Source: Clostridiales bacterium (GTDB lineage Bacteria; Bacillota; Clostridia; Christensenellales; Borkfalkiaceae). From it: a DNA stretch of 64,000 bases. The stretch spans positions 1-64,000 of the forward strand of contig SVHO01000001.1 of the NCBI GenBank assembly GCA_015055725.1. Reading direction: 5' to 3'. The translations under genes and the position numbers were made by a program. Positions within the stretch are counted from its first letter, which is position 1. The number at the start of each line of letters is the position of its first letter. Positions 1-64,000 of this stretch are shown here, piece after piece. The notes beneath the pieces were generated by a model. It was not told the origin of the DNA. It ran no database searches and was given only the letters and a program-made list of their open reading frames with translations.

Positions 1-1
1 G

Positions 2-430
2 AAGTTCAACGAATGGGAAATGAAAGGCGTTCCTATCCGTATAGAAATCGGCCCGCGTGATATCGAAAATAATCAAGTTATGATTATGCGTCGTGATACG
101 CTTGAAAAAACTGCGGTTTCAATAGACAATTTAGAAACCGAAATCCCCGCGCTTTTAGACGTTATTCAAAAGGATATGTTGATAAAATCAAGAGAGCGTC
201 GTGACCAAAAAATCGTCACGGCAGATAGCCTTGAACAAATTCTTGCAGGCGTTGAAAACAAAAACTTCGTAAAAGCCGGTTGGTGTGGTTGCCGTGAGTG
301 TGAAGACAAGGTTAAAGAAACCGCTTCCGCCACCGCTCGCGTTATTTGTGCTGAAGACGGCGCGCCCGAAAAGTGTGCAATATGTGGAAAACCTGCTAAG
401 CACACCGTGATATTTGCTCGCGCCTACTAA
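2..430 (+). CDS. proS: Proline--tRNA ligase, C-terminal part (5' end outside window)
   Basis: Open from window edge (KFNEWEMKGVPIRIEIGPRDIENNQ...); ProRS anticodon-binding and C-terminal Zn-type region (CGCRECE...CAICGKPA...FARAY). Confidence 0.9.
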   Translation, partial: KFNEWEMKGVPIRIEIGPRDIENNQVMIMRRDTLEKTAVSIDNLETEIPALLDVIQKDMLIKSRERRDQKIVTADSLEQILAGVENKNFVKAGWCGCRECEDKVKETASATARVICAEDGAPEKCAICGKPAKHTVIFARAY

Positions 431-552
431 ATAAAGGCTTATAAACGTCGTTAGGCGTCGTTAACTGACTGCGCCGTGGATTTCGATGACCAGACGGTCT
501 ATCTCATCCCACGGTTTGTCGAGCCTAGCCTAACTCGTTTCTAATCCTTTAT
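431..552 (+). repeat. Dispersed structured repeat, copy E1 (complete)
   Basis: Outer arms ATAAAGGCTTATAAACG / CGTTTCTAATCCTTTAT; inner helix GTTAGGC/GCCTAAC; hairpin CCGTGG/CCACGG; apical GACC/GGTC. Confidence 0.85.
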
Positions 553-825
553 TTACAACGACAAACAACAAGACGGAACGTTTCTGCTTTGCGTTTTGAC
601 TTCGATAACCAGAGACGGTTAATCTCACCCAAAACGCGTCGCGAGCCTACTGCAACTCGTTTCTAATCCTTTATTTACAACGATAAACAACAAGGCGGAA
701 CGTTTCTGCTTTGCGTTTTGACTTCGATAACCAGAGACGGTTAATCTCACCCAAAACGCGTCGCGAGCCTACTGCAACTCGTTTCTAACCCTTTATTTAC
801 AACGACAAACAACAAGACGGAACGT
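540..825 (+). repeat. Tandem 122-bp repeat containing copies E2 and E3 (5'-truncated forms of the dispersed repeat)
   Basis: CTTTATTTACAACGAYAAACAACAAGRCGGAACGTTTC recurs at 547, 669 and 791 (period 122); each unit holds GCGTTTTGACTTCGATAACCAGAGACGGTTAATCTCACCCAAAACGC. Confidence 0.9.
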
Positions 826-908
826 TTCGTTTTAAGTGTTTAATATATTTTATCAAAAAAGAACATACTAGAAAATGCGGTAAAAACCGTGTTATAGGAG
901 CAATATAA

Positions 909-1778
909 ATGTTAACTTTTATTAGCCTAGGAAAGCAACTAACTTTAGAAAATTGGCAAGTTTGGTTGACTGCTATATTTACGGCTTTAATTCCAATAGT
1001 CTTTCACGTTTTAAGGGGCATAGGTCTTTATAAACTTGCAAAAGACAAAAAACTTAAAAGCGCATTTATGGCGTGGATACCTTTCGTGTGGGTTTTCGTT
1101 GCGATAAAACTCATAAGCGAAACTCGTTTTTTTGGAAAGAAAATCGGCAATTTTGCAGTTGTTATAACCGTTATATTTGCACTTGCAGAAGTGCTAACTT
1201 TAGCTTATGAATTTATGGCGTATTTCCCGTTTATCGGCAACTATTTGATGGGAAATCAAATAATCGTGGATTCAACCGTTTACGAAAATTTACCAACTAA
1301 CTACTATGAACTTTGGGCAAATTTTGGCGTTTACGGCGTGCAAGGAACTTTCGTAAATCCTTATAAAAACATTGACCTTATCGTCAAGATAATGAACGGC
1401 ATTTATTACGTTTCTGCCGTATTAGATATTTTGTCCGCAGTTATTATCGTCACGGTGTTTATCAATCTTTTCAAAAAATACTGGCCACAACACTTTGTAG
1501 TTGCGTCAATTTTATCACTTTTTGGCTTAGACGGAATATTCATTTTCCTTATCCGCAACAAAAAGCCTATAAAATATACCGATTATTTGCGTTCGCGTTA
1601 TCAACAATACGGCCCTTATGGCCCAAATCCGTATGGACCAAACCCTTACGGGCGAAATCCATATGCAAATCAAGGCAATTCTGCGCCGAGCGAACCCGAA
1701 TCACCTTTTGAACAATTTCAAGACGAAAAGGATAAAAAACCCGAAGAACCTTTTTCTGATTTTTCAGACAAAAAATAA
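909..1778 (+). CDS. Multi-pass membrane protein with Tyr/Gly/Pro/Asn-rich cytoplasmic-type tail
   Basis: Several hydrophobic segments; tail QQYGPYGPNPYGPNPYGRNPYANQ then acidic end; RBS ggagcaatataaatg. Confidence 0.7.
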   Translation: MLTFISLGKQLTLENWQVWLTAIFTALIPIVFHVLRGIGLYKLAKDKKLKSAFMAWIPFVWVFVAIKLISETRFFGKKIGNFAVVITVIFALAEVLTLAYEFMAYFPFIGNYLMGNQIIVDSTVYENLPTNYYELWANFGVYGVQGTFVNPYKNIDLIVKIMNGIYYVSAVLDILSAVIIVTVFINLFKKYWPQHFVVASILSLFGLDGIFIFLIRNKKPIKYTDYLRSRYQQYGPYGPNPYGPNPYGRNPYANQGNSAPSEPESPFEQFQDEKDKKPEEPFSDFSDKK

Positions 1779-1790
1779 TCTTTGTAAACT

Positions 1791-3128
1791 ATGATTAACG
1801 ACACTATATCGGCAATTTCAACCGCGCTTTCAGCAAGTGGTGTTGCCGTGATAAGAATAAGCGGACCTTCTGCTTTAAATATTGCTCAAAAAATGTTTAT
1901 CCCCGTTGGAAAAACGGGGGTTTCTGACTTTGAACCGAACAAAATGTACGTAGGCGAAATTGAAGCCGATGGTTTTAAAGATTACGGAATGTGCGTATAT
2001 TTTAAAGCACCCAAAAGTTTTACGGGTGAAGATTCGGTTGAATTCCATTGTCACGGTGGAATAGCCATAACTAAAGGCGTGCTCAAAAAAACCCTTTCGC
2101 TTGGTGCAAGGCTTGCAACTAACGGCGAATTCACAAAGCGCGCGTTCTTAAACGGCAAACTTTCTTTATCATCCGCCGAGGGGCTTATCGATATGATAAA
2201 TAGCGAATCGGAAAGTGGTGTTAAGGCGGGTTATTATCTTTATAGAGAAAAACTTACTGCCGAAATTAACGCGATGCAAGACGATATTACCGACGTTCTT
2301 GCTCAAATTGATGCTGATATGGATTTTCCCGAAGAAGATTTAGAGCAAACGTCAACGCTTGCAGTTGAAAACACGTTGAATTCAGTCGTTCAAAAAATAG
2401 ACGCGCTTTTAAAAACTTATCGTACGGGTAGAACGCTTAAAAACGGCGTTCGCGTTGCAATCGTTGGGAAGCCAAACACGGGCAAAAGTTCGCTCCTTAA
2501 CGCACTTTTAAATTATGATAAAGCAATCGTTTCAGACGTTGCTGGAACAACTCGCGATATAGTTGAAGGAAACCTTGATATAAACGGCGTTCGCTTTAAT
2601 TTTTCAGACACCGCAGGCATTAGAGAAAGCGGTGATAAGGTTGAAGAAATGGGCGTTTCGCTCTCTAAAAAAGTTTTAAGCGAAAGCGACGTGATTTTGT
2701 TTGTTTTAGACGGCGGGTTTATAACTCAAGAAGACGAACAAATTTATTCACTTGTAAAAGATAAAAATTTAATCGTTGCAATCAACAAAACTGATAAAAA
2801 CGATTATAAAGACGACAGGGCAGACGTTTACGTTTCTGCGCTTAAAAAGCACAATCTTTCCCAATTAAAAGAGTTGCTTTTTGAAAAAAGCGTAGGCAGT
2901 GGTTTAGACCTTAACGGCGATTTTTTGTGTGAAGAGCGTCACTTTAACGCCCTTTTACGCGCCAAGGAAAAATTGCTTTCCGCCCTTAATTCCATCGGAC
3001 TTGTCACTCTTGACCTTTTAGCCATAGACGTAAAAGACGGTTGGGATGCTCTCGGTGAGATTTCAGGGCGTACCGCAACTGAAGATATAATAAATGATAT
3101 CTTTTCTAAGTTTTGCGTAGGAAAATAA
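1791..3128 (+). CDS. mnmE: tRNA uridine-5-carboxymethylaminomethyl(34) synthesis GTPase MnmE
   Basis: DTISAISTA.SASGVAVIRISGP N-terminus, GKPNTGKSSLLNALL P-loop, DTAGIRE, C-terminal FCVGK. Confidence 0.97.
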   Translation: MINDTISAISTALSASGVAVIRISGPSALNIAQKMFIPVGKTGVSDFEPNKMYVGEIEADGFKDYGMCVYFKAPKSFTGEDSVEFHCHGGIAITKGVLKKTLSLGARLATNGEFTKRAFLNGKLSLSSAEGLIDMINSESESGVKAGYYLYREKLTAEINAMQDDITDVLAQIDADMDFPEEDLEQTSTLAVENTLNSVVQKIDALLKTYRTGRTLKNGVRVAIVGKPNTGKSSLLNALLNYDKAIVSDVAGTTRDIVEGNLDINGVRFNFSDTAGIRESGDKVEEMGVSLSKKVLSESDVILFVLDGGFITQEDEQIYSLVKDKNLIVAINKTDKNDYKDDRADVYVSALKKHNLSQLKELLFEKSVGSGLDLNGDFLCEERHFNALLRAKEKLLSALNSIGLVTLDLLAIDVKDGWDALGEISGRTATEDIINDIFSKFCVGK

Positions 3129-3248
3129 AGTCTTATAAACTTCGTTGCAGGTCGTTTCTGCTTTGCGTTTTGACTTCGATAACCAGAGACGGTTAATCTC
3201 ACCCAAAACGCGTCGCGAGCCTACTGCAACTCGTTTCTAATCCTTTAT
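3125..3248 (+). repeat. Dispersed structured repeat, copy E4
   Basis: ATAAAGTCTTATAAAC...GTTTCTAATCCTTTAT arms; GTTGCAG/CTGCAAC helix; GCGTTTTG/CAAAACGC hairpin; begins at the mnmE stop codon. Confidence 0.85.
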
Positions 3249-3341
3249 TTAGATACAAAAAAGATAATCTAATCATTTATAAAAAAGTGGTTGGTTAATT
3301 AATTTAATTTTTAAAAATTATATCATAGGGGGAATGCGAAT

Positions 3342-4241
3342 TTGGTAAATCTTGAACTTTACAGGGTTTTTTATACGGTTGCTAAATGTGGAAGTTTAAC
3401 TAAGGCAGCCGAAGAACTTTATATTTCGCAACCTGCCGTTTCGCAAGCGATAAAGCAACTTGAAACCCAACTTGGCGGAAAACTTTTTAATCGCACGCAC
3501 AAGGGTATGGAATTATCGGATACGGGCGGAAAACAAATTTTTTCTATGGTTGAAAAGGCGCTTAAGCTATTTGATGAAGCGGAAAGCAAATATTCAGAAC
3601 TTAAAGACACGGCAACGGGAATAGTTAGAATATGCGCGTCAGACACGGTTGCAACGCACTTTTTGTTGCCATACATAAAAGAATATCACGAAAGGTATCC
3701 AGACGTTAACTTGATTTTGCAAAACGGCACGTCAAGTGAAACGATTGAGCTTTTGAAAAACAATAAAGGTGACGTAGGGTTTGTTAATTTGCCTATTGAC
3801 GATAGTGATATAAACCTTTCAAACACGGTTATGCAACTGCACGACACTTTTGTTGCAAGCGAAAAATTTAGCGAACTTTTCGACGGGGTGGTTGACTTAA
3901 AAAGATTGCAAGATTACCCGCTTCTTATGCTTGAATTATCAACGGCAACAAGGCAGGCAATCGTAAGTTTTGCGCATTCACAAGGCGTACATTTACACCC
4001 AGAAATAGAACTTGCAAGTTTAGAACTTATGACCGAACTTGCAAAAAACGGCATAGGTATTGCGTGTATCCCGCGTGAATTCGTTAAGCACGAATTAGAA
4101 GAAGGGAGTTTAAAAGAAATTAAAACTAGTCCATCTTTACCAACGCGTGCGTTAGGTCTTGCCTTGCCAAAGGACGGCAATATGATTTTCGCCGTGAAAG
4201 AATTCATAAAAATGTTAAATGAAGATAAAGGGGGAAAATAA
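3342..4241 (+). CDS. LysR-family transcriptional regulator
   Basis: N-terminal LysR HTH (FYTVAKCGSLTKAAEELYISQPAVSQAIKQLE) and substrate-binding domain. Confidence 0.95.
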   Translation: MVNLELYRVFYTVAKCGSLTKAAEELYISQPAVSQAIKQLETQLGGKLFNRTHKGMELSDTGGKQIFSMVEKALKLFDEAESKYSELKDTATGIVRICASDTVATHFLLPYIKEYHERYPDVNLILQNGTSSETIELLKNNKGDVGFVNLPIDDSDINLSNTVMQLHDTFVASEKFSELFDGVVDLKRLQDYPLLMLELSTATRQAIVSFAHSQGVHLHPEIELASLELMTELAKNGIGIACIPREFVKHELEEGSLKEIKTSPSLPTRALGLALPKDGNMIFAVKEFIKMLNEDKGGK

Positions 4242-5027
4242 ATGGAAATTTGGCAAGCGATAATTTTAGGCGCGGTTCAAGGTTTTGCAGAATTTTTGCC
4301 TGTTTCGTCAAGTGGTCATCTAATTTTAATACAAAGATGGCTTGGCGTGACCGAAGGTAGTTTATTCTTTGACGTTATGCTTCACGTGGGAACGCTTATT
4401 CCCGTAATCGTAGTGTTTTTTAAGGATATTCTTGAACTTTTCAAAAAGCCGTTTAACAAAATTTTGTTGTTGATTCTAGCAACGATACCCGCTATGTTAA
4501 CGGGCTTGTTGCTTGGTGATTTGGTTGAAGGCGCGTTTTACACAGGCAATCTTTTATCGGCAATTTTGCTTTCAGCAACCTTTTTGCTCACGGCAACCGA
4601 ATTGTTCTTTGCAGAAAGAGCGAGCAAAAAGAACAGCACTTTGCCTTTAAGTGTTAAGAGTGCAACTTTTATGGGCTTAGCGCAAGGCGTTGCAATCGTG
4701 CCTGGGCTTTCACGTAGCGGAACGGTTATTTCGGCAGGATGTTTTTGTGGACTTGAAAGAACTAAGAACGCAAGTTTTGCTTTCCTTATGAGTATACCCG
4801 TTATTGCGGGCGCAGGATTGATTGAGGGATATAAATGCGTTAAAGCGGGCATAGTAATAGAGCCGTTGCCCTTGATTTTTGGTGTGATAACGGCTATGAT
4901 AACGGGCTATATTGCAATAAAAACAATGCTTAAAGTTATCAAGAAAGCAAACTATAAGTGGTTTTCTCTATACCTTGTAATTATGGCTATTGCATCTATC
5001 GTGACGAAAGTTGCGTTCGGTGTTTAA
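4242..5027 (+). CDS. uppP: Undecaprenyl-diphosphatase UppP/BacA
   Basis: GAVQGFAEFLPVSSSGHLIL and PGLSRSGTVISAG motifs. Confidence 0.96.
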   Translation: MEIWQAIILGAVQGFAEFLPVSSSGHLILIQRWLGVTEGSLFFDVMLHVGTLIPVIVVFFKDILELFKKPFNKILLLILATIPAMLTGLLLGDLVEGAFYTGNLLSAILLSATFLLTATELFFAERASKKNSTLPLSVKSATFMGLAQGVAIVPGLSRSGTVISAGCFCGLERTKNASFAFLMSIPVIAGAGLIEGYKCVKAGIVIEPLPLIFGVITAMITGYIAIKTMLKVIKKANYKWFSLYLVIMAIASIVTKVAFGV

Positions 5028-5062
5028 TAAAAATTAAAGACAAATAGACAAAGGAGAAAAAA

Positions 5063-5689
5063 ATGAAAAAGTTTTTTGGAGAATTTAAAAAGTTTATAAC
5101 CCGTGGCAACGTGGTTGATATGTCAGTCGGCGTTATCGTCGGCAGTGCGTTTACGGCAATAGTTAACGGAATGGGCAACTTTGTGTTAAAGCCTATTATC
5201 AATTGGATTTTGGCACTTATTTTTGGAAGCAATTCGCTTGACGGAATTTTAACTTATCTTAAAAAAGTTGAAATCACCGATACAGCAACCGGCATCACAA
5301 CCGTTGACCTTACAAAGTCAATCTATATTGATTGGGGTTCACTTATCAACGCGATAATAAACTTCTTAATCATTGCTTTCGTGCTCTTTACTATCGTTAA
5401 AATTATAAACGGCATGAAAGATAACAACGAAAAGTTTAAGAAAAATTTTGATAAATTGCACGTTGATAAAAACGAAAGAAAAGAACTTAAACAAGCTGGC
5501 ATAAAACTTAGCGATAGAAAAGCCGTTAAGGCATACTTTGAAGAAAAAGAAGCAAAGGCTTTAGCGCAAGCGGAAGAAGAAAAACGCATAGCGGAAGAGA
5601 AAGCAAAGGCGGACAGGCTTGCAAACCCCACCACAGAAGATTTGCTTAAAGACATAAAAGTTCTTTTGGAAAAAACCTTAGAAAAATAG
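5063..5689 (+). CDS. mscL: Large-conductance mechanosensitive channel MscL
   Basis: FKKFITRGNVVDMSVGVIVGSAFTAIVN; long charged C-terminal helix. Confidence 0.95.
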   Translation: MKKFFGEFKKFITRGNVVDMSVGVIVGSAFTAIVNGMGNFVLKPIINWILALIFGSNSLDGILTYLKKVEITDTATGITTVDLTKSIYIDWGSLINAIINFLIIAFVLFTIVKIINGMKDNNEKFKKNFDKLHVDKNERKELKQAGIKLSDRKAVKAYFEEKEAKALAQAEEEKRIAEEKAKADRLANPTTEDLLKDIKVLLEKTLEK

Positions 5690-5693
5690 AAAC

Positions 5694-5727
5694 AAAAAAA
5701 CGACTGGTAAAAACCAGTCGTTTTTTT
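5694..5727 (+). terminator. Rho-independent terminator after mscL
   Basis: CGACTGG TAAAAA CCAGTCG followed by T7. Confidence 0.9.
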
Positions 5728-5749
5728 ATACGAATTTTTATAAATATTT

Positions 5750-7108
5750 TTATCCAAGCAAAGTTATTGCGATTGAGCAGTAAATAATTAAAGATAAAAC
5801 GTCAACGATAGTCGTCATAAACGGGCTTGCAACGACGGCAGGGTCAAGCTTGCATTTTTTCGCAATAAGCGGGAGCAAGCATCCGACGAGCTTTGCCATA
5901 ACCACGGTTATAAGCAAAACTGATGAGACTACTAGCGCAACGTCAAGCGTCACGTCGTTATACAAACTGTCTATAAAATATAGTTTTAAAAAGCAAACTG
6001 CCGATACCGTTAATCCAAGCACGAAAGATGCTAAAAGTTCTTTTAAGATTACTCTAAACGCGTCTTTAAACTCAACTTCGCCAAGCGCAAGCGCACGGAT
6101 AATAGTTGCAGAAGACTGATTGCCAGCATTACCCGCAGTGCCCATAAGCATAGGAACGAAAGCGTATAAGACGGCGGATAGTTGCGCTTCGTAATTAGAT
6201 AAAACCAAACTTGTGAAAGTTGCTGAAATCATTAGTAGCAACAACCACGGCAAGCGCGCTTTCCAAATGCTAAAAACCGATTGTTTTAAATAGGGTTTTT
6301 GGTTTGGCAAGATTGCGGACATTTTTTGGATATCTTCGGTGGCTTCTTCTTGGATAACGTCAACAGCGTCGTCAACGGTGACGATACCAACTAAGCACCC
6401 TTCTTTATCGATAACGGGAAGGGCAAGGCAACCATACTTAGAAAACTTTAACGCAACTTGCTCTCTGTCTTCAAGCGTTTCGGCAAAGATAAAGTTAGAA
6501 TCCATAACGTGTGCGATAAGTTCAGTTTTTTCTGATAAAAGCATATCGCGAACGGAAACGACGCCTATAAGTTTCTTGCGACGGTCAGTCACGTAGCACG
6601 TATAAACTGTTTCTTTATTAACGCCCGTGCGCCTTATTTTATCAAACGCTTCTTCAACCGTTAAGCTTGCTGAAAGAGAAACGTATTCGGTGGTCATTAT
6701 AGACCCTGCAGAATCAACGGGGTATTCAAGAAGTTGGTTTATAAGTTTGCGGTTTTCGGGTGCGGAGTTTTTTAGAATACGCTTAACCACGTTAGCAGGC
6801 ATTTCTTCAATCACGTCAACCGTGTCGTCAAGGAACATATCGTCAACCACTTCTTTCAATTCTTTGTCCGAAAAGGCTTTAATAAGCGTTTCTTGGGTGT
6901 CTGCTTCTATTTCTACGAAAACGTCACTTGCGAGTTCTTTTGGCAAAAGCCTAAAAAAGAGAACTTGCTCTTTATCATTTAGATAGTTTTCGATAAAGGG
7001 CGCAATATCGGCGGGTTCCATATCAAGCAAAATAATTCTTAAGTCCACGAACTTTCGCGTTTCAAAGCAAAAACTTAATCTTTCGTATACTGCTTGTAAA
7101 TCTTTCAT
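5750..7108 (-). CDS. mgtE: Magnesium transporter MgtE
   Basis: MgtE N domain, CBS pair, GTAGNAGNQSSATIIRALALGE membrane motif. Confidence 0.96.
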   Translation of the reverse strand: MKDLQAVYERLSFCFETRKFVDLRIILLDMEPADIAPFIENYLNDKEQVLFFRLLPKELASDVFVEIEADTQETLIKAFSDKELKEVVDDMFLDDTVDVIEEMPANVVKRILKNSAPENRKLINQLLEYPVDSAGSIMTTEYVSLSASLTVEEAFDKIRRTGVNKETVYTCYVTDRRKKLIGVVSVRDMLLSEKTELIAHVMDSNFIFAETLEDREQVALKFSKYGCLALPVIDKEGCLVGIVTVDDAVDVIQEEATEDIQKMSAILPNQKPYLKQSVFSIWKARLPWLLLLMISATFTSLVLSNYEAQLSAVLYAFVPMLMGTAGNAGNQSSATIIRALALGEVEFKDAFRVILKELLASFVLGLTVSAVCFLKLYFIDSLYNDVTLDVALVVSSVLLITVVMAKLVGCLLPLIAKKCKLDPAVVASPFMTTIVDVLSLIIYCSIAITLLG

Positions 7109-7129
7109 AAAACCCTCCTTTCAGACAAT

Positions 7130-7158
7130 AAAAATGCCCGCGAATAAAACGGCGGGCA
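7130..7158 (-). terminator. Expression-platform terminator of the M-box leader
   Basis: On minus strand GCCCGCcgttttattcGCGGGC followed by a T-tract. Confidence 0.75.
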
Positions 7159-7164
7159 AATAGC

Positions 7165-7340
7165 ACGAATACCACGAAAGCAGTCAACCATACTGGCTTT
7201 AGCACCGTAGGGCAATGAAACTGCATTAAATCACGCCTTGTTTTCGACGGGGTTTGTTAACCAACTAACAGTGTCTCCACTGAGTCGCGGCAGCAGTCCG
7301 TATCCCTATGGTAGCCTTACCTACCGGATTTATTCATTTT
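7165..7340 (-). ncRNA. M-box (ykoK) Mg2+ riboswitch upstream of mgtE
   Basis: Minus strand reads GGTAGGTAAGGCTACCATAGGGATACGGACTGCTGCC...TTTAATGCAGTTTCATTGCCCTACGGTGCTAAAGCC, matching M-box core motifs; sits before mgtE. Confidence 0.9.
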
Positions 7341-7402
7341 TATCATAATATCACCGTGGCAAAAAAATGTCAACGATATAGCGTAAAAAATTTTTCTAAG
7401 CG

Positions 7403-7861
7403 TTAATTAGGCGTGTCTTCACCGTCAATTTTAGCGTTGAATAAGATTGAACGGTTGATTTCGCGTATGCTTTTAACAAAATCGTCGTATTCTTGGGGGG
7501 ATATAACGATAACCGTGTACGTGCCTTCCTTAAAATATGCAACGAGTTTATCGCTTTTTTTGAAGTGGGTTATGCAAATTATATCATCAACGTTGATTTT
7601 AGAACAGATAAAACCAAAATAAGAATATAATTTGCCGTTTTTAATAACGTATCTCCCGTAAAGCATTAGGCTTATAACTAAAATTGTGAGCGCAAGGTTT
7701 AAAAGAACGATTAATGAGTAAGTGCCCACCTTAAATGAACCCGTTGGCAAAAACTCTATCAAGTTAAAAACGTTCCACGCAAGACCTGCTATTGAAAGTA
7801 TGGCAACTATTACTAATAGTACCCAAACTGACCGTGCATAGCGAAACCTAAAAGACTTCAT
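7403..7861 (-). CDS. Small membrane protein, PH-like domain candidate
   Basis: Two N-terminal TM segments then LYSYFGFICSKINVDDIICITHFKKSDKLVAYF, resembling bacterial PH-type domains. Confidence 0.6.
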   Translation of the reverse strand: MKSFRFRYARSVWVLLVIVAILSIAGLAWNVFNLIEFLPTGSFKVGTYSLIVLLNLALTILVISLMLYGRYVIKNGKLYSYFGFICSKINVDDIICITHFKKSDKLVAYFKEGTYTVIVISPQEYDDFVKSIREINRSILFNAKIDGEDTPN

Positions 7862-7949
7862 TTTTTATTTCTCCTTTACACTATTGTACTATATGTTGAA
7901 AAAAAACACAAGATGATTTATAAATTTTTTTACTCGTTATAACTTATTT

Positions 7950-7990
7950 ACTTTGCTTGCCAAAACCTTTATGATATTGTATAATATCAT
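7950..7990 (+). promoter_or_regulatory. Sigma-A-type promoter with palindromic operator-like site over the -10
   Basis: TTGCCA-17-TATAAT; ATGATATTGTATAATATCAT (7971-7990) near-perfect palindrome. Confidence 0.55.
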
Positions 7991-8014
7991 TACTTACATT
8001 TAGGGAGAACTTTT

Positions 8015-10183
8015 ATGGTTAAACTCATTGAAAAAGGCGTTTATTTTAAAGACGGCAAACTTATAAGGGCAAAGACCCCTGACCTAACTGCAAAAAAAGG
8101 CACAATGGCTTATAAAATTTTGTCCGCACACAACCACTCTGGTGATGACAAGAAATTAAACATCAAGTTTGACGAAATAACTTCGCACGATATAACTTAC
8201 GTTGGGATTATCCAAACGGCAAAGGCAAGCGGATTAGAAAAATTCCCTATTCCGTACACTCTAACCAACTGCCATAACTCTCTTTGCGCGGTTGGTGGAA
8301 CTATAAATGAAGACGACCACGTTTTCGGCTTATCTGCAACTAAAAAGTATGGCGGTGCGTTCGTGCCACCACACCTTGCGGTTATTCACCAATATATGCG
8401 TGAAATGCGCGCTTATTGCGGTTCAATGATTTTGGGTTCTGACTCGCATACAAGATACGGCGCACTCGGCACTATGGCTGTTGGCGAAGGCGGACCTGAA
8501 CTCGTTAAGCAACTCTTGGGCAGGACTTACGATTTAGATATGCCTGAAATCGTTGCCGTTAACTTAAAAGGTAGATTAAGAAAGGGTGTTGGCCCGCACG
8601 ACGTTGCGCTTGCGCTCGTTAAAGCAACGTTTAAAAGCGGTTTCGTTAAAAACAGAGTTTTAGAATTCGTTGGAAACGGCATTAAAACCTTATCTATGGA
8701 TTTTAGAAACGGCATTGACGTTATGACGACTGAAACTACTTGCCTTTCTTCTATTTGGGTGACCGACCAAAAAACCCAAAAATATTATGAACAACACGGC
8801 AGGGTTGGTGCGTATAAAGAAATGAATCCCGAAAACGGCGCGTATTACGACCGCGGTATCGTTATCGACCTTTCTAAGATTGAGCCTATGATTGCTCTTC
8901 CTTTCCACCCGTCTAACGCGTATACTATTAAAGACTTTTTGTCACGCCCGTATGAACTTTTAAAACAAGCAGAAGAAGCTGGTGCAAAACTTTTGCCACA
9001 AGGCAAGGGCGAGTTTAAACTAACCGATAAAATTAAAGACGGCAAGGTTTACGTTGAACAAGGCGTTATCGCTGGTTGCGCTGGTGGTATGTATGAAAAT
9101 ATTGCCGAGGCATCTGAAATTTTGGGTGAGACGCCTATTAACAATAACGACTTTACGCTTGACGTTTATCCTTCAAGTCAGCCCGTTTATAAGGGGCTAG
9201 TTGACGGCGGATACGTTGGCAAACTAATGCAAAACGGCGCGGTTATTAAAACTGCGTTCTGTGGACCTTGTTTTGGTGCGGGTGACGTTCCACAAAATAA
9301 CGGACTTTCTATTCGCCACACTACTAGAAACTTTGAAAGCCGTGAAGGAAGTAAGCCTGCAAACGGGCAACTTTCTGCCGTTGCGCTTATGGATGCAAGA
9401 AGTATTGCTGCAACCGCTAAAAACGGCGGGGCGATAACTTCTGCTATGGAGTTAGAATATTCAAACAAAATCAAAAAATATCGTTTTGACACAAAGATTT
9501 ATAGGGCAAGGGTATTTAACGCAGTTGGCAACGCTAACGACAAAGAAAATTTGGTTTACGGACCGAATATTGCGGACTGGCCCAAAATGGAAGGGTTAAA
9601 AGACAATCTTTTGTTAAAAGTCGTTTCGGTGCTTAACGACCCCGTGACAACGACTGACGAACTTATTCCTTCGGGAGAAACGTCGTCATATCGCTCAAAC
9701 CCCTTAAAACTTGCTGAATTTGCACTTTCAAGAAAAGATCCTGAATACGTTGGAAGGGCAAAAGCCGTGCGCGACGGTGGTTTCCCCTTAGAACTTGGCT
9801 TTGACCAAAGCAAAACTTCTTACGGAAGCGTGGTTTGTTCTATTAAACCTGGTGACGGCTCTGCTCGTGAACAAGCGGCGTCTTGCCAAAGAGTTTTGGG
9901 CGGTGTTGCAAACGTTGCTAAAGAATATGCAACAAAGCGTTATAGAAGCAACCTTATTAACTGGGGTATGTTGCCGTTTTTAAGTGATAATAACGATTTT
10001 AACGTAGGTGATTATATTTACGTTGAAAACGTTAAAGACGGCGTGTTATCAGGCGCGAAAGAAGTTAAGGCAAAAGTTATCGGCAAAAATAGCAGAGATA
10101 TAACTCTTAAAATAGATGCGCTTACTGATGCGGAAAAACAAATTATCGTTAAAGGTTGCTTGATAAACTATTATAAAGGTTAA
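8015..10183 (+). CDS. Aconitase-family hydratase
   Basis: GSDSHTRYGALGTMAVGEGG, IAGCAGGMYEN, CGPCFGAGD Fe-S/aconitase motifs. Confidence 0.88.
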   Translation: MVKLIEKGVYFKDGKLIRAKTPDLTAKKGTMAYKILSAHNHSGDDKKLNIKFDEITSHDITYVGIIQTAKASGLEKFPIPYTLTNCHNSLCAVGGTINEDDHVFGLSATKKYGGAFVPPHLAVIHQYMREMRAYCGSMILGSDSHTRYGALGTMAVGEGGPELVKQLLGRTYDLDMPEIVAVNLKGRLRKGVGPHDVALALVKATFKSGFVKNRVLEFVGNGIKTLSMDFRNGIDVMTTETTCLSSIWVTDQKTQKYYEQHGRVGAYKEMNPENGAYYDRGIVIDLSKIEPMIALPFHPSNAYTIKDFLSRPYELLKQAEEAGAKLLPQGKGEFKLTDKIKDGKVYVEQGVIAGCAGGMYENIAEASEILGETPINNNDFTLDVYPSSQPVYKGLVDGGYVGKLMQNGAVIKTAFCGPCFGAGDVPQNNGLSIRHTTRNFESREGSKPANGQLSAVALMDARSIAATAKNGGAITSAMELEYSNKIKKYRFDTKIYRARVFNAVGNANDKENLVYGPNIADWPKMEGLKDNLLLKVVSVLNDPVTTTDELIPSGETSSYRSNPLKLAEFALSRKDPEYVGRAKAVRDGGFPLELGFDQSKTSYGSVVCSIKPGDGSAREQAASCQRVLGGVANVAKEYATKRYRSNLINWGMLPFLSDNNDFNVGDYIYVENVKDGVLSGAKEVKAKVIGKNSRDITLKIDALTDAEKQIIVKGCLINYYKG

Positions 10184-10199
10184 TACAAAAAATAAATGG

Positions 10200-10225
10200 A
10201 AAAGACCCAAACGGGTCTTTTTCGT
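10200..10225 (+). terminator. Rho-independent terminator
   Basis: AAAGACCC AAAC GGGTCTTTTT. Confidence 0.85.
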
Positions 10226-10284
10226 CTTTTTTATACTAATAAAGCATAAAATATTTATATTCAATAATATTTAGGAGGTGCTTT

Positions 10285-10545
10285 ATGGGTTTTATAGACG
10301 ATATTTCTAATTGTTTTTCACCAGAAGAATTGCCAAGAGAACCTTGTTTTCGCGCCGTGTTATTTGGGGACGGAGCGGGGTATTTTGAAAACGTTAGGGC
10401 AATTAAATATTACACTCCCGAAGAAATAGGTTTGTGTTTAAAAAAAGGCGGTTTAATCGTTAGGGGCGCAAATCTTTACGTTAAAAAATATTGCGCGGGA
10501 GACGTTGTTGTGTGTGGAAAAATAAGTGCGATAGAGAGAGTGTAG
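10285..10545 (+). CDS. yqfC: Sporulation protein YqfC (YabP family)
   Basis: YabP-like small protein immediately upstream of yqfD; RBS taggaggtg. Confidence 0.8.
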   Translation: MGFIDDISNCFSPEELPREPCFRAVLFGDGAGYFENVRAIKYYTPEEIGLCLKKGGLIVRGANLYVKKYCAGDVVVCGKISAIERV

Positions 10546-10547
10546 CC

Positions 10548-11447
10548 TTGATTAAAAGCGTTTTTATCGTCAAAGGGCGCAATCTTGACGGATTTATAAA
10601 TTTGTTAAGAAATCGCAAAATAGCCGTATACGACGTTAAAAAAGTGTCTAACGATAAATTAATACTAGCCGTAAACTTTAAGGATTATCGAAAATTTTTT
10701 GCAATCGGCAAAGAATTGTGCTATAATATAAAAAAAGTACGCGATAAAGGCAAAGGATACCCCTTTCTTGCATTATATCGCTCGCTTGGAATTTTAATCG
10801 GCGCGATTATTATTTGCTTTTGCGCTTATACTTGTAGCGATTATATTTTTGACTTTAAGTTTACAGGTAGCGGAAGCGTTTATTATAGACAAATAGGGGA
10901 ATATTTAAACGAAAAAGGGATAAAGAAACTTTCGCGGTTTTCGTCGCTTAACCTTGAAAAACTTGAAGATGAAATTTTTGCCGATAACCCCAATCTCTCG
11001 TTTGTTAGTTGCTTAAAAGTTGGCAACCGTTTGGTTATAGACAGCGCGCTTTCACAAGATAGGGTGGATAAGGTCAAAGGGGACGTTTATAAAATCCTTT
11101 CGGACGTTGACGGTGTGATTGAAAGCCTTAAAGTTTACCGAGGTACAGCCGTGGTTAGCGTTGGCGATAGCGTTCGCGCGGGGGATTTGCTCGTCGACGG
11201 GTACGTGATTATTAAAGACGTTCAAGTTAAAACCAACGTTCTTGCATGTATAAGTTTATCTTGCTTTTATGAATACGTTTACGTTAGCGAGAGAAACGAT
11301 TGCGAAGAAAAGGCGATTTTACTTGCTGAACAGCAGTTAGGCGATAAAACAATCACGCAAAATACCGTTATTAAAAATCCGATTAGCGATAACCAATTCG
11401 AATATATAGTTAAATTAACTTATAAACACGTTTTGCGCGTGGGATAA
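10548..11447 (+). CDS. yqfD: Sporulation protein YqfD (TTG start preferred over track start)
   Basis: N-terminal KGRNLDGFINLLRNRKIAVYDV, one TM, AYRSVGDSVRAGDLLVDG-like core (VYRGTAVVSVGDSVRAGDLLVDG); synteny yqfC-yqfD-PgpH. Confidence 0.88.
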   Translation: MIKSVFIVKGRNLDGFINLLRNRKIAVYDVKKVSNDKLILAVNFKDYRKFFAIGKELCYNIKKVRDKGKGYPFLALYRSLGILIGAIIICFCAYTCSDYIFDFKFTGSGSVYYRQIGEYLNEKGIKKLSRFSSLNLEKLEDEIFADNPNLSFVSCLKVGNRLVIDSALSQDRVDKVKGDVYKILSDVDGVIESLKVYRGTAVVSVGDSVRAGDLLVDGYVIIKDVQVKTNVLACISLSCFYEYVYVSERNDCEEKAILLAEQQLGDKTITQNTVIKNPISDNQFEYIVKLTYKHVLRVG

Positions 11448-11473
11448 AAGACAAAGAAAAAAGGAAAAGTCTT

Positions 11474-12922
11474 ATGAAGAAAACAAAATCACAAAAGATA
11501 GTGCCGTGGCTTAGTAAAGACGTGGTGCTAGTTGCGTTAACTTACGCCATCAACATCATTATTATAGGCGCGTTGTTTTTACTTGCCGTACATTTAACCG
11601 ACGGTATTGACGTGTATTTTAAAAACGTAAGTACGCCCATACACTTTTTCATACTGCTAATCTTAGTTGTGGCGGTTATGATTTTTTACTTCGCGTTTGA
11701 AGATAAAAACTTTTTAAGAAGCCCTGCAAATTCCGAAATGCTATTTTTGATAATAGAGCTTTCTTTGATTATTTGTTTTGCAACTGGCGAATACGTAAAT
11801 ATTTATTTGCGCCCGTTATCGCTTGCTGCTGTTTTAACCTTGTTTTTAACCAATAGGCGCACGGCTATTTTTATGAACTTTATCTTTTGCATTTTGGTGT
11901 TCTTGTTCGATGCGTTTATCGGCACTAAATTTACGATAGATAACTACCCCGCGCTTATAATGGGTTTCTCATCAGGAATAATTGCAACCGTGTGTTTAGA
12001 TAACGTTTATTCAAGGCTAAAACTTTTAATGATGAGCGTTATAATTTCCGTTCCTAACCTTATTTGTATAGCGATGGTTATAATAGAACATGGCACGGAA
12101 GACTTGGGTGGAACGATTGCTTCTTCTGCATTTTCAGGGCCACTTGCCGTTGCTTCTTTCTTGATTTTATTGCCCGTTTTCGAATCGCTGTTTAAGAAAG
12201 TTTCGTGTTTTAAGTTTAGCGAACTAACCGACCACAAATCAAAACTTATAAAGAAAATGATTCAACAAGCACCGGGAACTTTTAATCACTCGATAGTGGT
12301 TTCAAACATAGCGGAAGCGTGCGCCTCGGCTATCGGTGAAGACGCTTTGCTTGCAAGAACGTGTGCTTATTATCACGATATAGGTAAACTTCGCCGTCCT
12401 GAGTTCTTTAAGGAAAATCAAGCCGACCAGTTTAACCCGCATGACGATTTAACCCCCGAACTTTCAGCAAACATTATTAAATCTCACACGCAAGACGGTT
12501 ATAATTTAGTTATCAAAAACAGATTGCCAAAAGTTATTGCGGAAGTGTGTGTTGAGCACCACGGAACTTTGCCCATACTTTATTTTTACGGGAAAGCGCA
12601 AAAGTTTACCGATGGTGAAGTTGATATAGCGCAATATTGCTATCCAGGGCCTAAACCAAAAACGAAAATCGCCGCAATTATAATGATTGCCGACGGGTGT
12701 GAAGCAGTTGCGAGAACGCTTACCGACCGTTCGCGTGAGAACGTTAAAAAAGTGGTTAGAAAAATCGTTAACGAACGTATGGAATTAGGTCAGTTTGAAG
12801 ACTGTGAAATCACGCTTAAAGAACTTAATATTATCGTCCACACGGTAGTAAACAATTTAACGGGTATTTATCACAGCCGTGTAGAATATCCTAAAGTTAA
12901 TCTTGACGGAATAGAGTTATAA
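11474..12922 (+). CDS. 7TM-HD family phosphohydrolase (PgpH/YqfF-like) lacking the usual large N-terminal extracellular domain
   Basis: Seven hydrophobic segments, then APGTFNHSIVVSNIAEACASAIG...YYHDIGKLRRPEFF HD domain. Confidence 0.9.
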   Translation: MKKTKSQKIVPWLSKDVVLVALTYAINIIIIGALFLLAVHLTDGIDVYFKNVSTPIHFFILLILVVAVMIFYFAFEDKNFLRSPANSEMLFLIIELSLIICFATGEYVNIYLRPLSLAAVLTLFLTNRRTAIFMNFIFCILVFLFDAFIGTKFTIDNYPALIMGFSSGIIATVCLDNVYSRLKLLMMSVIISVPNLICIAMVIIEHGTEDLGGTIASSAFSGPLAVASFLILLPVFESLFKKVSCFKFSELTDHKSKLIKKMIQQAPGTFNHSIVVSNIAEACASAIGEDALLARTCAYYHDIGKLRRPEFFKENQADQFNPHDDLTPELSANIIKSHTQDGYNLVIKNRLPKVIAEVCVEHHGTLPILYFYGKAQKFTDGEVDIAQYCYPGPKPKTKIAAIIMIADGCEAVARTLTDRSRENVKKVVRKIVNERMELGQFEDCEITLKELNIIVHTVVNNLTGIYHSRVEYPKVNLDGIEL

Positions 12923-12937
12923 CAAAGGAATAAAAGA

Positions 12938-13408
12938 ATGGGAAAACTTAAAATCGAGTGTTTTGACAAAAAGGTTAAACTTAGAAAAATCGCCAAAGCA
13001 GTTTATAAAACGCTTGGGCAAAAAGCATATTTTAAGGCAGAATTAGTTTTTCAAGACGGTGAGGGCATAACCGCGCTTAACCGCAACACGCGTGGCGTTG
13101 ATAGTGTCACAGACGTTTTGTCTTATCCAAGTTTAGAGGGTATAAGGGGTAAAATTTTGAGCCCAGAAGATTGCCCCACGGAACTTGAAGGCAAATATAT
13201 TTTCCTTGGTTCAATCGTTCTTTGCGAAGAAAAAATTCGCTCTCAAGCGCAAGAATATGGGCATAGCGAAGAAGAAGAGAGAGAATATTTGATAACGCAC
13301 GGGTTGTTGCATTTGTTCGGCTATGACCACTTAAACGACGCAGATAAAAAAGAAATGCGTGATTTAGAAAAACAAATAAGGTTTATTCTTCGCGGAGTTA
13401 AAGAGTAG
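12938..13408 (+). CDS. ybeY: Endoribonuclease YbeY
   Basis: HGLLHLFGYDH metal-binding motif; located before era. Confidence 0.96.
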   Translation: MGKLKIECFDKKVKLRKIAKAVYKTLGQKAYFKAELVFQDGEGITALNRNTRGVDSVTDVLSYPSLEGIRGKILSPEDCPTELEGKYIFLGSIVLCEEKIRSQAQEYGHSEEEEREYLITHGLLHLFGYDHLNDADKKEMRDLEKQIRFILRGVKE

Positions 13409-13409
13409 T

Positions 13410-14294
13410 ATGAAGAGTGGATTTGTTGCCGTTGTTGGCAGGGCAAACGCGGGCAAAAGTACGCTTATTAACGTTATGGTTGGTGAAAAGGTTGCAATAG
13501 TTTCGCCAAAGCCACAAACCACGCGCGATAGAATTTTGGGAGTTTTAACGACGAGCGATTATCAAATTGCCTTTATTGATACGCCTGGTATTTATAAGGC
13601 GGATAATTTGCTTAACTCGGTTATGCAAAAAACCACGGCGGATAGTTGCGCCGACGTTGATTGTATTCTCTTCGTTTTAGACGCGCACGAGGGTATAAGC
13701 GAAACGGACGTTAATCTCTTAAATAAATACGTTAAGCAAAACGTTCCTGTTGTAGTTGCCCTAACAAAGATAGATATAATGCCTGAAAGTTTACTTATTT
13801 CAGAACTTAAAACACTTTCGGAACTTCAAGTTGAAATAGTTCCCGTATCGGCAAGAAAGGGCAAAAACATCAAAGAACTTATAAAAGTTTTGCTAGAAAA
13901 ATTGCCCCAAGGCGATAAAATTTTCGAACAAGATATCGTGTCCGATAGGTCGGAAAAGTTTATGCTTGCCGAGATTATGCGTGAAAAAATACTTCTTAAA
14001 TTCGATAAAGAAATTCCGCACGGCGTCGCAATTATAATAAATAAATTTGCGCTTATGGACGGCGGAAATATGTATGAAGTTAATCTCGACGTTGTTTGTG
14101 AAAAACCCAACCACAAAGCCATTTTAATCGGCAAAGGCGGAAAGGCTATTCGTGAAGTTTCCACTTTCGCCCGTCAAGATATGGAAAAGTTTTTAGGTAA
14201 AAAAGTTTTTTTAACCACATACGTAAAAATTAAAGAAGACTGGCGGAATAGTGCTCAATTAATGAAAGAATACGGCTACGAAAACGGCTTATAA
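13410..14294 (+). CDS. era: GTPase Era
   Basis: GRANAGKSTLINVMVGEKVAIVSPKPQTTR; C-terminal KH domain (GKGGKAIREV). Confidence 0.97.
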   Translation: MKSGFVAVVGRANAGKSTLINVMVGEKVAIVSPKPQTTRDRILGVLTTSDYQIAFIDTPGIYKADNLLNSVMQKTTADSCADVDCILFVLDAHEGISETDVNLLNKYVKQNVPVVVALTKIDIMPESLLISELKTLSELQVEIVPVSARKGKNIKELIKVLLEKLPQGDKIFEQDIVSDRSEKFMLAEIMREKILLKFDKEIPHGVAIIINKFALMDGGNMYEVNLDVVCEKPNHKAILIGKGGKAIREVSTFARQDMEKFLGKKVFLTTYVKIKEDWRNSAQLMKEYGYENGL

Positions 14295-14402
14295 ACTGCG
14301 CAATCCTGCGTTTCTGCTTTGCGTTTTGACTTCGATAACCAGGCGGTTAATCTCACCCAAAACGCGTCGCGAGCCTTGGCTTGCTCGTTTCTAAACGGTT
14401 TA
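14282..14402 (+). repeat. Dispersed structured repeat, copy E5 (overlaps era stop codon)
   Basis: CGGCTTATAAAC...GTTTCTAAACGG arms; GCAATCC/GGCTTGC helix; GCGTTTTG/CAAAACGC hairpin. Confidence 0.85.
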
Positions 14403-14448
14403 AGAAAAAAGCAAGAATAAAACTATATTTTTTACGCATACTTCGTGT

Positions 14449-14583
14449 ATGAGTAAAGGAAAATCTAAAAAATTAAAACAATTGGAAGAAGATGCGATTA
14501 TTATGTCGGCGTGGAGAGTTTTTAATCAAACGGGAAACGTTGCGCATTATTTGCTATATAAAAGGTTAACTGAAAAGGATTAA
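14449..14583 (+). CDS. YqzL-like small protein (44 aa), absent from the ORF track
   Basis: MSKGKSKKLKQLEEDAIIMSAWRVFNQTGNVAHYLLYKRLTEKD; W-x-VF-x-x-TGN...YLL-x-K pattern and era-yqzL-recO position as in Bacillus. Confidence 0.8.
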   Translation: MSKGKSKKLKQLEEDAIIMSAWRVFNQTGNVAHYLLYKRLTEKD

Positions 14584-14585
14584 CT

Positions 14586-15305
14586 ATGGAAGAAAAAATG
14601 AGCGGAATCGTTTTAGGCGGAGTTTCCTTCGGTGAAAACGATAAAATACTTAATTTGTTCACTCTCGAAAAGGGTGTTCTTTCCGCTAAAATAAAAGGTG
14701 TTAAAAAGGCGGGGGCAAAGTTGAAATTTGCATCTCAGCCTTTTTGTTTTGCCGAATTTATCTTTACTAAGCGTGGTGAAAATCGCACGGTTATTAACGC
14801 AAGTTTAATAGATAGCTTTTATCCGCTTAGAGAAGACCTTGTGAAATATTTTTGTGCGGGGTCGGTGGTGGAATTCGTTAAACGCTTTTATCGAGAAGCC
14901 ATAGTTTCAGCAGATACTTTTTTACTAACCGTCGACGCCTTAAAAACTATTGCTTATGAAGACGGCAAGGCAAAAAGCACGCTCGTGCAGTTTTTGGTTT
15001 CTGCGTTAAAGGTTGCGGGTTTTGCATTAAATCTTTCGGGTTGCGCAAAATGTGTGGGCGATATTGAAGGAAGGGTATATTTTGACTACCGTTCGGGTGC
15101 GTTTTTGTGCGAAAGTTGTTTTGACGGCACGGGCAGAGAAATAAGTTTTTTAACTTTTTCCGCTCTTCAAAAAGCAGAAAACGGCAATTTAGAAGAAGAT
15201 GACCCTGGGACTGTTAAAGCCCTTAAATTGTTAGAGTATTACATAGAATATCGCACGGATGAAAAGTTAAATTCGTTAAAAGAAATGCTCAAAATCATAG
15301 GGTAA
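14586..15305 (+). CDS. recO: DNA repair protein RecO
   Basis: N-terminal OB fold (GIVLGGVSFGENDKILNLFTLEKGVLSAKIKGVKK) and Zn motif CAKC..CESC. Confidence 0.93.
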   Translation: MEEKMSGIVLGGVSFGENDKILNLFTLEKGVLSAKIKGVKKAGAKLKFASQPFCFAEFIFTKRGENRTVINASLIDSFYPLREDLVKYFCAGSVVEFVKRFYREAIVSADTFLLTVDALKTIAYEDGKAKSTLVQFLVSALKVAGFALNLSGCAKCVGDIEGRVYFDYRSGAFLCESCFDGTGREISFLTFSALQKAENGNLEEDDPGTVKALKLLEYYIEYRTDEKLNSLKEMLKIIG

Positions 15306-15461
15306 AATAAGTATATAGCAAAATCAGTATAAAAGGTATAATGCAAAAACTATAAGATATCGGTTGAAATATTTTTTTATTTATAGTAAAATAAATAAGG
15401 CTCTTTATTTAGGGCGTTTTAAAAGGAAAAAATCTAAACTTTATTTGGAGGAAAATCAATA

Positions 15462-18092
15462 ATGAAGTACGTTTACTTGTTTAGTGAAGGCAACGGCAAG
15501 ATGAGAGAGCTTCTTGGTGGTAAAGGTGCAAACCTTGCGGAAATGACTAAAATCGGTCTTCCCGTTCCCCAAGGCTTTACCATTAGCACCGAAGCTTGCA
15601 CAAGATATTATGAAGACGGAAAGCAAATCGGTGACGATATCATGGCTGAAATCATGGAGAATATCGTTAAAATGGAAGAAATTACGGGTAAAAAATTCGG
15701 CGACCTTGAAAACCCGTTATTAGTATCAGTTCGTTCAGGCGCAAGAGCATCAATGCCTGGTATGATGGATACGATACTTAACCTTGGTTTAAACGAACAA
15801 GTTGTTGAAGTTATGGCTGAAAAGTCTGGCAACGCAAGATGGGCTTACGACTGCTACAGAAGATTTATTCAAATGTATTCTGACGTAGTTATGGAAGTTG
15901 GTAAAAAATACTTTGAACAACTTATTGATAAAATGAAAGAAGAAAAGGGCGTTAAGCTTGACGTTGAACTTTCTGCTGACGACCTTAAAGAACTTGCAAA
16001 TCAATTCAAAGCTGAATACAAATCAAAACTTGGAACTGATTTCCCAACCGACCCCAAGGAACAACTTATCGGTGCGGTTAAAGCCGTTTTCCGTTCTTGG
16101 GACAACCCCCGTGCAAACGTTTATCGCCGTGATAACGATATTCCTTATAGCTGGGGTACTGCCGTTAACGTTCAAGCAATGGCTTTCGGTAATATGGGTG
16201 ACGATTGCGGTACTGGTGTTGCGTTTACGCGTGACCCTGCAACCGGTGAAAAGAAACTTATGGGTGAATTCTTAACCAACGCACAAGGTGAAGACGTTGT
16301 TGCTGGTGTTCGCACGCCAATGCCTATCGCTCAAATGGCTGAAAAATTCCCTGAAGCGTTCGCTCAATTTGAAAAGGTTTGCCAAATCCTTGAAGACCAC
16401 TATAGAGATATGCAAGATATGGAATTTACCGTTGAACACGGAAAACTCTATATGCTTCAAACGAGAAACGGTAAGCGTACTGCTGCCGCTGCTCTCAAAA
16501 TCGCTTGCGACTTAGTTGACGAAGGTATGATTGATGAAAAGCAAGCAGTTCTTATGATTGACCCAAGAAACCTTGACACTCTTTTGCACCCGCAATTCGA
16601 TGCTAAGGCATTGAAGTCTGCTGAGCCTATGGCTCGCGCGCTCGGCGCATCACCTGGTGCTGCTTGTGGTAAAATCGTTTTCACCGCTGAAGATGCAAAG
16701 ACTTGGAAAGAAAGAAACGAAAAAGTTATTCTCGTTCGTTTGGAAACTTCGCCTGAAGACATTGAAGGTATGAAAGCTTCTCAAGGTATCTTAACCGCAC
16801 GTGGTGGTATGACTTCTCACGCTGCCGTTGTTGCTCGTGGTATGGGTACTTGTTGTGTTTCTGGTTGCTCTGCAATCACCGATTTTGATGAAGACAACAA
16901 AACGTTCGTTCTTTCAGGCAAAACCTATAAGGAAGGCGACGTAATTTCTATCGACGGTTCAACCGGTAATATTTACGACGGAGAAATCCCCACCGTTGAC
17001 GCAACTATTTCAGGCGACTTCGGCAGAATTATGGCTTGGGCTGATAAATATAGAGTTCTTGGCGTTCGCACTAACGCAGACACTCCTAAGGATGCTTCAA
17101 AAGCACGTGAACTCGGCGCAGAAGGTATCGGCCTTTGCCGTACTGAACACATGTTCTTCGAAGGCAACAGAATTGATGCTTTCCGTGAAATGATTTGTTC
17201 TGACACGGTTGAAGCAAGGGAAAAAGCACTTGATAAAATTCTTCCCATGCAACAAGGCGACTTTGAAAAACTTTATGAAGCACTTGAAGGAAACCCTGTG
17301 ACAATCCGTTTCCTTGACCCACCGCTTCACGAATTCGTTCCTACTTCGGAATACGATATCGAACAACTTGCTAAAGCTCAAAATAAGACAACCGCTCAAA
17401 TCAAAGCGATTATCTCAAGCTTGCACGAAGCAAACCCAATGATGGGTCACCGTGGTTGCCGTCTTACCGTGACGTATCCTGAAATTGCAAAAATGCAAAC
17501 TAAGGCTGTTATCCGTGCGGCTATCAACGTTCAAAACAGACACCCCGATTGGAAAGTAGTTCCAGAAATTATGATTCCACTTGTTGGCGAAGTTAAAGAA
17601 CTTAAATACGTTAAAGAAATAGTCGTTGCAACTGCAAACGCTGAAATTGCAAACGCAAAATCAGACCTTAAGTATGAAGTTGGAACGATGATTGAAATTC
17701 CAAGAGCTTGCATCACCGCTGATGAAATCGCTAAAGAAGCAGAATTCTTCTGCTTTGGTACTAACGACTTAACTCAAATGACTTACGGCTTTAGCCGTGA
17801 CGACGCAGGCAAATTCCTTAACGCTTATTACGACACTAAGATTTTTGAAAACGACCCGTTCGCAAAAATCGACCAAAACGGTGTTGGTAAGTTGATGGAT
17901 ATGGCTGTTAAGTTTGGTCGTAGCGTTCGCGAAAACATGCACTGCGGTATTTGTGGTGAACACGGTGGTGACCCCTCATCAATCGAATTCTGCCACAAGA
18001 TTGGTCTTTCTTACGTTTCATGCTCACCTTTCCGCGTACCTATTGCAAGGCTCGCAGCAGCACAAGCACAACTTAAAAACCCAAGAAACTAA
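15462..18092 (+). CDS. ppdK: Pyruvate, phosphate dikinase
   Basis: GGKGANLAEM, TARGGMTSHAAVVARGMG, IMIPLVGEVKELK, FGTNDLTQMTYGFSRDD. Confidence 0.98.
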   Translation: MKYVYLFSEGNGKMRELLGGKGANLAEMTKIGLPVPQGFTISTEACTRYYEDGKQIGDDIMAEIMENIVKMEEITGKKFGDLENPLLVSVRSGARASMPGMMDTILNLGLNEQVVEVMAEKSGNARWAYDCYRRFIQMYSDVVMEVGKKYFEQLIDKMKEEKGVKLDVELSADDLKELANQFKAEYKSKLGTDFPTDPKEQLIGAVKAVFRSWDNPRANVYRRDNDIPYSWGTAVNVQAMAFGNMGDDCGTGVAFTRDPATGEKKLMGEFLTNAQGEDVVAGVRTPMPIAQMAEKFPEAFAQFEKVCQILEDHYRDMQDMEFTVEHGKLYMLQTRNGKRTAAAALKIACDLVDEGMIDEKQAVLMIDPRNLDTLLHPQFDAKALKSAEPMARALGASPGAACGKIVFTAEDAKTWKERNEKVILVRLETSPEDIEGMKASQGILTARGGMTSHAAVVARGMGTCCVSGCSAITDFDEDNKTFVLSGKTYKEGDVISIDGSTGNIYDGEIPTVDATISGDFGRIMAWADKYRVLGVRTNADTPKDASKARELGAEGIGLCRTEHMFFEGNRIDAFREMICSDTVEAREKALDKILPMQQGDFEKLYEALEGNPVTIRFLDPPLHEFVPTSEYDIEQLAKAQNKTTAQIKAIISSLHEANPMMGHRGCRLTVTYPEIAKMQTKAVIRAAINVQNRHPDWKVVPEIMIPLVGEVKELKYVKEIVVATANAEIANAKSDLKYEVGTMIEIPRACITADEIAKEAEFFCFGTNDLTQMTYGFSRDDAGKFLNAYYDTKIFENDPFAKIDQNGVGKLMDMAVKFGRSVRENMHCGICGEHGGDPSSIEFCHKIGLSYVSCSPFRVPIARLAAAQAQLKNPRN

Positions 18093-18103
18093 TAGAAAAG
18101 TTT

Positions 18104-18146
18104 TAATAAAAAGCCGATGGCGTTCGCCATCGGCTTTTTGTGTTGT
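18104..18146 (+). terminator. ppdK terminator; left copy of a perfect 43-bp direct repeat
   Basis: TAATAAAAAGCCGATGGCGTTCGCCATCGGCTTTTTGTGTTGT. Confidence 0.92.
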
Positions 18147-18194
18147 TATATTTAAGACGAAAAAGCATAATAAAGTATTCTTAAAATGCTAACT

Positions 18195-18210
18195 ATCCCA
18201 AATTTAGGAC
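18195..18210. promoter_or_regulatory. Operator-like site ATCCCAAATTTAGGAC upstream of DnaB-like ATPase
   Basis: Shares ATCCCAAATTTRGGA with the palindrome at 21010-21025. Confidence 0.4.
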
Positions 18211-18248
18211 ATCAAACTTTGTATTATAAAACAAAAAAGGAGAAATTT

Positions 18249-18935
18249 ATGGATAGAATTTATACGGGTTTTGAAAGTTTGGACAAACACTTAAAAATTT
18301 GTAAAGGCGATTTAGTTGTAATAGGTGGTAATCCAGCGATAGGTAAAACGTGTTTAATGTGCTCTATGATAGAAAGAACTATGGCGAAACAAAAAATTTT
18401 ATTTTTCACTATGCAAACAAATAAGCATAAGGCTATTGATAGAATTAGTGTTTTAAGTTGTGATAATAGTACATTATGGATTTATGAAAGTATTGATAAT
18501 TTTGAAAAATTATTATATAAAATTATGGAGCATAAAGATAATTTTGGAGTTGACGTGATTTATATTGATAATTTTGAAGATTTTTTAATTTATTCAAATT
18601 GTTATGAAAAAGAACTCGTGTTAAAGCTTTTAGATTTGGCAAAAAAACTTAAAATTGCAATAATTGTTAGCGACGTTACGTATTGGATTGATAGAAGGCG
18701 TTCGATATATAGGCATTTAAGGCATAAAGAATTTATAAAATATGCCGATAAAATCATAACGATAAATCGCCCTGATAGAACTGCAACAGAAAAAGAAATT
18801 AGAGACGGGTTGGTGGAAAAATATGTTGCTGAAATTAGAATTGATAAAGACTTGGATGAATATTACAGTCCTTGGATAAATTTAAAATTTGATAACAATT
18901 CTTTAACTTTTAATGAAATTCCTAAAACGCCTTGA
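18249..18935 (+). CDS. Stand-alone DnaB-C/RecA-like P-loop ATPase (no DnaB N-terminal domain)
   Basis: Walker A GGNPAIGKT, FFTMQT (DnaB FFSLEM-like), Walker B VIYIDNFEDF, LRHKEFIKYADKIITINRP; RBS aaaggaga. Confidence 0.75.
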   Translation: MDRIYTGFESLDKHLKICKGDLVVIGGNPAIGKTCLMCSMIERTMAKQKILFFTMQTNKHKAIDRISVLSCDNSTLWIYESIDNFEKLLYKIMEHKDNFGVDVIYIDNFEDFLIYSNCYEKELVLKLLDLAKKLKIAIIVSDVTYWIDRRRSIYRHLRHKEFIKYADKIITINRPDRTATEKEIRDGLVEKYVAEIRIDKDLDEYYSPWINLKFDNNSLTFNEIPKTP

Positions 18936-18976
18936 ATTATTGCGACAATTTTGGTATAATAATTATACTAAAATAA
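18933..18976 (+). promoter_or_regulatory. Promoter of WYL gene with overlapping inverted repeat
   Basis: TTGAAT-17-TATAAT; ATTTTGGTATAATAATTATACTAAAAT nearly palindromic over the -10. Confidence 0.5.
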
Positions 18977-18983
18977 AGGCGAT

Positions 18984-19973
18984 ATGGAAATGGAAAGTTT
19001 TGAACCAAAAAAGTTGGCGTTAATTAGAGTTTTGCAAATTTTAGAAAAGCATAGCGACTGTGAACATCCAATAAAGCACGATAAAATAGTTGACCTTTTA
19101 GAGAGCGAATACGGGCTTACAATTGAAAGAAAGGCAATCGGCAGAAATATATCGCTACTTAATGAAGCGGGATATGATATTGAAACTACAAAAAAAGGCT
19201 CTTATCTTGCCGAACGCACGTTTGAAGATAGCGAACTAAAACTCTTAATAGACGGTGTTTTATCAAGTAAACACATTACGCCCAAGCAATCGAAAGAGTT
19301 AATTGAAAAACTTTGTGGTCAGGCGAATAAGTATTTCAAAAAGCACGTTAAAAATATCTATTCGGTGCAAGACTGGAATAAAACTGAAAACGTTGCCGTT
19401 TTTTATAACATTGAAATTATTGACGAAGCCATTGAAACGGACAAACAAATCAAGTTTGATTATAATAAGTACGGCGCAGATAAGAAAATGCACCGAAGTG
19501 CAATTCACACGGTTAGTCCTTATCAAATGATATTGCATAATCAACGCTATTATTTAATGGGGTATAATGAAAAATGGCAACATATTCAGTATTACCGTAT
19601 GGACAGGATTACCGATATTGAACTTATAGATAAAAATCGAACGCCGTTAAAATCAATTAACGGTTTTGAAAGTGGAATTGATTATAAACGATTTTCTTCT
19701 TCAATGCCGTATATGTTTTACGATGAACCACAAGTGGTTGAATTTATTGCAGACGGTTGGGCGATTGACCAAATTATAGACTGGTTTGGTAAAGATATTA
19801 AGATAGAAGAGCGAGAAGACGGACGTTTTTTAATTAAGGTTAAAGCAAGTATAAATGCAATGGAATACTGGTCAATGCAATACATGAACGCCGTTGAAAT
19901 TTTATCACCATTAGAATTAAGAGAACGAATAAAGAAAAATGTTCAAGTCGCAAACGAGAAATATAAGGATTAA
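18984..19973 (+). CDS. WYL-domain transcriptional regulator with N-terminal HTH
   Basis: N-terminal winged HTH (ALIRVLQILEKHSD...RKAIGRNISLLNEAGYDIE), central WYL-type (SPYQMILHNQRYYLMGYNEKWQHIQYYRMDRI), WCX-like C-terminus. Confidence 0.9.
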   Translation: MEMESFEPKKLALIRVLQILEKHSDCEHPIKHDKIVDLLESEYGLTIERKAIGRNISLLNEAGYDIETTKKGSYLAERTFEDSELKLLIDGVLSSKHITPKQSKELIEKLCGQANKYFKKHVKNIYSVQDWNKTENVAVFYNIEIIDEAIETDKQIKFDYNKYGADKKMHRSAIHTVSPYQMILHNQRYYLMGYNEKWQHIQYYRMDRITDIELIDKNRTPLKSINGFESGIDYKRFSSSMPYMFYDEPQVVEFIADGWAIDQIIDWFGKDIKIEEREDGRFLIKVKASINAMEYWSMQYMNAVEILSPLELRERIKKNVQVANEKYKD

Positions 19974-19984
19974 GGAGAAATAAA

Positions 19985-21010
19985 ATGAGTCAATTTGTTT
20001 ATTTTCAAAAGTATCACGGGAAAGAGAATGTGCACTCTAGCAACGTCTTATATATGTTGCAGAAAGTATATTACTATAATCCTAGAAAATTTTATAAGTT
20101 TTTAGAAGAGCTTTTGGAGTCTGAAGAGCCCGATAATTGGATACTACAATTTAAGACACAAGAAAAACACGCTAAAGGTGTGACGGATTTTAGTATTATA
20201 CAAAAATCATTTAAGATAGTTGTGGAAGCTAAAGAAAAGTATAATCACTTCGATATTACACAAATTGAAAGACACTTGGAGGCACTTAAAAACGAATCTA
20301 TAGAGAACAAGATTCTTTTGACTCTTGCCCCATTTGAGAATGACCAAAATGTTTTTCTAAGCCTTAAGCAAAAGCATAAAGAAATAATATTTTTAGCGAT
20401 AACATATAAACAGCTATATGAAAAATTATTAAGTGTTATAGATGAAATGAGAGATTATGAACTAAAAGACATGGTTGAGGAATTTTATGAATATTGTAAT
20501 GCCGAAGATTTAATTGATGAAACGGACGATACAATCATGGTTCGTCTTGCTGGTTCAACAATTGACTTTAATATAAAAGAAGAGAATAGGATTTATTATG
20601 ATAAGGCGGGGGGAAAGTACTCTGGTTTTAGATATATTGGTTTATATAATAACAAAAGCGTAAAATATGTAGGAAAAGTAGTTATGATTGTTGAAGCAAG
20701 ACTCGAAAATCAAGAAATTCAATGTGAATTAAAATATTCAAAAAATGGGAAAATTGATGAAAATACATTAAAACGCATAAAGAACGCAATGGATAATCAA
20801 GCACAGCTATATGATAATACAGATATTCCACATTACTATTACCTTGTAGATAAATTTTGTCCTATTGAAAATTTTACAAAGAAAAGCAATAGAGCACTAT
20901 ATGGCAAGAAGAAGTTCTTTTTAAGAGATTTGGGCTTAAATCCAAATGCTGAAGTTGAAGAAATTGCAGAAAAAATGAAAAATAGATTTTGGGAGGACTT
21001 GCCTTTTTAA
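19985..21010 (+). CDS. PD-(D/E)XK-type nuclease candidate with additional C-terminal domain
   Basis: GVTDFSIIQKSFKIVVEAKEKYNHFDITQIERHL gives D-x(n)-ExK; C-terminal YSGFRYIGLYNNKSVKYVGKVVMIVEARL block. Confidence 0.7.
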   Translation: MSQFVYFQKYHGKENVHSSNVLYMLQKVYYYNPRKFYKFLEELLESEEPDNWILQFKTQEKHAKGVTDFSIIQKSFKIVVEAKEKYNHFDITQIERHLEALKNESIENKILLTLAPFENDQNVFLSLKQKHKEIIFLAITYKQLYEKLLSVIDEMRDYELKDMVEEFYEYCNAEDLIDETDDTIMVRLAGSTIDFNIKEENRIYYDKAGGKYSGFRYIGLYNNKSVKYVGKVVMIVEARLENQEIQCELKYSKNGKIDENTLKRIKNAMDNQAQLYDNTDIPHYYYLVDKFCPIENFTKKSNRALYGKKKFFLRDLGLNPNAEVEEIAEKMKNRFWEDLPF

Positions 21011-21025
21011 TCCCAAATTTGGGAT
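21010..21025. promoter_or_regulatory. Perfect 16-bp palindrome ATCCCAAATTTGGGAT
   Basis: Self-complementary; between the nuclease and the small ORFs. Confidence 0.5.
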
Positions 21026-21070
21026 AATAAATATGTTAAACTCTTCTTGTAAAACGCAAGGGGAGTTTTT

Positions 21071-21184
21071 ATGAAAAAAGGGAACGAGAAGAAAAAATTT
21101 TTAGATTTTTTAAGTGGTTTTGCAATTGGTTATTTTATAACTGATTTTATATTTTCATTATTTATACCAAGAAAAAAGAAATAA
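21071..21184 (+). CDS. Small single-TM protein (37 aa)
   Basis: MKKGNEKKKFLDFLSGFAIGYFITDFIFSLFIPRKKK; RBS aagggga upstream. Confidence 0.5.
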   Translation: MKKGNEKKKFLDFLSGFAIGYFITDFIFSLFIPRKKK

Positions 21185-21198
21185 AAGGAGAAGAGAGA

Positions 21199-21363
21199 GT
21201 GAAAACGTTTATAATTAAGTATTATTTAACGGAAAGTGCATACAGAATTGGTATACCTGCTTTTACTGAAACTTATAGGGGTGATAGAAATTCGGCAGTG
21301 AATTGGGCTCAAAACAAAGTAAGGACATCTAATTTTAAGTTTTACGATATTCAAGAAAAATAA
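21199..21363 (+). CDS. Small protein (54 aa), GTG start
   Basis: VKTFIIKYYLTESAYRIGIPAFTETYRGDRNSAVNWAQNKVRTSNFKFYDIQEK; RBS aaaggaga. Confidence 0.5.
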   Translation: MKTFIIKYYLTESAYRIGIPAFTETYRGDRNSAVNWAQNKVRTSNFKFYDIQEK

Positions 21364-21403
21364 TAAAAAGCCGATGGCGTTCGCCATCGGCTTTTTGTGT
21401 TGT
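21361..21403 (+). terminator. Right copy of the 43-bp terminator repeat
   Basis: Identical to 18104-18146. Confidence 0.92.
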
Positions 21404-21465
21404 GCTTCTTTTATAATAGATAAAATAGGCGTGAATTATGCGGGAGTTTTAGCATATAATTTATT

Positions 21466-22482
21466 ATGTTAAATAAAGCAATAATCGACCTTAATAAACT
21501 TATAAAAAACGCAAAGGCAGTCAAAAGTAAACTTAATAACGGCGTTAAATTTTGCGCTGTGGTTAAAGCAGATGCGTACGGGCACGGTGCATGTGAAATT
21601 TCAAACGCACTTTATCCTTACGTTGACGCTTTTGCCGTTGCGCTTGCAGAAGAAGGGGTACAGCTTCGCCGAGCGGGGATAGATAAACCTATAATTTGTT
21701 TAAATCCACCTTTTAATAAAGATGCGCGCCTTTTTGTTGAATATAATTTGACCGCAACCGTTTATACGCGCGAGCATTTAGACCTTTTAGAAGAGTGGGC
21801 AAAAAAAGTGAACGGGCGAGCATGCGTTCACGTTAAAGTTAACACGGGCATGAATAGGCAAGGAATAGACGTTGGCACGCAATTAAAAGATTTTTTGGAT
21901 TATTTGGTGCGTAAAAAGCGGGTGGTTTTAGACGGCTTATATTCACACTTGTCTTGTCCGGAGAATAAAAAAAGGTTAAAGTTTCAGGTAAATAAATTTT
22001 TAGTTGCAAAAAAACTTATTAAGGGTTATAATAATAATGCAACTTGTCACTTATCGGCAAGCGGTGGTTTTTTATCTGGCGTGCAAGAAGATATGGTGCG
22101 CATTGGAATTTTGCTTTACGGTTACAAACCTTTTAAAAGCGATAAAATTCACGTTGAGCCTATAATGAAAGTTTACGCACCCGTGCTTTGCAAAAGGCGG
22201 TTAAAAAAAGGCGAAAGCGCGCTTTACGGCGTGTGTAAAAGCAAAAAGGCGCAAACGATATCGCTAATTAGATACGGCTATGCCGACGGACTTTTTAGGG
22301 CGCGCGTTAAGGGGCAATTCAACAATCGCTGTATGGATATAACGGCGATTACTGAAAACGTTAACGGAAAATATTGCTTAGTTATTAAAGATGCGGAAAA
22401 AATCGCTAAGCGGTATAAAACGATAAATTACGAAATATTAACCAAGTGTGCCGTTCGCGCACAAAAAATTTACATAAGGTGA
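21466..22482 (+). CDS. alr: Alanine racemase
   Basis: CAVVKADAYGHGA PLP-lysine motif; SHLSCPE; RIGILLYGYKP. Confidence 0.93.
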   Translation: MLNKAIIDLNKLIKNAKAVKSKLNNGVKFCAVVKADAYGHGACEISNALYPYVDAFAVALAEEGVQLRRAGIDKPIICLNPPFNKDARLFVEYNLTATVYTREHLDLLEEWAKKVNGRACVHVKVNTGMNRQGIDVGTQLKDFLDYLVRKKRVVLDGLYSHLSCPENKKRLKFQVNKFLVAKKLIKGYNNNATCHLSASGGFLSGVQEDMVRIGILLYGYKPFKSDKIHVEPIMKVYAPVLCKRRLKKGESALYGVCKSKKAQTISLIRYGYADGLFRARVKGQFNNRCMDITAITENVNGKYCLVIKDAEKIAKRYKTINYEILTKCAVRAQKIYIR

Positions 22483-22487
22483 AAAAA

Positions 22488-23090
22488 ATGAAATACTATT
22501 TAAAACAAACGTTTATCCCCGTTATGTATTTGATTTTCATGACGATGATTGCTTTCAGTATCTTGCTGATTGGTGACGATTTAATGTGGCTAAAAATTGT
22601 TTTATTGCTACTTAATATCGCTCTTTACTGCTCGCTTGTGGGTGCGATTTCCTATAAAGAAGGAGAGTTTGCATTAACCACGCGCGTTGCTAACGACGTT
22701 GAACGCAGAAACATTATTAGAACAGGTGAAGACCTACCTTTAAAACTTCACGAAGAATATAAGGTTTGGAAAGGATTTTTCTTCGGTTTTTTGGCTTGTG
22801 TGCCTTTAATCGTTATGATGATTATCCACACCATTTTATATTTTGCAATGGGTCCGCAATATGACGTTTGTGGAAGAGTTTCAAGTTTTATTTATATGGC
22901 GTTTGCATCTTTAGCGCAGATAAGTAGTGAAGTTGAAATTCAACAATGGCACTATTACTTTACTCTTATATCAGTTCCTATCATAATGATTACAACGGGT
23001 GTTCCTTACATTTTCGGCGCGAGAAAAATTCAACGCCAACAAGATAGAATTAAGGAAAAACACCGCCAAATTTATGGAGAAGACGATTGA
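22488..23090 (+). CDS. Hypothetical multi-pass membrane protein
   Basis: ATG at 22488 follows alr; several hydrophobic segments. Confidence 0.65.
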   Translation: MKYYLKQTFIPVMYLIFMTMIAFSILLIGDDLMWLKIVLLLLNIALYCSLVGAISYKEGEFALTTRVANDVERRNIIRTGEDLPLKLHEEYKVWKGFFFGFLACVPLIVMMIIHTILYFAMGPQYDVCGRVSSFIYMAFASLAQISSEVEIQQWHYYFTLISVPIIMITTGVPYIFGARKIQRQQDRIKEKHRQIYGEDD

Positions 23091-23620
23091 GAATAGTTGG
23101 CGGTAAATATAGGGGAATTTCTCTGACTGCGTTTGACGGGGATAAAATTCGCCCCACGTCAGATAAGGTTAGGGAAAGTTTCTTTAATATTATTCAGTTT
23201 GAAATTTACGGCAAAAGTTTTTTAGACTTGTTTTGTGGAACGGGTGCTATGGGAATTGAAGCACTTTCACGCGGGGCAAAAAGCGTTAACTTTAACGACG
23301 CGTCTAAAGAAAGCCTTGCTATTTTAAAAAAGAACTTGTCCAAGATTAAGGTTGACGGCGATTATACTATAACTAATTATAACGCCCAAGTTTACTTAAA
23401 GGGAGCGGATAAAAAGTTTGATTTTATTTATATTGACCCGCCTTATAAAAGTGAGTTAGGGCTAACTTGTTTGCCACTTGCACTTTCCGTACTTAACGAA
23501 AACGGGAAGATTATATTGGAAGATGAAAAGCCTTTTGATAAAGAAATCGACGGGTTAACCGTTATAGATAGAAGAAAATACGGCAGAGTGCATTTAACCT
23601 TTTTTGCAAAGGAGAAATAA
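23087..23620 (+). CDS. rsmD: 16S rRNA (guanine(966)-N(2))-methyltransferase RsmD
   Basis: RIVGGKYRG, RPTSDKVRESFFNI, DLFCGTGAMGIEALSRGA, YIDPPY. Confidence 0.95.
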   Translation: MRIVGGKYRGISLTAFDGDKIRPTSDKVRESFFNIIQFEIYGKSFLDLFCGTGAMGIEALSRGAKSVNFNDASKESLAILKKNLSKIKVDGDYTITNYNAQVYLKGADKKFDFIYIDPPYKSELGLTCLPLALSVLNENGKIILEDEKPFDKEIDGLTVIDRRKYGRVHLTFFAKEK

Positions 23621-23622
23621 TT

Positions 23623-24114
23623 ATGAAAACTTGTGTTTTTGCAGGTACGTTCGACCCCTTTACTAACGGGCACGCATACGTGGTTGAAAAATGCCTTGAA
23701 ATGTTTGATAAAGTTATAATTGCGGTTGGTGTTAACATAGATAAAACCCCGCTTTTTAACGAAGAGCAACGCGTAAACGCAATTAAGAAAATATATAGTG
23801 ATGAAAGCAGGGTTGAAGTTTTAACTTACGACGGAATGCTTGCCGACTTTATGAAACAAAAAGGCGTTAAAGTGACCGTTCGCGGTATTCGTAATCAAGA
23901 CGATTATAAGTATGAAACCACTATGGCGCATTATAATCAAGATATGTATCCTGAAATTATAACCGTTTATATCCCTACGCCCGTTGAGTTGACTTACGTT
24001 AGTTCTTCTGCAATCCGCAACATACTTGAACTAAACGGGGAAATTAAAGAATACGTTCCGCACGCTATTGCCGATTATTTAAAAGAGTGCTTAAAGGAAA
24101 GCAAAGGAAAATAA
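23623..24114 (+). CDS. coaD: Pantetheine-phosphate adenylyltransferase
   Basis: FAGTFDPFTNGHAYVVEKC; RGIRNQDDYKYE; SSSAIRNI. Confidence 0.96.
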   Translation: MKTCVFAGTFDPFTNGHAYVVEKCLEMFDKVIIAVGVNIDKTPLFNEEQRVNAIKKIYSDESRVEVLTYDGMLADFMKQKGVKVTVRGIRNQDDYKYETTMAHYNQDMYPEIITVYIPTPVELTYVSSSAIRNILELNGEIKEYVPHAIADYLKECLKESKGK

Positions 24115-25068
24115 AAGACCAAACAAAAAATTTATTACCGCACACGTTAGTTTTGCAATAATAAACGGTGCGGTTTTTATTTTTGCAGTTTTAAGGTAGG
24201 CGATAGATTGTGCAATCACCGATAGTCCCCCAAAACCACAAATTGATGCGCACACGGGTAGAGTTAAAGGGGAAATTGGGGATAACGAGATTGTTTTAAG
24301 CCCCTTGGTGCTTTCAAACAGTCCGTAAACGATGCCCTCTGCAAGCGATTTATCCTTAACGATAGACGATAGGGCGTTAGATATGGGCGTTAAAACTCCA
24401 AAAGAACAAAGAATTTCTGTGAGCAAATAAAAAATCGTTATAACACCACCCACCACCAAAACCGATATAACCGCTGAATAAACGCTGTCGTATAAAAGGT
24501 TTTGTGATTTTTGTGAGTTAACCGCGCTTTTTGTTGCAAGCGGTTTTTCTTTTCGTTTATAAAAAGAAAAAATAAATCCTATAAGTAAGGCTGAAAGAAC
24601 GTGCGTTAAAAACAAAAGCAAGCCGAATTTAGCATTTTCAAACATAACGTTTCCAACGCTTGCGATTAAAAATACAGGCGAAGAAGTTGAGCAAAAAGCA
24701 CTTGCGCGTTCTGCTTCGGTTGGGGATATTGCCCCGCTAAGTTTTAAGTCGGCAACCGTTTTAGAGCCTATTGGGTAGCCTGAAAGTATGCTTAGAAAAA
24801 AAGCGTATCCCGTGCTTCCACCCGTGTTAAAAAGTTTTTTTGTGAGCGGTGAAAGTTTGTTTGATAGCGCACCCGTTATTTGCATTGAATTCATAATCGC
24901 GGTTATAAATAGATATGGGAAAGTGGTGGGCAAAACACAAGTTGCCCAAAGAATTATACCGTCGTTTACCGCGCTTGCTAAACTTTTTCCGAACGAAAGC
25001 ATAAGGGCAAAAGTTAAAAGAAGTGAAAATGCAACAATTTCAAAAAATACGTTTAATCTTTTCGTCAT
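24091..25068 (-). CDS. ylbJ: Sporulation integral membrane protein YlbJ
   Basis: Nucleoside-recognition-type membrane repeats (LPTTFPYLFI, GYPIGSKTVADL); next to coaD as in Firmicutes. Confidence 0.82.
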   Translation of the reverse strand: MTKRLNVFFEIVAFSLLLTFALMLSFGKSLASAVNDGIILWATCVLPTTFPYLFITAIMNSMQITGALSNKLSPLTKKLFNTGGSTGYAFFLSILSGYPIGSKTVADLKLSGAISPTEAERASAFCSTSSPVFLIASVGNVMFENAKFGLLLFLTHVLSALLIGFIFSFYKRKEKPLATKSAVNSQKSQNLLYDSVYSAVISVLVVGGVITIFYLLTEILCSFGVLTPISNALSSIVKDKSLAEGIVYGLFESTKGLKTISLSPISPLTLPVCASICGFGGLSVIAQSIAYLKTAKIKTAPFIIAKLTCAVINFLFGLLFSFAFL

Positions 25069-25121
25069 AATATATTGTATTAAGACTTGAAAAAAAATAT
25101 GGGATATGTTAAAATATTTTT

Positions 25122-26429
25122 ATGGATTTATTTGATTTGGCAAACAGAAAAAGCGTTAGCGCACCGCTCGCCGAAAGAATGCGCGCAAAAACTCTATCAG
25201 ATTTTATCGGGCAAGAGCATATCGTTTCGGAAACGGGGCTTTTGCGCCGTGCCATAAAAACGGATAGGCTTGGCAGTTGCATTTTTTGGGGTCCACCGGG
25301 GTGTGGAAAAACTACGCTTGCAAACGTTATAGCAAACGGCACGGACGGGAATTTCGTCAAACTTAACGCCGTTAATAGCGGTGTTGCAGACGTTAAAAGG
25401 GTTATCGAAGAAGCGCAAACGAACGCTAAACTTTACGGCAAGAAAACTTATCTATTGCTTGATGAGTGCCATCGCTTTAACAAAACGCAAAGCGATAGTT
25501 TGCTCCCTGCCATAGAGCGTGGCGATATAATTTTTATCGGTTCTACGACCGAAAACCCCTTTGCTTCAATGACGCCTGCTATCGTTTCAAGGTGTAGGGT
25601 GTTTGAACTTAAACGCCTTTCACAAGAAAATATTGAAAAGGCTCTTGTTAAAGCAGTTTTAGATAAAGAAAACGGTTTAGGAAATTACGATTTAACGCTA
25701 ACCGAAGATGCGCTTAAACATATAGCGCGCGCTTCGGCAGGGGATTTAAGGGTTGCTTATAACGCGCTTGAACTTGCAACGCTAACTACTTCGCCTGACG
25801 AAAACGGCAAAATTACGATTACGCTTAAAGATGCAGAAGAGTCTATTCAACAAAAGGCGCTATCATTTGACGAAAATTTATATTACGATATTTTGTCGGC
25901 ATTTTGCAAAAGTTTGCGTGGAAGTGATGCAAACGCCGCGCTATACTATATGCAACGGCTCATTAAGGGTGGGTGTGACCCCTTGCTTTTAGCGAGAAGG
26001 CTAGTCGTTCATTCTGCGGAGGACGTTGGCATGGCAGACCCTAACGCGTTAGTTGTTGCAACGAGCGCGCTTACCGCTTATCAAAATTTAGGCTTACCAG
26101 AAGGGTTGATTCCACTTTCCCAAGCGGTCATTTACGTTTGTGAGGCGGAAAAATCCAATTCGGTTGTAGAGGCAATGTATTCGGCGGAAGAAGACGCCGT
26201 TTCTGTTAAAGACGACAACGTGCCTGCACACTTAAAAAATTACGAGTTTGCAAGTAAAAAAGATAAACTCAATAAGGCAAATTATAAGTACCCGCACGAT
26301 TACGGTGGATACGTTGAGCAACAATATTTGCCCGACAGCATTAAAGACAAAATTTATTATAAACCAAAAGACAACGGATATGAAAAAACCGTTAAAGAAA
26401 TTAGAAAGAAAAAAGGCAAAAAAGCATAA
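25122..26429 (+). CDS. rarA: Replication-associated recombination protein A (RarA/MgsA AAA+ ATPase)
   Basis: PLAERMRAKTLSDFIGQEHI, FWGPPGCGKTTLANVIA, LLDECHRFNKTQ, GGYVEQQYLPD. Confidence 0.95.
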   Translation: MDLFDLANRKSVSAPLAERMRAKTLSDFIGQEHIVSETGLLRRAIKTDRLGSCIFWGPPGCGKTTLANVIANGTDGNFVKLNAVNSGVADVKRVIEEAQTNAKLYGKKTYLLLDECHRFNKTQSDSLLPAIERGDIIFIGSTTENPFASMTPAIVSRCRVFELKRLSQENIEKALVKAVLDKENGLGNYDLTLTEDALKHIARASAGDLRVAYNALELATLTTSPDENGKITITLKDAEESIQQKALSFDENLYYDILSAFCKSLRGSDANAALYYMQRLIKGGCDPLLLARRLVVHSAEDVGMADPNALVVATSALTAYQNLGLPEGLIPLSQAVIYVCEAEKSNSVVEAMYSAEEDAVSVKDDNVPAHLKNYEFASKKDKLNKANYKYPHDYGGYVEQQYLPDSIKDKIYYKPKDNGYEKTVKEIRKKKGKKA

Positions 26430-26448
26430 ATAAAAAAAGGACTAAATT

Positions 26449-28737
26449 ATGGACTACGCATTAAAATTATCAAAAGAATTTAACTTACGCGCCGATTATT
26501 CGGCAAACATCATAACGCTTATTGACGAAGACAACACTATTCCGTTTATTGCAAGATATCGTAAAGAAATGACGGGTTCTTGTGACGACCAAGTGTTAAG
26601 AGAATTTGCCGATAGGCTTAAATATTTAAGAAACCTTGATAAAAGAAAAGAAGAAATTGCAAATTCTATTACCGAACAAGGCAAGATGACAGATGAAATT
26701 ATGATTGCCCTTGCAGGTGCGGAAACTATGACCGAAGCGGAAGATATTTATAGACCGTTTAAACAAAAGAGAAAAACGCGCGCTTCGGTTGCTATTGAAA
26801 AAGGACTTTTGCCCCTTGCTGAATTTATTTTGTCGCAAGAAAAAGACGGTGCGGTTTTAGAGCAAGCGAAAAATTATATTAACCAAGAAAAAGGCGTTGA
26901 AGATACCGTGCAAGCGATTGCGGGGGCAAAGGATATTATTGCCGAAAAAGTTAGTGACGACGCTGAACTTAGAAAAACGTTGCGTAAAAAAGTTATGGAA
27001 GTTGGCGAACTCACTTGCAAACTTTTAGAAAATGAAAATTCAAAAACTTACGATATGTACGCCGAATATTCTGAAAAAATAAGCAAAATTCCGTCGCATA
27101 GAATTCTTGCGGTTAACCGTGGTGAAAAGGAAGAGTGCTTAAAAGTAAGCGTTGCCGTTGACACCCAAGCGTTTATTGAAGCAATTCAAACCGTTTACGT
27201 TAAAGGGGAAGGGGAAAAGCAAGATTTGGTTAAAGATGCGTGTGCAGACGCTTATTCAAGGCTTATATTCCCGTCGATTGAGCGTGAAGTTAGAAGCGAG
27301 CTAACCGAAAAAGCAAGCGAACAAGCAATCAAAATGTTTGAAGTAAACTTGCGCCCCTTGCTTTTACAACCACCGCTTAAAGGAAAAATCATTTTAGGGC
27401 TTGACCCTGCTTATAGAACGGGTTGCAAAATTGCGGTTGTGGATAGCGAGGGCAACGTTTTGGATACGGCTGTCGTTTACCCAACGCCACCGCAAAACAA
27501 AATTGAAGAAGCAAAAGCAGTGCTTTTAAAACTTATTGATAAACATGGCGTGTCGGTTATTTCTATCGGCAACGGCACGGCAAGTAAAGAGAGTGAAATT
27601 TTCGTTGCAAATATGATAAAGGAAAGCGGTAAAGAACTCTCCTACGCCGTGGTTAACGAAGCGGGCGCGTCCGTTTATAGTGCAAGTAAATTAGGGGCGG
27701 AAGAATTCCCCGATTACGAGCCTGCCCAAAGAAGCGCAGTTTCTATCGCAAGGCGTTTGCAAGACCCCCTTGCCGAACTTATCAAGATTGACGTTAAGTC
27801 TATCGGCGTTGGGCAATATCAACACGACATGCCTGAAAAACGCCTTGAAGAAGTGCTTGGCGGTGTGGTTGAAGACTGCGTTAACAGCGTTGGCGTTGAC
27901 CTTAACACCGCGTCTGCAAGTTTGCTTTCTTACGTTGCAGGGCTAAATAAGGGTATTGCAAAAGAAATTGTTGAATATAGAAAAAACAAACCGTTTATGA
28001 AAAGGGAAGACCTTTTGAAAGTTAAAAAACTTGGCGAAAAGGCATTCCTTCAATGCGCAGGGTTTTTAAGAATAGTTGGCGGAAATATTTTAGATAATAC
28101 GGGTGTTCACCCAGAGTCTTATCCCGCGGTTGAAAAACTTTTATCGGCAACGGGCTACACGCTTTTAGACGTTGCGAACGGAAAGATTTCAGATATTAAA
28201 CAAAGAATTGAACAAAAGGGTTGGGACGTTTGTGCACACGAGTGTGGCGTTGGTGTTCCCACCGTTCAAGATATCGTAAATGAGTTGTTAAAACCCGGTC
28301 GCGATATTCGTGACACGTTGCCAAAACCCATTTTAAGAAGCGACCTTATGGACCTTGCAGACCTTAAAGAAGGCATGGAAATCAACGGAACTGTTAGAAA
28401 CGTTATAGACTTTGGTGTTTTCGTTGATATCGGTGTTCATCAAGACGGTTTGGTTCATATTTCTCAAATATCTGATAATTATATCAAGCACCCGTCTGAC
28501 GTGTTAAAAGTTGGCGATTTGGTTAAAGTTAAAGTTTTGGGTGTCGACACGGTTAAGAAAAAAATTTCACTCACGATGAAAACGGCGGAATTACCGCACG
28601 GAATTGCCGTTGGCAATCAAAAAACGGATAGAGAAAGAAAGCAAGGCAGAATTAACGCAGAAAAGAAAAAGAGCGAGAGCAAAAATATGTCTAATGAAGA
28701 TATGGTTGCACTCTTAATGAAAAAATTCGGTAGATAA
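26449..28737 (+). CDS. tex: Tex family RNA-binding transcription accessory protein
   Basis: TIPFIARYRKEMTG, GLDPAYRTGCK, C-terminal S1 domain. Confidence 0.96.
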   Translation: MDYALKLSKEFNLRADYSANIITLIDEDNTIPFIARYRKEMTGSCDDQVLREFADRLKYLRNLDKRKEEIANSITEQGKMTDEIMIALAGAETMTEAEDIYRPFKQKRKTRASVAIEKGLLPLAEFILSQEKDGAVLEQAKNYINQEKGVEDTVQAIAGAKDIIAEKVSDDAELRKTLRKKVMEVGELTCKLLENENSKTYDMYAEYSEKISKIPSHRILAVNRGEKEECLKVSVAVDTQAFIEAIQTVYVKGEGEKQDLVKDACADAYSRLIFPSIEREVRSELTEKASEQAIKMFEVNLRPLLLQPPLKGKIILGLDPAYRTGCKIAVVDSEGNVLDTAVVYPTPPQNKIEEAKAVLLKLIDKHGVSVISIGNGTASKESEIFVANMIKESGKELSYAVVNEAGASVYSASKLGAEEFPDYEPAQRSAVSIARRLQDPLAELIKIDVKSIGVGQYQHDMPEKRLEEVLGGVVEDCVNSVGVDLNTASASLLSYVAGLNKGIAKEIVEYRKNKPFMKREDLLKVKKLGEKAFLQCAGFLRIVGGNILDNTGVHPESYPAVEKLLSATGYTLLDVANGKISDIKQRIEQKGWDVCAHECGVGVPTVQDIVNELLKPGRDIRDTLPKPILRSDLMDLADLKEGMEINGTVRNVIDFGVFVDIGVHQDGLVHISQISDNYIKHPSDVLKVGDLVKVKVLGVDTVKKKISLTMKTAELPHGIAVGNQKTDRERKQGRINAEKKKSESKNMSNEDMVALLMKKFGR

Positions 28738-28739
28738 AA

Positions 28740-28772
28740 AAATGCCGACGCTATTTTTAGCGTCGGCATAAT
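28740..28772. terminator. Bidirectional terminator tex/glpQ-like
   Basis: GCCGACGCTA TTT TAGCGTCGGC. Confidence 0.9.
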
Positions 28773-28776
28773 TATT

Positions 28777-29493
28777 TTACGGAATAAATTTTTCAAAAAT
28801 TATGTTTTTTGCATAAGGTTTAATTTCTTTTGCCGTTTGTTTATCGGTGACTGTCCACGTTATAACGGGCGTGTTTTTAACCAAACTTTTTTTGAGTGGT
28901 AAATCGTTATACGAATAACTTATAAAATCAGGTTTAATAACTCTGTTAAGAAGCATATTTTTAACGACTATCCTTTTTATGAAAGGCAAATTTTTTGAAT
29001 AAGTTTTAGAGCCGAGTATTCCCCTAATAAATTGTGGTGCAAGTTTTTTGATTTCTTTTATGATGAGTGGATTAAACGATTGAACGGCAAATTCGCCCTT
29101 ATAATTTTTTAGCATGTCAACCGCTTTTTTAACGTAAGATTTATCGGGCTGGTCCTTAAACTCTATTAAAAGCGGGGTTTTCCCGTCAACCAAACTTAAA
29201 ACGCTTTGAAAAGTTGGGATAGTTTCTTCACAGCCGATAAGTTTTAGTTTTTTTAGTTCTAAAGTAGTTTTGTCGTAAATATTTCCGTCCGCCCCCGTCA
29301 TTCTATTGAGTGTTTGGTCGTGAAAAGAATAAATTTCACCATCACTACTCGTGCGAAGGTCAATTTCTATGGGGAAGCCGTTATCTATGGCGTTTTTATA
29401 CGCCGAGATTGAATTTTCAACCACGTTTTCGCCCCAAAGACCTCGGTGGGCAATAGGTTTTGTTAAAAGCCAACAATCTTCTTTAATTCTCAT
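28777..29493 (-). CDS. Glycerophosphodiester phosphodiesterase family protein
   Basis: IAHRGLWGENVVENSISAYKNAIDNGFPIEIDLRTSSDGEIYSFHDQTLNRMT. Confidence 0.92.
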   Translation of the reverse strand: MRIKEDCWLLTKPIAHRGLWGENVVENSISAYKNAIDNGFPIEIDLRTSSDGEIYSFHDQTLNRMTGADGNIYDKTTLELKKLKLIGCEETIPTFQSVLSLVDGKTPLLIEFKDQPDKSYVKKAVDMLKNYKGEFAVQSFNPLIIKEIKKLAPQFIRGILGSKTYSKNLPFIKRIVVKNMLLNRVIKPDFISYSYNDLPLKKSLVKNTPVITWTVTDKQTAKEIKPYAKNIIFEKFIP

Positions 29494-29582
29494 TTTATCA
29501 CCGTTTTTAATTTACTTGCAAAATTTTATATTATATTATATACTATTTATTGTATTTTTCATTATAAACAAAAAGGAACACT

Positions 29583-31394
29583 ATGTCAATAAACAAAGAA
29601 AACATCAGAAATTTTTGTATAGTTGCGCATATCGACCACGGTAAAAGCACGCTTGCCGATAGGCTTATGGAAAAAACGGGGCAAGTTAGCGAGCGCGATA
29701 TGGAAGAACAGTTGCTTGACTCAATGGACTTAGAGCGTGAAAGGGGCATAACTATAAAACTAACCCCCGTTAGAATGTTTTATAAAGCGAAAGATGGCAA
29801 AGAATACGTTTTTAACCTTATAGACACCCCCGGCCACGTTGACTTTACTTATGAAGTTTCACGTTCACTCAAAGCGTGTGAAGGTGCAATTTTAATCGTT
29901 GACGCAACGCAAGGCGTTCAAGCACAAACGCTTGCCAACGCTTATCTTGCCATTGACAACGACTTAGAAATTATGCCCGTCATAAACAAGGTGGACCTTG
30001 CATCCGCGCGCCCAGACGAAGCGGGCAGAGAACTTGAAGATATTTTAGGGATAGACGCTTCTGACGCGCCAAGAATTTCAGCAAAAACAGGCTATAATAT
30101 TGAGGAAGTTTTAGAACAAGTCGTCACCAAAATTCCTGCGCCAAAGGGAGATGACAACGCCCCGCTCAAAGCGCTTCTCTTTGATAGTTATTACGATAAT
30201 TTCAAGGGCGTTATTTGTTTCGTGCGCATTATGGACGGACAAGTTAAGGTTGGAACGAAAATAAAAACGTTTATGTCGGATAAGCAGTTTGACGTGACTG
30301 AAGTTGGGGTGTTTTCTCCAAAGATGCAAGCAAAAGACAGTTTGTCTGCGGGCGAAGTTGGTTATATTGCGGCAAGCATTAAAAGCATTGAAGACACTGC
30401 CGTTGGCGACACTATAACTCAAGTTGACAACCCTGCAAAACAACCGCTTGCAGGCTATAAAAAAGCGTTGCCAATGGTCTTTTCGGGCGTGTTCCCGCTT
30501 GACGGCTCTAAGTTTAACGACTTAAAAGACGCGCTTTTAAAACTTAAACTTAACGATGCCGCGCTCTCTATTGAAACGGATAATTCTGCTGCGCTCGGCT
30601 TTGGGTTCCGTTGCGGATTTTTAGGGCTTTTGCATATGGACGTTATCCAAGAAAGAATTGAACGTGAGTTTGACCTTGAAATTATAACTACCGCTCCTTC
30701 GGTTTCTTATAAAGTTTATAAAACGGACGGCACGCAATTAGTCATTGAAAACCCCACTCACTTGCCACCCGTGACTGAAATTGATTATATGGAAGAACCG
30801 ATAATTAACGCAAGCATTTTCACTCCGCCTGAATACGTTGGTCCTATTATGGAACTTTGCCAATATAAGCGCGGTGTGTATAAAGATATGGTGTATCTTG
30901 ATAAAACGAGAGTTGAACTTAAATACACTTTACCACTAAATGAAATTATTTACGACTTTTTCGATAGTTTAAAATCGCGCACCAAAGGATACGCATCTTT
31001 TGACTACGAGATAAGTGGCTATCAAAGAAGTGACCTTGTTAAACTTGATATGCTACTTAACGGCGATATTTGTGACGCGCTTTCTATAATCGTTCACAAA
31101 GATAAAGCGTACGAACGCGGAAGACAAATTGCAGAAAAACTTAAAGACGTTATTCCACGCCAAATGTTTGAAATACCTATTCAGGCGGCGGTTGGCGGAA
31201 AGATTATCGCGCGTGAAACGGTTAAGGCGTTTAGAAAAGACGTGCTTGCTAAATGCTACGGCGGTGACGTGACCAGAAAGAAAAAACTTTTAGAAAAACA
31301 AAAAGAAGGCAAGAAGAAGATGCGCTCTATCGGCACGGTTGAAATTCCGTCCGAAGCGTTTATATCTATTCTTAAAACGGATAACGATAGGTAA
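29583..31394 (+). CDS. lepA: Elongation factor 4 (LepA)
   Basis: [40 protein letters not shown]-terminal [30 protein letters not shown]. Confidence 0.98.
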
Positions 31395-31398
31395 AATT

Positions 31399-32511
31399 AT
31401 GGCAGGAATTTACGTTCACGTTCCATTTTGCAAACAAAAATGCACGTATTGTGACTTTGCGTCTTTCCCAAGGGAAATAAGTAAGGCGGAAAGTTATTTT
31501 GCGTGTCTTTACCGTGAAATCGAAGGGCGCAGTAAACAATACCCCGATAAAATTATTGATACCATTTATATAGGCGGAGGAACGCCGTCCGTGGTTGACG
31601 CAAAGTTTATTGCGGGCGCGATAAGGCAAATTAAGAAGTGCTTTACGGTTAAAAAAGATGCTGAAATAACCATTGAACTTAATCCTGGCACGGTAGACGA
31701 GCAAAAAATTAAACAATATAAACAAGTTGGCGTAAATAGATTTTCGGTTGGGCTACAAACGGGGTATGACGACCAACTTAAAAGGCTTAACCGCATACAC
31801 ACGGCAAAAGACTTTTTAACTTGTTGCAATCTTTTAAAAGGTGAGAACGTTAGTGCGGATATTTTGATTGGTATTCACGGCCAAACCTTAGAGCAAGTTC
31901 AAAAAAGCATTGACTTAGCGATTGCAGGTGGCGTTAGCCATATATCCGTTTACGCCTTAACCCCAGAAGTCGGCACGCCTATTTATACAGATTATCTTAA
32001 CGGTGAGTTGCCAAGTGACGACGAAATTGCCGACCTTTACGACGGGGTTAGAGAATACTTAAAGCAAAAAGGTTTTTTCCGTTATGAAGTTTCTAACTTT
32101 GCTAAAACGGGGTTTGAATCTAAGCACAATTTAAATTATTGGAGACGCGGTGAATATATCGGCGTTGGCGTTTCTGCAAGTTCGTTTGCAGATGATAGAC
32201 GGTTTACCAACACGTTTAATATAGACGAATATATGAACGCCGTGATTTTCAACAAGTCACCCGAAATTTCAAGTGACGTAATTGAAAAAGAAGACGCCAA
32301 GTTTGAAAAAATTATGCTTGCTCTTCGCACGGCGGAAGGGTTAAACGTTAAAGAATTTAACAAATTGTTTGACGCCGATTTTGACAGCGAATATAAATCC
32401 GTTTTGGATAAAAAAATGCGTTTTATGGATAGAAACGGTGACGTTTTAAAAATTAAAGACGACTATCTATACGTGCAAAACGACATAATTCTTGCTTTTA
32501 TGAAAGGATAA
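31399..32511 (+). CDS. hemW: HemW-like radical SAM heme chaperone
   Basis: YVHVPFCKQKCTYCDF; YIGGGTPSV; ATG 31399 preferred. Confidence 0.93.
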   Translation: MAGIYVHVPFCKQKCTYCDFASFPREISKAESYFACLYREIEGRSKQYPDKIIDTIYIGGGTPSVVDAKFIAGAIRQIKKCFTVKKDAEITIELNPGTVDEQKIKQYKQVGVNRFSVGLQTGYDDQLKRLNRIHTAKDFLTCCNLLKGENVSADILIGIHGQTLEQVQKSIDLAIAGGVSHISVYALTPEVGTPIYTDYLNGELPSDDEIADLYDGVREYLKQKGFFRYEVSNFAKTGFESKHNLNYWRRGEYIGVGVSASSFADDRRFTNTFNIDEYMNAVIFNKSPEISSDVIEKEDAKFEKIMLALRTAEGLNVKEFNKLFDADFDSEYKSVLDKKMRFMDRNGDVLKIKDDYLYVQNDIILAFMKG

Positions 32512-32529
32512 CAATTAAAAAAAGCATAA

Positions 32530-32565
32530 AACGGCGGAAGAAACTGCCGTTTTTTATTTCTTTTT
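32530..32565 (+). terminator. Rho-independent terminator
   Basis: ACGGC GGAAGAAACT GCCGTTTTTT. Confidence 0.8.
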
Positions 32566-32671
32566 TTAAGTTAAAGTAAAAAGCGTTTCTACAAAAAACC
32601 AAAATAAACACTAAAATCTTATCAAAAAATATATTTTTGCCGTGCTATTATTTTTTTGCACGGGGGAGATT

Positions 32672-33499
32672 ATGACCGTCTATATCGAGTTGGTGTTAAT
32701 AGACAATTTCGTGATAGATTATTTGCTTTTAAAAGCCACTTTCGTGCTTATGGGTGTAAAAACCACACGAAAGAGGCTTTTTCTTTGCGCCTTTTTGGGA
32801 AGTGTTATAGCGCTTGCTTTTCCGCTTATAAAAATTAAAACTTTGTCGACCGCAGTTAAAATTTTAACGGGTTTTTTGCTAACCATTTTATCTGCAGATT
32901 ACCGAGATAAAAGAGAATATTTTATAAGCACGGCAATTTTTTTCTTGTTAACCTTTTTAACGGGAGGGGCTATAATTGGCGTTTATTCTATTTTAGGTTT
33001 AGATTATTCGGCGGAATTTTCAATAGCCGTTATGATTTTGCCCGTATACGTTATCATTAAAGTGATTAGTGAAGTTATAAAATTTATTTATAGGCGAAAA
33101 AACACGCTTTCGTGGACGTATAAAATAGAACTTGGCTTTGGTGAAAATTCGCTTTTAGGCGTTGGATTTTTGGATACGGGAAACGCGCTTTACGACGGGA
33201 ATAACCCCGTGATAATTACGACAAAGCGTTTTGCTTTAAAATTTATTGACCAAAATTTTTACAAATTAAAATTTAAGAAAATTATGGTGAGAACGGTTTT
33301 AGGTGAAAGTCAAAAAAACGCTGTAATAATTGAGCGGTTAGTGATATATAACGAAGGCAAGCGGAATATATTTAATAACGTGACCGTTTGTATTTCTGAC
33401 AACGAAATCGGTGGCGGATACGACGTTATTTTACACCCTGCATTTATGGAGGAAAGGTATGATGAAAAACGTGATATTAAAACTGAAAAAGTTTCTTAA
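32672..33499 (+). CDS. spoIIGA: Sigma-E processing peptidase SpoIIGA
   Basis: [17 protein letters not shown] membrane N-terminus; [12 protein letters not shown] aspartyl-protease motif; upstream of sigE. Confidence 0.92.
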
Positions 33500-34169
33500 A
33501 AGATTTTCGTTTAATGAAAACATATTGCGATTTATCGGCGGTGGGGAAGTTTTGCCCCAGCCTTATTCTGCCGAAGAAGAGGCGCAAATGGTTGCTAAAC
33601 TTAGCGATGGCGATAAAGAGATAAGGGACAAACTAGTTGAACACAATTTAAGGTTAGTCGTCTACATTGCGCGAAGATTTGAAAATACGGGTGTAGACCT
33701 TGACGATTTGGTTTCGGTTGGAACGATAGGGTTAATTAAGGCGGTCAATTCTTTTAACGCCGACAAAAACATAAAACTTGCAACTTACGCGTCAAGGTGC
33801 ATTGAAAACGAAATTCTTATGCACCTGCGCCGAACTGTAAAATTAAAGAGTGAAGTTTCTTTTGACGAACCGCTTAACACCGATTGGGAAGGCAACGAAC
33901 TTATGCTTTCGGACGTGGTTGGAACGGATGGTGACGTCGTTTACAAAAAGATTGAAAACGGCGTAGAAACAGAACTTTTAGGCGTTGCGCTCACTAAACT
34001 TAACGATAGAGAAAGAGAAATAATGTGTTTAAGATACGGGCTTAGTGGTAAAGAAGAAAAAACCCAACGAGAAGTTGCGGATATGCTTGGGATTTCACAA
34101 AGTTATATTTCTCGCTTAGAAAAACGCATTATAGTTAGGCTAAAAAAAGAATTTTCTAAAATGGTATAA
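33459..34169 (+). CDS. sigE: RNA polymerase sporulation sigma factor SigE
   Basis: Sigma-70 regions 2 and 4 ([34 protein letters not shown]); spoIIGA-sigE-sigG order. Confidence 0.95.
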
Positions 34170-34229
34170 AAAATAATGTAAAGCGCATACTTGTTAAACC
34201 CCCTTTTAATTGAGTACATAGGAGGGATA

Positions 34230-35003
34230 ATGAGTAATAAAGTTATAATTTGCGGTATAAACACTGCAACGCTTCCGAATTTATCGGAAGAGCAAACGAG
34301 TGCGCTTTTATTAAAAATTAAGGCAGGGGACGAGCAAGCCCGTGAAGAGTTTATCGTGGGCAATATGCGTTTGGTGCTTGCAGTCATTAGAAGATTTAAC
34401 GTTAAAAACACTAATCCTGACGACGTTTTTCAAGCAGGGTGCATAGGGCTTATTAAAGCCATTGATAACTTTGATTTAAGTTTCGGCGTCAAATTTTCAA
34501 CTTACGCCGTGCCAATGATTATCGGGGAAGTTAAACGTCTTTTGCGTGACGGAAACTCTATGCGCATATCAAGAAGTATTAGAGATACTGCATACCAAGT
34601 GCTTAAAACGCGTGGCGAACTTGAAAGAGAAGAGCAAGACGTTTCCTTAGAAAAAGTTGCGCAAAAAATGAACGTTGCGCTTTCCGAAGTGGTTTACGCA
34701 TTAGACGCTATATCAGACACCGTTTCACTTTTCGACCCCGTTTATAACAAATCGGGTGACACTTTGCTTTTAATGGACCAAATAGGCGACGAAAAAAATA
34801 CTGACGAAACGTGGACTGAAAACGTTGCTCTTCAAACGGCGCTTGGTACGCTTGACAATAGAGAAAAAAAGATAATATATTTAAGGTATTATGAAGGTAA
34901 AACGCAGACGGAGATAAGCAAAGAGATAGGGATATCACAAGCGCAAGTTTCGCGTTTAGAAAAAACTGCTTTATCAATGATAAAAAATAGAATAAGAGCG
35001 TAA
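34230..35003 (+). CDS. sigG: RNA polymerase sporulation sigma factor SigG
   Basis: MSNKVIICGINTATLPNL, DVFQAGCIGLIKAIDNFD; RBS ataggaggg. Confidence 0.94.
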   Translation: MSNKVIICGINTATLPNLSEEQTSALLLKIKAGDEQAREEFIVGNMRLVLAVIRRFNVKNTNPDDVFQAGCIGLIKAIDNFDLSFGVKFSTYAVPMIIGEVKRLLRDGNSMRISRSIRDTAYQVLKTRGELEREEQDVSLEKVAQKMNVALSEVVYALDAISDTVSLFDPVYNKSGDTLLLMDQIGDEKNTDETWTENVALQTALGTLDNREKKIIYLRYYEGKTQTEISKEIGISQAQVSRLEKTALSMIKNRIRA

Positions 35004-35013
35004 AGAGAGAAAC

Positions 35014-35046
35014 AAAAAAATCACCGAAATAACGGTGATTTTTGTC
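35014..35046 (+). terminator. Rho-independent terminator
   Basis: ATCACCG AAATAA CGGTGAT TTTTG. Confidence 0.85.
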
Positions 35047-35088
35047 TTTTTTGCATTTTAGGACAAGTGTGCGTCATATTTTAATAAT

Positions 35089-35490
35089 ATGGAATTAACG
35101 TATAGCGAACTTAAAAAAAGAGACGTGGTAAATATTGCAGACGGCAGGTGTTTTGGGCGCGTAATAGACTTAAAGATAAAATTTCCACAAGGGGTGCTTA
35201 CTGGAATTTTCGTGCCCGGTTCAAAAAGGCGGGGTTTTTTCGCAAAGTTTGATAAAACTAAAATTTTTATTGAAGAAAACAAAATTATAAAAATCGGTGG
35301 AGACGTTATTTTGGTAGAGGTTAGATGCGCCGACCCTTACGGCAAGCCACCGCCTGAAAAACCGCACAAACCCCCAAAGCCTTTGCCCCCGCATAATCCT
35401 TGTGAAAGTCCGTGTTCTAACGGCAACGGGTTATCGCGTGAACAATTTGGAGAGATGTTTTCAGATAGGCTCTCTGACGAAGACTATTGA
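35089..35490 (+). CDS. YlmC/YmxH-family PRC-barrel sporulation protein with Pro-rich C-terminal extension
   Basis: MELTYSELKKRDVVNIADGRCFGRVIDLKI; tail GKPPPEKPHKPPKPLPPHNPCESPC. Confidence 0.85.
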   Translation: MELTYSELKKRDVVNIADGRCFGRVIDLKIKFPQGVLTGIFVPGSKRRGFFAKFDKTKIFIEENKIIKIGGDVILVEVRCADPYGKPPPEKPHKPPKPLPPHNPCESPCSNGNGLSREQFGEMFSDRLSDEDY

Positions 35491-35642
35491 TTTTTTGCAA
35501 AAAATATCGCAAAAGAAAAAATCCAATTTTTAACAAATTATTTTTTAAAACCCCCTTGAAATGTGGAAGATTATGGTTTATAATATTATCGACCGTTTAA
35601 GAACGGAATTTTACCGTTAGAAAATTTAGGGGGATTATAATT

Positions 35643-37703
35643 ATGGGTAAAATAATTGCAGAAAATATAAGGAACGTTGCTATTATAGGGCATAGCGGTG
35701 CGGGTAAAACTTCTCTTGCCGAAGCCATTTTGTTTAACGGCAAAAGTATAGATAGGCTTGGCAAAACGACAGAAAAAAACACCGTTATGGATTTTGACGA
35801 GCAGGAAACTTCAAGGGGGATTTCAATCTCTCTTGCGTGCGCGTTTACCGAGTGGGCGGATACTAAAATCAATATAATAGACGTTCCGGGATTTTATGAT
35901 TTTGAGGGCGAATTTGAAAGCGCAATGCGTGCGGTTGGTTCTGCCGTGCTAGTTGCAGACGCTAACGGACAAGTTGCCGTCGGGGCTGAAAAAGCCATTG
36001 ATTATTGCTTGCGCCGTCATATTCCGCTTATGATATTCGTTAACGGCATTGATAAAGATAACGCTAATTACGTTGCAACCGTTGAAGCCTTCCGCACGAA
36101 ATACGGCAAAAAGATTTCACCAACGCACTTGCCTATTATGCGTGACGGAAAGATGAAAGGCTACGTTTCGGTTATTTCGGGTAAAGCATTTGAATTCACG
36201 CAAGGTGGCAGAAACGCAATCGCAACGCCTGACTCAATGGTTGGGGACGTTCAATCGTTAAAAGACGCGCTTATTGAAGCGGCTGCTGAAACGAGCGAAG
36301 AATTGCTTGATAAATATCTTGCCGAAGGAACGCTTACTAACGACGAAATAGTTGCAGGTATTAAAAACGGTTTAAGCGCAGGTGAAACCGTGCCTATTAT
36401 GGGCGGTTCGGCAACGCAAAACATGGGCGTTATTAACTTGATGTATGAAATAGTTGACCTTTTGCCGTCACCTATAGAAAGAAGACCCGTTCTTGCAACC
36501 GACGCTAATGGCGAAGTTCTATCCATCGTGTGTGACGTAGATAAACCCGTTTCGGCACAAGTTTTCAAAACTGTTGCAGACCCGTTCGTTGGTAAACTCA
36601 ATATGGTTAGGGTGTTCACGGGCACGTTAAAGACTGGTATGACCGTTTATAACGCAACCACGGGTGAAAAAGAGCGCATCAACACGCTTTACGTTATGAA
36701 AGGCAAAAAACAAGAAGCGGTTAGCGAACTCGTTGCGGGCGATATAGGCGCGGTTAACAAACTAAACAACACCAACACGGGCGACACGCTTTCAGACGAA
36801 AGTTATAAGATTAAGTTCTATCCTATTCCTTTCCCAGAACCCGTTTTAACCATGAAAATATCAGCTAAAAAATCGGGTGAAGAAGATAAGGTTTTCCAAG
36901 GTATAAACCGTTTAGCAGAAGAAGATTTAACCTTTAAGGTTGAAAAAGATAAAGAAACGGGTGAAATGGTTATCCGTGGTTTAGGCGAAACTCAACTTGA
37001 CGTTTTGTGCAAAAAATTAAAAGCAAAATTTGGTTGTGAAGCATTATTAGAAGAACCAAAAGTTGCGTTTAAAGAAACTATAACGGGCGTTGCAGAAGCC
37101 GAAGGGAAACACAAAAAGCAAACGGGTGGCGCAGGACAGTTCGGCGTGGTTAACATTAAGTTTGAAGCAGGCGCAAGCGACGGCGTGTTTGAATTCGTTG
37201 ACCAAACGGTTGGCGGTGCCGTGCCCAAGCAATTTATTCCTGCGGTAGAAAAAGGGCTTAGAGAAGCAATCCAAAAAGGCGTGCTTGCAGGTTATCCTAT
37301 GGTTAATCTTAAATGCACGTTGTTCGACGGCAAATATCACCCCGTTGACAGTAAAGAAGTTGCTTTCGTTTCTGCTGCAAAACTTGCTTACGACGAAGGA
37401 GTTAAAAAAGCAAGACCTGTTATTTTAGAGCCTATTTATTCTTATAAAATAATCGTTCCAGATAATTATACAGGCGATATTTTAGGGGATATGAATAAAC
37501 GCCGTGGCAGAATTATCGGTATGGAAACGGTTGACGGGTTGCAAGAAATAACTGCACAAGCTCCGCTTGTTGAAATGCTTAAATATGCAACCGATTTGCG
37601 CAGTATGACGCAAGGTCGCGGTAAGTTCCGTTTCGAATTTGCAAGTTATGAAGAAGTGCCGTTTTCTGCACAAGAAAAAATAATAGCAGATTCAAAAAAA
37701 TAA
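35643..37703 (+). CDS. Elongation factor G-like GTPase (EF-G type II)
   Basis: NVAIIGHSGAGKTSLAEAILF, MDFDEQETSRGISISLACAF, DVPGFYDF; divergent from canonical EF-G. Confidence 0.92.
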   Translation: MGKIIAENIRNVAIIGHSGAGKTSLAEAILFNGKSIDRLGKTTEKNTVMDFDEQETSRGISISLACAFTEWADTKINIIDVPGFYDFEGEFESAMRAVGSAVLVADANGQVAVGAEKAIDYCLRRHIPLMIFVNGIDKDNANYVATVEAFRTKYGKKISPTHLPIMRDGKMKGYVSVISGKAFEFTQGGRNAIATPDSMVGDVQSLKDALIEAAAETSEELLDKYLAEGTLTNDEIVAGIKNGLSAGETVPIMGGSATQNMGVINLMYEIVDLLPSPIERRPVLATDANGEVLSIVCDVDKPVSAQVFKTVADPFVGKLNMVRVFTGTLKTGMTVYNATTGEKERINTLYVMKGKKQEAVSELVAGDIGAVNKLNNTNTGDTLSDESYKIKFYPIPFPEPVLTMKISAKKSGEEDKVFQGINRLAEEDLTFKVEKDKETGEMVIRGLGETQLDVLCKKLKAKFGCEALLEEPKVAFKETITGVAEAEGKHKKQTGGAGQFGVVNIKFEAGASDGVFEFVDQTVGGAVPKQFIPAVEKGLREAIQKGVLAGYPMVNLKCTLFDGKYHPVDSKEVAFVSAAKLAYDEGVKKARPVILEPIYSYKIIVPDNYTGDILGDMNKRRGRIIGMETVDGLQEITAQAPLVEMLKYATDLRSMTQGRGKFRFEFASYEEVPFSAQEKIIADSKK

Positions 37704-37737
37704 GCGCGTTGATTTAAGCGCATTGGAGATGGTTTAA

Positions 37738-38664
37738 ATGGTATTAACTATATGCCCGAACCCGAGCATTGACTGCACGATTGAACTTGACAGTTTAAAC
37801 GTAGGTATGCTTAATAAAATTGACAGCAAGGTGGAAACTTATTCGGGCAAAGCGTTAAACGTTGCTATAGGTATAGCAAGGCTTGGCGAACAAAGTTTTG
37901 CAACGGGGTTTATGTTTGAAAACCACGCTAAAATGTTTGAACACGTTTTAGATAGAGAAGGCGTTAAACATAATTTCGTGTGCAACAAGGGTAATGCAAG
38001 GGTAAACTATAAAATTATTGATAAACGCTCAATGCTTACCGAAATAAACGATAGGGGCGAAACGGTTATAGAAGAAAAGCAAGACGAATTAGTTGAACTC
38101 GTTAAAAACCTTTCACCCAATTATCAAATTGCAGTTATGAGCGGGAGTTTGCCAAAAGGCGTAAACCCTGATTATTATGCAAAAGTGCTTTCCGTTATCC
38201 CAAAAGACGTTAAAGTTATAGTCGACACCGAGAAAATGAATATGTTATCGGCAATCGGCAGTCGTGAAATTTTTATGGCAAAGCCAAATCTTCGTGAACT
38301 TGAAAACTTTACGGGGCAAACGATAGTCGACCTTAAAGATATGGTAAAGGCGTCTTATAAATACATAGATATGGGCGTTAAAAACGTTTTGGTATCTTTG
38401 GGGGCAGACGGTGCGATTTTAACAGACGGGACAGAAAGTTATTTTTGCAAAAGCGCGTCAGTTGCAGTTAATTCTACCGTTGGTGCAGGCGATTCAATGG
38501 TTGCGGCAACTTGCGTTGGGTTATTGCAAGGCGTTCCTATGCACGAACTTTTAAGAATGTCCGTTGCGGCGGGAACAGCGTCCGTCACGACGAGTGGAAC
38601 AAATCTATTTTATCGCGACAAATATAAAGAAATTTACACGAAAATTTATTCTCAAAAAATGTAG
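37738..38664 (+). CDS. PfkB-family sugar kinase (1-phosphofructokinase-like)
   Basis: TICPNPSIDCTIELDSL; NSTVGAGDSMVAA. Confidence 0.9.
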   Translation: MVLTICPNPSIDCTIELDSLNVGMLNKIDSKVETYSGKALNVAIGIARLGEQSFATGFMFENHAKMFEHVLDREGVKHNFVCNKGNARVNYKIIDKRSMLTEINDRGETVIEEKQDELVELVKNLSPNYQIAVMSGSLPKGVNPDYYAKVLSVIPKDVKVIVDTEKMNMLSAIGSREIFMAKPNLRELENFTGQTIVDLKDMVKASYKYIDMGVKNVLVSLGADGAILTDGTESYFCKSASVAVNSTVGAGDSMVAATCVGLLQGVPMHELLRMSVAAGTASVTTSGTNLFYRDKYKEIYTKIYSQKM

Positions 38665-38693
38665 AATAAAAACTAAAATTAAAAGAAAAAGCA

Positions 38694-38726
38694 TAAACAG
38701 TTTGCGGAAAACGCAAACTGTTTTTG
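38694..38726 (+). terminator. Rho-independent terminator
   Basis: AAACAGTTTGCG GAAAA CGCAAACTGTTTTT. Confidence 0.9.
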
Positions 38727-38728
38727 TT

Positions 38729-39583
38729 ATGAAAAAAAATCAAATTATAAGTCCATTTAAAATTTTATCTGAAAAAAGGCTTTCTACCGTTGCGGGGGCG
38801 TGGGTTTTTTACTTTTTGCTTTCAGTTATTCCACTCGTGTTTTTGGTGGTGACGGCTTTCGGCGTGTTCGGAGTAAAGATTACAACAGACTTAGTTTCAA
38901 GATTGCCCGAAGAATTTAGAACTGCGGGCGAAGCAATTGTTTTAACGGCGACCACGGCGTCAAACGGCGCAACCGTTTTGTTTATAGTGACGGCGGTTTA
39001 TTCTTGCATAAGACTTTTAAGCCAGATGTCTAAAGATGGAGATTGCATTTACGGGGTAAAGTCAAAAACCAAACGCGGAATAATGCGAAAGTTTTGGGCA
39101 ATTATCGCTCTTGCAACTCTTTTTGCGGTATTTGCCGGAGCGTCCGTTTTAGTTGCGTTTGGTAATAAACTTTTTAATTTTACTTTTGCCGTTCACGGCG
39201 TTAAAAAACTTTTAACCACCTTGGGCGTATTCTTTTTGGCAATACTTTTATGCTTTATCATAATTTTATTGCTTAACCGTTTTATAAGTCCCGTAAAATT
39301 AAAGATTAAGCAAGTTGCGTTTGGAAGTTTTATATCTTTAGTTATCATTGTTTTAGGGACTATGGGATTTGCTTTGTATATAAGGTTTTTTAATTCGTAT
39401 AACGCGTTCTACGGAAGTTTAGCAGGGATTATTGTGTTTTTGCTTTGGGCGTATATATTGATGGTTAGTCTTGTCACGGGGGTTATTATAAACCAACACC
39501 TATATGCGAAAGATGCCAAAAAACTTGACAAAAAGGTGCGTGAGAGTATAATAAAAAGAAAAGTTAACACCGCAAGGGGATAA
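38729..39583 (+). CDS. YihY/BrkB-family inner membrane protein
   Basis: Start 38729 (MKKNQIISPFKILSEKRLSTVAGAWVFYFLLSVIPL); YNAFYGSLAGIIVFLLWAYI. Confidence 0.88.
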   Translation: MKKNQIISPFKILSEKRLSTVAGAWVFYFLLSVIPLVFLVVTAFGVFGVKITTDLVSRLPEEFRTAGEAIVLTATTASNGATVLFIVTAVYSCIRLLSQMSKDGDCIYGVKSKTKRGIMRKFWAIIALATLFAVFAGASVLVAFGNKLFNFTFAVHGVKKLLTTLGVFFLAILLCFIIILLLNRFISPVKLKIKQVAFGSFISLVIIVLGTMGFALYIRFFNSYNAFYGSLAGIIVFLLWAYILMVSLVTGVIINQHLYAKDAKKLDKKVRESIIKRKVNTARG

Positions 39584-39585
39584 TT

Positions 39586-40293
39586 ATGCTTAAAATAAAC
39601 AATTTAACTAAATATTACGGCAAAACTTTTAAGGCGGTTGACGACCTTTCTCTGCACGTTAAGGCGGGTGAAATTTACGGATTTATCGGGCATAACGGCG
39701 CGGGAAAATCAACCACCATTAAGTCAATAGTTGGCGCAATTGATTTTGAGCAAGGGGATATTTTAATAAATTCTTTATCTGTAAAAGATAACCCCGTGGA
39801 ATGCAAAAAAGTTATGGCTTACATACCAGATAATCCCGACGTTTACGATTATTTAACGGGTATTCAATACATAAATTTCGTGTGCGATATTTTTAGGGTT
39901 GGCGAAGAGAGAAACCAAAGAATTAAAGAATACGCAACCCTTTTTCAAATAGAAAAAAATTTAGGTGATTTAATATCTTCATACTCACACGGTATGAAAC
40001 AAAAACTCGTTATAATTTCCGCCCTCGTTCACAATCCCAAATTACTTGTTTTAGACGAACCGTTCGTGGGGCTTGACCCAATTGCGTCGCATAGGCTAAA
40101 AGAACTTATGCGCAAATTGTGTGATGATGGTGGGGCAATTTTCTTTTCAACCCACGTTTTAGAAGTTGCCGAAAAACTTTGTGATAGGGTTGGAATTATC
40201 AAGGGTGGCAAACTCGTTAAAGAAGGAACAATGGAGCAAATTGCAGGCGACAAGTCGTTAGAAAGTCTTTTCTTGGAGATTGCCGATGAGTAA
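39586..40293 (+). CDS. ABC transporter ATP-binding protein
   Basis: GHNGAGKSTTIKSIVG, YSHGMKQKLVIISALVHNPKLLVLDEP. Confidence 0.95.
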   Translation: MLKINNLTKYYGKTFKAVDDLSLHVKAGEIYGFIGHNGAGKSTTIKSIVGAIDFEQGDILINSLSVKDNPVECKKVMAYIPDNPDVYDYLTGIQYINFVCDIFRVGEERNQRIKEYATLFQIEKNLGDLISSYSHGMKQKLVIISALVHNPKLLVLDEPFVGLDPIASHRLKELMRKLCDDGGAIFFSTHVLEVAEKLCDRVGIIKGGKLVKEGTMEQIAGDKSLESLFLEIADE

Positions 40294-41833
40294 TTTTTTT
40301 AGCCTTGTAAAAGTTCAATTTTTATCGTATTTTGGAATAAACAAAGTGTTGCATTCGGGCAAAAAGTCAAAAACTATCCGAACGTTTGGCGCTTTACTTT
40401 TCGCGTTGATTTTTACATCTGCCTTCGGTTTTATTGGCTACGTTTATTCTGAAATGTTTGCAACGTCTTTAAGTTTAACGGGCGAAATTTATAAACTCAT
40501 TCCGCTTATGGTGGGAATGAGTTCGCTTGTGGCGTTTGCATTTTCTTTTTACGCGTCAAGTAGTGCTATTTACGGGTTTAAAGACTATGAAATGATTTCG
40601 GCAATGCCCGTTAAAACGCACACCGTGGTGCTTTCAAAAGTTTTCTTTTCATACGTCGCAGACTTGCTTTTTACTCTTTTAATAATTATTCCGTCATTAT
40701 TCGTCTATAAAAATTATGGCGGTGTAATAGACGGCTATTTTATCATAAGCACGCTTATAATTTCTATTGTTTCGCCTTTTTTTCCATTTGCGCTTTCAAC
40801 CGTAATCGGTGCGCTCGTCACCTTTATTTCTTCAAGGTTTAAAAGAAAAAATCTTGCTCAAATAATTTTACTAGTCTTAATAATGGTTGGTTTTTTTGCG
40901 CTTAGCATGCTTGAAGACGCAGGGCTAATGAATAAGGCCATAGAAAAAATCTATTTTATTTTTCCGCTTTGCTTAAAAGCCTTTTCGTCTATTACTGATT
41001 TAGTGTGGTTTAGTTTAGCGTGTATATCTTCTGCAACCGTAGTAACTGTTTTAACTTGCTTAACGTATCGCAAAATGAACACTTTGCTTTCAGCAAGGAA
41101 AAAGAGCGCAAACTTTAAGTTAAAACAATTAAAAATAAACTCTCCAACACGCGTTTTACTCGTTAGAGAATTAAAGCGTTTAACAAGTGCCCCCACTTAC
41201 TTATTAAACACCGTTATGGGCGCATTTTTTACCATTGTTGCAGGGGTTAGTTTTATTTTTGTGCCATCTCTTTCGCTCTTGTCAGACCTTTTTATAAGGC
41301 TTGTTCCCGCAATTTTTGGTTTTATGTTTATGTTGGCGCCAACAACTTCGTGCTCACTTTCTATTGAGGGCGAAACTTTTTGGATAATTAAAACAATGCC
41401 TGTTTCAATAAAAAAACTCATAAACGTTAAACTTTCTGTAAACTTAATTTTAGGGGTAATTCCTGCGTTTATATCTTCAATTCTTTTTGCGGTGGCGTTT
41501 AACGGCGTTTCCATTTGGTGTTCTATTTTGGTTGTTTTGTGCGCACTTTCAATTTCACTTCTCGGTGGAAATTTAGGAATGATTTTTAATATTCTGCTAC
41601 CTATGATGAAATGGGATAATATAAATAAACCAGTAAAACAAGGTGGCGCATTACTTTTAACTATGCTTTGCGCATTTGTTTTTGCAGGGCTTTTCGGTGT
41701 GGGGGCAATATATCTAAAAATAGCAACTTTTTGGATATTGTTTATAGCTTTTTCTTTCACGATTGTTTTAAATGTTGTAGTTTACCTTTTACTTATGACA
41801 AAAGGCGAAAAATTAATCAATCAAAAAACTTAA
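40286..41833 (+). CDS. ABC transporter permease
   Basis: Multi-pass protein translationally coupled to the ATPase. Confidence 0.85.
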   Translation: MSNFFSLVKVQFLSYFGINKVLHSGKKSKTIRTFGALLFALIFTSAFGFIGYVYSEMFATSLSLTGEIYKLIPLMVGMSSLVAFAFSFYASSSAIYGFKDYEMISAMPVKTHTVVLSKVFFSYVADLLFTLLIIIPSLFVYKNYGGVIDGYFIISTLIISIVSPFFPFALSTVIGALVTFISSRFKRKNLAQIILLVLIMVGFFALSMLEDAGLMNKAIEKIYFIFPLCLKAFSSITDLVWFSLACISSATVVTVLTCLTYRKMNTLLSARKKSANFKLKQLKINSPTRVLLVRELKRLTSAPTYLLNTVMGAFFTIVAGVSFIFVPSLSLLSDLFIRLVPAIFGFMFMLAPTTSCSLSIEGETFWIIKTMPVSIKKLINVKLSVNLILGVIPAFISSILFAVAFNGVSIWCSILVVLCALSISLLGGNLGMIFNILLPMMKWDNINKPVKQGGALLLTMLCAFVFAGLFGVGAIYLKIATFWILFIAFSFTIVLNVVVYLLLMTKGEKLINQKT

Positions 41834-41861
41834 AAAAAATAGTTGTATTTTATTAAAATAC

Positions 41862-41890
41862 TTGACACTTAAAAAACGCGGGTGTATAAT
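41862..41890 (+). promoter_or_regulatory. Consensus sigma-A promoter of aromatic operon
   Basis: TTGACA-17-TATAAT. Confidence 0.9.
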
Positions 41891-41915
41891 AAAAACAATT
41901 TTGGAGCAAAAATTT

Positions 41916-41975
41916 ATGAAATTCGTTAATTACTTTTATTTTTACTTTAATAACAGGTTTTCAATATCTCGTTAG
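41916..41975 (+). CDS. Phe/Tyr-rich leader peptide (19 aa)
   Basis: MKFVNYFYFYFNNRFSISR*; RBS ttggag; upstream of attenuator terminator and DAHP synthase. Confidence 0.88.
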   Translation: MKFVNYFYFYFNNRFSISR

Positions 41976-42052
41976 TAATTACTATACGGATTGTTTTTGC
42001 TTGATAAAAACGAAACCAAGGCTTTGTAGTGATTACAAAGCCTTTCTTTTTT
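41975..42052 (+). promoter_or_regulatory. Transcription attenuator: antiterminator 41975-41984/42027-42036 versus terminator 42018-42052
   Basis: Terminator AAGGCTTTGTA GTGAT TACAAAGCCTT + T-tract; GTAATTACTA pairs with TAGTGATTAC (one G-U). Confidence 0.85.
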
Positions 42053-42171
42053 AAGGCTTATAAACTTCGTTAGGCGTCGTTAACTGACTGTACCGTGGAC
42101 TTCGATGACCAGACGGTCTATCTCACCCCACGGTTTGTCGAGCCTAGCCTAACTCGTTTCTAAACCTTAAA
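42050..42171 (+). repeat. Dispersed structured repeat, copy E6
   Basis: TTTAAGGCTTATAAAC...GTTTCTAAACCTTAAA; GTTAGGC/GCCTAAC; CCGTGG/CCACGG; GACC/GGTC. Confidence 0.85.
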
Positions 42172-42241
42172 ACAAAGGGTAAAGTTTAATTTCACCCTTT
42201 TGCTTGGTCGAGCCTTGGATTGCTCGTTTCTAAACCTTAAA
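42172..42241 (+). repeat. Dispersed structured repeat, 5'-truncated copy E6b
   Basis: AAAGGGTaaagtttaatttcACCCTTT hairpin then TCGAGCCTTGGATTGCTCGTTTCTAAACCTTAA. Confidence 0.7.
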
Positions 42242-42287
42242 AAAATAAAACAAAATTTTTATATAAACGCTTTATCGGAGATGCGAA

Positions 42288-43313
42288 ATGATTATCGTAG
42301 TAAAGAATAATTATGAAGACAGTCAATTTAACAATTTAGTAGATTGGATTAAAGAACTTGGGCTTGATATTCACGTTAGCCGTGGTTCTCATTCTACCGT
42401 TTTGGGTTTGGTGGGGGATACTAGCAAAGTTGATATCGACCTTATTTCTTCGCTTGATATGGTTGAACAAGTTCAGCGCGTTCAAGAGCCTTATAAAAAC
42501 GCCAACAGGAAATTCCACCCCGAAGACACCGTTATAGAAGTTGGTGGTCATAAAATCGGCGGTGATAATTTTAACGTTATTGCAGGGCCGTGCTCGGTTG
42601 AATCAGAAGAGCAAATAATTGCCGTTGCAAAAGCAGTTAAGGCGTCGGGCGCAACTTTACTTAGAGGGGGAGCGTTCAAACCGAGAACTTCGCCTTATGC
42701 TTTCCAAGGGCTTAAAGACACGGGTATAGGATTATTATTAAAGGCAAAAGAAGAAACGGGCTTGCCAATCGTCACCGAACTTTTAAGCGTTAACCATCTT
42801 GATTTGTTTAAGGACGTTGATATAATTCAAATTGGCGCACGCAATATGCAAAATTTTGAACTATTAAAAGAAGTTGGCAAAACGGGTAAACCTATTTTAT
42901 TAAAGCGTGGACTTGCAAACACCTTACAAGAACTTCTTATGAGTGCCGAATACATTATGGCAGAAGGCGATTGCCAAGTTATACTTTGTGAAAGGGGAAT
43001 AAGAACGTTTGAAACGATGACGAGAAACACGCTTGACTTGTCCGCCGTTCCCGTTCTAAAAGAGAAAACGCACTTGCCCGTTATAATTGACCCAAGTCAC
43101 GCAACGGGTATTGCAAGGCTTGTTGAACCTATGTCGCTTGCATCTATCGGCGCTGGTGCTGACGGGCTTATCATTGAAGTTCATAACGACCCCAAACGCG
43201 CGCTTTGTGACGGCGCTCAGTCGCTTAACCCCGAACAATTTGATAACCTTATGGGTAAAATTAACAATATGCTACCTATCGTGGGCAAGCATTACGACGG
43301 AAAAAACAATTAA
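42288..43313 (+). CDS. aroF: 3-deoxy-7-phosphoheptulonate synthase
   Basis: AGPCSVES, RGGAFKPRTSPYAFQGL, IDPSHATG. Confidence 0.96.
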   Translation: MIIVVKNNYEDSQFNNLVDWIKELGLDIHVSRGSHSTVLGLVGDTSKVDIDLISSLDMVEQVQRVQEPYKNANRKFHPEDTVIEVGGHKIGGDNFNVIAGPCSVESEEQIIAVAKAVKASGATLLRGGAFKPRTSPYAFQGLKDTGIGLLLKAKEETGLPIVTELLSVNHLDLFKDVDIIQIGARNMQNFELLKEVGKTGKPILLKRGLANTLQELLMSAEYIMAEGDCQVILCERGIRTFETMTRNTLDLSAVPVLKEKTHLPVIIDPSHATGIARLVEPMSLASIGAGADGLIIEVHNDPKRALCDGAQSLNPEQFDNLMGKINNMLPIVGKHYDGKNN

Positions 43314-43328
43314 AGAAGAGAATTAAAA

Positions 43329-44192
43329 ATGAAAATCGGTATAATCGGTTTAGGTTTGATAGGTGGTTCACTCGGTAGAACTATCGTAAAGAGAACAGAC
43401 GACCAAGTTTACGCGATTGATATAAATAAAAAGGCTATGCTTGACGGCAAATTGCTTTGTGCGTATCATCACGAGTTAAATAAAGATAACGTTTGTGAAA
43501 TGGACGTTTTGGTTTTTTCTTTATATCCCAACGCTTTAGAAGGTGCGTTGGAAGAATATTGCCCATTGCTTAAAGACGGGTGTTTGGTTATGGACTGTTG
43601 CGGAAATAAACGCAGGGTCGTTAAACAAATGAAAGAATTATCCAAAAAATATCCAAGGCTCGATTTTATAAGCGCGCATCCGATGGCAGGGCGTGAATTT
43701 TCGGGCGTAAATCATTCAACGGCAACACTTTTCGACAGGGCGTCTATGATTTTAGTACCCGTTAAAGCAGATTTAAAAAAGATTGCGTTCTTAAAGGCTT
43801 ATTCACTCTCTATTGGGTTTGGGCAAGTGGTTATAACTACGGCTGAAAAACATGATGAAATTATTGCTTTTACTTCTCAACTTGCGCACTTGGTTTCAAG
43901 TTCTTATATTAAAAGTCAAACGGCGTTGCAGTTTATGGGGTTTTCGGCAGGCAGTTTCAGAGATATGACTAGAGTTGCAAGGCTATCCCCTGAGATGTGG
44001 GCACAACTTACCGTTGATAACGCCGATTTTCTAGTTAATGAAATTGATAGCATTATAAATAGTTTAGTTGAATACAAAAACGCGTTAAAGAACGCGGATA
44101 TAAATCAGATGAAAAGTCTTCTTGCCGATGGCAACGAACGCAAACTTTTATCTGAAAAGATGAGAAGGGGAAAACTTGGCGATGACAAATAA
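43329..44192 (+). CDS. tyrA: Prephenate dehydrogenase
   Basis: IGIIGLGLIGGSLGR; SAHPMAGREFSGV; FTSQLAHLVSS. Confidence 0.94.
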   Translation: MKIGIIGLGLIGGSLGRTIVKRTDDQVYAIDINKKAMLDGKLLCAYHHELNKDNVCEMDVLVFSLYPNALEGALEEYCPLLKDGCLVMDCCGNKRRVVKQMKELSKKYPRLDFISAHPMAGREFSGVNHSTATLFDRASMILVPVKADLKKIAFLKAYSLSIGFGQVVITTAEKHDEIIAFTSQLAHLVSSSYIKSQTALQFMGFSAGSFRDMTRVARLSPEMWAQLTVDNADFLVNEIDSIINSLVEYKNALKNADINQMKSLLADGNERKLLSEKMRRGKLGDDK

Positions 44193-45225
44193 CGTTAAAA
44201 CTATTAAGGTTAAAGCGTCGGGCGAATATGAAGTTATTATAGGAAGTGGAATTATTATTAAGGCAGGGCAACTCATAAAAGAAGTTTTGCCCGCTTGCAA
44301 AATTGCGCTTATCACCGACGACACGGTTGACGCGCTTTATTCAGCCACCGTTGAAAAATCTTTGTCCGAAAACGGTTTTTCGGTTGTAAAATACGTGTTC
44401 CCGCACGGTGAACAAAGCAAAAACGTTAACACTTACGCTTCAATTTTAAACTTTCTTGCAAAAAACCAACTCACCAGAACGGACGCAATAGTTGCGCTTG
44501 GTGGCGGTGTGGTTGGAGATATGGCGGGGTTTGCATCGGCAACCTATCTTCGCGGAATAAAATACGTGCAAATACCCACCACGTTATTAGCGCAAATAGA
44601 TTCTTCGGTTGGTGGCAAAACGGCGATAGACCTTGAAGAAGGCAAAAATTTAGTCGGTGCGTTTTGCCAACCCGCTCTAGTAATTTGCGATACTGATGCG
44701 CTTAAAACACTCTACAAAGATATTTTTTACGACGGAATGGGGGAAAGCGCAAAATACGCCCTTTTAGACCAAAATATTTTTGATTTGTTATCGGGAGAAT
44801 ATTGCTTAAACGACTTAGTTTACCTTTGCGTTGATTATAAGCGCAAGGTTGTTGAAAAAGACGAATTTGAAAGTGGCGAAAGAAGGCTTTTAAATCTTGG
44901 GCATACCCCTGCTCACGGCATTGAAAGGCTTTCAAATTACACTATTCCGCACGGAAAAGCAGTTGCGATGGGTCTTGATATAATAGTTAAAAGTTCTTTA
45001 AAACACGGTTTTATTAAAAAAGAAGAGTACGATAAAATTTATCTAGTGATTAGAAAGTGCGTGCCGGAAAATATTTGCCCTTATACTATCGAACAAATTT
45101 GCGAAGCGTCTAAAACGGATAAAAAGCGTAGTGGAAACAGCATAACGCTTATCACCGTGCACGGCGTGGGAAAATGTTTGCCAACTAAGATAAGCGTTTC
45201 TGATATGGCGGAGTATTTAAGATGA
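44182..45225 (+). CDS. aroB: 3-dehydroquinate synthase
   Basis: ALGGGVVGDMAGFASATYLRGI, PTTLLAQIDSSVGGKTAID. Confidence 0.97.
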   Translation: MTNNVKTIKVKASGEYEVIIGSGIIIKAGQLIKEVLPACKIALITDDTVDALYSATVEKSLSENGFSVVKYVFPHGEQSKNVNTYASILNFLAKNQLTRTDAIVALGGGVVGDMAGFASATYLRGIKYVQIPTTLLAQIDSSVGGKTAIDLEEGKNLVGAFCQPALVICDTDALKTLYKDIFYDGMGESAKYALLDQNIFDLLSGEYCLNDLVYLCVDYKRKVVEKDEFESGERRLLNLGHTPAHGIERLSNYTIPHGKAVAMGLDIIVKSSLKHGFIKKEEYDKIYLVIRKCVPENICPYTIEQICEASKTDKKRSGNSITLITVHGVGKCLPTKISVSDMAEYLR

Positions 45226-46415
45226 AAATAAAATTAGATAACGCGTATTTATCGGGGGAAATAAAGGCAATACCTTCTAAATCTTACGCGCATAGAATTG
45301 CCATTTGCAATTTTTTAGCAGGAAAAAATCCTACGGCAGAATGCGGAGATTTTTCTTCTAACGATATTGCCGTCACAGAAAAATGCTTAAAAGATTTAAT
45401 GGACGGAAAAAAAGACCTTGATTGTGGTGAATCGGGGTCAACGCTTAGGTTTATGATTCCGCTTTGCGCCTCGCTCGGTGGCAATTATTCACTTTTTGGG
45501 CACGGCAAACTTATGCAAAGGCCAAACGACCAATTATTTTCGGTTATAAGTGAAAATGGCGTTAACGTTGAACAAACTGATAAAATTTATTTAAGTGGAA
45601 AACTTTCAGCAGGGAAATACGCTATTCGCGGAGACGTTAGTTCGCAATACGTTTCAGGGCTTTTAATGGCGTTGCCAACACTTAATGGAGATAGCGAAAT
45701 AGTTTTAACCACGCCCTTGGTTTCTGCGCCATACGTAGAAATCACGCTTGAAGTGTTAAGGTCTTTCGGCGTGATAATTGAAAAGACTAAAGACGGATAT
45801 TTTATTGAAGGTAATCAAAAATATAGTGGACGAGTTATGCCTGAAGGCGACTGGTCAAACCAAGCCTTTTTCTTGTGCGCAGGCGCAATAAACGGCAACG
45901 TGACGGTGACGGGATTAAATGAAAATAGCGTCCAAGGGGATAAATATATTTTAGATATTTTGTCGCTCGCAGGGGCAAACGTTGAAGTGACGAAAGGCGC
46001 GGTAAAGGTTAAAAAGAGTTCGCTTAAACCGTTTACGTTCGACGCTCAAGACTGCCCAGACTTAGTGCCTATATCGGCGGTGCTTGCGTGTTATGCGGAC
46101 GGGAAATCGGTTATTAAAAATATTCAAAGATTAAAGATAAAAGAAAGTGATAGAGTTGAAAGCACAATCGCTATGCTTTCCGCATTTGGCGTTAAAGCAA
46201 CTTGTGACGGGGAAAATTTAACCGTTTACGGTGGAAATATTAAAGGGGGCGAAGTTGATTCGTTTAACGACCATCGAATAGTGATGTCTACGGCGGTGCT
46301 TGCACTAGGGGCAAACGGCAGTTCATTTATAAACGGGGCGCAAGCAGTCAACAAATCTTACCCAACTTTTTTTATAGATTATAACGGAATAGGGGGCAAG
46401 GCAAGTGAAGTTTAA
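45222..46415 (+). CDS. aroA: 3-phosphoshikimate 1-carboxyvinyltransferase
   Basis: PSKSYAHR, DCGESGSTLRFMIPL, KESDRVEST, DHRIVMS. Confidence 0.96.
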   Translation: MKIKLDNAYLSGEIKAIPSKSYAHRIAICNFLAGKNPTAECGDFSSNDIAVTEKCLKDLMDGKKDLDCGESGSTLRFMIPLCASLGGNYSLFGHGKLMQRPNDQLFSVISENGVNVEQTDKIYLSGKLSAGKYAIRGDVSSQYVSGLLMALPTLNGDSEIVLTTPLVSAPYVEITLEVLRSFGVIIEKTKDGYFIEGNQKYSGRVMPEGDWSNQAFFLCAGAINGNVTVTGLNENSVQGDKYILDILSLAGANVEVTKGAVKVKKSSLKPFTFDAQDCPDLVPISAVLACYADGKSVIKNIQRLKIKESDRVESTIAMLSAFGVKATCDGENLTVYGGNIKGGEVDSFNDHRIVMSTAVLALGANGSSFINGAQAVNKSYPTFFIDYNGIGGKASEV

Positions 46416-47475
46416 CGATAAGCAACAATCTATATTTAATGGAAAAAAGTTGTGCGTTGAAATATTCGGTGCGTCACACGCACCCGAAATAGGCGTTTTA
46501 TTTACGGGGCTTGACGGCTTTAAACCTGATATGGACGAACTTCAACGCTTTATGGATAGACGTAGGGCAAAAAAGACGGCTTATTCAACCAAGCGCTTAG
46601 AAGGGGATAAGGTTATAATTGAAAAAGGCGTTAAAGACGGGATTATCGACGGACAGTTTAAGGCGGTTATAAAAAACACGGCACAGCGCAGTTCTGATTA
46701 CGATAACACGGTTAAAACTCCGCGTCCAGCCCACGCAGATTTCGTTGCGTGGAGTAAATATGGCGACGGGTTTGATTATCGCGGGGGTGGAAAATTTTCA
46801 GGCAGGCTAACCGCACCTATGTGCATAGTCGGCGGTATTTGCAAACAAGCCCTTAAAGAAAAGGGTATAACCGTTGACGCTTATATAACGCAAATAGGAA
46901 AGGTTAAGGGCGCAAGTTATAAAGACGGTGTTGAAAGAGAAATTTTTAACCAAGAATTTCCGCTTTTAGATGATAGCGTTAAAGACGAGATGATGGCTGA
47001 AATTGAAAGTGCAAGGCTTAATCAAGATTCGGTTGGTGGAATAATCGAGTGCGTGATTAGGGGCGTTCCCGTGGGTGCAGGCGAATATATGTTTGACAGT
47101 TTAGAGAGCGTTATATCTCACCTTGCGTTTGCAGTTCCCGCAGTTAAGGGCATTGAGTTTGGCTTTGGGTTTGATTTAGCAAGTATGCGCGGAAGCGTTG
47201 CTAACGACGCCTTTTATTACGACGGTGATAAGGTTAAAACGAAAACCAACCATAACGGTGGAATAAACGGCGGAATGGCAAACGGCATGCCAATAACTTT
47301 TAGAGTAGTTATTAAACCCACGCCGAGTATAGGGATTGAGCAAGACACGGTTGATATGGTTGCGAAAAAGAACGTTAAACTTAAAATTGAAGGTAGGCAC
47401 GACGCGTGCATCACGCCAAGGGCCGTTCCCGTTATAGAAGCAATCGCTTCAATGGCGATTTACGATAGTTTATAA
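46405..47475 (+). CDS. aroC: Chorismate synthase
   Basis: FGASHAPEIG, RPAHADF, FDYRGGGKFSGRLTA, GRHDACITPRAVPV. Confidence 0.96.
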   Translation: MKFNDKQQSIFNGKKLCVEIFGASHAPEIGVLFTGLDGFKPDMDELQRFMDRRRAKKTAYSTKRLEGDKVIIEKGVKDGIIDGQFKAVIKNTAQRSSDYDNTVKTPRPAHADFVAWSKYGDGFDYRGGGKFSGRLTAPMCIVGGICKQALKEKGITVDAYITQIGKVKGASYKDGVEREIFNQEFPLLDDSVKDEMMAEIESARLNQDSVGGIIECVIRGVPVGAGEYMFDSLESVISHLAFAVPAVKGIEFGFGFDLASMRGSVANDAFYYDGDKVKTKTNHNGGINGGMANGMPITFRVVIKPTPSIGIEQDTVDMVAKKNVKLKIEGRHDACITPRAVPVIEAIASMAIYDSL

Positions 47476-47488
47476 GGAGAGCAGAAAA

Positions 47489-48634
47489 ATGGATTTAAGC
47501 CAAATAAGAGAACAAATAGACGTTATTGATGATAAAATTGCAAGTTTATACGGCGAGCGTATGAAACTTGTGAATATGGTTAGCGAGGCAAAAAAACAAA
47601 CGGGCAAAGCGGTAAACGACCCCGAAAGAGAAAAGAAAATTCTTCTGCGCGTCACTGAAAAAGTTGACGAAAGCGAACAGGTTTACTTAAAGCGCGTGTT
47701 TGAAACTATTTTTGAAACGAGCAAAGCGTATCAAACGATGCACGCCGAATATCACTCTTTAATAGGTGAAAAAATTAAACTTGCGCTTGAAAAGGGAGAA
47801 CTAAAATTCCCCGTTAAAGCAAAGGTTGCTTGTCAAGGCGTTGCAGGTGCTTATTCAGGAATTGCAACCGATAAACTTTTTGAACTTGCCGATATCACTT
47901 ATTTTAAGAATTTTGACGGCGTGTTCCAAGCAGTTGAAAAAGGCTTTTGTAAATACGGCGTGTTGCCCATAGAAAACAGTTCTGCGGGCTCGGTTAATCA
48001 AGTTTACGACCTTATGAAAGAGCATAAATTCTATATCGTTAGAAGTGTTCGCTTGTCTATATCTCATAACCTTATTGCAAATAAAGACGTAAAGAAAGAA
48101 GATATAAAAGAAATTTATTCACACGAACAAGCGCTTTCACAATGCAAAAAATACTTAGAGCAATTTAAGAACGCGCAAATTATCGCATGCCCAAACACCG
48201 CAGTTGCATCAAAGATGGTTGCGGAAAGCGGTAGAAAAGACGTGGCTGCAATCTCTTCAAGAGAGTGTGCCGACCTTTACGGCTTAAAACTCTTGGAAAC
48301 TAACGTTCAAGATAGCGATAACAATTACACGCGCTTTATCCTTATTACAAAAGAAATGGAATTTTATTCTGACGCTAATAAAATTAGCATTATGACTACT
48401 CTTCCGCAAAACGCACCAGGCAGTTTGAATAAATTGCTTGCAAAATTTTCTAATTTAGGGATAAATTTAACCAAACTTGAATCTCGCCCTATAGTTGGCT
48501 CAAGTTTTGAGTTTATGTTTTATTTTGACTTTAACTGCGACATAAAAGAAAAGGGTGTTCAAAACCTTCTTTGTGAACTCGATAATTCAACCGAACAATT
48601 CACCTTCCTTGGCGCATACGGAGAAATCGTTTAA
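47489..48634 (+). CDS. pheA: Bifunctional chorismate mutase / prephenate dehydratase
   Basis: N-terminal AroQ-type mutase helix; ACQGVAGAYSG; LPIENSSAGSVN; LESRPI ACT motif. Confidence 0.95.
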   Translation: MDLSQIREQIDVIDDKIASLYGERMKLVNMVSEAKKQTGKAVNDPEREKKILLRVTEKVDESEQVYLKRVFETIFETSKAYQTMHAEYHSLIGEKIKLALEKGELKFPVKAKVACQGVAGAYSGIATDKLFELADITYFKNFDGVFQAVEKGFCKYGVLPIENSSAGSVNQVYDLMKEHKFYIVRSVRLSISHNLIANKDVKKEDIKEIYSHEQALSQCKKYLEQFKNAQIIACPNTAVASKMVAESGRKDVAAISSRECADLYGLKLLETNVQDSDNNYTRFILITKEMEFYSDANKISIMTTLPQNAPGSLNKLLAKFSNLGINLTKLESRPIVGSSFEFMFYFDFNCDIKEKGVQNLLCELDNSTEQFTFLGAYGEIV

Positions 48635-48637
48635 TTT

Positions 48638-49879
48638 ATGGCACAAAAATTCGGGCTTATAGGCAAAACCTTAAAGCACAGTTATTCTAAAAAAATACAC
48701 GCTCTTTTAGGCGATTATCCTTACGAAATGCACGAAATTGCGCCTGAACAAGTGGGTGACTTCGTGCTAAATTGCAGGCTTAACGCTTTTAACGTGACTA
48801 TTCCTTATAAAAAGGACGTTATCCCGTATCTTGATGAAATTGACGAGCGCGCACTTTTAATCGGTGCGGTTAACACCGTTGTTAAGCGCGACGGGAAGAT
48901 TAAGGGATATAACACCGATTTTGACGGTATGGTCTATATGCTTTCGCGCGCAGGGATAACGCTTAAAGATAAAAACGTTTTGATTTTGGGAAGCGGTGGA
49001 ACGAGCAACACGGCGCAGGCTGTCAGCAAAAGTTTAGGCGCTAAAAACGTTAGCGTTTTATCGCGCACGGGTCAAATCAATTATGAAAACTATAAGGAAA
49101 AAGTTCCCGAAACGCAAGTGGTTATAAACACCACCCCCGTGGGTATGTTTCCAGAAAACTATACGTGTAAAATTGATTTAGATGCTTTTCCGATGCTTTC
49201 GGGCGTTGCCGATGCAGTTTATAACCCTGCGCTAACTTTACTTTTATACCAAGCAAAAAAACGCAATCTTCCATACACCAACGGGTTGCCTATGTTAGTT
49301 GCGCAAGCAAAATACGCGCTTGAACTCTTTATAGACAAAAAAGTTTCAGATAGCGTTATAGAACCTATTATTAGTGAACTTGAACGGGAAAAGACGAATA
49401 TAGTTTTAGTCGGCATGCCAGGGAGTGGGAAAACATCAGTTGGGCAAAAACTTGCAAGTGAACTCTCTATGCAGTTTATCGATACTGACGAACTTATCGT
49501 CAAGCGCGAAAATAGAGATATTCCGCAAATATTTAAAGACAGTGGCGAAGAATATTTTAGAAAGGTTGAAAGCGAAGTTTTGCGTGAAGTGGGCACGCTT
49601 TCTGGCAAAATAATTTCAACGGGCGGTGGCGTTATCAAAAATGCAGAAAATTATTTTCCGCTTAAACAAAATTCCGTTATGTTTTGGATAAATAGAGACG
49701 TTGAAAAGCTGGTGACTGATGGCAGACCACTTTCAAAAGATTTAGAAACTGTTAAAAAATTATATTTAGAAAGAAAAGATGCTTACACCGCTTTTGCGGA
49801 CGTGAAAGTGGATAACAACGGGGATATAAACGACACGGTTAAAGGAGTTATAAGTGCTTATGAAAATTTTAGTCATTAA
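48638..49879 (+). CDS. Fused shikimate dehydrogenase - shikimate kinase
   Basis: N-half AroE (GKTLKHSYSKKIH, NVTIPYK, GAVNTVV); C-half AroK (VGMPGSGKTSVGQKLA, DTDELI, STGGGVI). Confidence 0.94.
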   Translation: MAQKFGLIGKTLKHSYSKKIHALLGDYPYEMHEIAPEQVGDFVLNCRLNAFNVTIPYKKDVIPYLDEIDERALLIGAVNTVVKRDGKIKGYNTDFDGMVYMLSRAGITLKDKNVLILGSGGTSNTAQAVSKSLGAKNVSVLSRTGQINYENYKEKVPETQVVINTTPVGMFPENYTCKIDLDAFPMLSGVADAVYNPALTLLLYQAKKRNLPYTNGLPMLVAQAKYALELFIDKKVSDSVIEPIISELEREKTNIVLVGMPGSGKTSVGQKLASELSMQFIDTDELIVKRENRDIPQIFKDSGEEYFRKVESEVLREVGTLSGKIISTGGGVIKNAENYFPLKQNSVMFWINRDVEKLVTDGRPLSKDLETVKKLYLERKDAYTAFADVKVDNNGDINDTVKGVISAYENFSH

Positions 49880-50288
49880 CGGACCTAACTTAAATATGTT
49901 GGGCATACGCGAAAAAGAATTATACGGCGAAAACACTTACGCTCATCTTATAAAAATGATTAAAAAACACGCAAAAGAAAAGGGCGTTAAAGTTTGTTGC
50001 TATCAATCTAATTACGAAGGGGATATAGTGACCAAAATTCAAAAAGCGTATAAAAAATTTAACGGCATCGTTATTAACCCCGGTGCATATACTCACACGA
50101 GCGTTGCCATTTTAGACGCGTTAAAATCAGTCAATATCCCAACCGTTGAAGTTCACGTCACCAACGTTAACGAGCGCGAAGATTTTAGAAAAATTTCGTT
50201 CGTTAAAAAATTTGCCTTTAAAACTATTGCAGGCAAAGGCTTTGACGGATATTTAGAAGCCCTTGACGACGTAATAAACTTAAAATAA
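49860..50288 (+). CDS. aroQ: 3-dehydroquinate dehydratase, type II
   Basis: ILVINGPNLNMLGIRE, YQSNYEGDIV, INPGAYTHTSVAILDAL. Confidence 0.95.
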   Translation: MKILVINGPNLNMLGIREKELYGENTYAHLIKMIKKHAKEKGVKVCCYQSNYEGDIVTKIQKAYKKFNGIVINPGAYTHTSVAILDALKSVNIPTVEVHVTNVNEREDFRKISFVKKFAFKTIAGKGFDGYLEALDDVINLK

Positions 50289-50289
50289 A

Positions 50290-50322
50290 GAAAATTCCTG
50301 CCGAAAAGCAGGAATTTTAATT
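50290..50322 (+). terminator. Terminator of aromatic operon
   Basis: AAAATTCCTG CCGAAAAG CAGGAATTTT. Confidence 0.85.
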
Positions 50323-50417
50323 TTTATAAAATTCTTAAATAACAGCCTAAAAAATAGTTGACTTTATCACTTTACCGTGCTAAAATGTTAAAGCATTAAA
50401 GAATACGGAGAAATAAA

Positions 50418-50696
50418 ATGGAAAAATTTCACGTGTCCGCATACGACCAATTGTTTGATGCGGTGTTAAAATTAAACAGCATAGAAGACTGTCGCAAATT
50501 TTTTGAAGACGTTTGCACCATTAAAGAGTTGCAAGACCTTTCGCAACGCTTAGAAGTTGCAAAGCTTTTAAAACAGGGCAAAAATTATCAAGAAGTTTCT
50601 AAAGCCACGGGCGCAAGCACGGCAACTATTAGCCGTGTGAACAAATGCCTTAATTATGGAAGTGGCGGATACAACTTAGTTGTGGGCGAAAAGTAA
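50418..50696 (+). CDS. YerC/YecD-type TrpR-related regulator
   Basis: DVCTIKELQDLSQRLEVAKLLKQGKNYQEVSKATGASTATISRVNKCLNYGSGGY. Confidence 0.92.
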   Translation: MEKFHVSAYDQLFDAVLKLNSIEDCRKFFEDVCTIKELQDLSQRLEVAKLLKQGKNYQEVSKATGASTATISRVNKCLNYGSGGYNLVVGEK

Positions 50697-50707
50697 AGGA
50701 GAACGTT

Positions 50708-51808
50708 ATGCAAGATTTTGAACGCGTTTTTAGTGGAATAGAGCGCACCGTTTACGCCTTGCGCGCGCTTTACGGAAATTACGGATTTAAAAAATACCGT
50801 ATGAGCAAATTTGAAGAATACGATTTATACGTTAGAAATAAAGACTTTTTGGTTTCTGATAACGTTATAACCTTTACCGATACGGACGGCAAACTTTTAG
50901 CACTTAAACCAGACGTCACTTTGTCTATTATAAAAAATTCTGACGGCGCTGACGGTGACGTGCAAAAAGTTTATTATAACGAAAACGTTTATAGGGTTTC
51001 TAAAGGCACTAATTCTTTTAAAGAATTTATGCAAGTGGGGTTAGAGTGTTTTGGTGATATTGACGACTTTGAGATTGCAGAAGTGGTTATGCTCGCTAAT
51101 AAAAGCCTTGCAACCATTTCAAGTGATTACGTTTTAGATATTTCACACTTAGGGCTCGTTAAAGGCGTTTTAGATGCGTGTGGTTTATCTGACCAAGCGA
51201 AGAAAAAAGTTTTGGCGTTTTTAGGCGAAAAGAACGCGCAGGGAATTTTAAGCGTTTGCGCAAGCGAAAACTTATCTCAAAACTTTATAGATATTCTTAA
51301 AAGTTTAGTTAACGTTTACGGTTCGCCCGAAAAGGTGTTGCCATTACTTAAAACGTTTAATTTAACCGCCCAAACCGACCAAGCGATAAAACAACTTGAA
51401 AAAATAATTAACTCTCTTAAAACGCTAAACCTTGCAAACAACGTTAGAATTGATTTTTCAGTTGTAAACGATATGAATTATTATAACGGTATAGTTTTCA
51501 AAGGGTTTGTTAGTGGAATACCCGTGGGCGTTTTATCTGGCGGGCAATATGATAACCTTATGGAAAAAATGGGCAAAAAATCGCGCGCAATCGGGTTTGC
51601 CGTTTATCTTGACGAACTTGAAAGGCTTTACGGTGCAAACGGGTTTGACGTTGACGTTGCTATTTGCTACGCTGATAACGACGTTGACCAAGTTAATCTT
51701 GCCGTTGAAACGTGCATAGCGCAAGGCAAAAGCGTTATCGCACTTAAAAAAATTCCCCAAACTTTGAAGTTTAAGGAAATGATAGATTTAACAAAGGGGG
51801 ATAAATAA
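50708..51808 (+). CDS. hisZ: ATP phosphoribosyltransferase regulatory subunit HisZ
   Basis: Class II aaRS-like HisZ N-terminus; followed by short-form hisG. Confidence 0.88.
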   Translation: MQDFERVFSGIERTVYALRALYGNYGFKKYRMSKFEEYDLYVRNKDFLVSDNVITFTDTDGKLLALKPDVTLSIIKNSDGADGDVQKVYYNENVYRVSKGTNSFKEFMQVGLECFGDIDDFEIAEVVMLANKSLATISSDYVLDISHLGLVKGVLDACGLSDQAKKKVLAFLGEKNAQGILSVCASENLSQNFIDILKSLVNVYGSPEKVLPLLKTFNLTAQTDQAIKQLEKIINSLKTLNLANNVRIDFSVVNDMNYYNGIVFKGFVSGIPVGVLSGGQYDNLMEKMGKKSRAIGFAVYLDELERLYGANGFDVDVAICYADNDVDQVNLAVETCIAQGKSVIALKKIPQTLKFKEMIDLTKGDK

Positions 51809-52444
51809 ATGAAAACTATGCTTAACGTTGCTTTGCCTAAGGGCAGGCTTGGAGAAAAAGTTTACGCTATGTTTGAAAAGGCAGGCTTTCCATGCCCGTC
51901 TATTAAAGAAAACAATCGAAAACTTATTTTTGAAAACGAACAAGTTGGGGTTAGATATTTTTGGGTTAAACCGTCAGACGTTGCTATTTACGTTGAACGC
52001 GGTTCTGCAGACATTGGCGTCGCTGGTAAAGATATCCTTTTAGAATATCGCCCTGACGTTTATGAATTAACCGACTTAAAAATGGGCAAGTGCAGTATGG
52101 CGGTTGCATCTAAAGCGGATTTTAACGACGATAGAAGTAAAACGCTTGTCGTTGCAACTAAGTTTACTAATATCGCAAAAGCATATTATGCAAGTCAAGG
52201 CAGAGATATAGATATTATTCATCTCAACGGCTCAATAGAAATCGCGCCTATTTTGGGGCTTTCAGACGTTATCGTGGATATTGTTGAAACGGGCACGACG
52301 CTTAAAGAAAACAACTTAGTAGTGGTGGATAAATTTTTGCCCATATCGGCAAGGCTTATCGCGAACAAGGCAAACTTTAAGTTTAAAAACGAATTGATTG
52401 AAAAAATTATGCGCTCACTTGAAAAGCAAACGGAGGAAGTATGA
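51809..52444 (+). CDS. hisG: ATP phosphoribosyltransferase (short form)
   Basis: NVALPKGRLGEKVY; VERGSADIGVAGKD; IVDIVETGTTLKENNL. Confidence 0.96.
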   Translation: MKTMLNVALPKGRLGEKVYAMFEKAGFPCPSIKENNRKLIFENEQVGVRYFWVKPSDVAIYVERGSADIGVAGKDILLEYRPDVYELTDLKMGKCSMAVASKADFNDDRSKTLVVATKFTNIAKAYYASQGRDIDIIHLNGSIEIAPILGLSDVIVDIVETGTTLKENNLVVVDKFLPISARLIANKANFKFKNELIEKIMRSLEKQTEEV

Positions 52445-53718
52445 TTAAAATTTTGAGTGCTAACACGGATAAAAACGCTATTTTTAAGCGCACCGAACCC
52501 AAAATCGACGTGACTGCAATAGTTAAAGAGATTTTAGAAAACGTCAAAGAAAAAGGAGATATCGCTCTTTACGAATATACCCAAAAGTTTGACGGCGCTA
52601 AACTTGAAAGTTTGTTAGTTAGCCAAGAAGAAATTGACGAGGCAATAAAGTCGGTTGACCCCGAATTTATAAGAGTATTGAAAAAGGCAAGTGAGAACAT
52701 AAAACTTTTCCACTCTGCGCAAAAAAGAGAAGGGTTTGAAGTTAAAAATCTTGACGGCGCAATCGTGGGTCAAAAAATAATCCCGATTGAAAAAGCCGGT
52801 CTTTACGTTCCAGGGGGCACGGCGTCTTACCCGTCAACCGTGCTTATGGACGCAATACCTGCAAAAATAGCGGGGTGCGAACAAGTGGTGATGGTGACGC
52901 CACCCGATAAAAACGGAAAAATCAATCCCGTAATTTTAGCCTCGGCATCAGTTGCAGGCGTTGATAAAATTTATAAAGTGGGTGGGGCGCAAGCAATTGG
53001 CGCGCTCGCCTTTGGAACGCAAACTATTCCAAAAGTTGATAAAATAGTCGGGCCGGGCAACGCTTTCGTTGCAGAAGCAAAAAAGCAAGTGTTTGGGCAA
53101 GTTTCAATCGATATGATTGCAGGGCCGAGCGAAATTTTGATAGTTGCCGATAAAGATAACGACCCCAAGTATATCGCGTCAGACCTTTTAAGCCAAGCCG
53201 AACACGATAAAATGGCAAGCGCGGTTTTAATAACTGATAGCATAGACTTTGCTAAAAGAGTTAGTGATGAAATTGAAAACCAAATTCCACTTCTTTTGCG
53301 CGCTGAAATTGCAAGGGCGTCCATTGACGATAACGGCAAAATTATAGTTGCCGAAAACTTAGATAACGCCATTGAACTTGCAAATCTTTTAGCGCCAGAA
53401 CACTTAGAACTTTGCCTTGAAAATCCTTTTATTTACTTAGATAAAATCAAACACGCAGGTTCGGTGTTTTTAGGGAAAAATTGCCCAGAAGCAATGGGCG
53501 ATTATATTGCGGGCGCAAACCACACGCTACCGACGAGTGGAACGGCAAGATTTTCATCAGCACTTTCGGTTGATGATTTTATTAAAAAAACGCAATATAT
53601 TTATTACTCTCGCGACGCGCTTGAAAAATCGGCTAAAGACGTTGAATATTTTGCATTAAAAGAAGGGCTTACCGCACACGCAAAAAGCGCGGTTATTAGG
53701 GTGACTGAAAATGAGTGA
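52441..53718 (+). CDS. hisD: Histidinol dehydrogenase
   Basis: GLYVPGGTASYPSTVLM, GGAQAIGALAFGT, AGPSEILIVAD, LLSQAEHD. Confidence 0.97.
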   Translation: MIKILSANTDKNAIFKRTEPKIDVTAIVKEILENVKEKGDIALYEYTQKFDGAKLESLLVSQEEIDEAIKSVDPEFIRVLKKASENIKLFHSAQKREGFEVKNLDGAIVGQKIIPIEKAGLYVPGGTASYPSTVLMDAIPAKIAGCEQVVMVTPPDKNGKINPVILASASVAGVDKIYKVGGAQAIGALAFGTQTIPKVDKIVGPGNAFVAEAKKQVFGQVSIDMIAGPSEILIVADKDNDPKYIASDLLSQAEHDKMASAVLITDSIDFAKRVSDEIENQIPLLLRAEIARASIDDNGKIIVAENLDNAIELANLLAPEHLELCLENPFIYLDKIKHAGSVFLGKNCPEAMGDYIAGANHTLPTSGTARFSSALSVDDFIKKTQYIYYSRDALEKSAKDVEYFALKEGLTAHAKSAVIRVTENE

Positions 53719-54772
53719 ATTTTTTAGCAGTAAATACAAAAATTTAACGCCTTACGTTCCGGGGGAGCAACCGAAAGAGCGCAAATATATAAAACTTAAC
53801 ACTAACGAATCCCCTTTTGCCCCTTCAAAAAACGCTATCAAACTTGCAAACGAACAGGCGGAAAAACTTTTTCTTTATCCCGACCCAGACTGCAAGGAAT
53901 TAACGAGTGCAGTAGCACAAGAATTAGGGGTATCGTCTGAAAACGTTATTCTAACCAACGGCTCTGACGAAGTGCTTAACTTTGCGTTTATGGCGTATTG
54001 TGATAAAGATAACCCCGCCGTATTTCCAGATATATCTTACGGGTTTTATAAGGTTTTTGCAGAGATAAACTGCGTTCCGTATAAGGAAATTCCGCTTAAA
54101 AGTGATTTTACAATTGACGTTGACGAGTATATCAATTCAAACGGCACGGTGTTTATTGCAAACCCAAACGCGCCCACGGGCATAGCCCTTTCACTTTCTG
54201 AAATTGAAAGGCTAGTTTCGTCAAACGAAAAAAGGATAGTCGTTATTGACGAAGCTTACGTTGATTTTGGTGGGCAAAGCGCGGTTAATTTAACAAAAAA
54301 GTATAAAAATTTAATCGTCACACAAACCTTTTCTAAGTCACGCCAAATGGCAGGCGCAAGGTTAGGTTTTGGCGTTGCGGATAAAGAAATTATCGCAGAT
54401 TTAATGACTATAAAATATTCAACAAACCCCTATAACGTTAACCGTATGACTGCTGGCGCAGGGCTTGGCGCGATAAAGGATAAAGAATATTTTATCGAAA
54501 ACTGCAAGAAGATAATCGAAAACAGAAATTATACCCAAAACGCGTTAAAAGATTTAGGGTTTACGCTAACCAATTCAAGCGCAAACTTCGTTTTTGCTAA
54601 GAGTGATAAAATTTCAGGAAAAGATTTATATCTAAAACTAAAAGAACGCGGAGTGCTTGTTAGACACTTTGACAAAGATAGAATAAAAGAGTATAATCGA
54701 ATAACGATAGGCGATTATCAGCAAATGCAAATATTTATTCAAACGGTAAAATCCATTTTGGAGGAGATATAA
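53711..54772 (+). CDS. hisC: Histidinol-phosphate aminotransferase
   Basis: KLNTNESPFAPS, ANPNAPTG, TFSKSRQMAGARLGFG. Confidence 0.95.
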   Translation: MSEFFSSKYKNLTPYVPGEQPKERKYIKLNTNESPFAPSKNAIKLANEQAEKLFLYPDPDCKELTSAVAQELGVSSENVILTNGSDEVLNFAFMAYCDKDNPAVFPDISYGFYKVFAEINCVPYKEIPLKSDFTIDVDEYINSNGTVFIANPNAPTGIALSLSEIERLVSSNEKRIVVIDEAYVDFGGQSAVNLTKKYKNLIVTQTFSKSRQMAGARLGFGVADKEIIADLMTIKYSTNPYNVNRMTAGAGLGAIKDKEYFIENCKKIIENRNYTQNALKDLGFTLTNSSANFVFAKSDKISGKDLYLKLKERGVLVRHFDKDRIKEYNRITIGDYQQMQIFIQTVKSILEEI

Positions 54773-55359
54773 TGAGAAATTCTCTTATTAAAAGAAAAAC
54801 TGCGGAAACGGATATTAAACTTTCACTTGCCCTTGATGGGAAAGGAAGTTCAACCGTGCAAACGGGCTGTGGCTTTTTAGACCACATGTTAACCCTTTTT
54901 GCTAAGCACGGTAGATTTGATTTACAAGTTGAGTGCAAAGGCGATACTTTCGTTGACTATCACCACACGGTTGAAGACGTTGGGATATGTTTAGGGCAGG
55001 CATTTTTAAACGCGCTTGGCGATAAAAAAGGTATCGTTAGATACGGCAACTTTATTTTGCCTATGGACGAAGCGCTTATTTTAACTGCAGTTGACCTTTC
55101 TGGCAGAAGTTTCTTGGTTAAAGAACTTGATATAAAGGCAAATAAAGTTGGCGATTTTGACACCGAGCTCGTCGAAGAATTTTTGCTTGCGTTTACGCGT
55201 TCTGCAAATTGCACGTTGCACGTTCGTCAACTTTCAGGTTCTAACGCGCACCACATAATTGAAGGGGTGTTTAAATCGCTTGCACGTTCGCTTAAAAGCG
55301 CGGTTGCAATAGACCAAAGCGCAAAAGATGAAATTCCTTCAACAAAGGGAGTTCTTTAA
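54772..55359 (+). CDS. hisB: Imidazoleglycerol-phosphate dehydratase
   Basis: GCGFLDHMLTLFAKH, DYHHTVEDVGI, NAHHIIEGVFK. Confidence 0.97.
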   Translation: MRNSLIKRKTAETDIKLSLALDGKGSSTVQTGCGFLDHMLTLFAKHGRFDLQVECKGDTFVDYHHTVEDVGICLGQAFLNALGDKKGIVRYGNFILPMDEALILTAVDLSGRSFLVKELDIKANKVGDFDTELVEEFLLAFTRSANCTLHVRQLSGSNAHHIIEGVFKSLARSLKSAVAIDQSAKDEIPSTKGVL

Positions 55360-55967
55360 TGATTGCTATCGTTGATTACGGCGTAGGCAACTTGTTTTCG
55401 CTTGTTAGTTCGTTTAAGGCTATCGGTGTAAATGCAATAGCAACGAGTGATAAAGAAGTTATAGAAAAGGCGGAAAAAATAATCCTTCCAGGCGTTGGTG
55501 CGTTTGGTGACGCGTCAGAAAAACTTTTTTCTTCAGGGCTTGCGCAAGTGGTTATAGACCAAGCCAAAAAAGGCAAACCGCTTTTGGGCATATGCCTTGG
55601 AATGCAACTATTGTTTGATAAAAGCCTTGAACACGGCGAATATAAAGGACTTTCACTTATTAGTGGTGAAATCCGTCCTATTAAAGAAGTTATTCCTGCT
55701 AATTATAAAATTCCGCATATCGGTTGGAACGCCTTAAACTTTAAGGGCGAAAAGAACGAAATTTTTAAGTATTTAAATGAAGGTGATTTCGTCTATTTCG
55801 TTCACTCTTATTACGGCGCTAATTGTGACTGTGTGACGGCTACTGCCGATTACGGTGCGCCGTTAACCGCTTCGGTTGCTAAAAATAACGTTTACGGCTG
55901 TCAATTTCACCCTGAAAAGAGCGGTGACGTGGGGCTAAAAATCCTTAAAGCATTCTGTGAAATTTAG
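55359..55967 (+). CDS. hisH: Imidazole glycerol phosphate synthase subunit HisH
   Basis: VDYGVGNLFSL, LPGVGAFGD, GICLGMQLLF, QFHPEKSG. Confidence 0.97.
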   Translation: MIAIVDYGVGNLFSLVSSFKAIGVNAIATSDKEVIEKAEKIILPGVGAFGDASEKLFSSGLAQVVIDQAKKGKPLLGICLGMQLLFDKSLEHGEYKGLSLISGEIRPIKEVIPANYKIPHIGWNALNFKGEKNEIFKYLNEGDFVYFVHSYYGANCDCVTATADYGAPLTASVAKNNVYGCQFHPEKSGDVGLKILKAFCEI

Positions 55968-55975
55968 GAGAGAAA

Positions 55976-56611
55976 ATGACTATATATTTAATCCGTCACG
56001 GCGAGTCCAAAGCAAACGAATTAAATTTGTTTTTAGGGCACGGTGATTTAGACTTGACGGATAGGGGATACGCCCAAGCAAGAAAAACTGCCCAATATTT
56101 AAGAACGTTAAAGGTTGACGCAATTTATTCAAGTGATTTATTGCGCGCTTACCACACGGCAAAAGAGAGTTCAAAATTATTGAACTTACCCGTTATTAAA
56201 GACGCGCGTTTGCGCGAAATTGATTGCGGTGAGTGGGATTTTATGCCCTTTGACGAGTTGAAAGTAAAGTTTAAAGACACCTTTGACGTTTGGTTAACGG
56301 ACGTTGGCAACGCTAAGTGTGACGGCGGTGAAAGCGTTAAGCAAGTTCAAGAAAGAATGGTAAATGCGCTAACTGATATTGCAAACAAAAACCAAGAAAA
56401 AACCGTGCTCGTTTTTTCACACGCTACGGCAATCCGTTGTTTCGCTGGGTTTTGCACGGGCAAAGGAGCGCACGGGGTTAAAGATATTCCGTGGGCAAAC
56501 AACGCGTCCGTGACTAAAATAGAATATTTAGACGGCAAGTTTAATTTGATTGAATACGGCAAAGACGATTTTATGGGAGATATCGGAACGGGTCTTCCAA
56601 ACAACGTATAA
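55976..56611 (+). CDS. Histidine phosphatase (phosphoglycerate mutase-like) family protein inside the his operon
   Basis: YLIRHGESKANELNLFLGHGDLDLTDRG; VFSHATAIRC. Confidence 0.9.
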   Translation: MTIYLIRHGESKANELNLFLGHGDLDLTDRGYAQARKTAQYLRTLKVDAIYSSDLLRAYHTAKESSKLLNLPVIKDARLREIDCGEWDFMPFDELKVKFKDTFDVWLTDVGNAKCDGGESVKQVQERMVNALTDIANKNQEKTVLVFSHATAIRCFAGFCTGKGAHGVKDIPWANNASVTKIEYLDGKFNLIEYGKDDFMGDIGTGLPNNV

Positions 56612-56624
56612 TAAAGGACTAAAA

Positions 56625-57338
56625 ATGAAAATTTTTCCAGCAATAGATTTATTTGGCGGTAAGGCGGTTAGGCTATATAAAGGTGATTATCAAAATATGA
56701 CCGTGTATAGTGACGACCCCGTGTCCGTTGCGCTCGATTTTAAGAGTAAAGGTGCAAAATATATGCACTTAGTAGACCTTGAAGGAGCAAAGACGGGGCA
56801 AACGCCAAACTTAGAGACAATTAAAAAGATAGTTAGCGCAACCGATTCGTTCGTTGAAGTGGGCGGTGGCGTGCGCAGTATGGAAGTTATCGAAAGATAT
56901 ATAAATGCGGGCGTAAGCCGTGTTATTTTAGGCACGGTCGCCGTGACTGAACCGGATTTTTTAATTGAAGCAGTTAAAAAATATGGTGATAAAATTGCCG
57001 TTGGAGTGGATATTAAAGACGGTTTTGTAGCCATAAAGGGTTGGACTGAAAAGTCCCAAGAAGACGGGTTTGAATTTTGCAAAAAAATGCAAGATATAGG
57101 AGTTAAAACTATTATTTGCACGGATATTAGTAAAGACGGTGCTATGCAAGGCGCAAACCACGCCCTTTATAAACGATTGAAAGAGCAACTCAATATAGAC
57201 GTAGTTGCGTCGGGTGGCGTTTCGGCAATTGAAGACGTTATAAAATTACGCGAAATTGATATTTACGGCGCAATTATCGGCAAGGCGTATTATACGGGCG
57301 CAATAGACTTAAAACAAGCGTTAAAGGTGGCAAAATGA
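56625..57338 (+). CDS. hisA: Phosphoribosylformimino-AICAR isomerase HisA
   Basis: IFPAIDLFGGKAVRLYKGDY; VEVGGGVRSME; start 56625. Confidence 0.95.
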   Translation: MKIFPAIDLFGGKAVRLYKGDYQNMTVYSDDPVSVALDFKSKGAKYMHLVDLEGAKTGQTPNLETIKKIVSATDSFVEVGGGVRSMEVIERYINAGVSRVILGTVAVTEPDFLIEAVKKYGDKIAVGVDIKDGFVAIKGWTEKSQEDGFEFCKKMQDIGVKTIICTDISKDGAMQGANHALYKRLKEQLNIDVVASGGVSAIEDVIKLREIDIYGAIIGKAYYTGAIDLKQALKVAK

Positions 57339-58093
57339 TAACTAAAAGAATAATTCCCTGTTTAGACGTTAAGGACGGCAGGGTAGTTAAAGGGGTTAAC
57401 TTCCAAGGGTTAGCGGACGTTTCTTCGTCCGTTGAACTTGGCAAGTATTATAGCAGTTGTGGCGCTGACGAGTTAGTTTTTTACGATATAACCGCGTCAA
57501 GCGAAGGCAGAAAACTTTTTACTGATATCTTAAAAGAAGTTGCAAGCACTATCTTTATTCCTTTAACCGTCGGCGGTGGAATAAACACGCTTGACGATTT
57601 TGATAGGGTTCTTAAATGCGGTGCGGATAAAGTTAGCGTTAATTCGGGCGCAATAAAAAATCCAGACCTTATTGGTCAAGCGTCAAAGAGATACGGCAAT
57701 CAATGCGTAGTCTTGTCGGTTGATGCAAAGAGAGTTGACGGCACTTTTAAGGTGTTTGCTAAAGGTGGACGGGAAAACACGGGGTTAGACGCTATTGATT
57801 GGATAAAACGCGGTGTTGATAACGGCGCGGGCGAAATAGTGCTTAATTCTATTGATACAGACGGCGTTAAAGGCGGTTTTGACTTAGAAATGTTAGACGC
57901 TGTTTGTTCGGTCGTTTCAGTTCCTGTAATTGCGTCTGGTGGCGCGGGCAACCAAGAACACTTCGTTGAATTGTTTAAGAAATTGCCCAAGGTGGACGCA
58001 GGGCTTGCGGCATCTATTTTCCATTTTGGTGAAGTTAAAATTAAAGATTTAAAACAAACGTTAAAGAATAACGGAATACCCGTTAGAATTTAG
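57335..58093 (+). CDS. hisF: Imidazole glycerol phosphate synthase subunit HisF
   Basis: RIIPCLDVKDGRVVKGVNF; TVGGGINTLDD; IASGGAGN. Confidence 0.97.
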   Translation: MITKRIIPCLDVKDGRVVKGVNFQGLADVSSSVELGKYYSSCGADELVFYDITASSEGRKLFTDILKEVASTIFIPLTVGGGINTLDDFDRVLKCGADKVSVNSGAIKNPDLIGQASKRYGNQCVVLSVDAKRVDGTFKVFAKGGRENTGLDAIDWIKRGVDNGAGEIVLNSIDTDGVKGGFDLEMLDAVCSVVSVPVIASGGAGNQEHFVELFKKLPKVDAGLAASIFHFGEVKIKDLKQTLKNNGIPVRI

Positions 58094-58102
58094 GAGATAA
58101 TT

Positions 58103-58753
58103 ATGTTAGACGTAAGTAAATTAAAATTTGATGAAAAAGGGCTTATTCCAGCAATCGTAGTTGACAGCGTGACTAAAAAGGTGTTGACGCTCGCTTATAT
58201 GAACAAGGAAAGCCTTGAAATAACTTTGGAAAAGAAACTCACTTGTTTTTATTCAAGGTCAAGAAATGGACTTTGGCTAAAAGGTGAAACGAGTGGTAAT
58301 TATCAACACGTGGTTTCTATAACTGCTGATTGTGATTACGACGCTTTAGTGGTTGAAGTGGAAAAAGACGGACCTGCTTGCCATTTAGGAGAAGAAAGTT
58401 GCTTCCACAATAGGCTTTTTACTAATGAAGAATTGAAAGAGTTCTCTTTGGACGGGCTTATGCAGTTGTTAAAGGGTAGAAAAGAAAGTTTGCCCGAAGG
58501 TTCGTATACAACCTATCTTTTCCAAAAGGGAATTGATAAAATTTTGAAAAAAGTCGGTGAAGAATGCACCGAAGTTATAATCGCTTCAAAAGCGCAAGAC
58601 AAAAAAGAAACTATTTACGAGATTGCAGACCTTTGTTATCACGTTATGGTGCTTATGGTGGAGCAAGGAATTTCACTCGATGAAATTCACGCCGAGCTTG
58701 CTTCCCGCCACGTTATAGACCACAAAGTTAAGCAGGAGAAAATGACTAAATGA
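58103..58753 (+). CDS. hisI: Bifunctional HisIE
   Basis: [36 protein letters not shown] plus C-terminal phosphoribosyl-ATP pyrophosphatase ([15 protein letters not shown]). Confidence 0.96.
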
Positions 58754-59517
58754 TTGAATTTGGCAATCTAACTAAATGTGACCTTCATACTCACACTTGT
58801 TTTTGCGATGGCAAAGATACGCCTGAAGAGATGGTTTTATCAGCAATAGAAAAAGGGCTTGAAACGATTGGAATTGCAACACACTCTTATACTGAAAACG
58901 GAAGTTCATATTGCATAAAGAAAGAAAGGGTAAAAGAATTTCAATTGCACGTCAATGCGCTAAAAATTAAATATGCGGATAAAATTCGTGTTCTTTGTGG
59001 GGTTGAGCAAGAGTATTTTTCTAATTGTTCACTTGACGGGTACGACTATTCTATAGGTTCAGCGCATTATTTTTACGTAAATGGAAAATATTACCACATT
59101 GATATGAGTAAAGATTATTTAATAGATTGCGTCAACAAAGAGTTTGGCGGTGATATTTATTCTGCGTGTGAAGATTATTATGAAAAAGTTGGAAACGTTA
59201 TAGAAAAGACGGGTGCGGATATAATAGGGCACTTTGACCTTATAAACAAGTTTAACGAAAACAACGCGCTTTTTGACGTTAATCACCCAAGATACGTTAA
59301 CGCTTATAAAAAGGCGCTTTATAAACTTCTTAAAACGGGTAAGCCTATTGAACTCAACACGGGTGCAATTTCAAGGGGATATAGAACTGAACCCTATCCG
59401 CATACGGATATTATCAAAATAATAAAAGAAAACGGTGGAAAGTTGATTTTATCAAGCGATAGCCACAACGCAAATAATATCGCTTTTCAGTTTGACGTTT
59501 GGCAAAAACTTTTATAG
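58750..59517 (+). CDS. PHP-domain histidinol-phosphatase
   Basis: [43 protein letters not shown]. Confidence 0.9.
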
Positions 59518-59524
59518 GTGGAAA

Positions 59525-60169
59525 ATGGCAAATTGGCTTAGCAGCGTTTTTTATCAGTTTGATTTAAGCGCGTTTACTTTTGCGCACGGCTTAGCCAAAA
59601 GCGGTGGAAGTTTTCTAACCCCCGTCATGAACGTTTTGGCGTTTTTAGGAAAAGGTGGTTGGGCTTTCATAGTTTTGGGTGTGATTTTCTTATTGTTTAA
59701 GAAAACGCGCAGGGCGGGAGTATGCGTTTTGTTTGCGCTTTTAATAGGTGCAATTTTAACTAACGTTATACTTAAAAACGCGATAGCGCGCCCGCGCCCC
59801 TTTGTCGATAGTCAAAAATATAACGAGTGGTGGCAATTCGTTGGAAGTCCGTTTGAAAAAGAATGGTCTTTCCCATCGGGGCACGTGACGGCTACTATGG
59901 CTTCAATGACGGCTTTGTTTTTAACGTTAAACAAAAAATGGAGTTGGGTTTTCTTTATTTTTGCACTATTGATGGGATTTGATAGAATTTACTTAATGGT
60001 GCATTACGCGTCTGACGTGCTTGCCGGTTTTATAGTTGGTGGGTTGAGTGCGATAATGGCGTATTATTTAAAAAGGCTTTTATTTAACTCGTTAGAAAAA
60101 AATAAAGAAAAAAAGTTTTGCTCTATGCTTTTAGAGTTTGACTTGATTAAGATTATAAAGAAGAAATAA
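59525..60169 (+). CDS. PAP2-family phosphatase
   Basis: KNAIARPRP, FPSGHVTAT, RIYLMVHYASDVLAG. Confidence 0.93.
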   Translation: MANWLSSVFYQFDLSAFTFAHGLAKSGGSFLTPVMNVLAFLGKGGWAFIVLGVIFLLFKKTRRAGVCVLFALLIGAILTNVILKNAIARPRPFVDSQKYNEWWQFVGSPFEKEWSFPSGHVTATMASMTALFLTLNKKWSWVFFIFALLMGFDRIYLMVHYASDVLAGFIVGGLSAIMAYYLKRLLFNSLEKNKEKKFCSMLLEFDLIKIIKKK

Positions 60170-60171
60170 AC

Positions 60172-60208
60172 TCCCCCCTTTCATTTTTAGGAAGGGGAAT
60201 TTTTTTTG
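60172..60208 (+). terminator. Terminator
   Basis: CCCCCCTTTCATTTTTAGGAAGGGGAATTTTTTTT. Confidence 0.7.
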
Positions 60209-60268
60209 CAAAAAATTATAAAATATCGCATAATTCGGCAAAATTTCGCATAATGATAACTATTCTAT

Positions 60269-60529
60269 TTGGGGGTTAGAGTTTTGCGTGACGATATTTT
60301 AGAAAGGATAGTAAAGGAAGCAGAATATATAATTTTAACAGGCGCAACCGTTAGAAAAACGGCAAAAGTTTTTCATTTTTCTAAATCAACCGTTCATAAA
60401 GACGTTGCAGAACGGCTTAAAATTATAGATAAAGAGACGTATAAAAAAGTTAAAAAGGTGCTAGAAAAAAACCTTTCGGAACGGCATTTGCGCGGTGGAG
60501 AAGCAACGCGTAAAAAATATTTAAGATAA
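60269..60529 (+). CDS. spoIIID: Sporulation transcriptional regulator SpoIIID
   Basis: ILTGATVRKTAKVFHFSKSTVHKDVAERLKIID...HLRGGEATRKKYL; start uncertain (TTG 60269 or 60284). Confidence 0.9.
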   Translation: MGVRVLRDDILERIVKEAEYIILTGATVRKTAKVFHFSKSTVHKDVAERLKIIDKETYKKVKKVLEKNLSERHLRGGEATRKKYLR

Positions 60530-60534
60530 AAAGT

Positions 60535-60566
60535 GACGGTTATATAAAATTAGCCGTCACTTTCAC
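60535..60566 (+). terminator. Terminator after spoIIID
   Basis: GTGACGGcTatataaaattAGCCGTCACTTT-type hairpin. Confidence 0.75.
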
Positions 60567-60579
60567 CCTGTTAAACGAT

Positions 60580-60738
60580 TGACAAAATTCAAAGTATATT
60601 GTAAAATAAAATTGTAAATACCTAAACTAAAAGGTTCGCCTGATGGCAAAGGGATTGTTTTTTCGGATTAAGCAAGGCAAAAGCCTTGATAAATCACGTT
60701 CCGCCCTTACCTTATAGTTTGGTAAGGGCGTTTATTTT
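60580..60738 (+). promoter_or_regulatory. Promoter plus unassigned leader ending in terminator upstream of ABC transporter
   Basis: TTGACA-17-TAAAAT; hairpin CAAGGCAAAAGCCTTG; terminator CGCCCTTACC TTATAGTTT GGTAAGGGCG + T-tract (60702-60740). Confidence 0.65.
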
Positions 60739-60863
60739 TTTAAGGCTTATAAACTACGCAATACTGCGTTTCTGCTTAGCCTTTTGGCCTAAATAACCAA
60801 AAAGGTTAATTTAGTCAAAAAACCTTCGCGAGCCTTGTCTTGCTTGTTTCTAATCCTTAAAAA
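60737..60863 (+). repeat. Dispersed structured repeat, copy E7 (most divergent)
   Basis: TTTTTAAGGCTTATAAAC...GTTTCTAATCCTTAAAAA; GCAATAC/GTCTTGC; CTAAAT/ATTTAG; AACC/GGTT. Confidence 0.8.
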
Positions 60864-60911
60864 TTCGTCCAATAAAAAAATAGGTAACGTGTTTACCGCA
60901 TAGGAGTTAAT

Positions 60912-61913
60912 ATGAAAAAATTTATAACTTTTGTTTTATGTTTACTTTTATCGTTTTCGTGCTTTTCTTTTTCCGCGTGTAGTGACGACGGGAATAAAGG
61001 TTTAACCTTTTACGCGCCAGACGGCGCGCCTGCTCTTGCAATAGCAAAATTGATTAACGATAATGAAGATTTTGGTATTGGCAAAGAAATAGACTATAAA
61101 GTGGTTGCGTCAAGTGATATCGGAACGACAATGGCTACGGGAAAAGGGGACTTTATCGTTATGCCAGTCAATTTGGCATCAAAACTTTATAAGGCAAACG
61201 CTAAGTCGCCTTACGTTATGACCGCGGTTATTACGCACGGCAATTTATATTTAATGAGTAGCGACGGAACGAACTCTCTTGAAGGGTTGAAAGGTAAAGT
61301 AGTTGGCGTGATAGGGCAAGGGTTAGTTCCCGATTTAACGCTTAAAGCAATTTTTGCTGATAATAATCTTATATCGGACGTGGTTGTCGGCGACACTCCA
61401 ACTGCAAATAAAATCACATTGCGTTATTTTGAGAAAGCACCCGAAATGATACCTATACTTAAGCAAGGGGGAATAAGCGTTGGTTTACTGCCCGAACCCG
61501 CTGCCACTAATTTAATAAGGGTTGCTGATAATAGAACGTGGACGAGAGTGGACGTTCAGCAACTTTACGATAACGTTAATTGCGCTTATCCGCAAGCAGT
61601 TTTAATGGTTAAAAAGAGCGTGTACGACAAGTATAAAAATAATATCGACCAAATGCAAAACGTTTTTGAACAAAACGTTGCTTGGGTAAAAAATAATACA
61701 GAAAGCGCGGTTAATGCGGTAAATTCAAAACTTAAAGAAGGCTTAACGCCAAGTTTGGTTGCGAACGTTATAACCCCAACCGTAGTTGATAATTGCAAAA
61801 TTTATTATCAAAGTTCTCTTCAAGCTAAAGCAAGCGTTAAAAGTTATATAGATAAAATAATTGCGGTGATGGCACAATCTGCCGTAGCTGTAAACGACGA
61901 TTTTTTCGCATAG
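60912..61913 (+). CDS. ABC transporter substrate-binding lipoprotein (NMT1/SsuA-like)
   Basis: Signal peptide with lipobox FSAC; periplasmic-binding fold sequence (GLTFYAPDGAPALAIAKL). Confidence 0.85.
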   Translation: MKKFITFVLCLLLSFSCFSFSACSDDGNKGLTFYAPDGAPALAIAKLINDNEDFGIGKEIDYKVVASSDIGTTMATGKGDFIVMPVNLASKLYKANAKSPYVMTAVITHGNLYLMSSDGTNSLEGLKGKVVGVIGQGLVPDLTLKAIFADNNLISDVVVGDTPTANKITLRYFEKAPEMIPILKQGGISVGLLPEPAATNLIRVADNRTWTRVDVQQLYDNVNCAYPQAVLMVKKSVYDKYKNNIDQMQNVFEQNVAWVKNNTESAVNAVNSKLKEGLTPSLVANVITPTVVDNCKIYYQSSLQAKASVKSYIDKIIAVMAQSAVAVNDDFFA

Positions 61914-61918
61914 AATAA

Positions 61919-62677
61919 ATGAAAAATAAAATAGGTAAGGTTTTAAACTTAATATTGCCCGTGATTGTTATAGTTTCAATTTTTATCGTTTGGGCAAGCG
62001 CGTCAAATAATATTGACAATCAATATATTCTTCCGTCTGTAAAAGCAACGGCAGAAGAATTTTTCGCGCTGTTTAAAAGTGGGGAATTTTGCCTTTCTTT
62101 TCTTAAAACTTTAGGGCGCGCGTTGACTGCTTTTGTGTTATCTTTCGTTATTTCTTTCGCACTTTCAATTTTATCGGCAAAGATAAAACACGTGCATTCT
62201 GCAATTTTGCCCGTTATAAGTGTTATGCGTGCATTACCAACTATTGCCGTAGTTTTGTTGTTGCTTCTTTGGACTAATTCGTTCGTTGCGCCCGTTATCG
62301 TCACTCTACTCGTTGTTTTGCCAACGTGTTATACAAACCTTGAAAACGCATTTTGGTCGCTTGATAAAACGATTGCCGAAGCAGGAAGAGTTGACGGCGC
62401 AAACGAAATGCAAGTTTTTTTGAAGGTTGAATTGCCTATGATAGCAAATAATCTTTTAAGCACGATTGGTAGTGGGATATCGCTTAGTTTTAAGTTGATG
62501 GTTGCAGCGGAAGTGTTATCACAAACTGCAACTTCAATCGGCTATATGCTAAACACTTCAAAAGTATACTTTGAAACGGCAAAGATGATGGCTTTGGTTT
62601 TGTCTGCGGTTATCTTTGGCGTATTGATAGAGTGGCTTTTTAACAAGTTAGCAAAAAAGGCTAGCAGTTGGAAATAA
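61919..62677 (+). CDS. ABC transporter permease (SsuC/TauC-like)
   Basis: VMRALPTIAVVLLLLLW; EAGRVDGANEMQVFLKVELPMIANNLLSTIGSGISLSFKLMVAAEVL (EAA motif). Confidence 0.9.
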   Translation: MKNKIGKVLNLILPVIVIVSIFIVWASASNNIDNQYILPSVKATAEEFFALFKSGEFCLSFLKTLGRALTAFVLSFVISFALSILSAKIKHVHSAILPVISVMRALPTIAVVLLLLLWTNSFVAPVIVTLLVVLPTCYTNLENAFWSLDKTIAEAGRVDGANEMQVFLKVELPMIANNLLSTIGSGISLSFKLMVAAEVLSQTATSIGYMLNTSKVYFETAKMMALVLSAVIFGVLIEWLFNKLAKKASSWK

Positions 62678-62685
62678 AGGCATAA

Positions 62686-62715
62686 AAAACCGCAAGCGTT
62701 TTGCTTGCGGTTTAA
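62686..62715. terminator. Bidirectional terminator
   Basis: AAACCGCAAGC GTTT GCTTGCGGTTT. Confidence 0.85.
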
Positions 62716-62716
62716 T

Positions 62717-63787
62717 TTATATTTTGACAACTGAATAATCGGCGTCACGCAGGGTAAAGTCAATATCCTGCGTTTTATTCGTTATTAAAAGTTTATCGTT
62801 TCCGTTATCAAAAACCAGGTAAACTGAGCAGTTAGGATAAGTTTGTATAATTGCGTTTATTTTTTCTATAAGTGGTGAGTTAGGCTCGTTTTTTTGGTGG
62901 GGAAGTAAGCACAACGCGGTGGTTAGAGCGTCGCTTATTGCACCGTCAACACCTATTATAGTTGCACTTGCAACGCCCGTGTTTGTGGGCGTACCCGTAA
63001 AAGGATTTATTAAGTGACAATATCTTTTTCCGTCAATACCAACGTGATATTTTTCGTAATCACCGCTCGTTGAAAGGTCAACGAAGTTATAGTTAGAACA
63101 ATTCACCGTGAATAAAACTTCGGTGGTTGCTCTTGGGTGGCGAACGCCTAAACTTTTGCTGTTTAAGAGAGATAGACTGCTTCCGCCAACGCTTATATAA
63201 CCTTTTTTATAGCCGTTCTCTCTTAAAATGTTTTTCGCAAGCGTTGATGCGTATCCTTTAACGATACCGCCTAAATCTAATTGAACGTTTTCAGTTTTTG
63301 TCACGGTTTTTTGTTGTTCGTTAAGCACTATTGAGTTAAAATTAACGTTTGGCAACAACGTGGAAATTTGCTCGCTAGAGGGTGGATTAAATTGCGGGGT
63401 GAACTGATACGGGCTAAACCCCCATAATTTAACCAAAGGATAAACGGTGGGGTCAAAAAACCCGTCCGTCAAAGCGTGCGCCGTTTTGGCAAGAAGCATA
63501 ACGTTAAGCGCGTGGTCTGAAAGCGCAAGGGTTGAGCCAACGCTTGCAGAGTTAAAGGACTTTGAAAAAGAAGAGTTTGAATCCAAAGCGAACTCTTTTT
63601 CAAGGTCTGAAAACAAGGTGCGAATTTGGTTTTCAACCGCACGGCTTAAGGGCTTTTCTTGCCCGGCTATTATAACTTCCGTGTTAAAAGCCCAAAAAGA
63701 AAGGGGCTGTGCTTTTTCCGTGCAACCAAAAAAGCAAACGCAAAATAAAAAAGCTAAAAGCAAACAAAATTTTTTAATCAATCTCAT
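62717..63787 (-). CDS. apbE: FAD:protein FMN transferase (ApbE family) lipoprotein
   Basis: LDLGGIVKGYASTLAKNILRENGYKKGYISVGGSS; lipobox CFFGC. Confidence 0.92.
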   Translation of the reverse strand: MRLIKKFCLLLAFLFCVCFFGCTEKAQPLSFWAFNTEVIIAGQEKPLSRAVENQIRTLFSDLEKEFALDSNSSFSKSFNSASVGSTLALSDHALNVMLLAKTAHALTDGFFDPTVYPLVKLWGFSPYQFTPQFNPPSSEQISTLLPNVNFNSIVLNEQQKTVTKTENVQLDLGGIVKGYASTLAKNILRENGYKKGYISVGGSSLSLLNSKSLGVRHPRATTEVLFTVNCSNYNFVDLSTSGDYEKYHVGIDGKRYCHLINPFTGTPTNTGVASATIIGVDGAISDALTTALCLLPHQKNEPNSPLIEKINAIIQTYPNCSVYLVFDNGNDKLLITNKTQDIDFTLRDADYSVVKI

Positions 63788-63861
63788 ATTAATCTAAATA
63801 ATTTTGATAGTTATATTTTAAATATATTATACATAAAAATCTTTTAAAAATCAAATTTATA

Positions 63862-63890
63862 TTGACAAAGTGCGGTGGCTTTGGTAAAAT
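63862..63890 (+). promoter_or_regulatory. Sigma-A-type promoter
   Basis: TTGACA-17-TAAAAT. Confidence 0.65.
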
Positions 63891-63923
63891 AATAAGCGAA
63901 TTTTGTTTGATAGGGAGATAGCC

Positions 63924-64000
63924 GTGCCAAAGTATAAAATAGCAGACGTGGTGTTTGAAGTTAAGCCCATTTATCGCTATACAGTTAATCTTTGTAAAGC
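63924..64000 (+). CDS. Partial CDS running off window
   Basis: GTG start after agggaga RBS; VPKYKIADVVFEVKPIYRYTVNLCK... Confidence 0.5.
   Translation, partial: MPKYKIADVVFEVKPIYRYTVNLCK

What the first reader, a model, noticed from the sequence alone, without database searches (positions are those of the whole stretch)
18249..21363. Candidate undescribed defence-like cassette: DnaB-C ATPase + WYL regulator + PD-(D/E)XK nuclease + two small proteins
WYL regulators commonly control anti-phage systems, and the nuclease and P-loop ATPase are typical effector/motor parts. The ATPase resembles only the RecA-like C-terminal half of DnaB (Walker A GGNPAIGKT, Walker B VIYIDN). Order is ATPase, WYL, nuclease, 37-aa membrane peptide, 54-aa peptide. 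I know no named system with this exact composition; function is inference.
Basis: inference. Interest (0 to 1): 0.75.

Follow-up and report, generated by a model that had tools for sequence, protein, structure and literature searches.

The report
WYL-controlled cassette with swappable nucleases
A mobile gut-bacterial gene cassette keeps the same control gene in different hosts but carries a different DNA-cutting, probably anti-virus, gene beside it each time; the window holds one version with a nuclease of an unnamed family.

Summary
The five ORFs are real, lie where stated, and form a mobile cassette between ppdK and alr. Seven cassettes with near-identical WYL regulators (85-97% aa) sit at different sites in related MAGs, one of them in another family. 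Their neighbours differ. The downstream slot holds the window's Mrr-like PD-(D/E)XK nuclease, a second distant PD-(D/E)XK, a GIY-YIG nuclease matching PADLOC UzuA (Uzume), a PDC-S26 nuclease, or an unassigned 208-aa protein. Identity collapses at the WYL stop codon and inside the ATPase gene. More distant loci keep the layout ATPase-WYL-nuclease: a homologue of the window nuclease, PD-T4-3/CMoRE (a proven Type IV nuclease), McrBC. Operator-like sites, learned only from other genomes, fall at promoters of all three transcription units and are the best four hits in 64 kb. A 43-bp duplicate of the ppdK terminator, found nowhere else in the genome, brackets the cassette; three relatives lack the insert. 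Best reading: a WYL-repressed, methylase-free, Type IV-like nuclease cassette with exchangeable payloads. It is a new variant of a known theme: WYL regulators guarding mosaic defence loci. Function is inferred.

The parts
15462..18092 (+). ppdK (pyruvate phosphate dikinase), upstream host neighbour (context)
   Evidence: ORF of 876 aa; homologues lie directly before alr in congeners
18104..18146 (+). Left copy of a 43-bp direct repeat, a complete intrinsic terminator (the ppdK terminator)
   Evidence: 100% identity to 21361-21403; hairpin core occurs only at these two places in the 1.48-Mb genome; dG -26.0
18187..18208 (-). Operator-like site O1 (palindromic, stronger on the - strand) before the ATPase
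   Evidence: PWM built from other genomes scores 14.2, against a best outside-cassette score of 11.2
18249..18935 (+). Stand-alone DnaB-C/RecA-like ATPase, 228 aa (exchangeable upstream gene)
   Evidence: Pfam DnaB_C 2.8e-11; DnaB structures in PDB by profile, best 2.5e-12; 80/74/55/32% id in other cassettes
18944..18965 (+). Operator/promoter O2 before WYL (GACAATTTTGGTATAATAATTA, overlaps -10)
   Evidence: PWM score 27.0; conserved in six cassettes
18984..19973 (+). WYL-WCX transcription regulator, 329 aa (constant core)
   Evidence: Pfam WYL/WCX; 85-97% aa identity in seven cassettes; dN/dS 0.03-0.09 among six of them
19985..21010 (+). PD-(D/E)XK (Mrr_cat-like) nuclease, 341 aa (exchangeable downstream payload)
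   Evidence: PF04471 1.4e-4; D68/E81/K83 invariant; weak Foldseek hits to MspJI, AspBHI, XPF/Hef
21012..21033 (+). Operator/promoter O3 before the small-ORF unit; perfect palindrome ATCCCAAATTTGGGAT at 21010-21025
   Evidence: PWM score 29.4, best site in 64 kb; 0 chance matches expected for the 23-mer with up to 3 mismatches
21071..21184 (+). 37-aa predicted single-span membrane peptide
   Evidence: homologue in G011 cassette, 42% over 31 aa, E=1.25e-5
21199..21363 (+). 54-aa small protein (conserved 3' end of cassettes, subtype A)
   Evidence: 91% (G011), 89% (L068), 57-63% (G009, L072, L074) identity
21361..21403 (+). Right copy of the 43-bp direct repeat/terminator
21466..22482 (+). alr (alanine racemase), downstream host neighbour (context)
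   Evidence: ppdK-alr adjacency without the cassette in G019, G043 and G022

Best explanation
A mobile, WYL-controlled anti-phage cassette with exchangeable payloads. Shown by sequence: (1) the WYL gene is the constant core; (2) the downstream gene is swapped between unrelated nucleases, several matching known defence families; (3) the upstream P-loop ATPase is swapped independently; (4) three promoters share an operator-like motif overlapping -10; (5) the cassette was inserted between ppdK and alr and is bracketed by a duplicated terminator. Inferred: the WYL dimer represses all three units in uninfected cells and is released by an infection or DNA-damage ligand (possibly ssDNA, known for other WYL proteins). 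The nuclease, which has no partner methylase, then cuts modified or otherwise foreign DNA as Type IV enzymes do (as do McrBC and CMoRE, which fill the same slot beside WYL relatives). The DnaB-C ATPase more likely senses or reports replicating or single-stranded phage DNA, or acts as a separate payload, than serves as the nuclease's motor.
For: Constant core and variable flanks: WYL dS 0.54-0.85 with dN 0.02-0.05 between five cassettes, while ATPase dN is 0.10-0.79. In 60-nt bins G000 vs G009 identity runs 0.90, 0.77, 0.4-0.6 (ATPase core), 0.90 from 18909 through WYL, then 0.35 at the nuclease start. Different sites: ppdK/alr, parB/coaE, glycosyltransferase/mgtE, next to purB; 92% identical WYL in another family, G352. 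Payload identity: UzuA 1e-45 to 1e-51, PDC-S26 3.7e-54; McrBC; PD-T4-3 1.5e-62 and PDC-S26 9.5e-36. Recombination scar: L074 has WYL, PDC-S26, a 52-codon WYL C-terminal remnant, UzuA, DnaB-C ATPase, 54-aa ORF. Same layout in distant loci: L183, L186, L189, L060, L218. Operators: cross-genome PWM puts its best four window hits inside the cassette; CapW and BrxR bind comparable palindromes or inverted repeats (PMC9122588, PMC9122601). CMoRE = PD-T4-3 is Type IV (PMC12923530). Sites without the insert in relatives.
Against: No functional data. The window nuclease matches no PADLOC model. Its AF2 model is mediocre (pLDDT 70) and the fold hits are weak. Many WYL relatives (roughly 45-60% identical) sit beside non-defence genes such as a zinc alcohol dehydrogenase or a ClC-type channel, and one 80% WYL (G016) stands without a cassette. 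The cassette is not in a defence island. Modification dependence of the nuclease is extrapolated from slot-mates. Which DNA the WYL binds, and its ligand, are unknown. All cassettes come from MAGs.
Confidence: 0.66

Rival explanations
1. A fixed, co-adapted multi-protein defence system: the ATPase is the translocase or motor of the nuclease and the small proteins are subunits.
For: ATPase-WYL-nuclease order is conserved in several cassettes and in L183 and L186 with an AAA/M41 ATPase.
Against: ATPase and downstream protein do not co-vary: G000, G011 and G034 share a 72-80% ATPase but have three different downstream proteins; G034 and L068 share a 95% nuclease with a 54% ATPase; L072 has a truncated ATPase with intact WYL and UzuA. 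The nuclease also occurs without a WYL/ATPase partner in viral-collection contigs and in an AlwI R-M locus.
Confidence: 0.15
2. Selfish mobile cassette: the nuclease is a homing-type or maintenance endonuclease that spreads or keeps the element, and defence is secondary.
For: Payloads include GIY-YIG proteins with weak PHROG homing-endonuclease matches; the cassette is mobile and sits between genes; some cassettes lie in TIR elements.
Against: Best matches are defence families (UzuA, PDC-S26, PD-T4-3, McrBC); insertion sites differ from host to host, unlike homing; WYL repression suits a costly defence gene.
Confidence: 0.1
3. Ordinary housekeeping: a WYL-regulated DNA-repair or stress operon responding to DNA damage.
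For: WYL proteins such as DriD, SiwR and PafBC control DNA-damage responses (cited in PMC12409362 and PMC9122588); the ATPase is DnaB/RadA-like.
Against: Patchy distribution (WYL at 80% or more in 5 of 44 congeners), mobility, payload turnover and matches to restriction/defence families.
Confidence: 0.08

Closest known systems
BrxR/CapW-type WYL regulators of mosaic defence loci (PMC9122601, PMC9122589, PMC9122588)
   Same: wHTH-WYL-WCX layout; palindromes or inverted repeats of about 20 bp at or over -10, at more than one promoter of the locus; association with varied payloads, Type IV restriction among the commonest.
   Different: No sequence-detectable relation to a solved chain (profile A1 finds no PDB chain at E<=0.01); found here in uncultured Clostridia; a compact about 3-kb mobile cassette with one slot on each side of the WYL.
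SXT ICE hotspot with a WYL ORF upstream of variable defence systems (Vibrio; cited in PMC9122589)
   Same: A conserved WYL gene with interchangeable defence modules.
   Different: There inside an ICE hotspot; here a free-standing cassette scattered over chromosomal terminator regions and shuffled by recombination around the WYL gene.
PD-T4-3/CMoRE, a Type IV GIY-YIG nuclease (PMC12923530)
   Same: A PD-T4-3 homologue fills the downstream slot after a 59% WYL and an AAA/M41 ATPase (L186); single nuclease, no methylase.
   Different: The window's nuclease is PD-(D/E)XK and unrelated in sequence.
Uzume (UzuA) and PDC-S26 (PADLOC)
   Same: Occupy the slot in G009, L072, L074 (UzuA) and L074 (PDC-S26) next to 85-96% identical WYL.
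   Different: Mechanism of these families is not known to me; the window nuclease matches neither.
Mrr/MspJI-type modification-dependent nucleases
   Same: Mrr_cat match; MspJI and AspBHI among the weak fold hits; D-ExK triad.
   Different: Low similarity; C-terminal half not assigned; substrate unknown.

Membership tests
BrxR/CapW WYL defence regulators | wHTH + WYL + WCX domains | tested here: met
   WYL 4.9e-13, WCX 9.5e-6; HTH_11 only sub-threshold (0.038)
BrxR/CapW WYL defence regulators | Palindromic operators at or over -10 of the regulated promoters | tested here: met
   In silico only: three sites, cross-genome PWM; compare PMC9122588, PMC9122601
BrxR/CapW WYL defence regulators | Sequence homology to characterised BrxR/CapW proteins | tested here: not met
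   No PDB chain at E<=0.01 with profile A1, although both papers report crystal structures
BrxR/CapW WYL defence regulators | Repression relieved by a ligand | not testable with these tools
   needs EMSA and reporter assays
Type IV (modification-dependent) restriction enzyme | Nuclease without a cognate methyltransferase | tested here: met
   No methylase between ppdK and alr
Type IV (modification-dependent) restriction enzyme | Nuclease catalytic fold and residues | tested here: met
   Mrr_cat PF04471 above cut-off; D68/E81/K83 invariant; weak fold support
Type IV (modification-dependent) restriction enzyme | Cleaves modified DNA only | not testable with these tools
   inferred from slot-mates McrBC and PD-T4-3/CMoRE
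Uzume / PDC-S26 / PD-T4-3 | Window nuclease matches the family model | tested here: not met
   No PADLOC match for the window nuclease; only slot-mates match
DnaB replicative helicase | N-terminal domain plus full RecA-like C domain | tested here: not met
   228 aa, no N-terminal domain; DnaB_C match covers residues 4-68 only
Mobile insertion cassette (TIR-bounded passenger genes) | Terminal inverted repeats of an IS at both ends | tested here: not met
   Absent from the window copy; present in G009 and L072 and at the right end of L068
Prophage/plasmid remnant | Phage or plasmid genes next to it | tested here: not met
   Housekeeping neighbours; no viral contigs relative for ATPase or WYL

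The most novel reading that the evidence does not exclude
A transferable defence chassis: a fixed WYL regulator and its operators provide a ready-made, repressed expression platform into which unrelated nucleases (downstream) and P-loop ATPases (upstream) are exchanged by recombination in and around the WYL gene, and which spreads between species, partly on transposase-less elements that insert into the loops of intrinsic terminators.
Probability: 0.4. Interest if true: 0.75.

Novelty: new variant of a known kind. Interest (0 to 1): 0.62.

Why it matters
It turns a guess about one locus into a comparative rule: the genes next to this WYL core form a natural catalogue of anti-phage nucleases, known (UzuA, PDC-S26) and unnamed. 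Searching the slot should find new defence enzymes, and one regulator controlling unrelated payloads makes it possible to test what WYL proteins sense. It also adds an example of how costly defence genes may move and stay repressed on arrival in small-genome gut Clostridia.

Tried and rejected
Known-system match: PADLOC, NCBIfam and PHROGs gave only WYL or generic DnaB/RecA hits for the window proteins. Phage origin: WYL and ATPase had no relative in viral contigs, the nuclease none in the phage records; WYL matches in phage records are 34% or less among those listed, and nuclease matches in viral contigs are 32-37%. AlphaFold of the 208-aa G011 protein alone was useless (pLDDT 39); its HNH-like motif was noted by eye only, so it is left unassigned. 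Dispersed repeat as cause of the 43-bp duplication: rejected, only two copies in the genome. Nuclease-specific motor role of the ATPase: rejected as best reading, because ATPase and nuclease do not co-vary. The 54-aa protein had no plasmid match. 'PDC-S26' is in no paper of the library.

Full report
Observation. The ORFs are as described. The ATPase starts at 18249 behind GGAGAAA and matches only DnaB_C (residues 4-68). The regulator has WYL and WCX domains. The nuclease matches Mrr_cat above its curated cut-off. PADLOC, PHROGs and NCBIfam name no system for them. The neighbours are housekeeping genes: ppdK upstream, alr downstream.

Insertion. In congeners G019, G043 and G022 ppdK is followed by alr without the cassette; G019 and G043 each show one clear terminator in the gap. 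Other genes occupy the same gap in G010 (an RHH-like protein plus a 123-aa ORF) and G034 (a DegV-like gene), so the gap accepts insertions repeatedly. How the terminator was doubled is not known.

Constant core, variable flanks. Searches of congeners and of genome contigs gave seven cassettes whose WYL proteins are 85-97% identical, in MAGs where Alr is only 50-64% identical between the window genome and other members of the genus. One (L072 = G352) is in another family of the order. They lie at different chromosomal sites. Between five of them WYL has dS 0.54-0.85 and dN 0.02-0.05; PPDK of G000 and G009 has dS 1.22. The ATPase is 80, 74, 55 and 32% identical. The boundary is sharp: G000 vs G009 identity is 0.90 over the first 60 nt of the ATPase and 0.77 over the next 60, about 0.4-0.6 in its core, 0.90 again from 18909 through WYL, and 0.35 at the nuclease start. 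In L074 a 52-codon WYL C-terminal remnant separates two payloads, as expected of recombination within WYL.

Payloads. Downstream of near-identical WYL genes: the window nuclease (G000); a distant PD-(D/E)XK shared by G034 and L068; GIY-YIG nucleases matching PADLOC UzuA in G009, L072 and L074; a PDC-S26 nuclease in L074; and a 208-aa protein in G011 that I could not assign (an HNH-like motif was seen by eye only). The ATPase does not co-vary with the payload: G000, G011 and G034 share an ATPase type with three different downstream proteins, and G034 and L068 share a 95% nuclease with a 54% ATPase.

Distant loci. L183 has AAA/M41 ATPase, WYL (62%) and a 33-35% homologue of the window nuclease. 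L186 has AAA/M41 ATPase, WYL (59%) and PD-T4-3 (1.5e-62). L189 has a DnaB-C ATPase before WYL (61.5%); its contig ends soon after. L060 has AAA/M41 ATPase, WYL (66%), an AAA_5 (McrB-like) protein and McrC. L197 has WYL and PDC-S26. The nuclease family occurs in 5 of 396 order genomes, and in three (G000, G102, G152) it lies beside a WYL gene and a P-loop ATPase (for G152 the WYL and ATPase were recognised from the translated sequence, without a profile search). A 47% homologue lies in a methylase/AlwI restriction locus. Against this, many other WYL relatives have non-defence neighbours, so the association belongs to part of the family only.

Operators. A PWM built only from promoters of the other cassettes has its four best hits in 64 kb inside this cassette: 29.4 (21012), 27.0 (18944), and 15.8 and 14.2 on the opposite strand at 21002 and 18187; the best outside site scores 11.2. 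They lie before the ATPase, WYL and small-ORF units. CapW binds palindromes of about 20 bp over -10 (PMC9122588); BrxR binds inverted repeats at two promoters of its island (PMC9122601).

Mechanism. Shown: mobility, modular exchange, shared operator-like sites, nuclease residues (D68, E81, K83 invariant in 10 relatives), no methylase. Inferred: WYL repression and release, and Type IV-like cutting of modified DNA. The slot-mates with known biochemistry support the last point: PD-T4-3 (CMoRE) cuts 5hmC or glucosyl-5hmC DNA (PMC12923530), McrBC cuts methylated DNA (general knowledge). The ATPase's role is the weakest part; a sensor or a separate payload fits the lack of co-variation and the truncated copy in L072 better than a motor.

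Mobility route. G009 and L072 cassettes have terminal inverted repeats GGGCGTTTCCCATAGGGATTT / GGGCGTTGCTCTTAGGGATTT (degenerate at the right end of G009). Similar ends bound short elements with a GNAT or EamA-type gene in congeners. Joining their flanks restores a terminator-like hairpin: dG -13.7 to -18.8 against control means of -5.5 to -8.5, and weaker in G009 (-11.1 against -6.1). No transposase was found inside them. The window copy lacks these ends, so this route is not shown for it.

Place among known things. WYL regulators at mosaic defence loci, Type IV restriction included, are known (PMC9122601; the SXT case is cited in PMC9122589). What is new here is the compact form: a constant WYL core with independent slots on both sides, moving between species in uncultured Clostridia, with an unnamed nuclease family in the window copy.

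Noticed in passing
L121 366-1521, L130 1501-2679, L127 1501-2442, L072 393-3610, L056 7290-10817: A family of transposase-less elements with ends GGGCGTT..C.C.TAGGGATTT carries single unrelated genes (GNAT, EamA-type transporter, defence cassettes) and sits inside the loops of host intrinsic terminators; 24 end matches in 12 of 44 congeners. Possibly a terminator-targeting mobile insertion cassette family.
   Followed up: partly
window 18093-21465; L084 and L094: The ppdK-alr gap is an insertion hotspot: the WYL cassette in G000, an RHH-like gene plus a 123-aa ORF in G010, a DegV-like gene in G034, no extra gene in G019, G043 and G022.
   Followed up: partly
L074 750-3949: Tandem payload array: WYL, PDC-S26 nuclease, 52-codon WYL remnant, UzuA-like GIY-YIG, DnaB-C ATPase (285 aa), 54-aa ORF.
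   Followed up: partly
L190 6035-7327, L040 242-1489: Weak uracil-DNA-glycosylase-superfamily protein (430 aa; PF03167 below cut-off) directly downstream of a 58% WYL; a similar-looking 415-aa protein (compared by eye only) follows the WYL in L040. Perhaps another payload aimed at modified phage DNA.
   Followed up: no
L183 3483-4880, L186 3691-4971, L060 7563-8825, L077 6986-8350: AAA ATPases with a Peptidase_M41-like domain (FtsH-like, distant IetA matches) repeatedly next to WYL genes, taking the place of the DnaB-C ATPase.
   Followed up: partly
L056 10170-10373 and 10398-10586; L072 3004-3168: Small CxxC-rich proteins replace the 37-aa membrane peptide in GIY-YIG cassettes G009 and L072; the 54-aa protein is of a second subtype in GIY-YIG cassettes (G009, L072, L074).
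   Followed up: no
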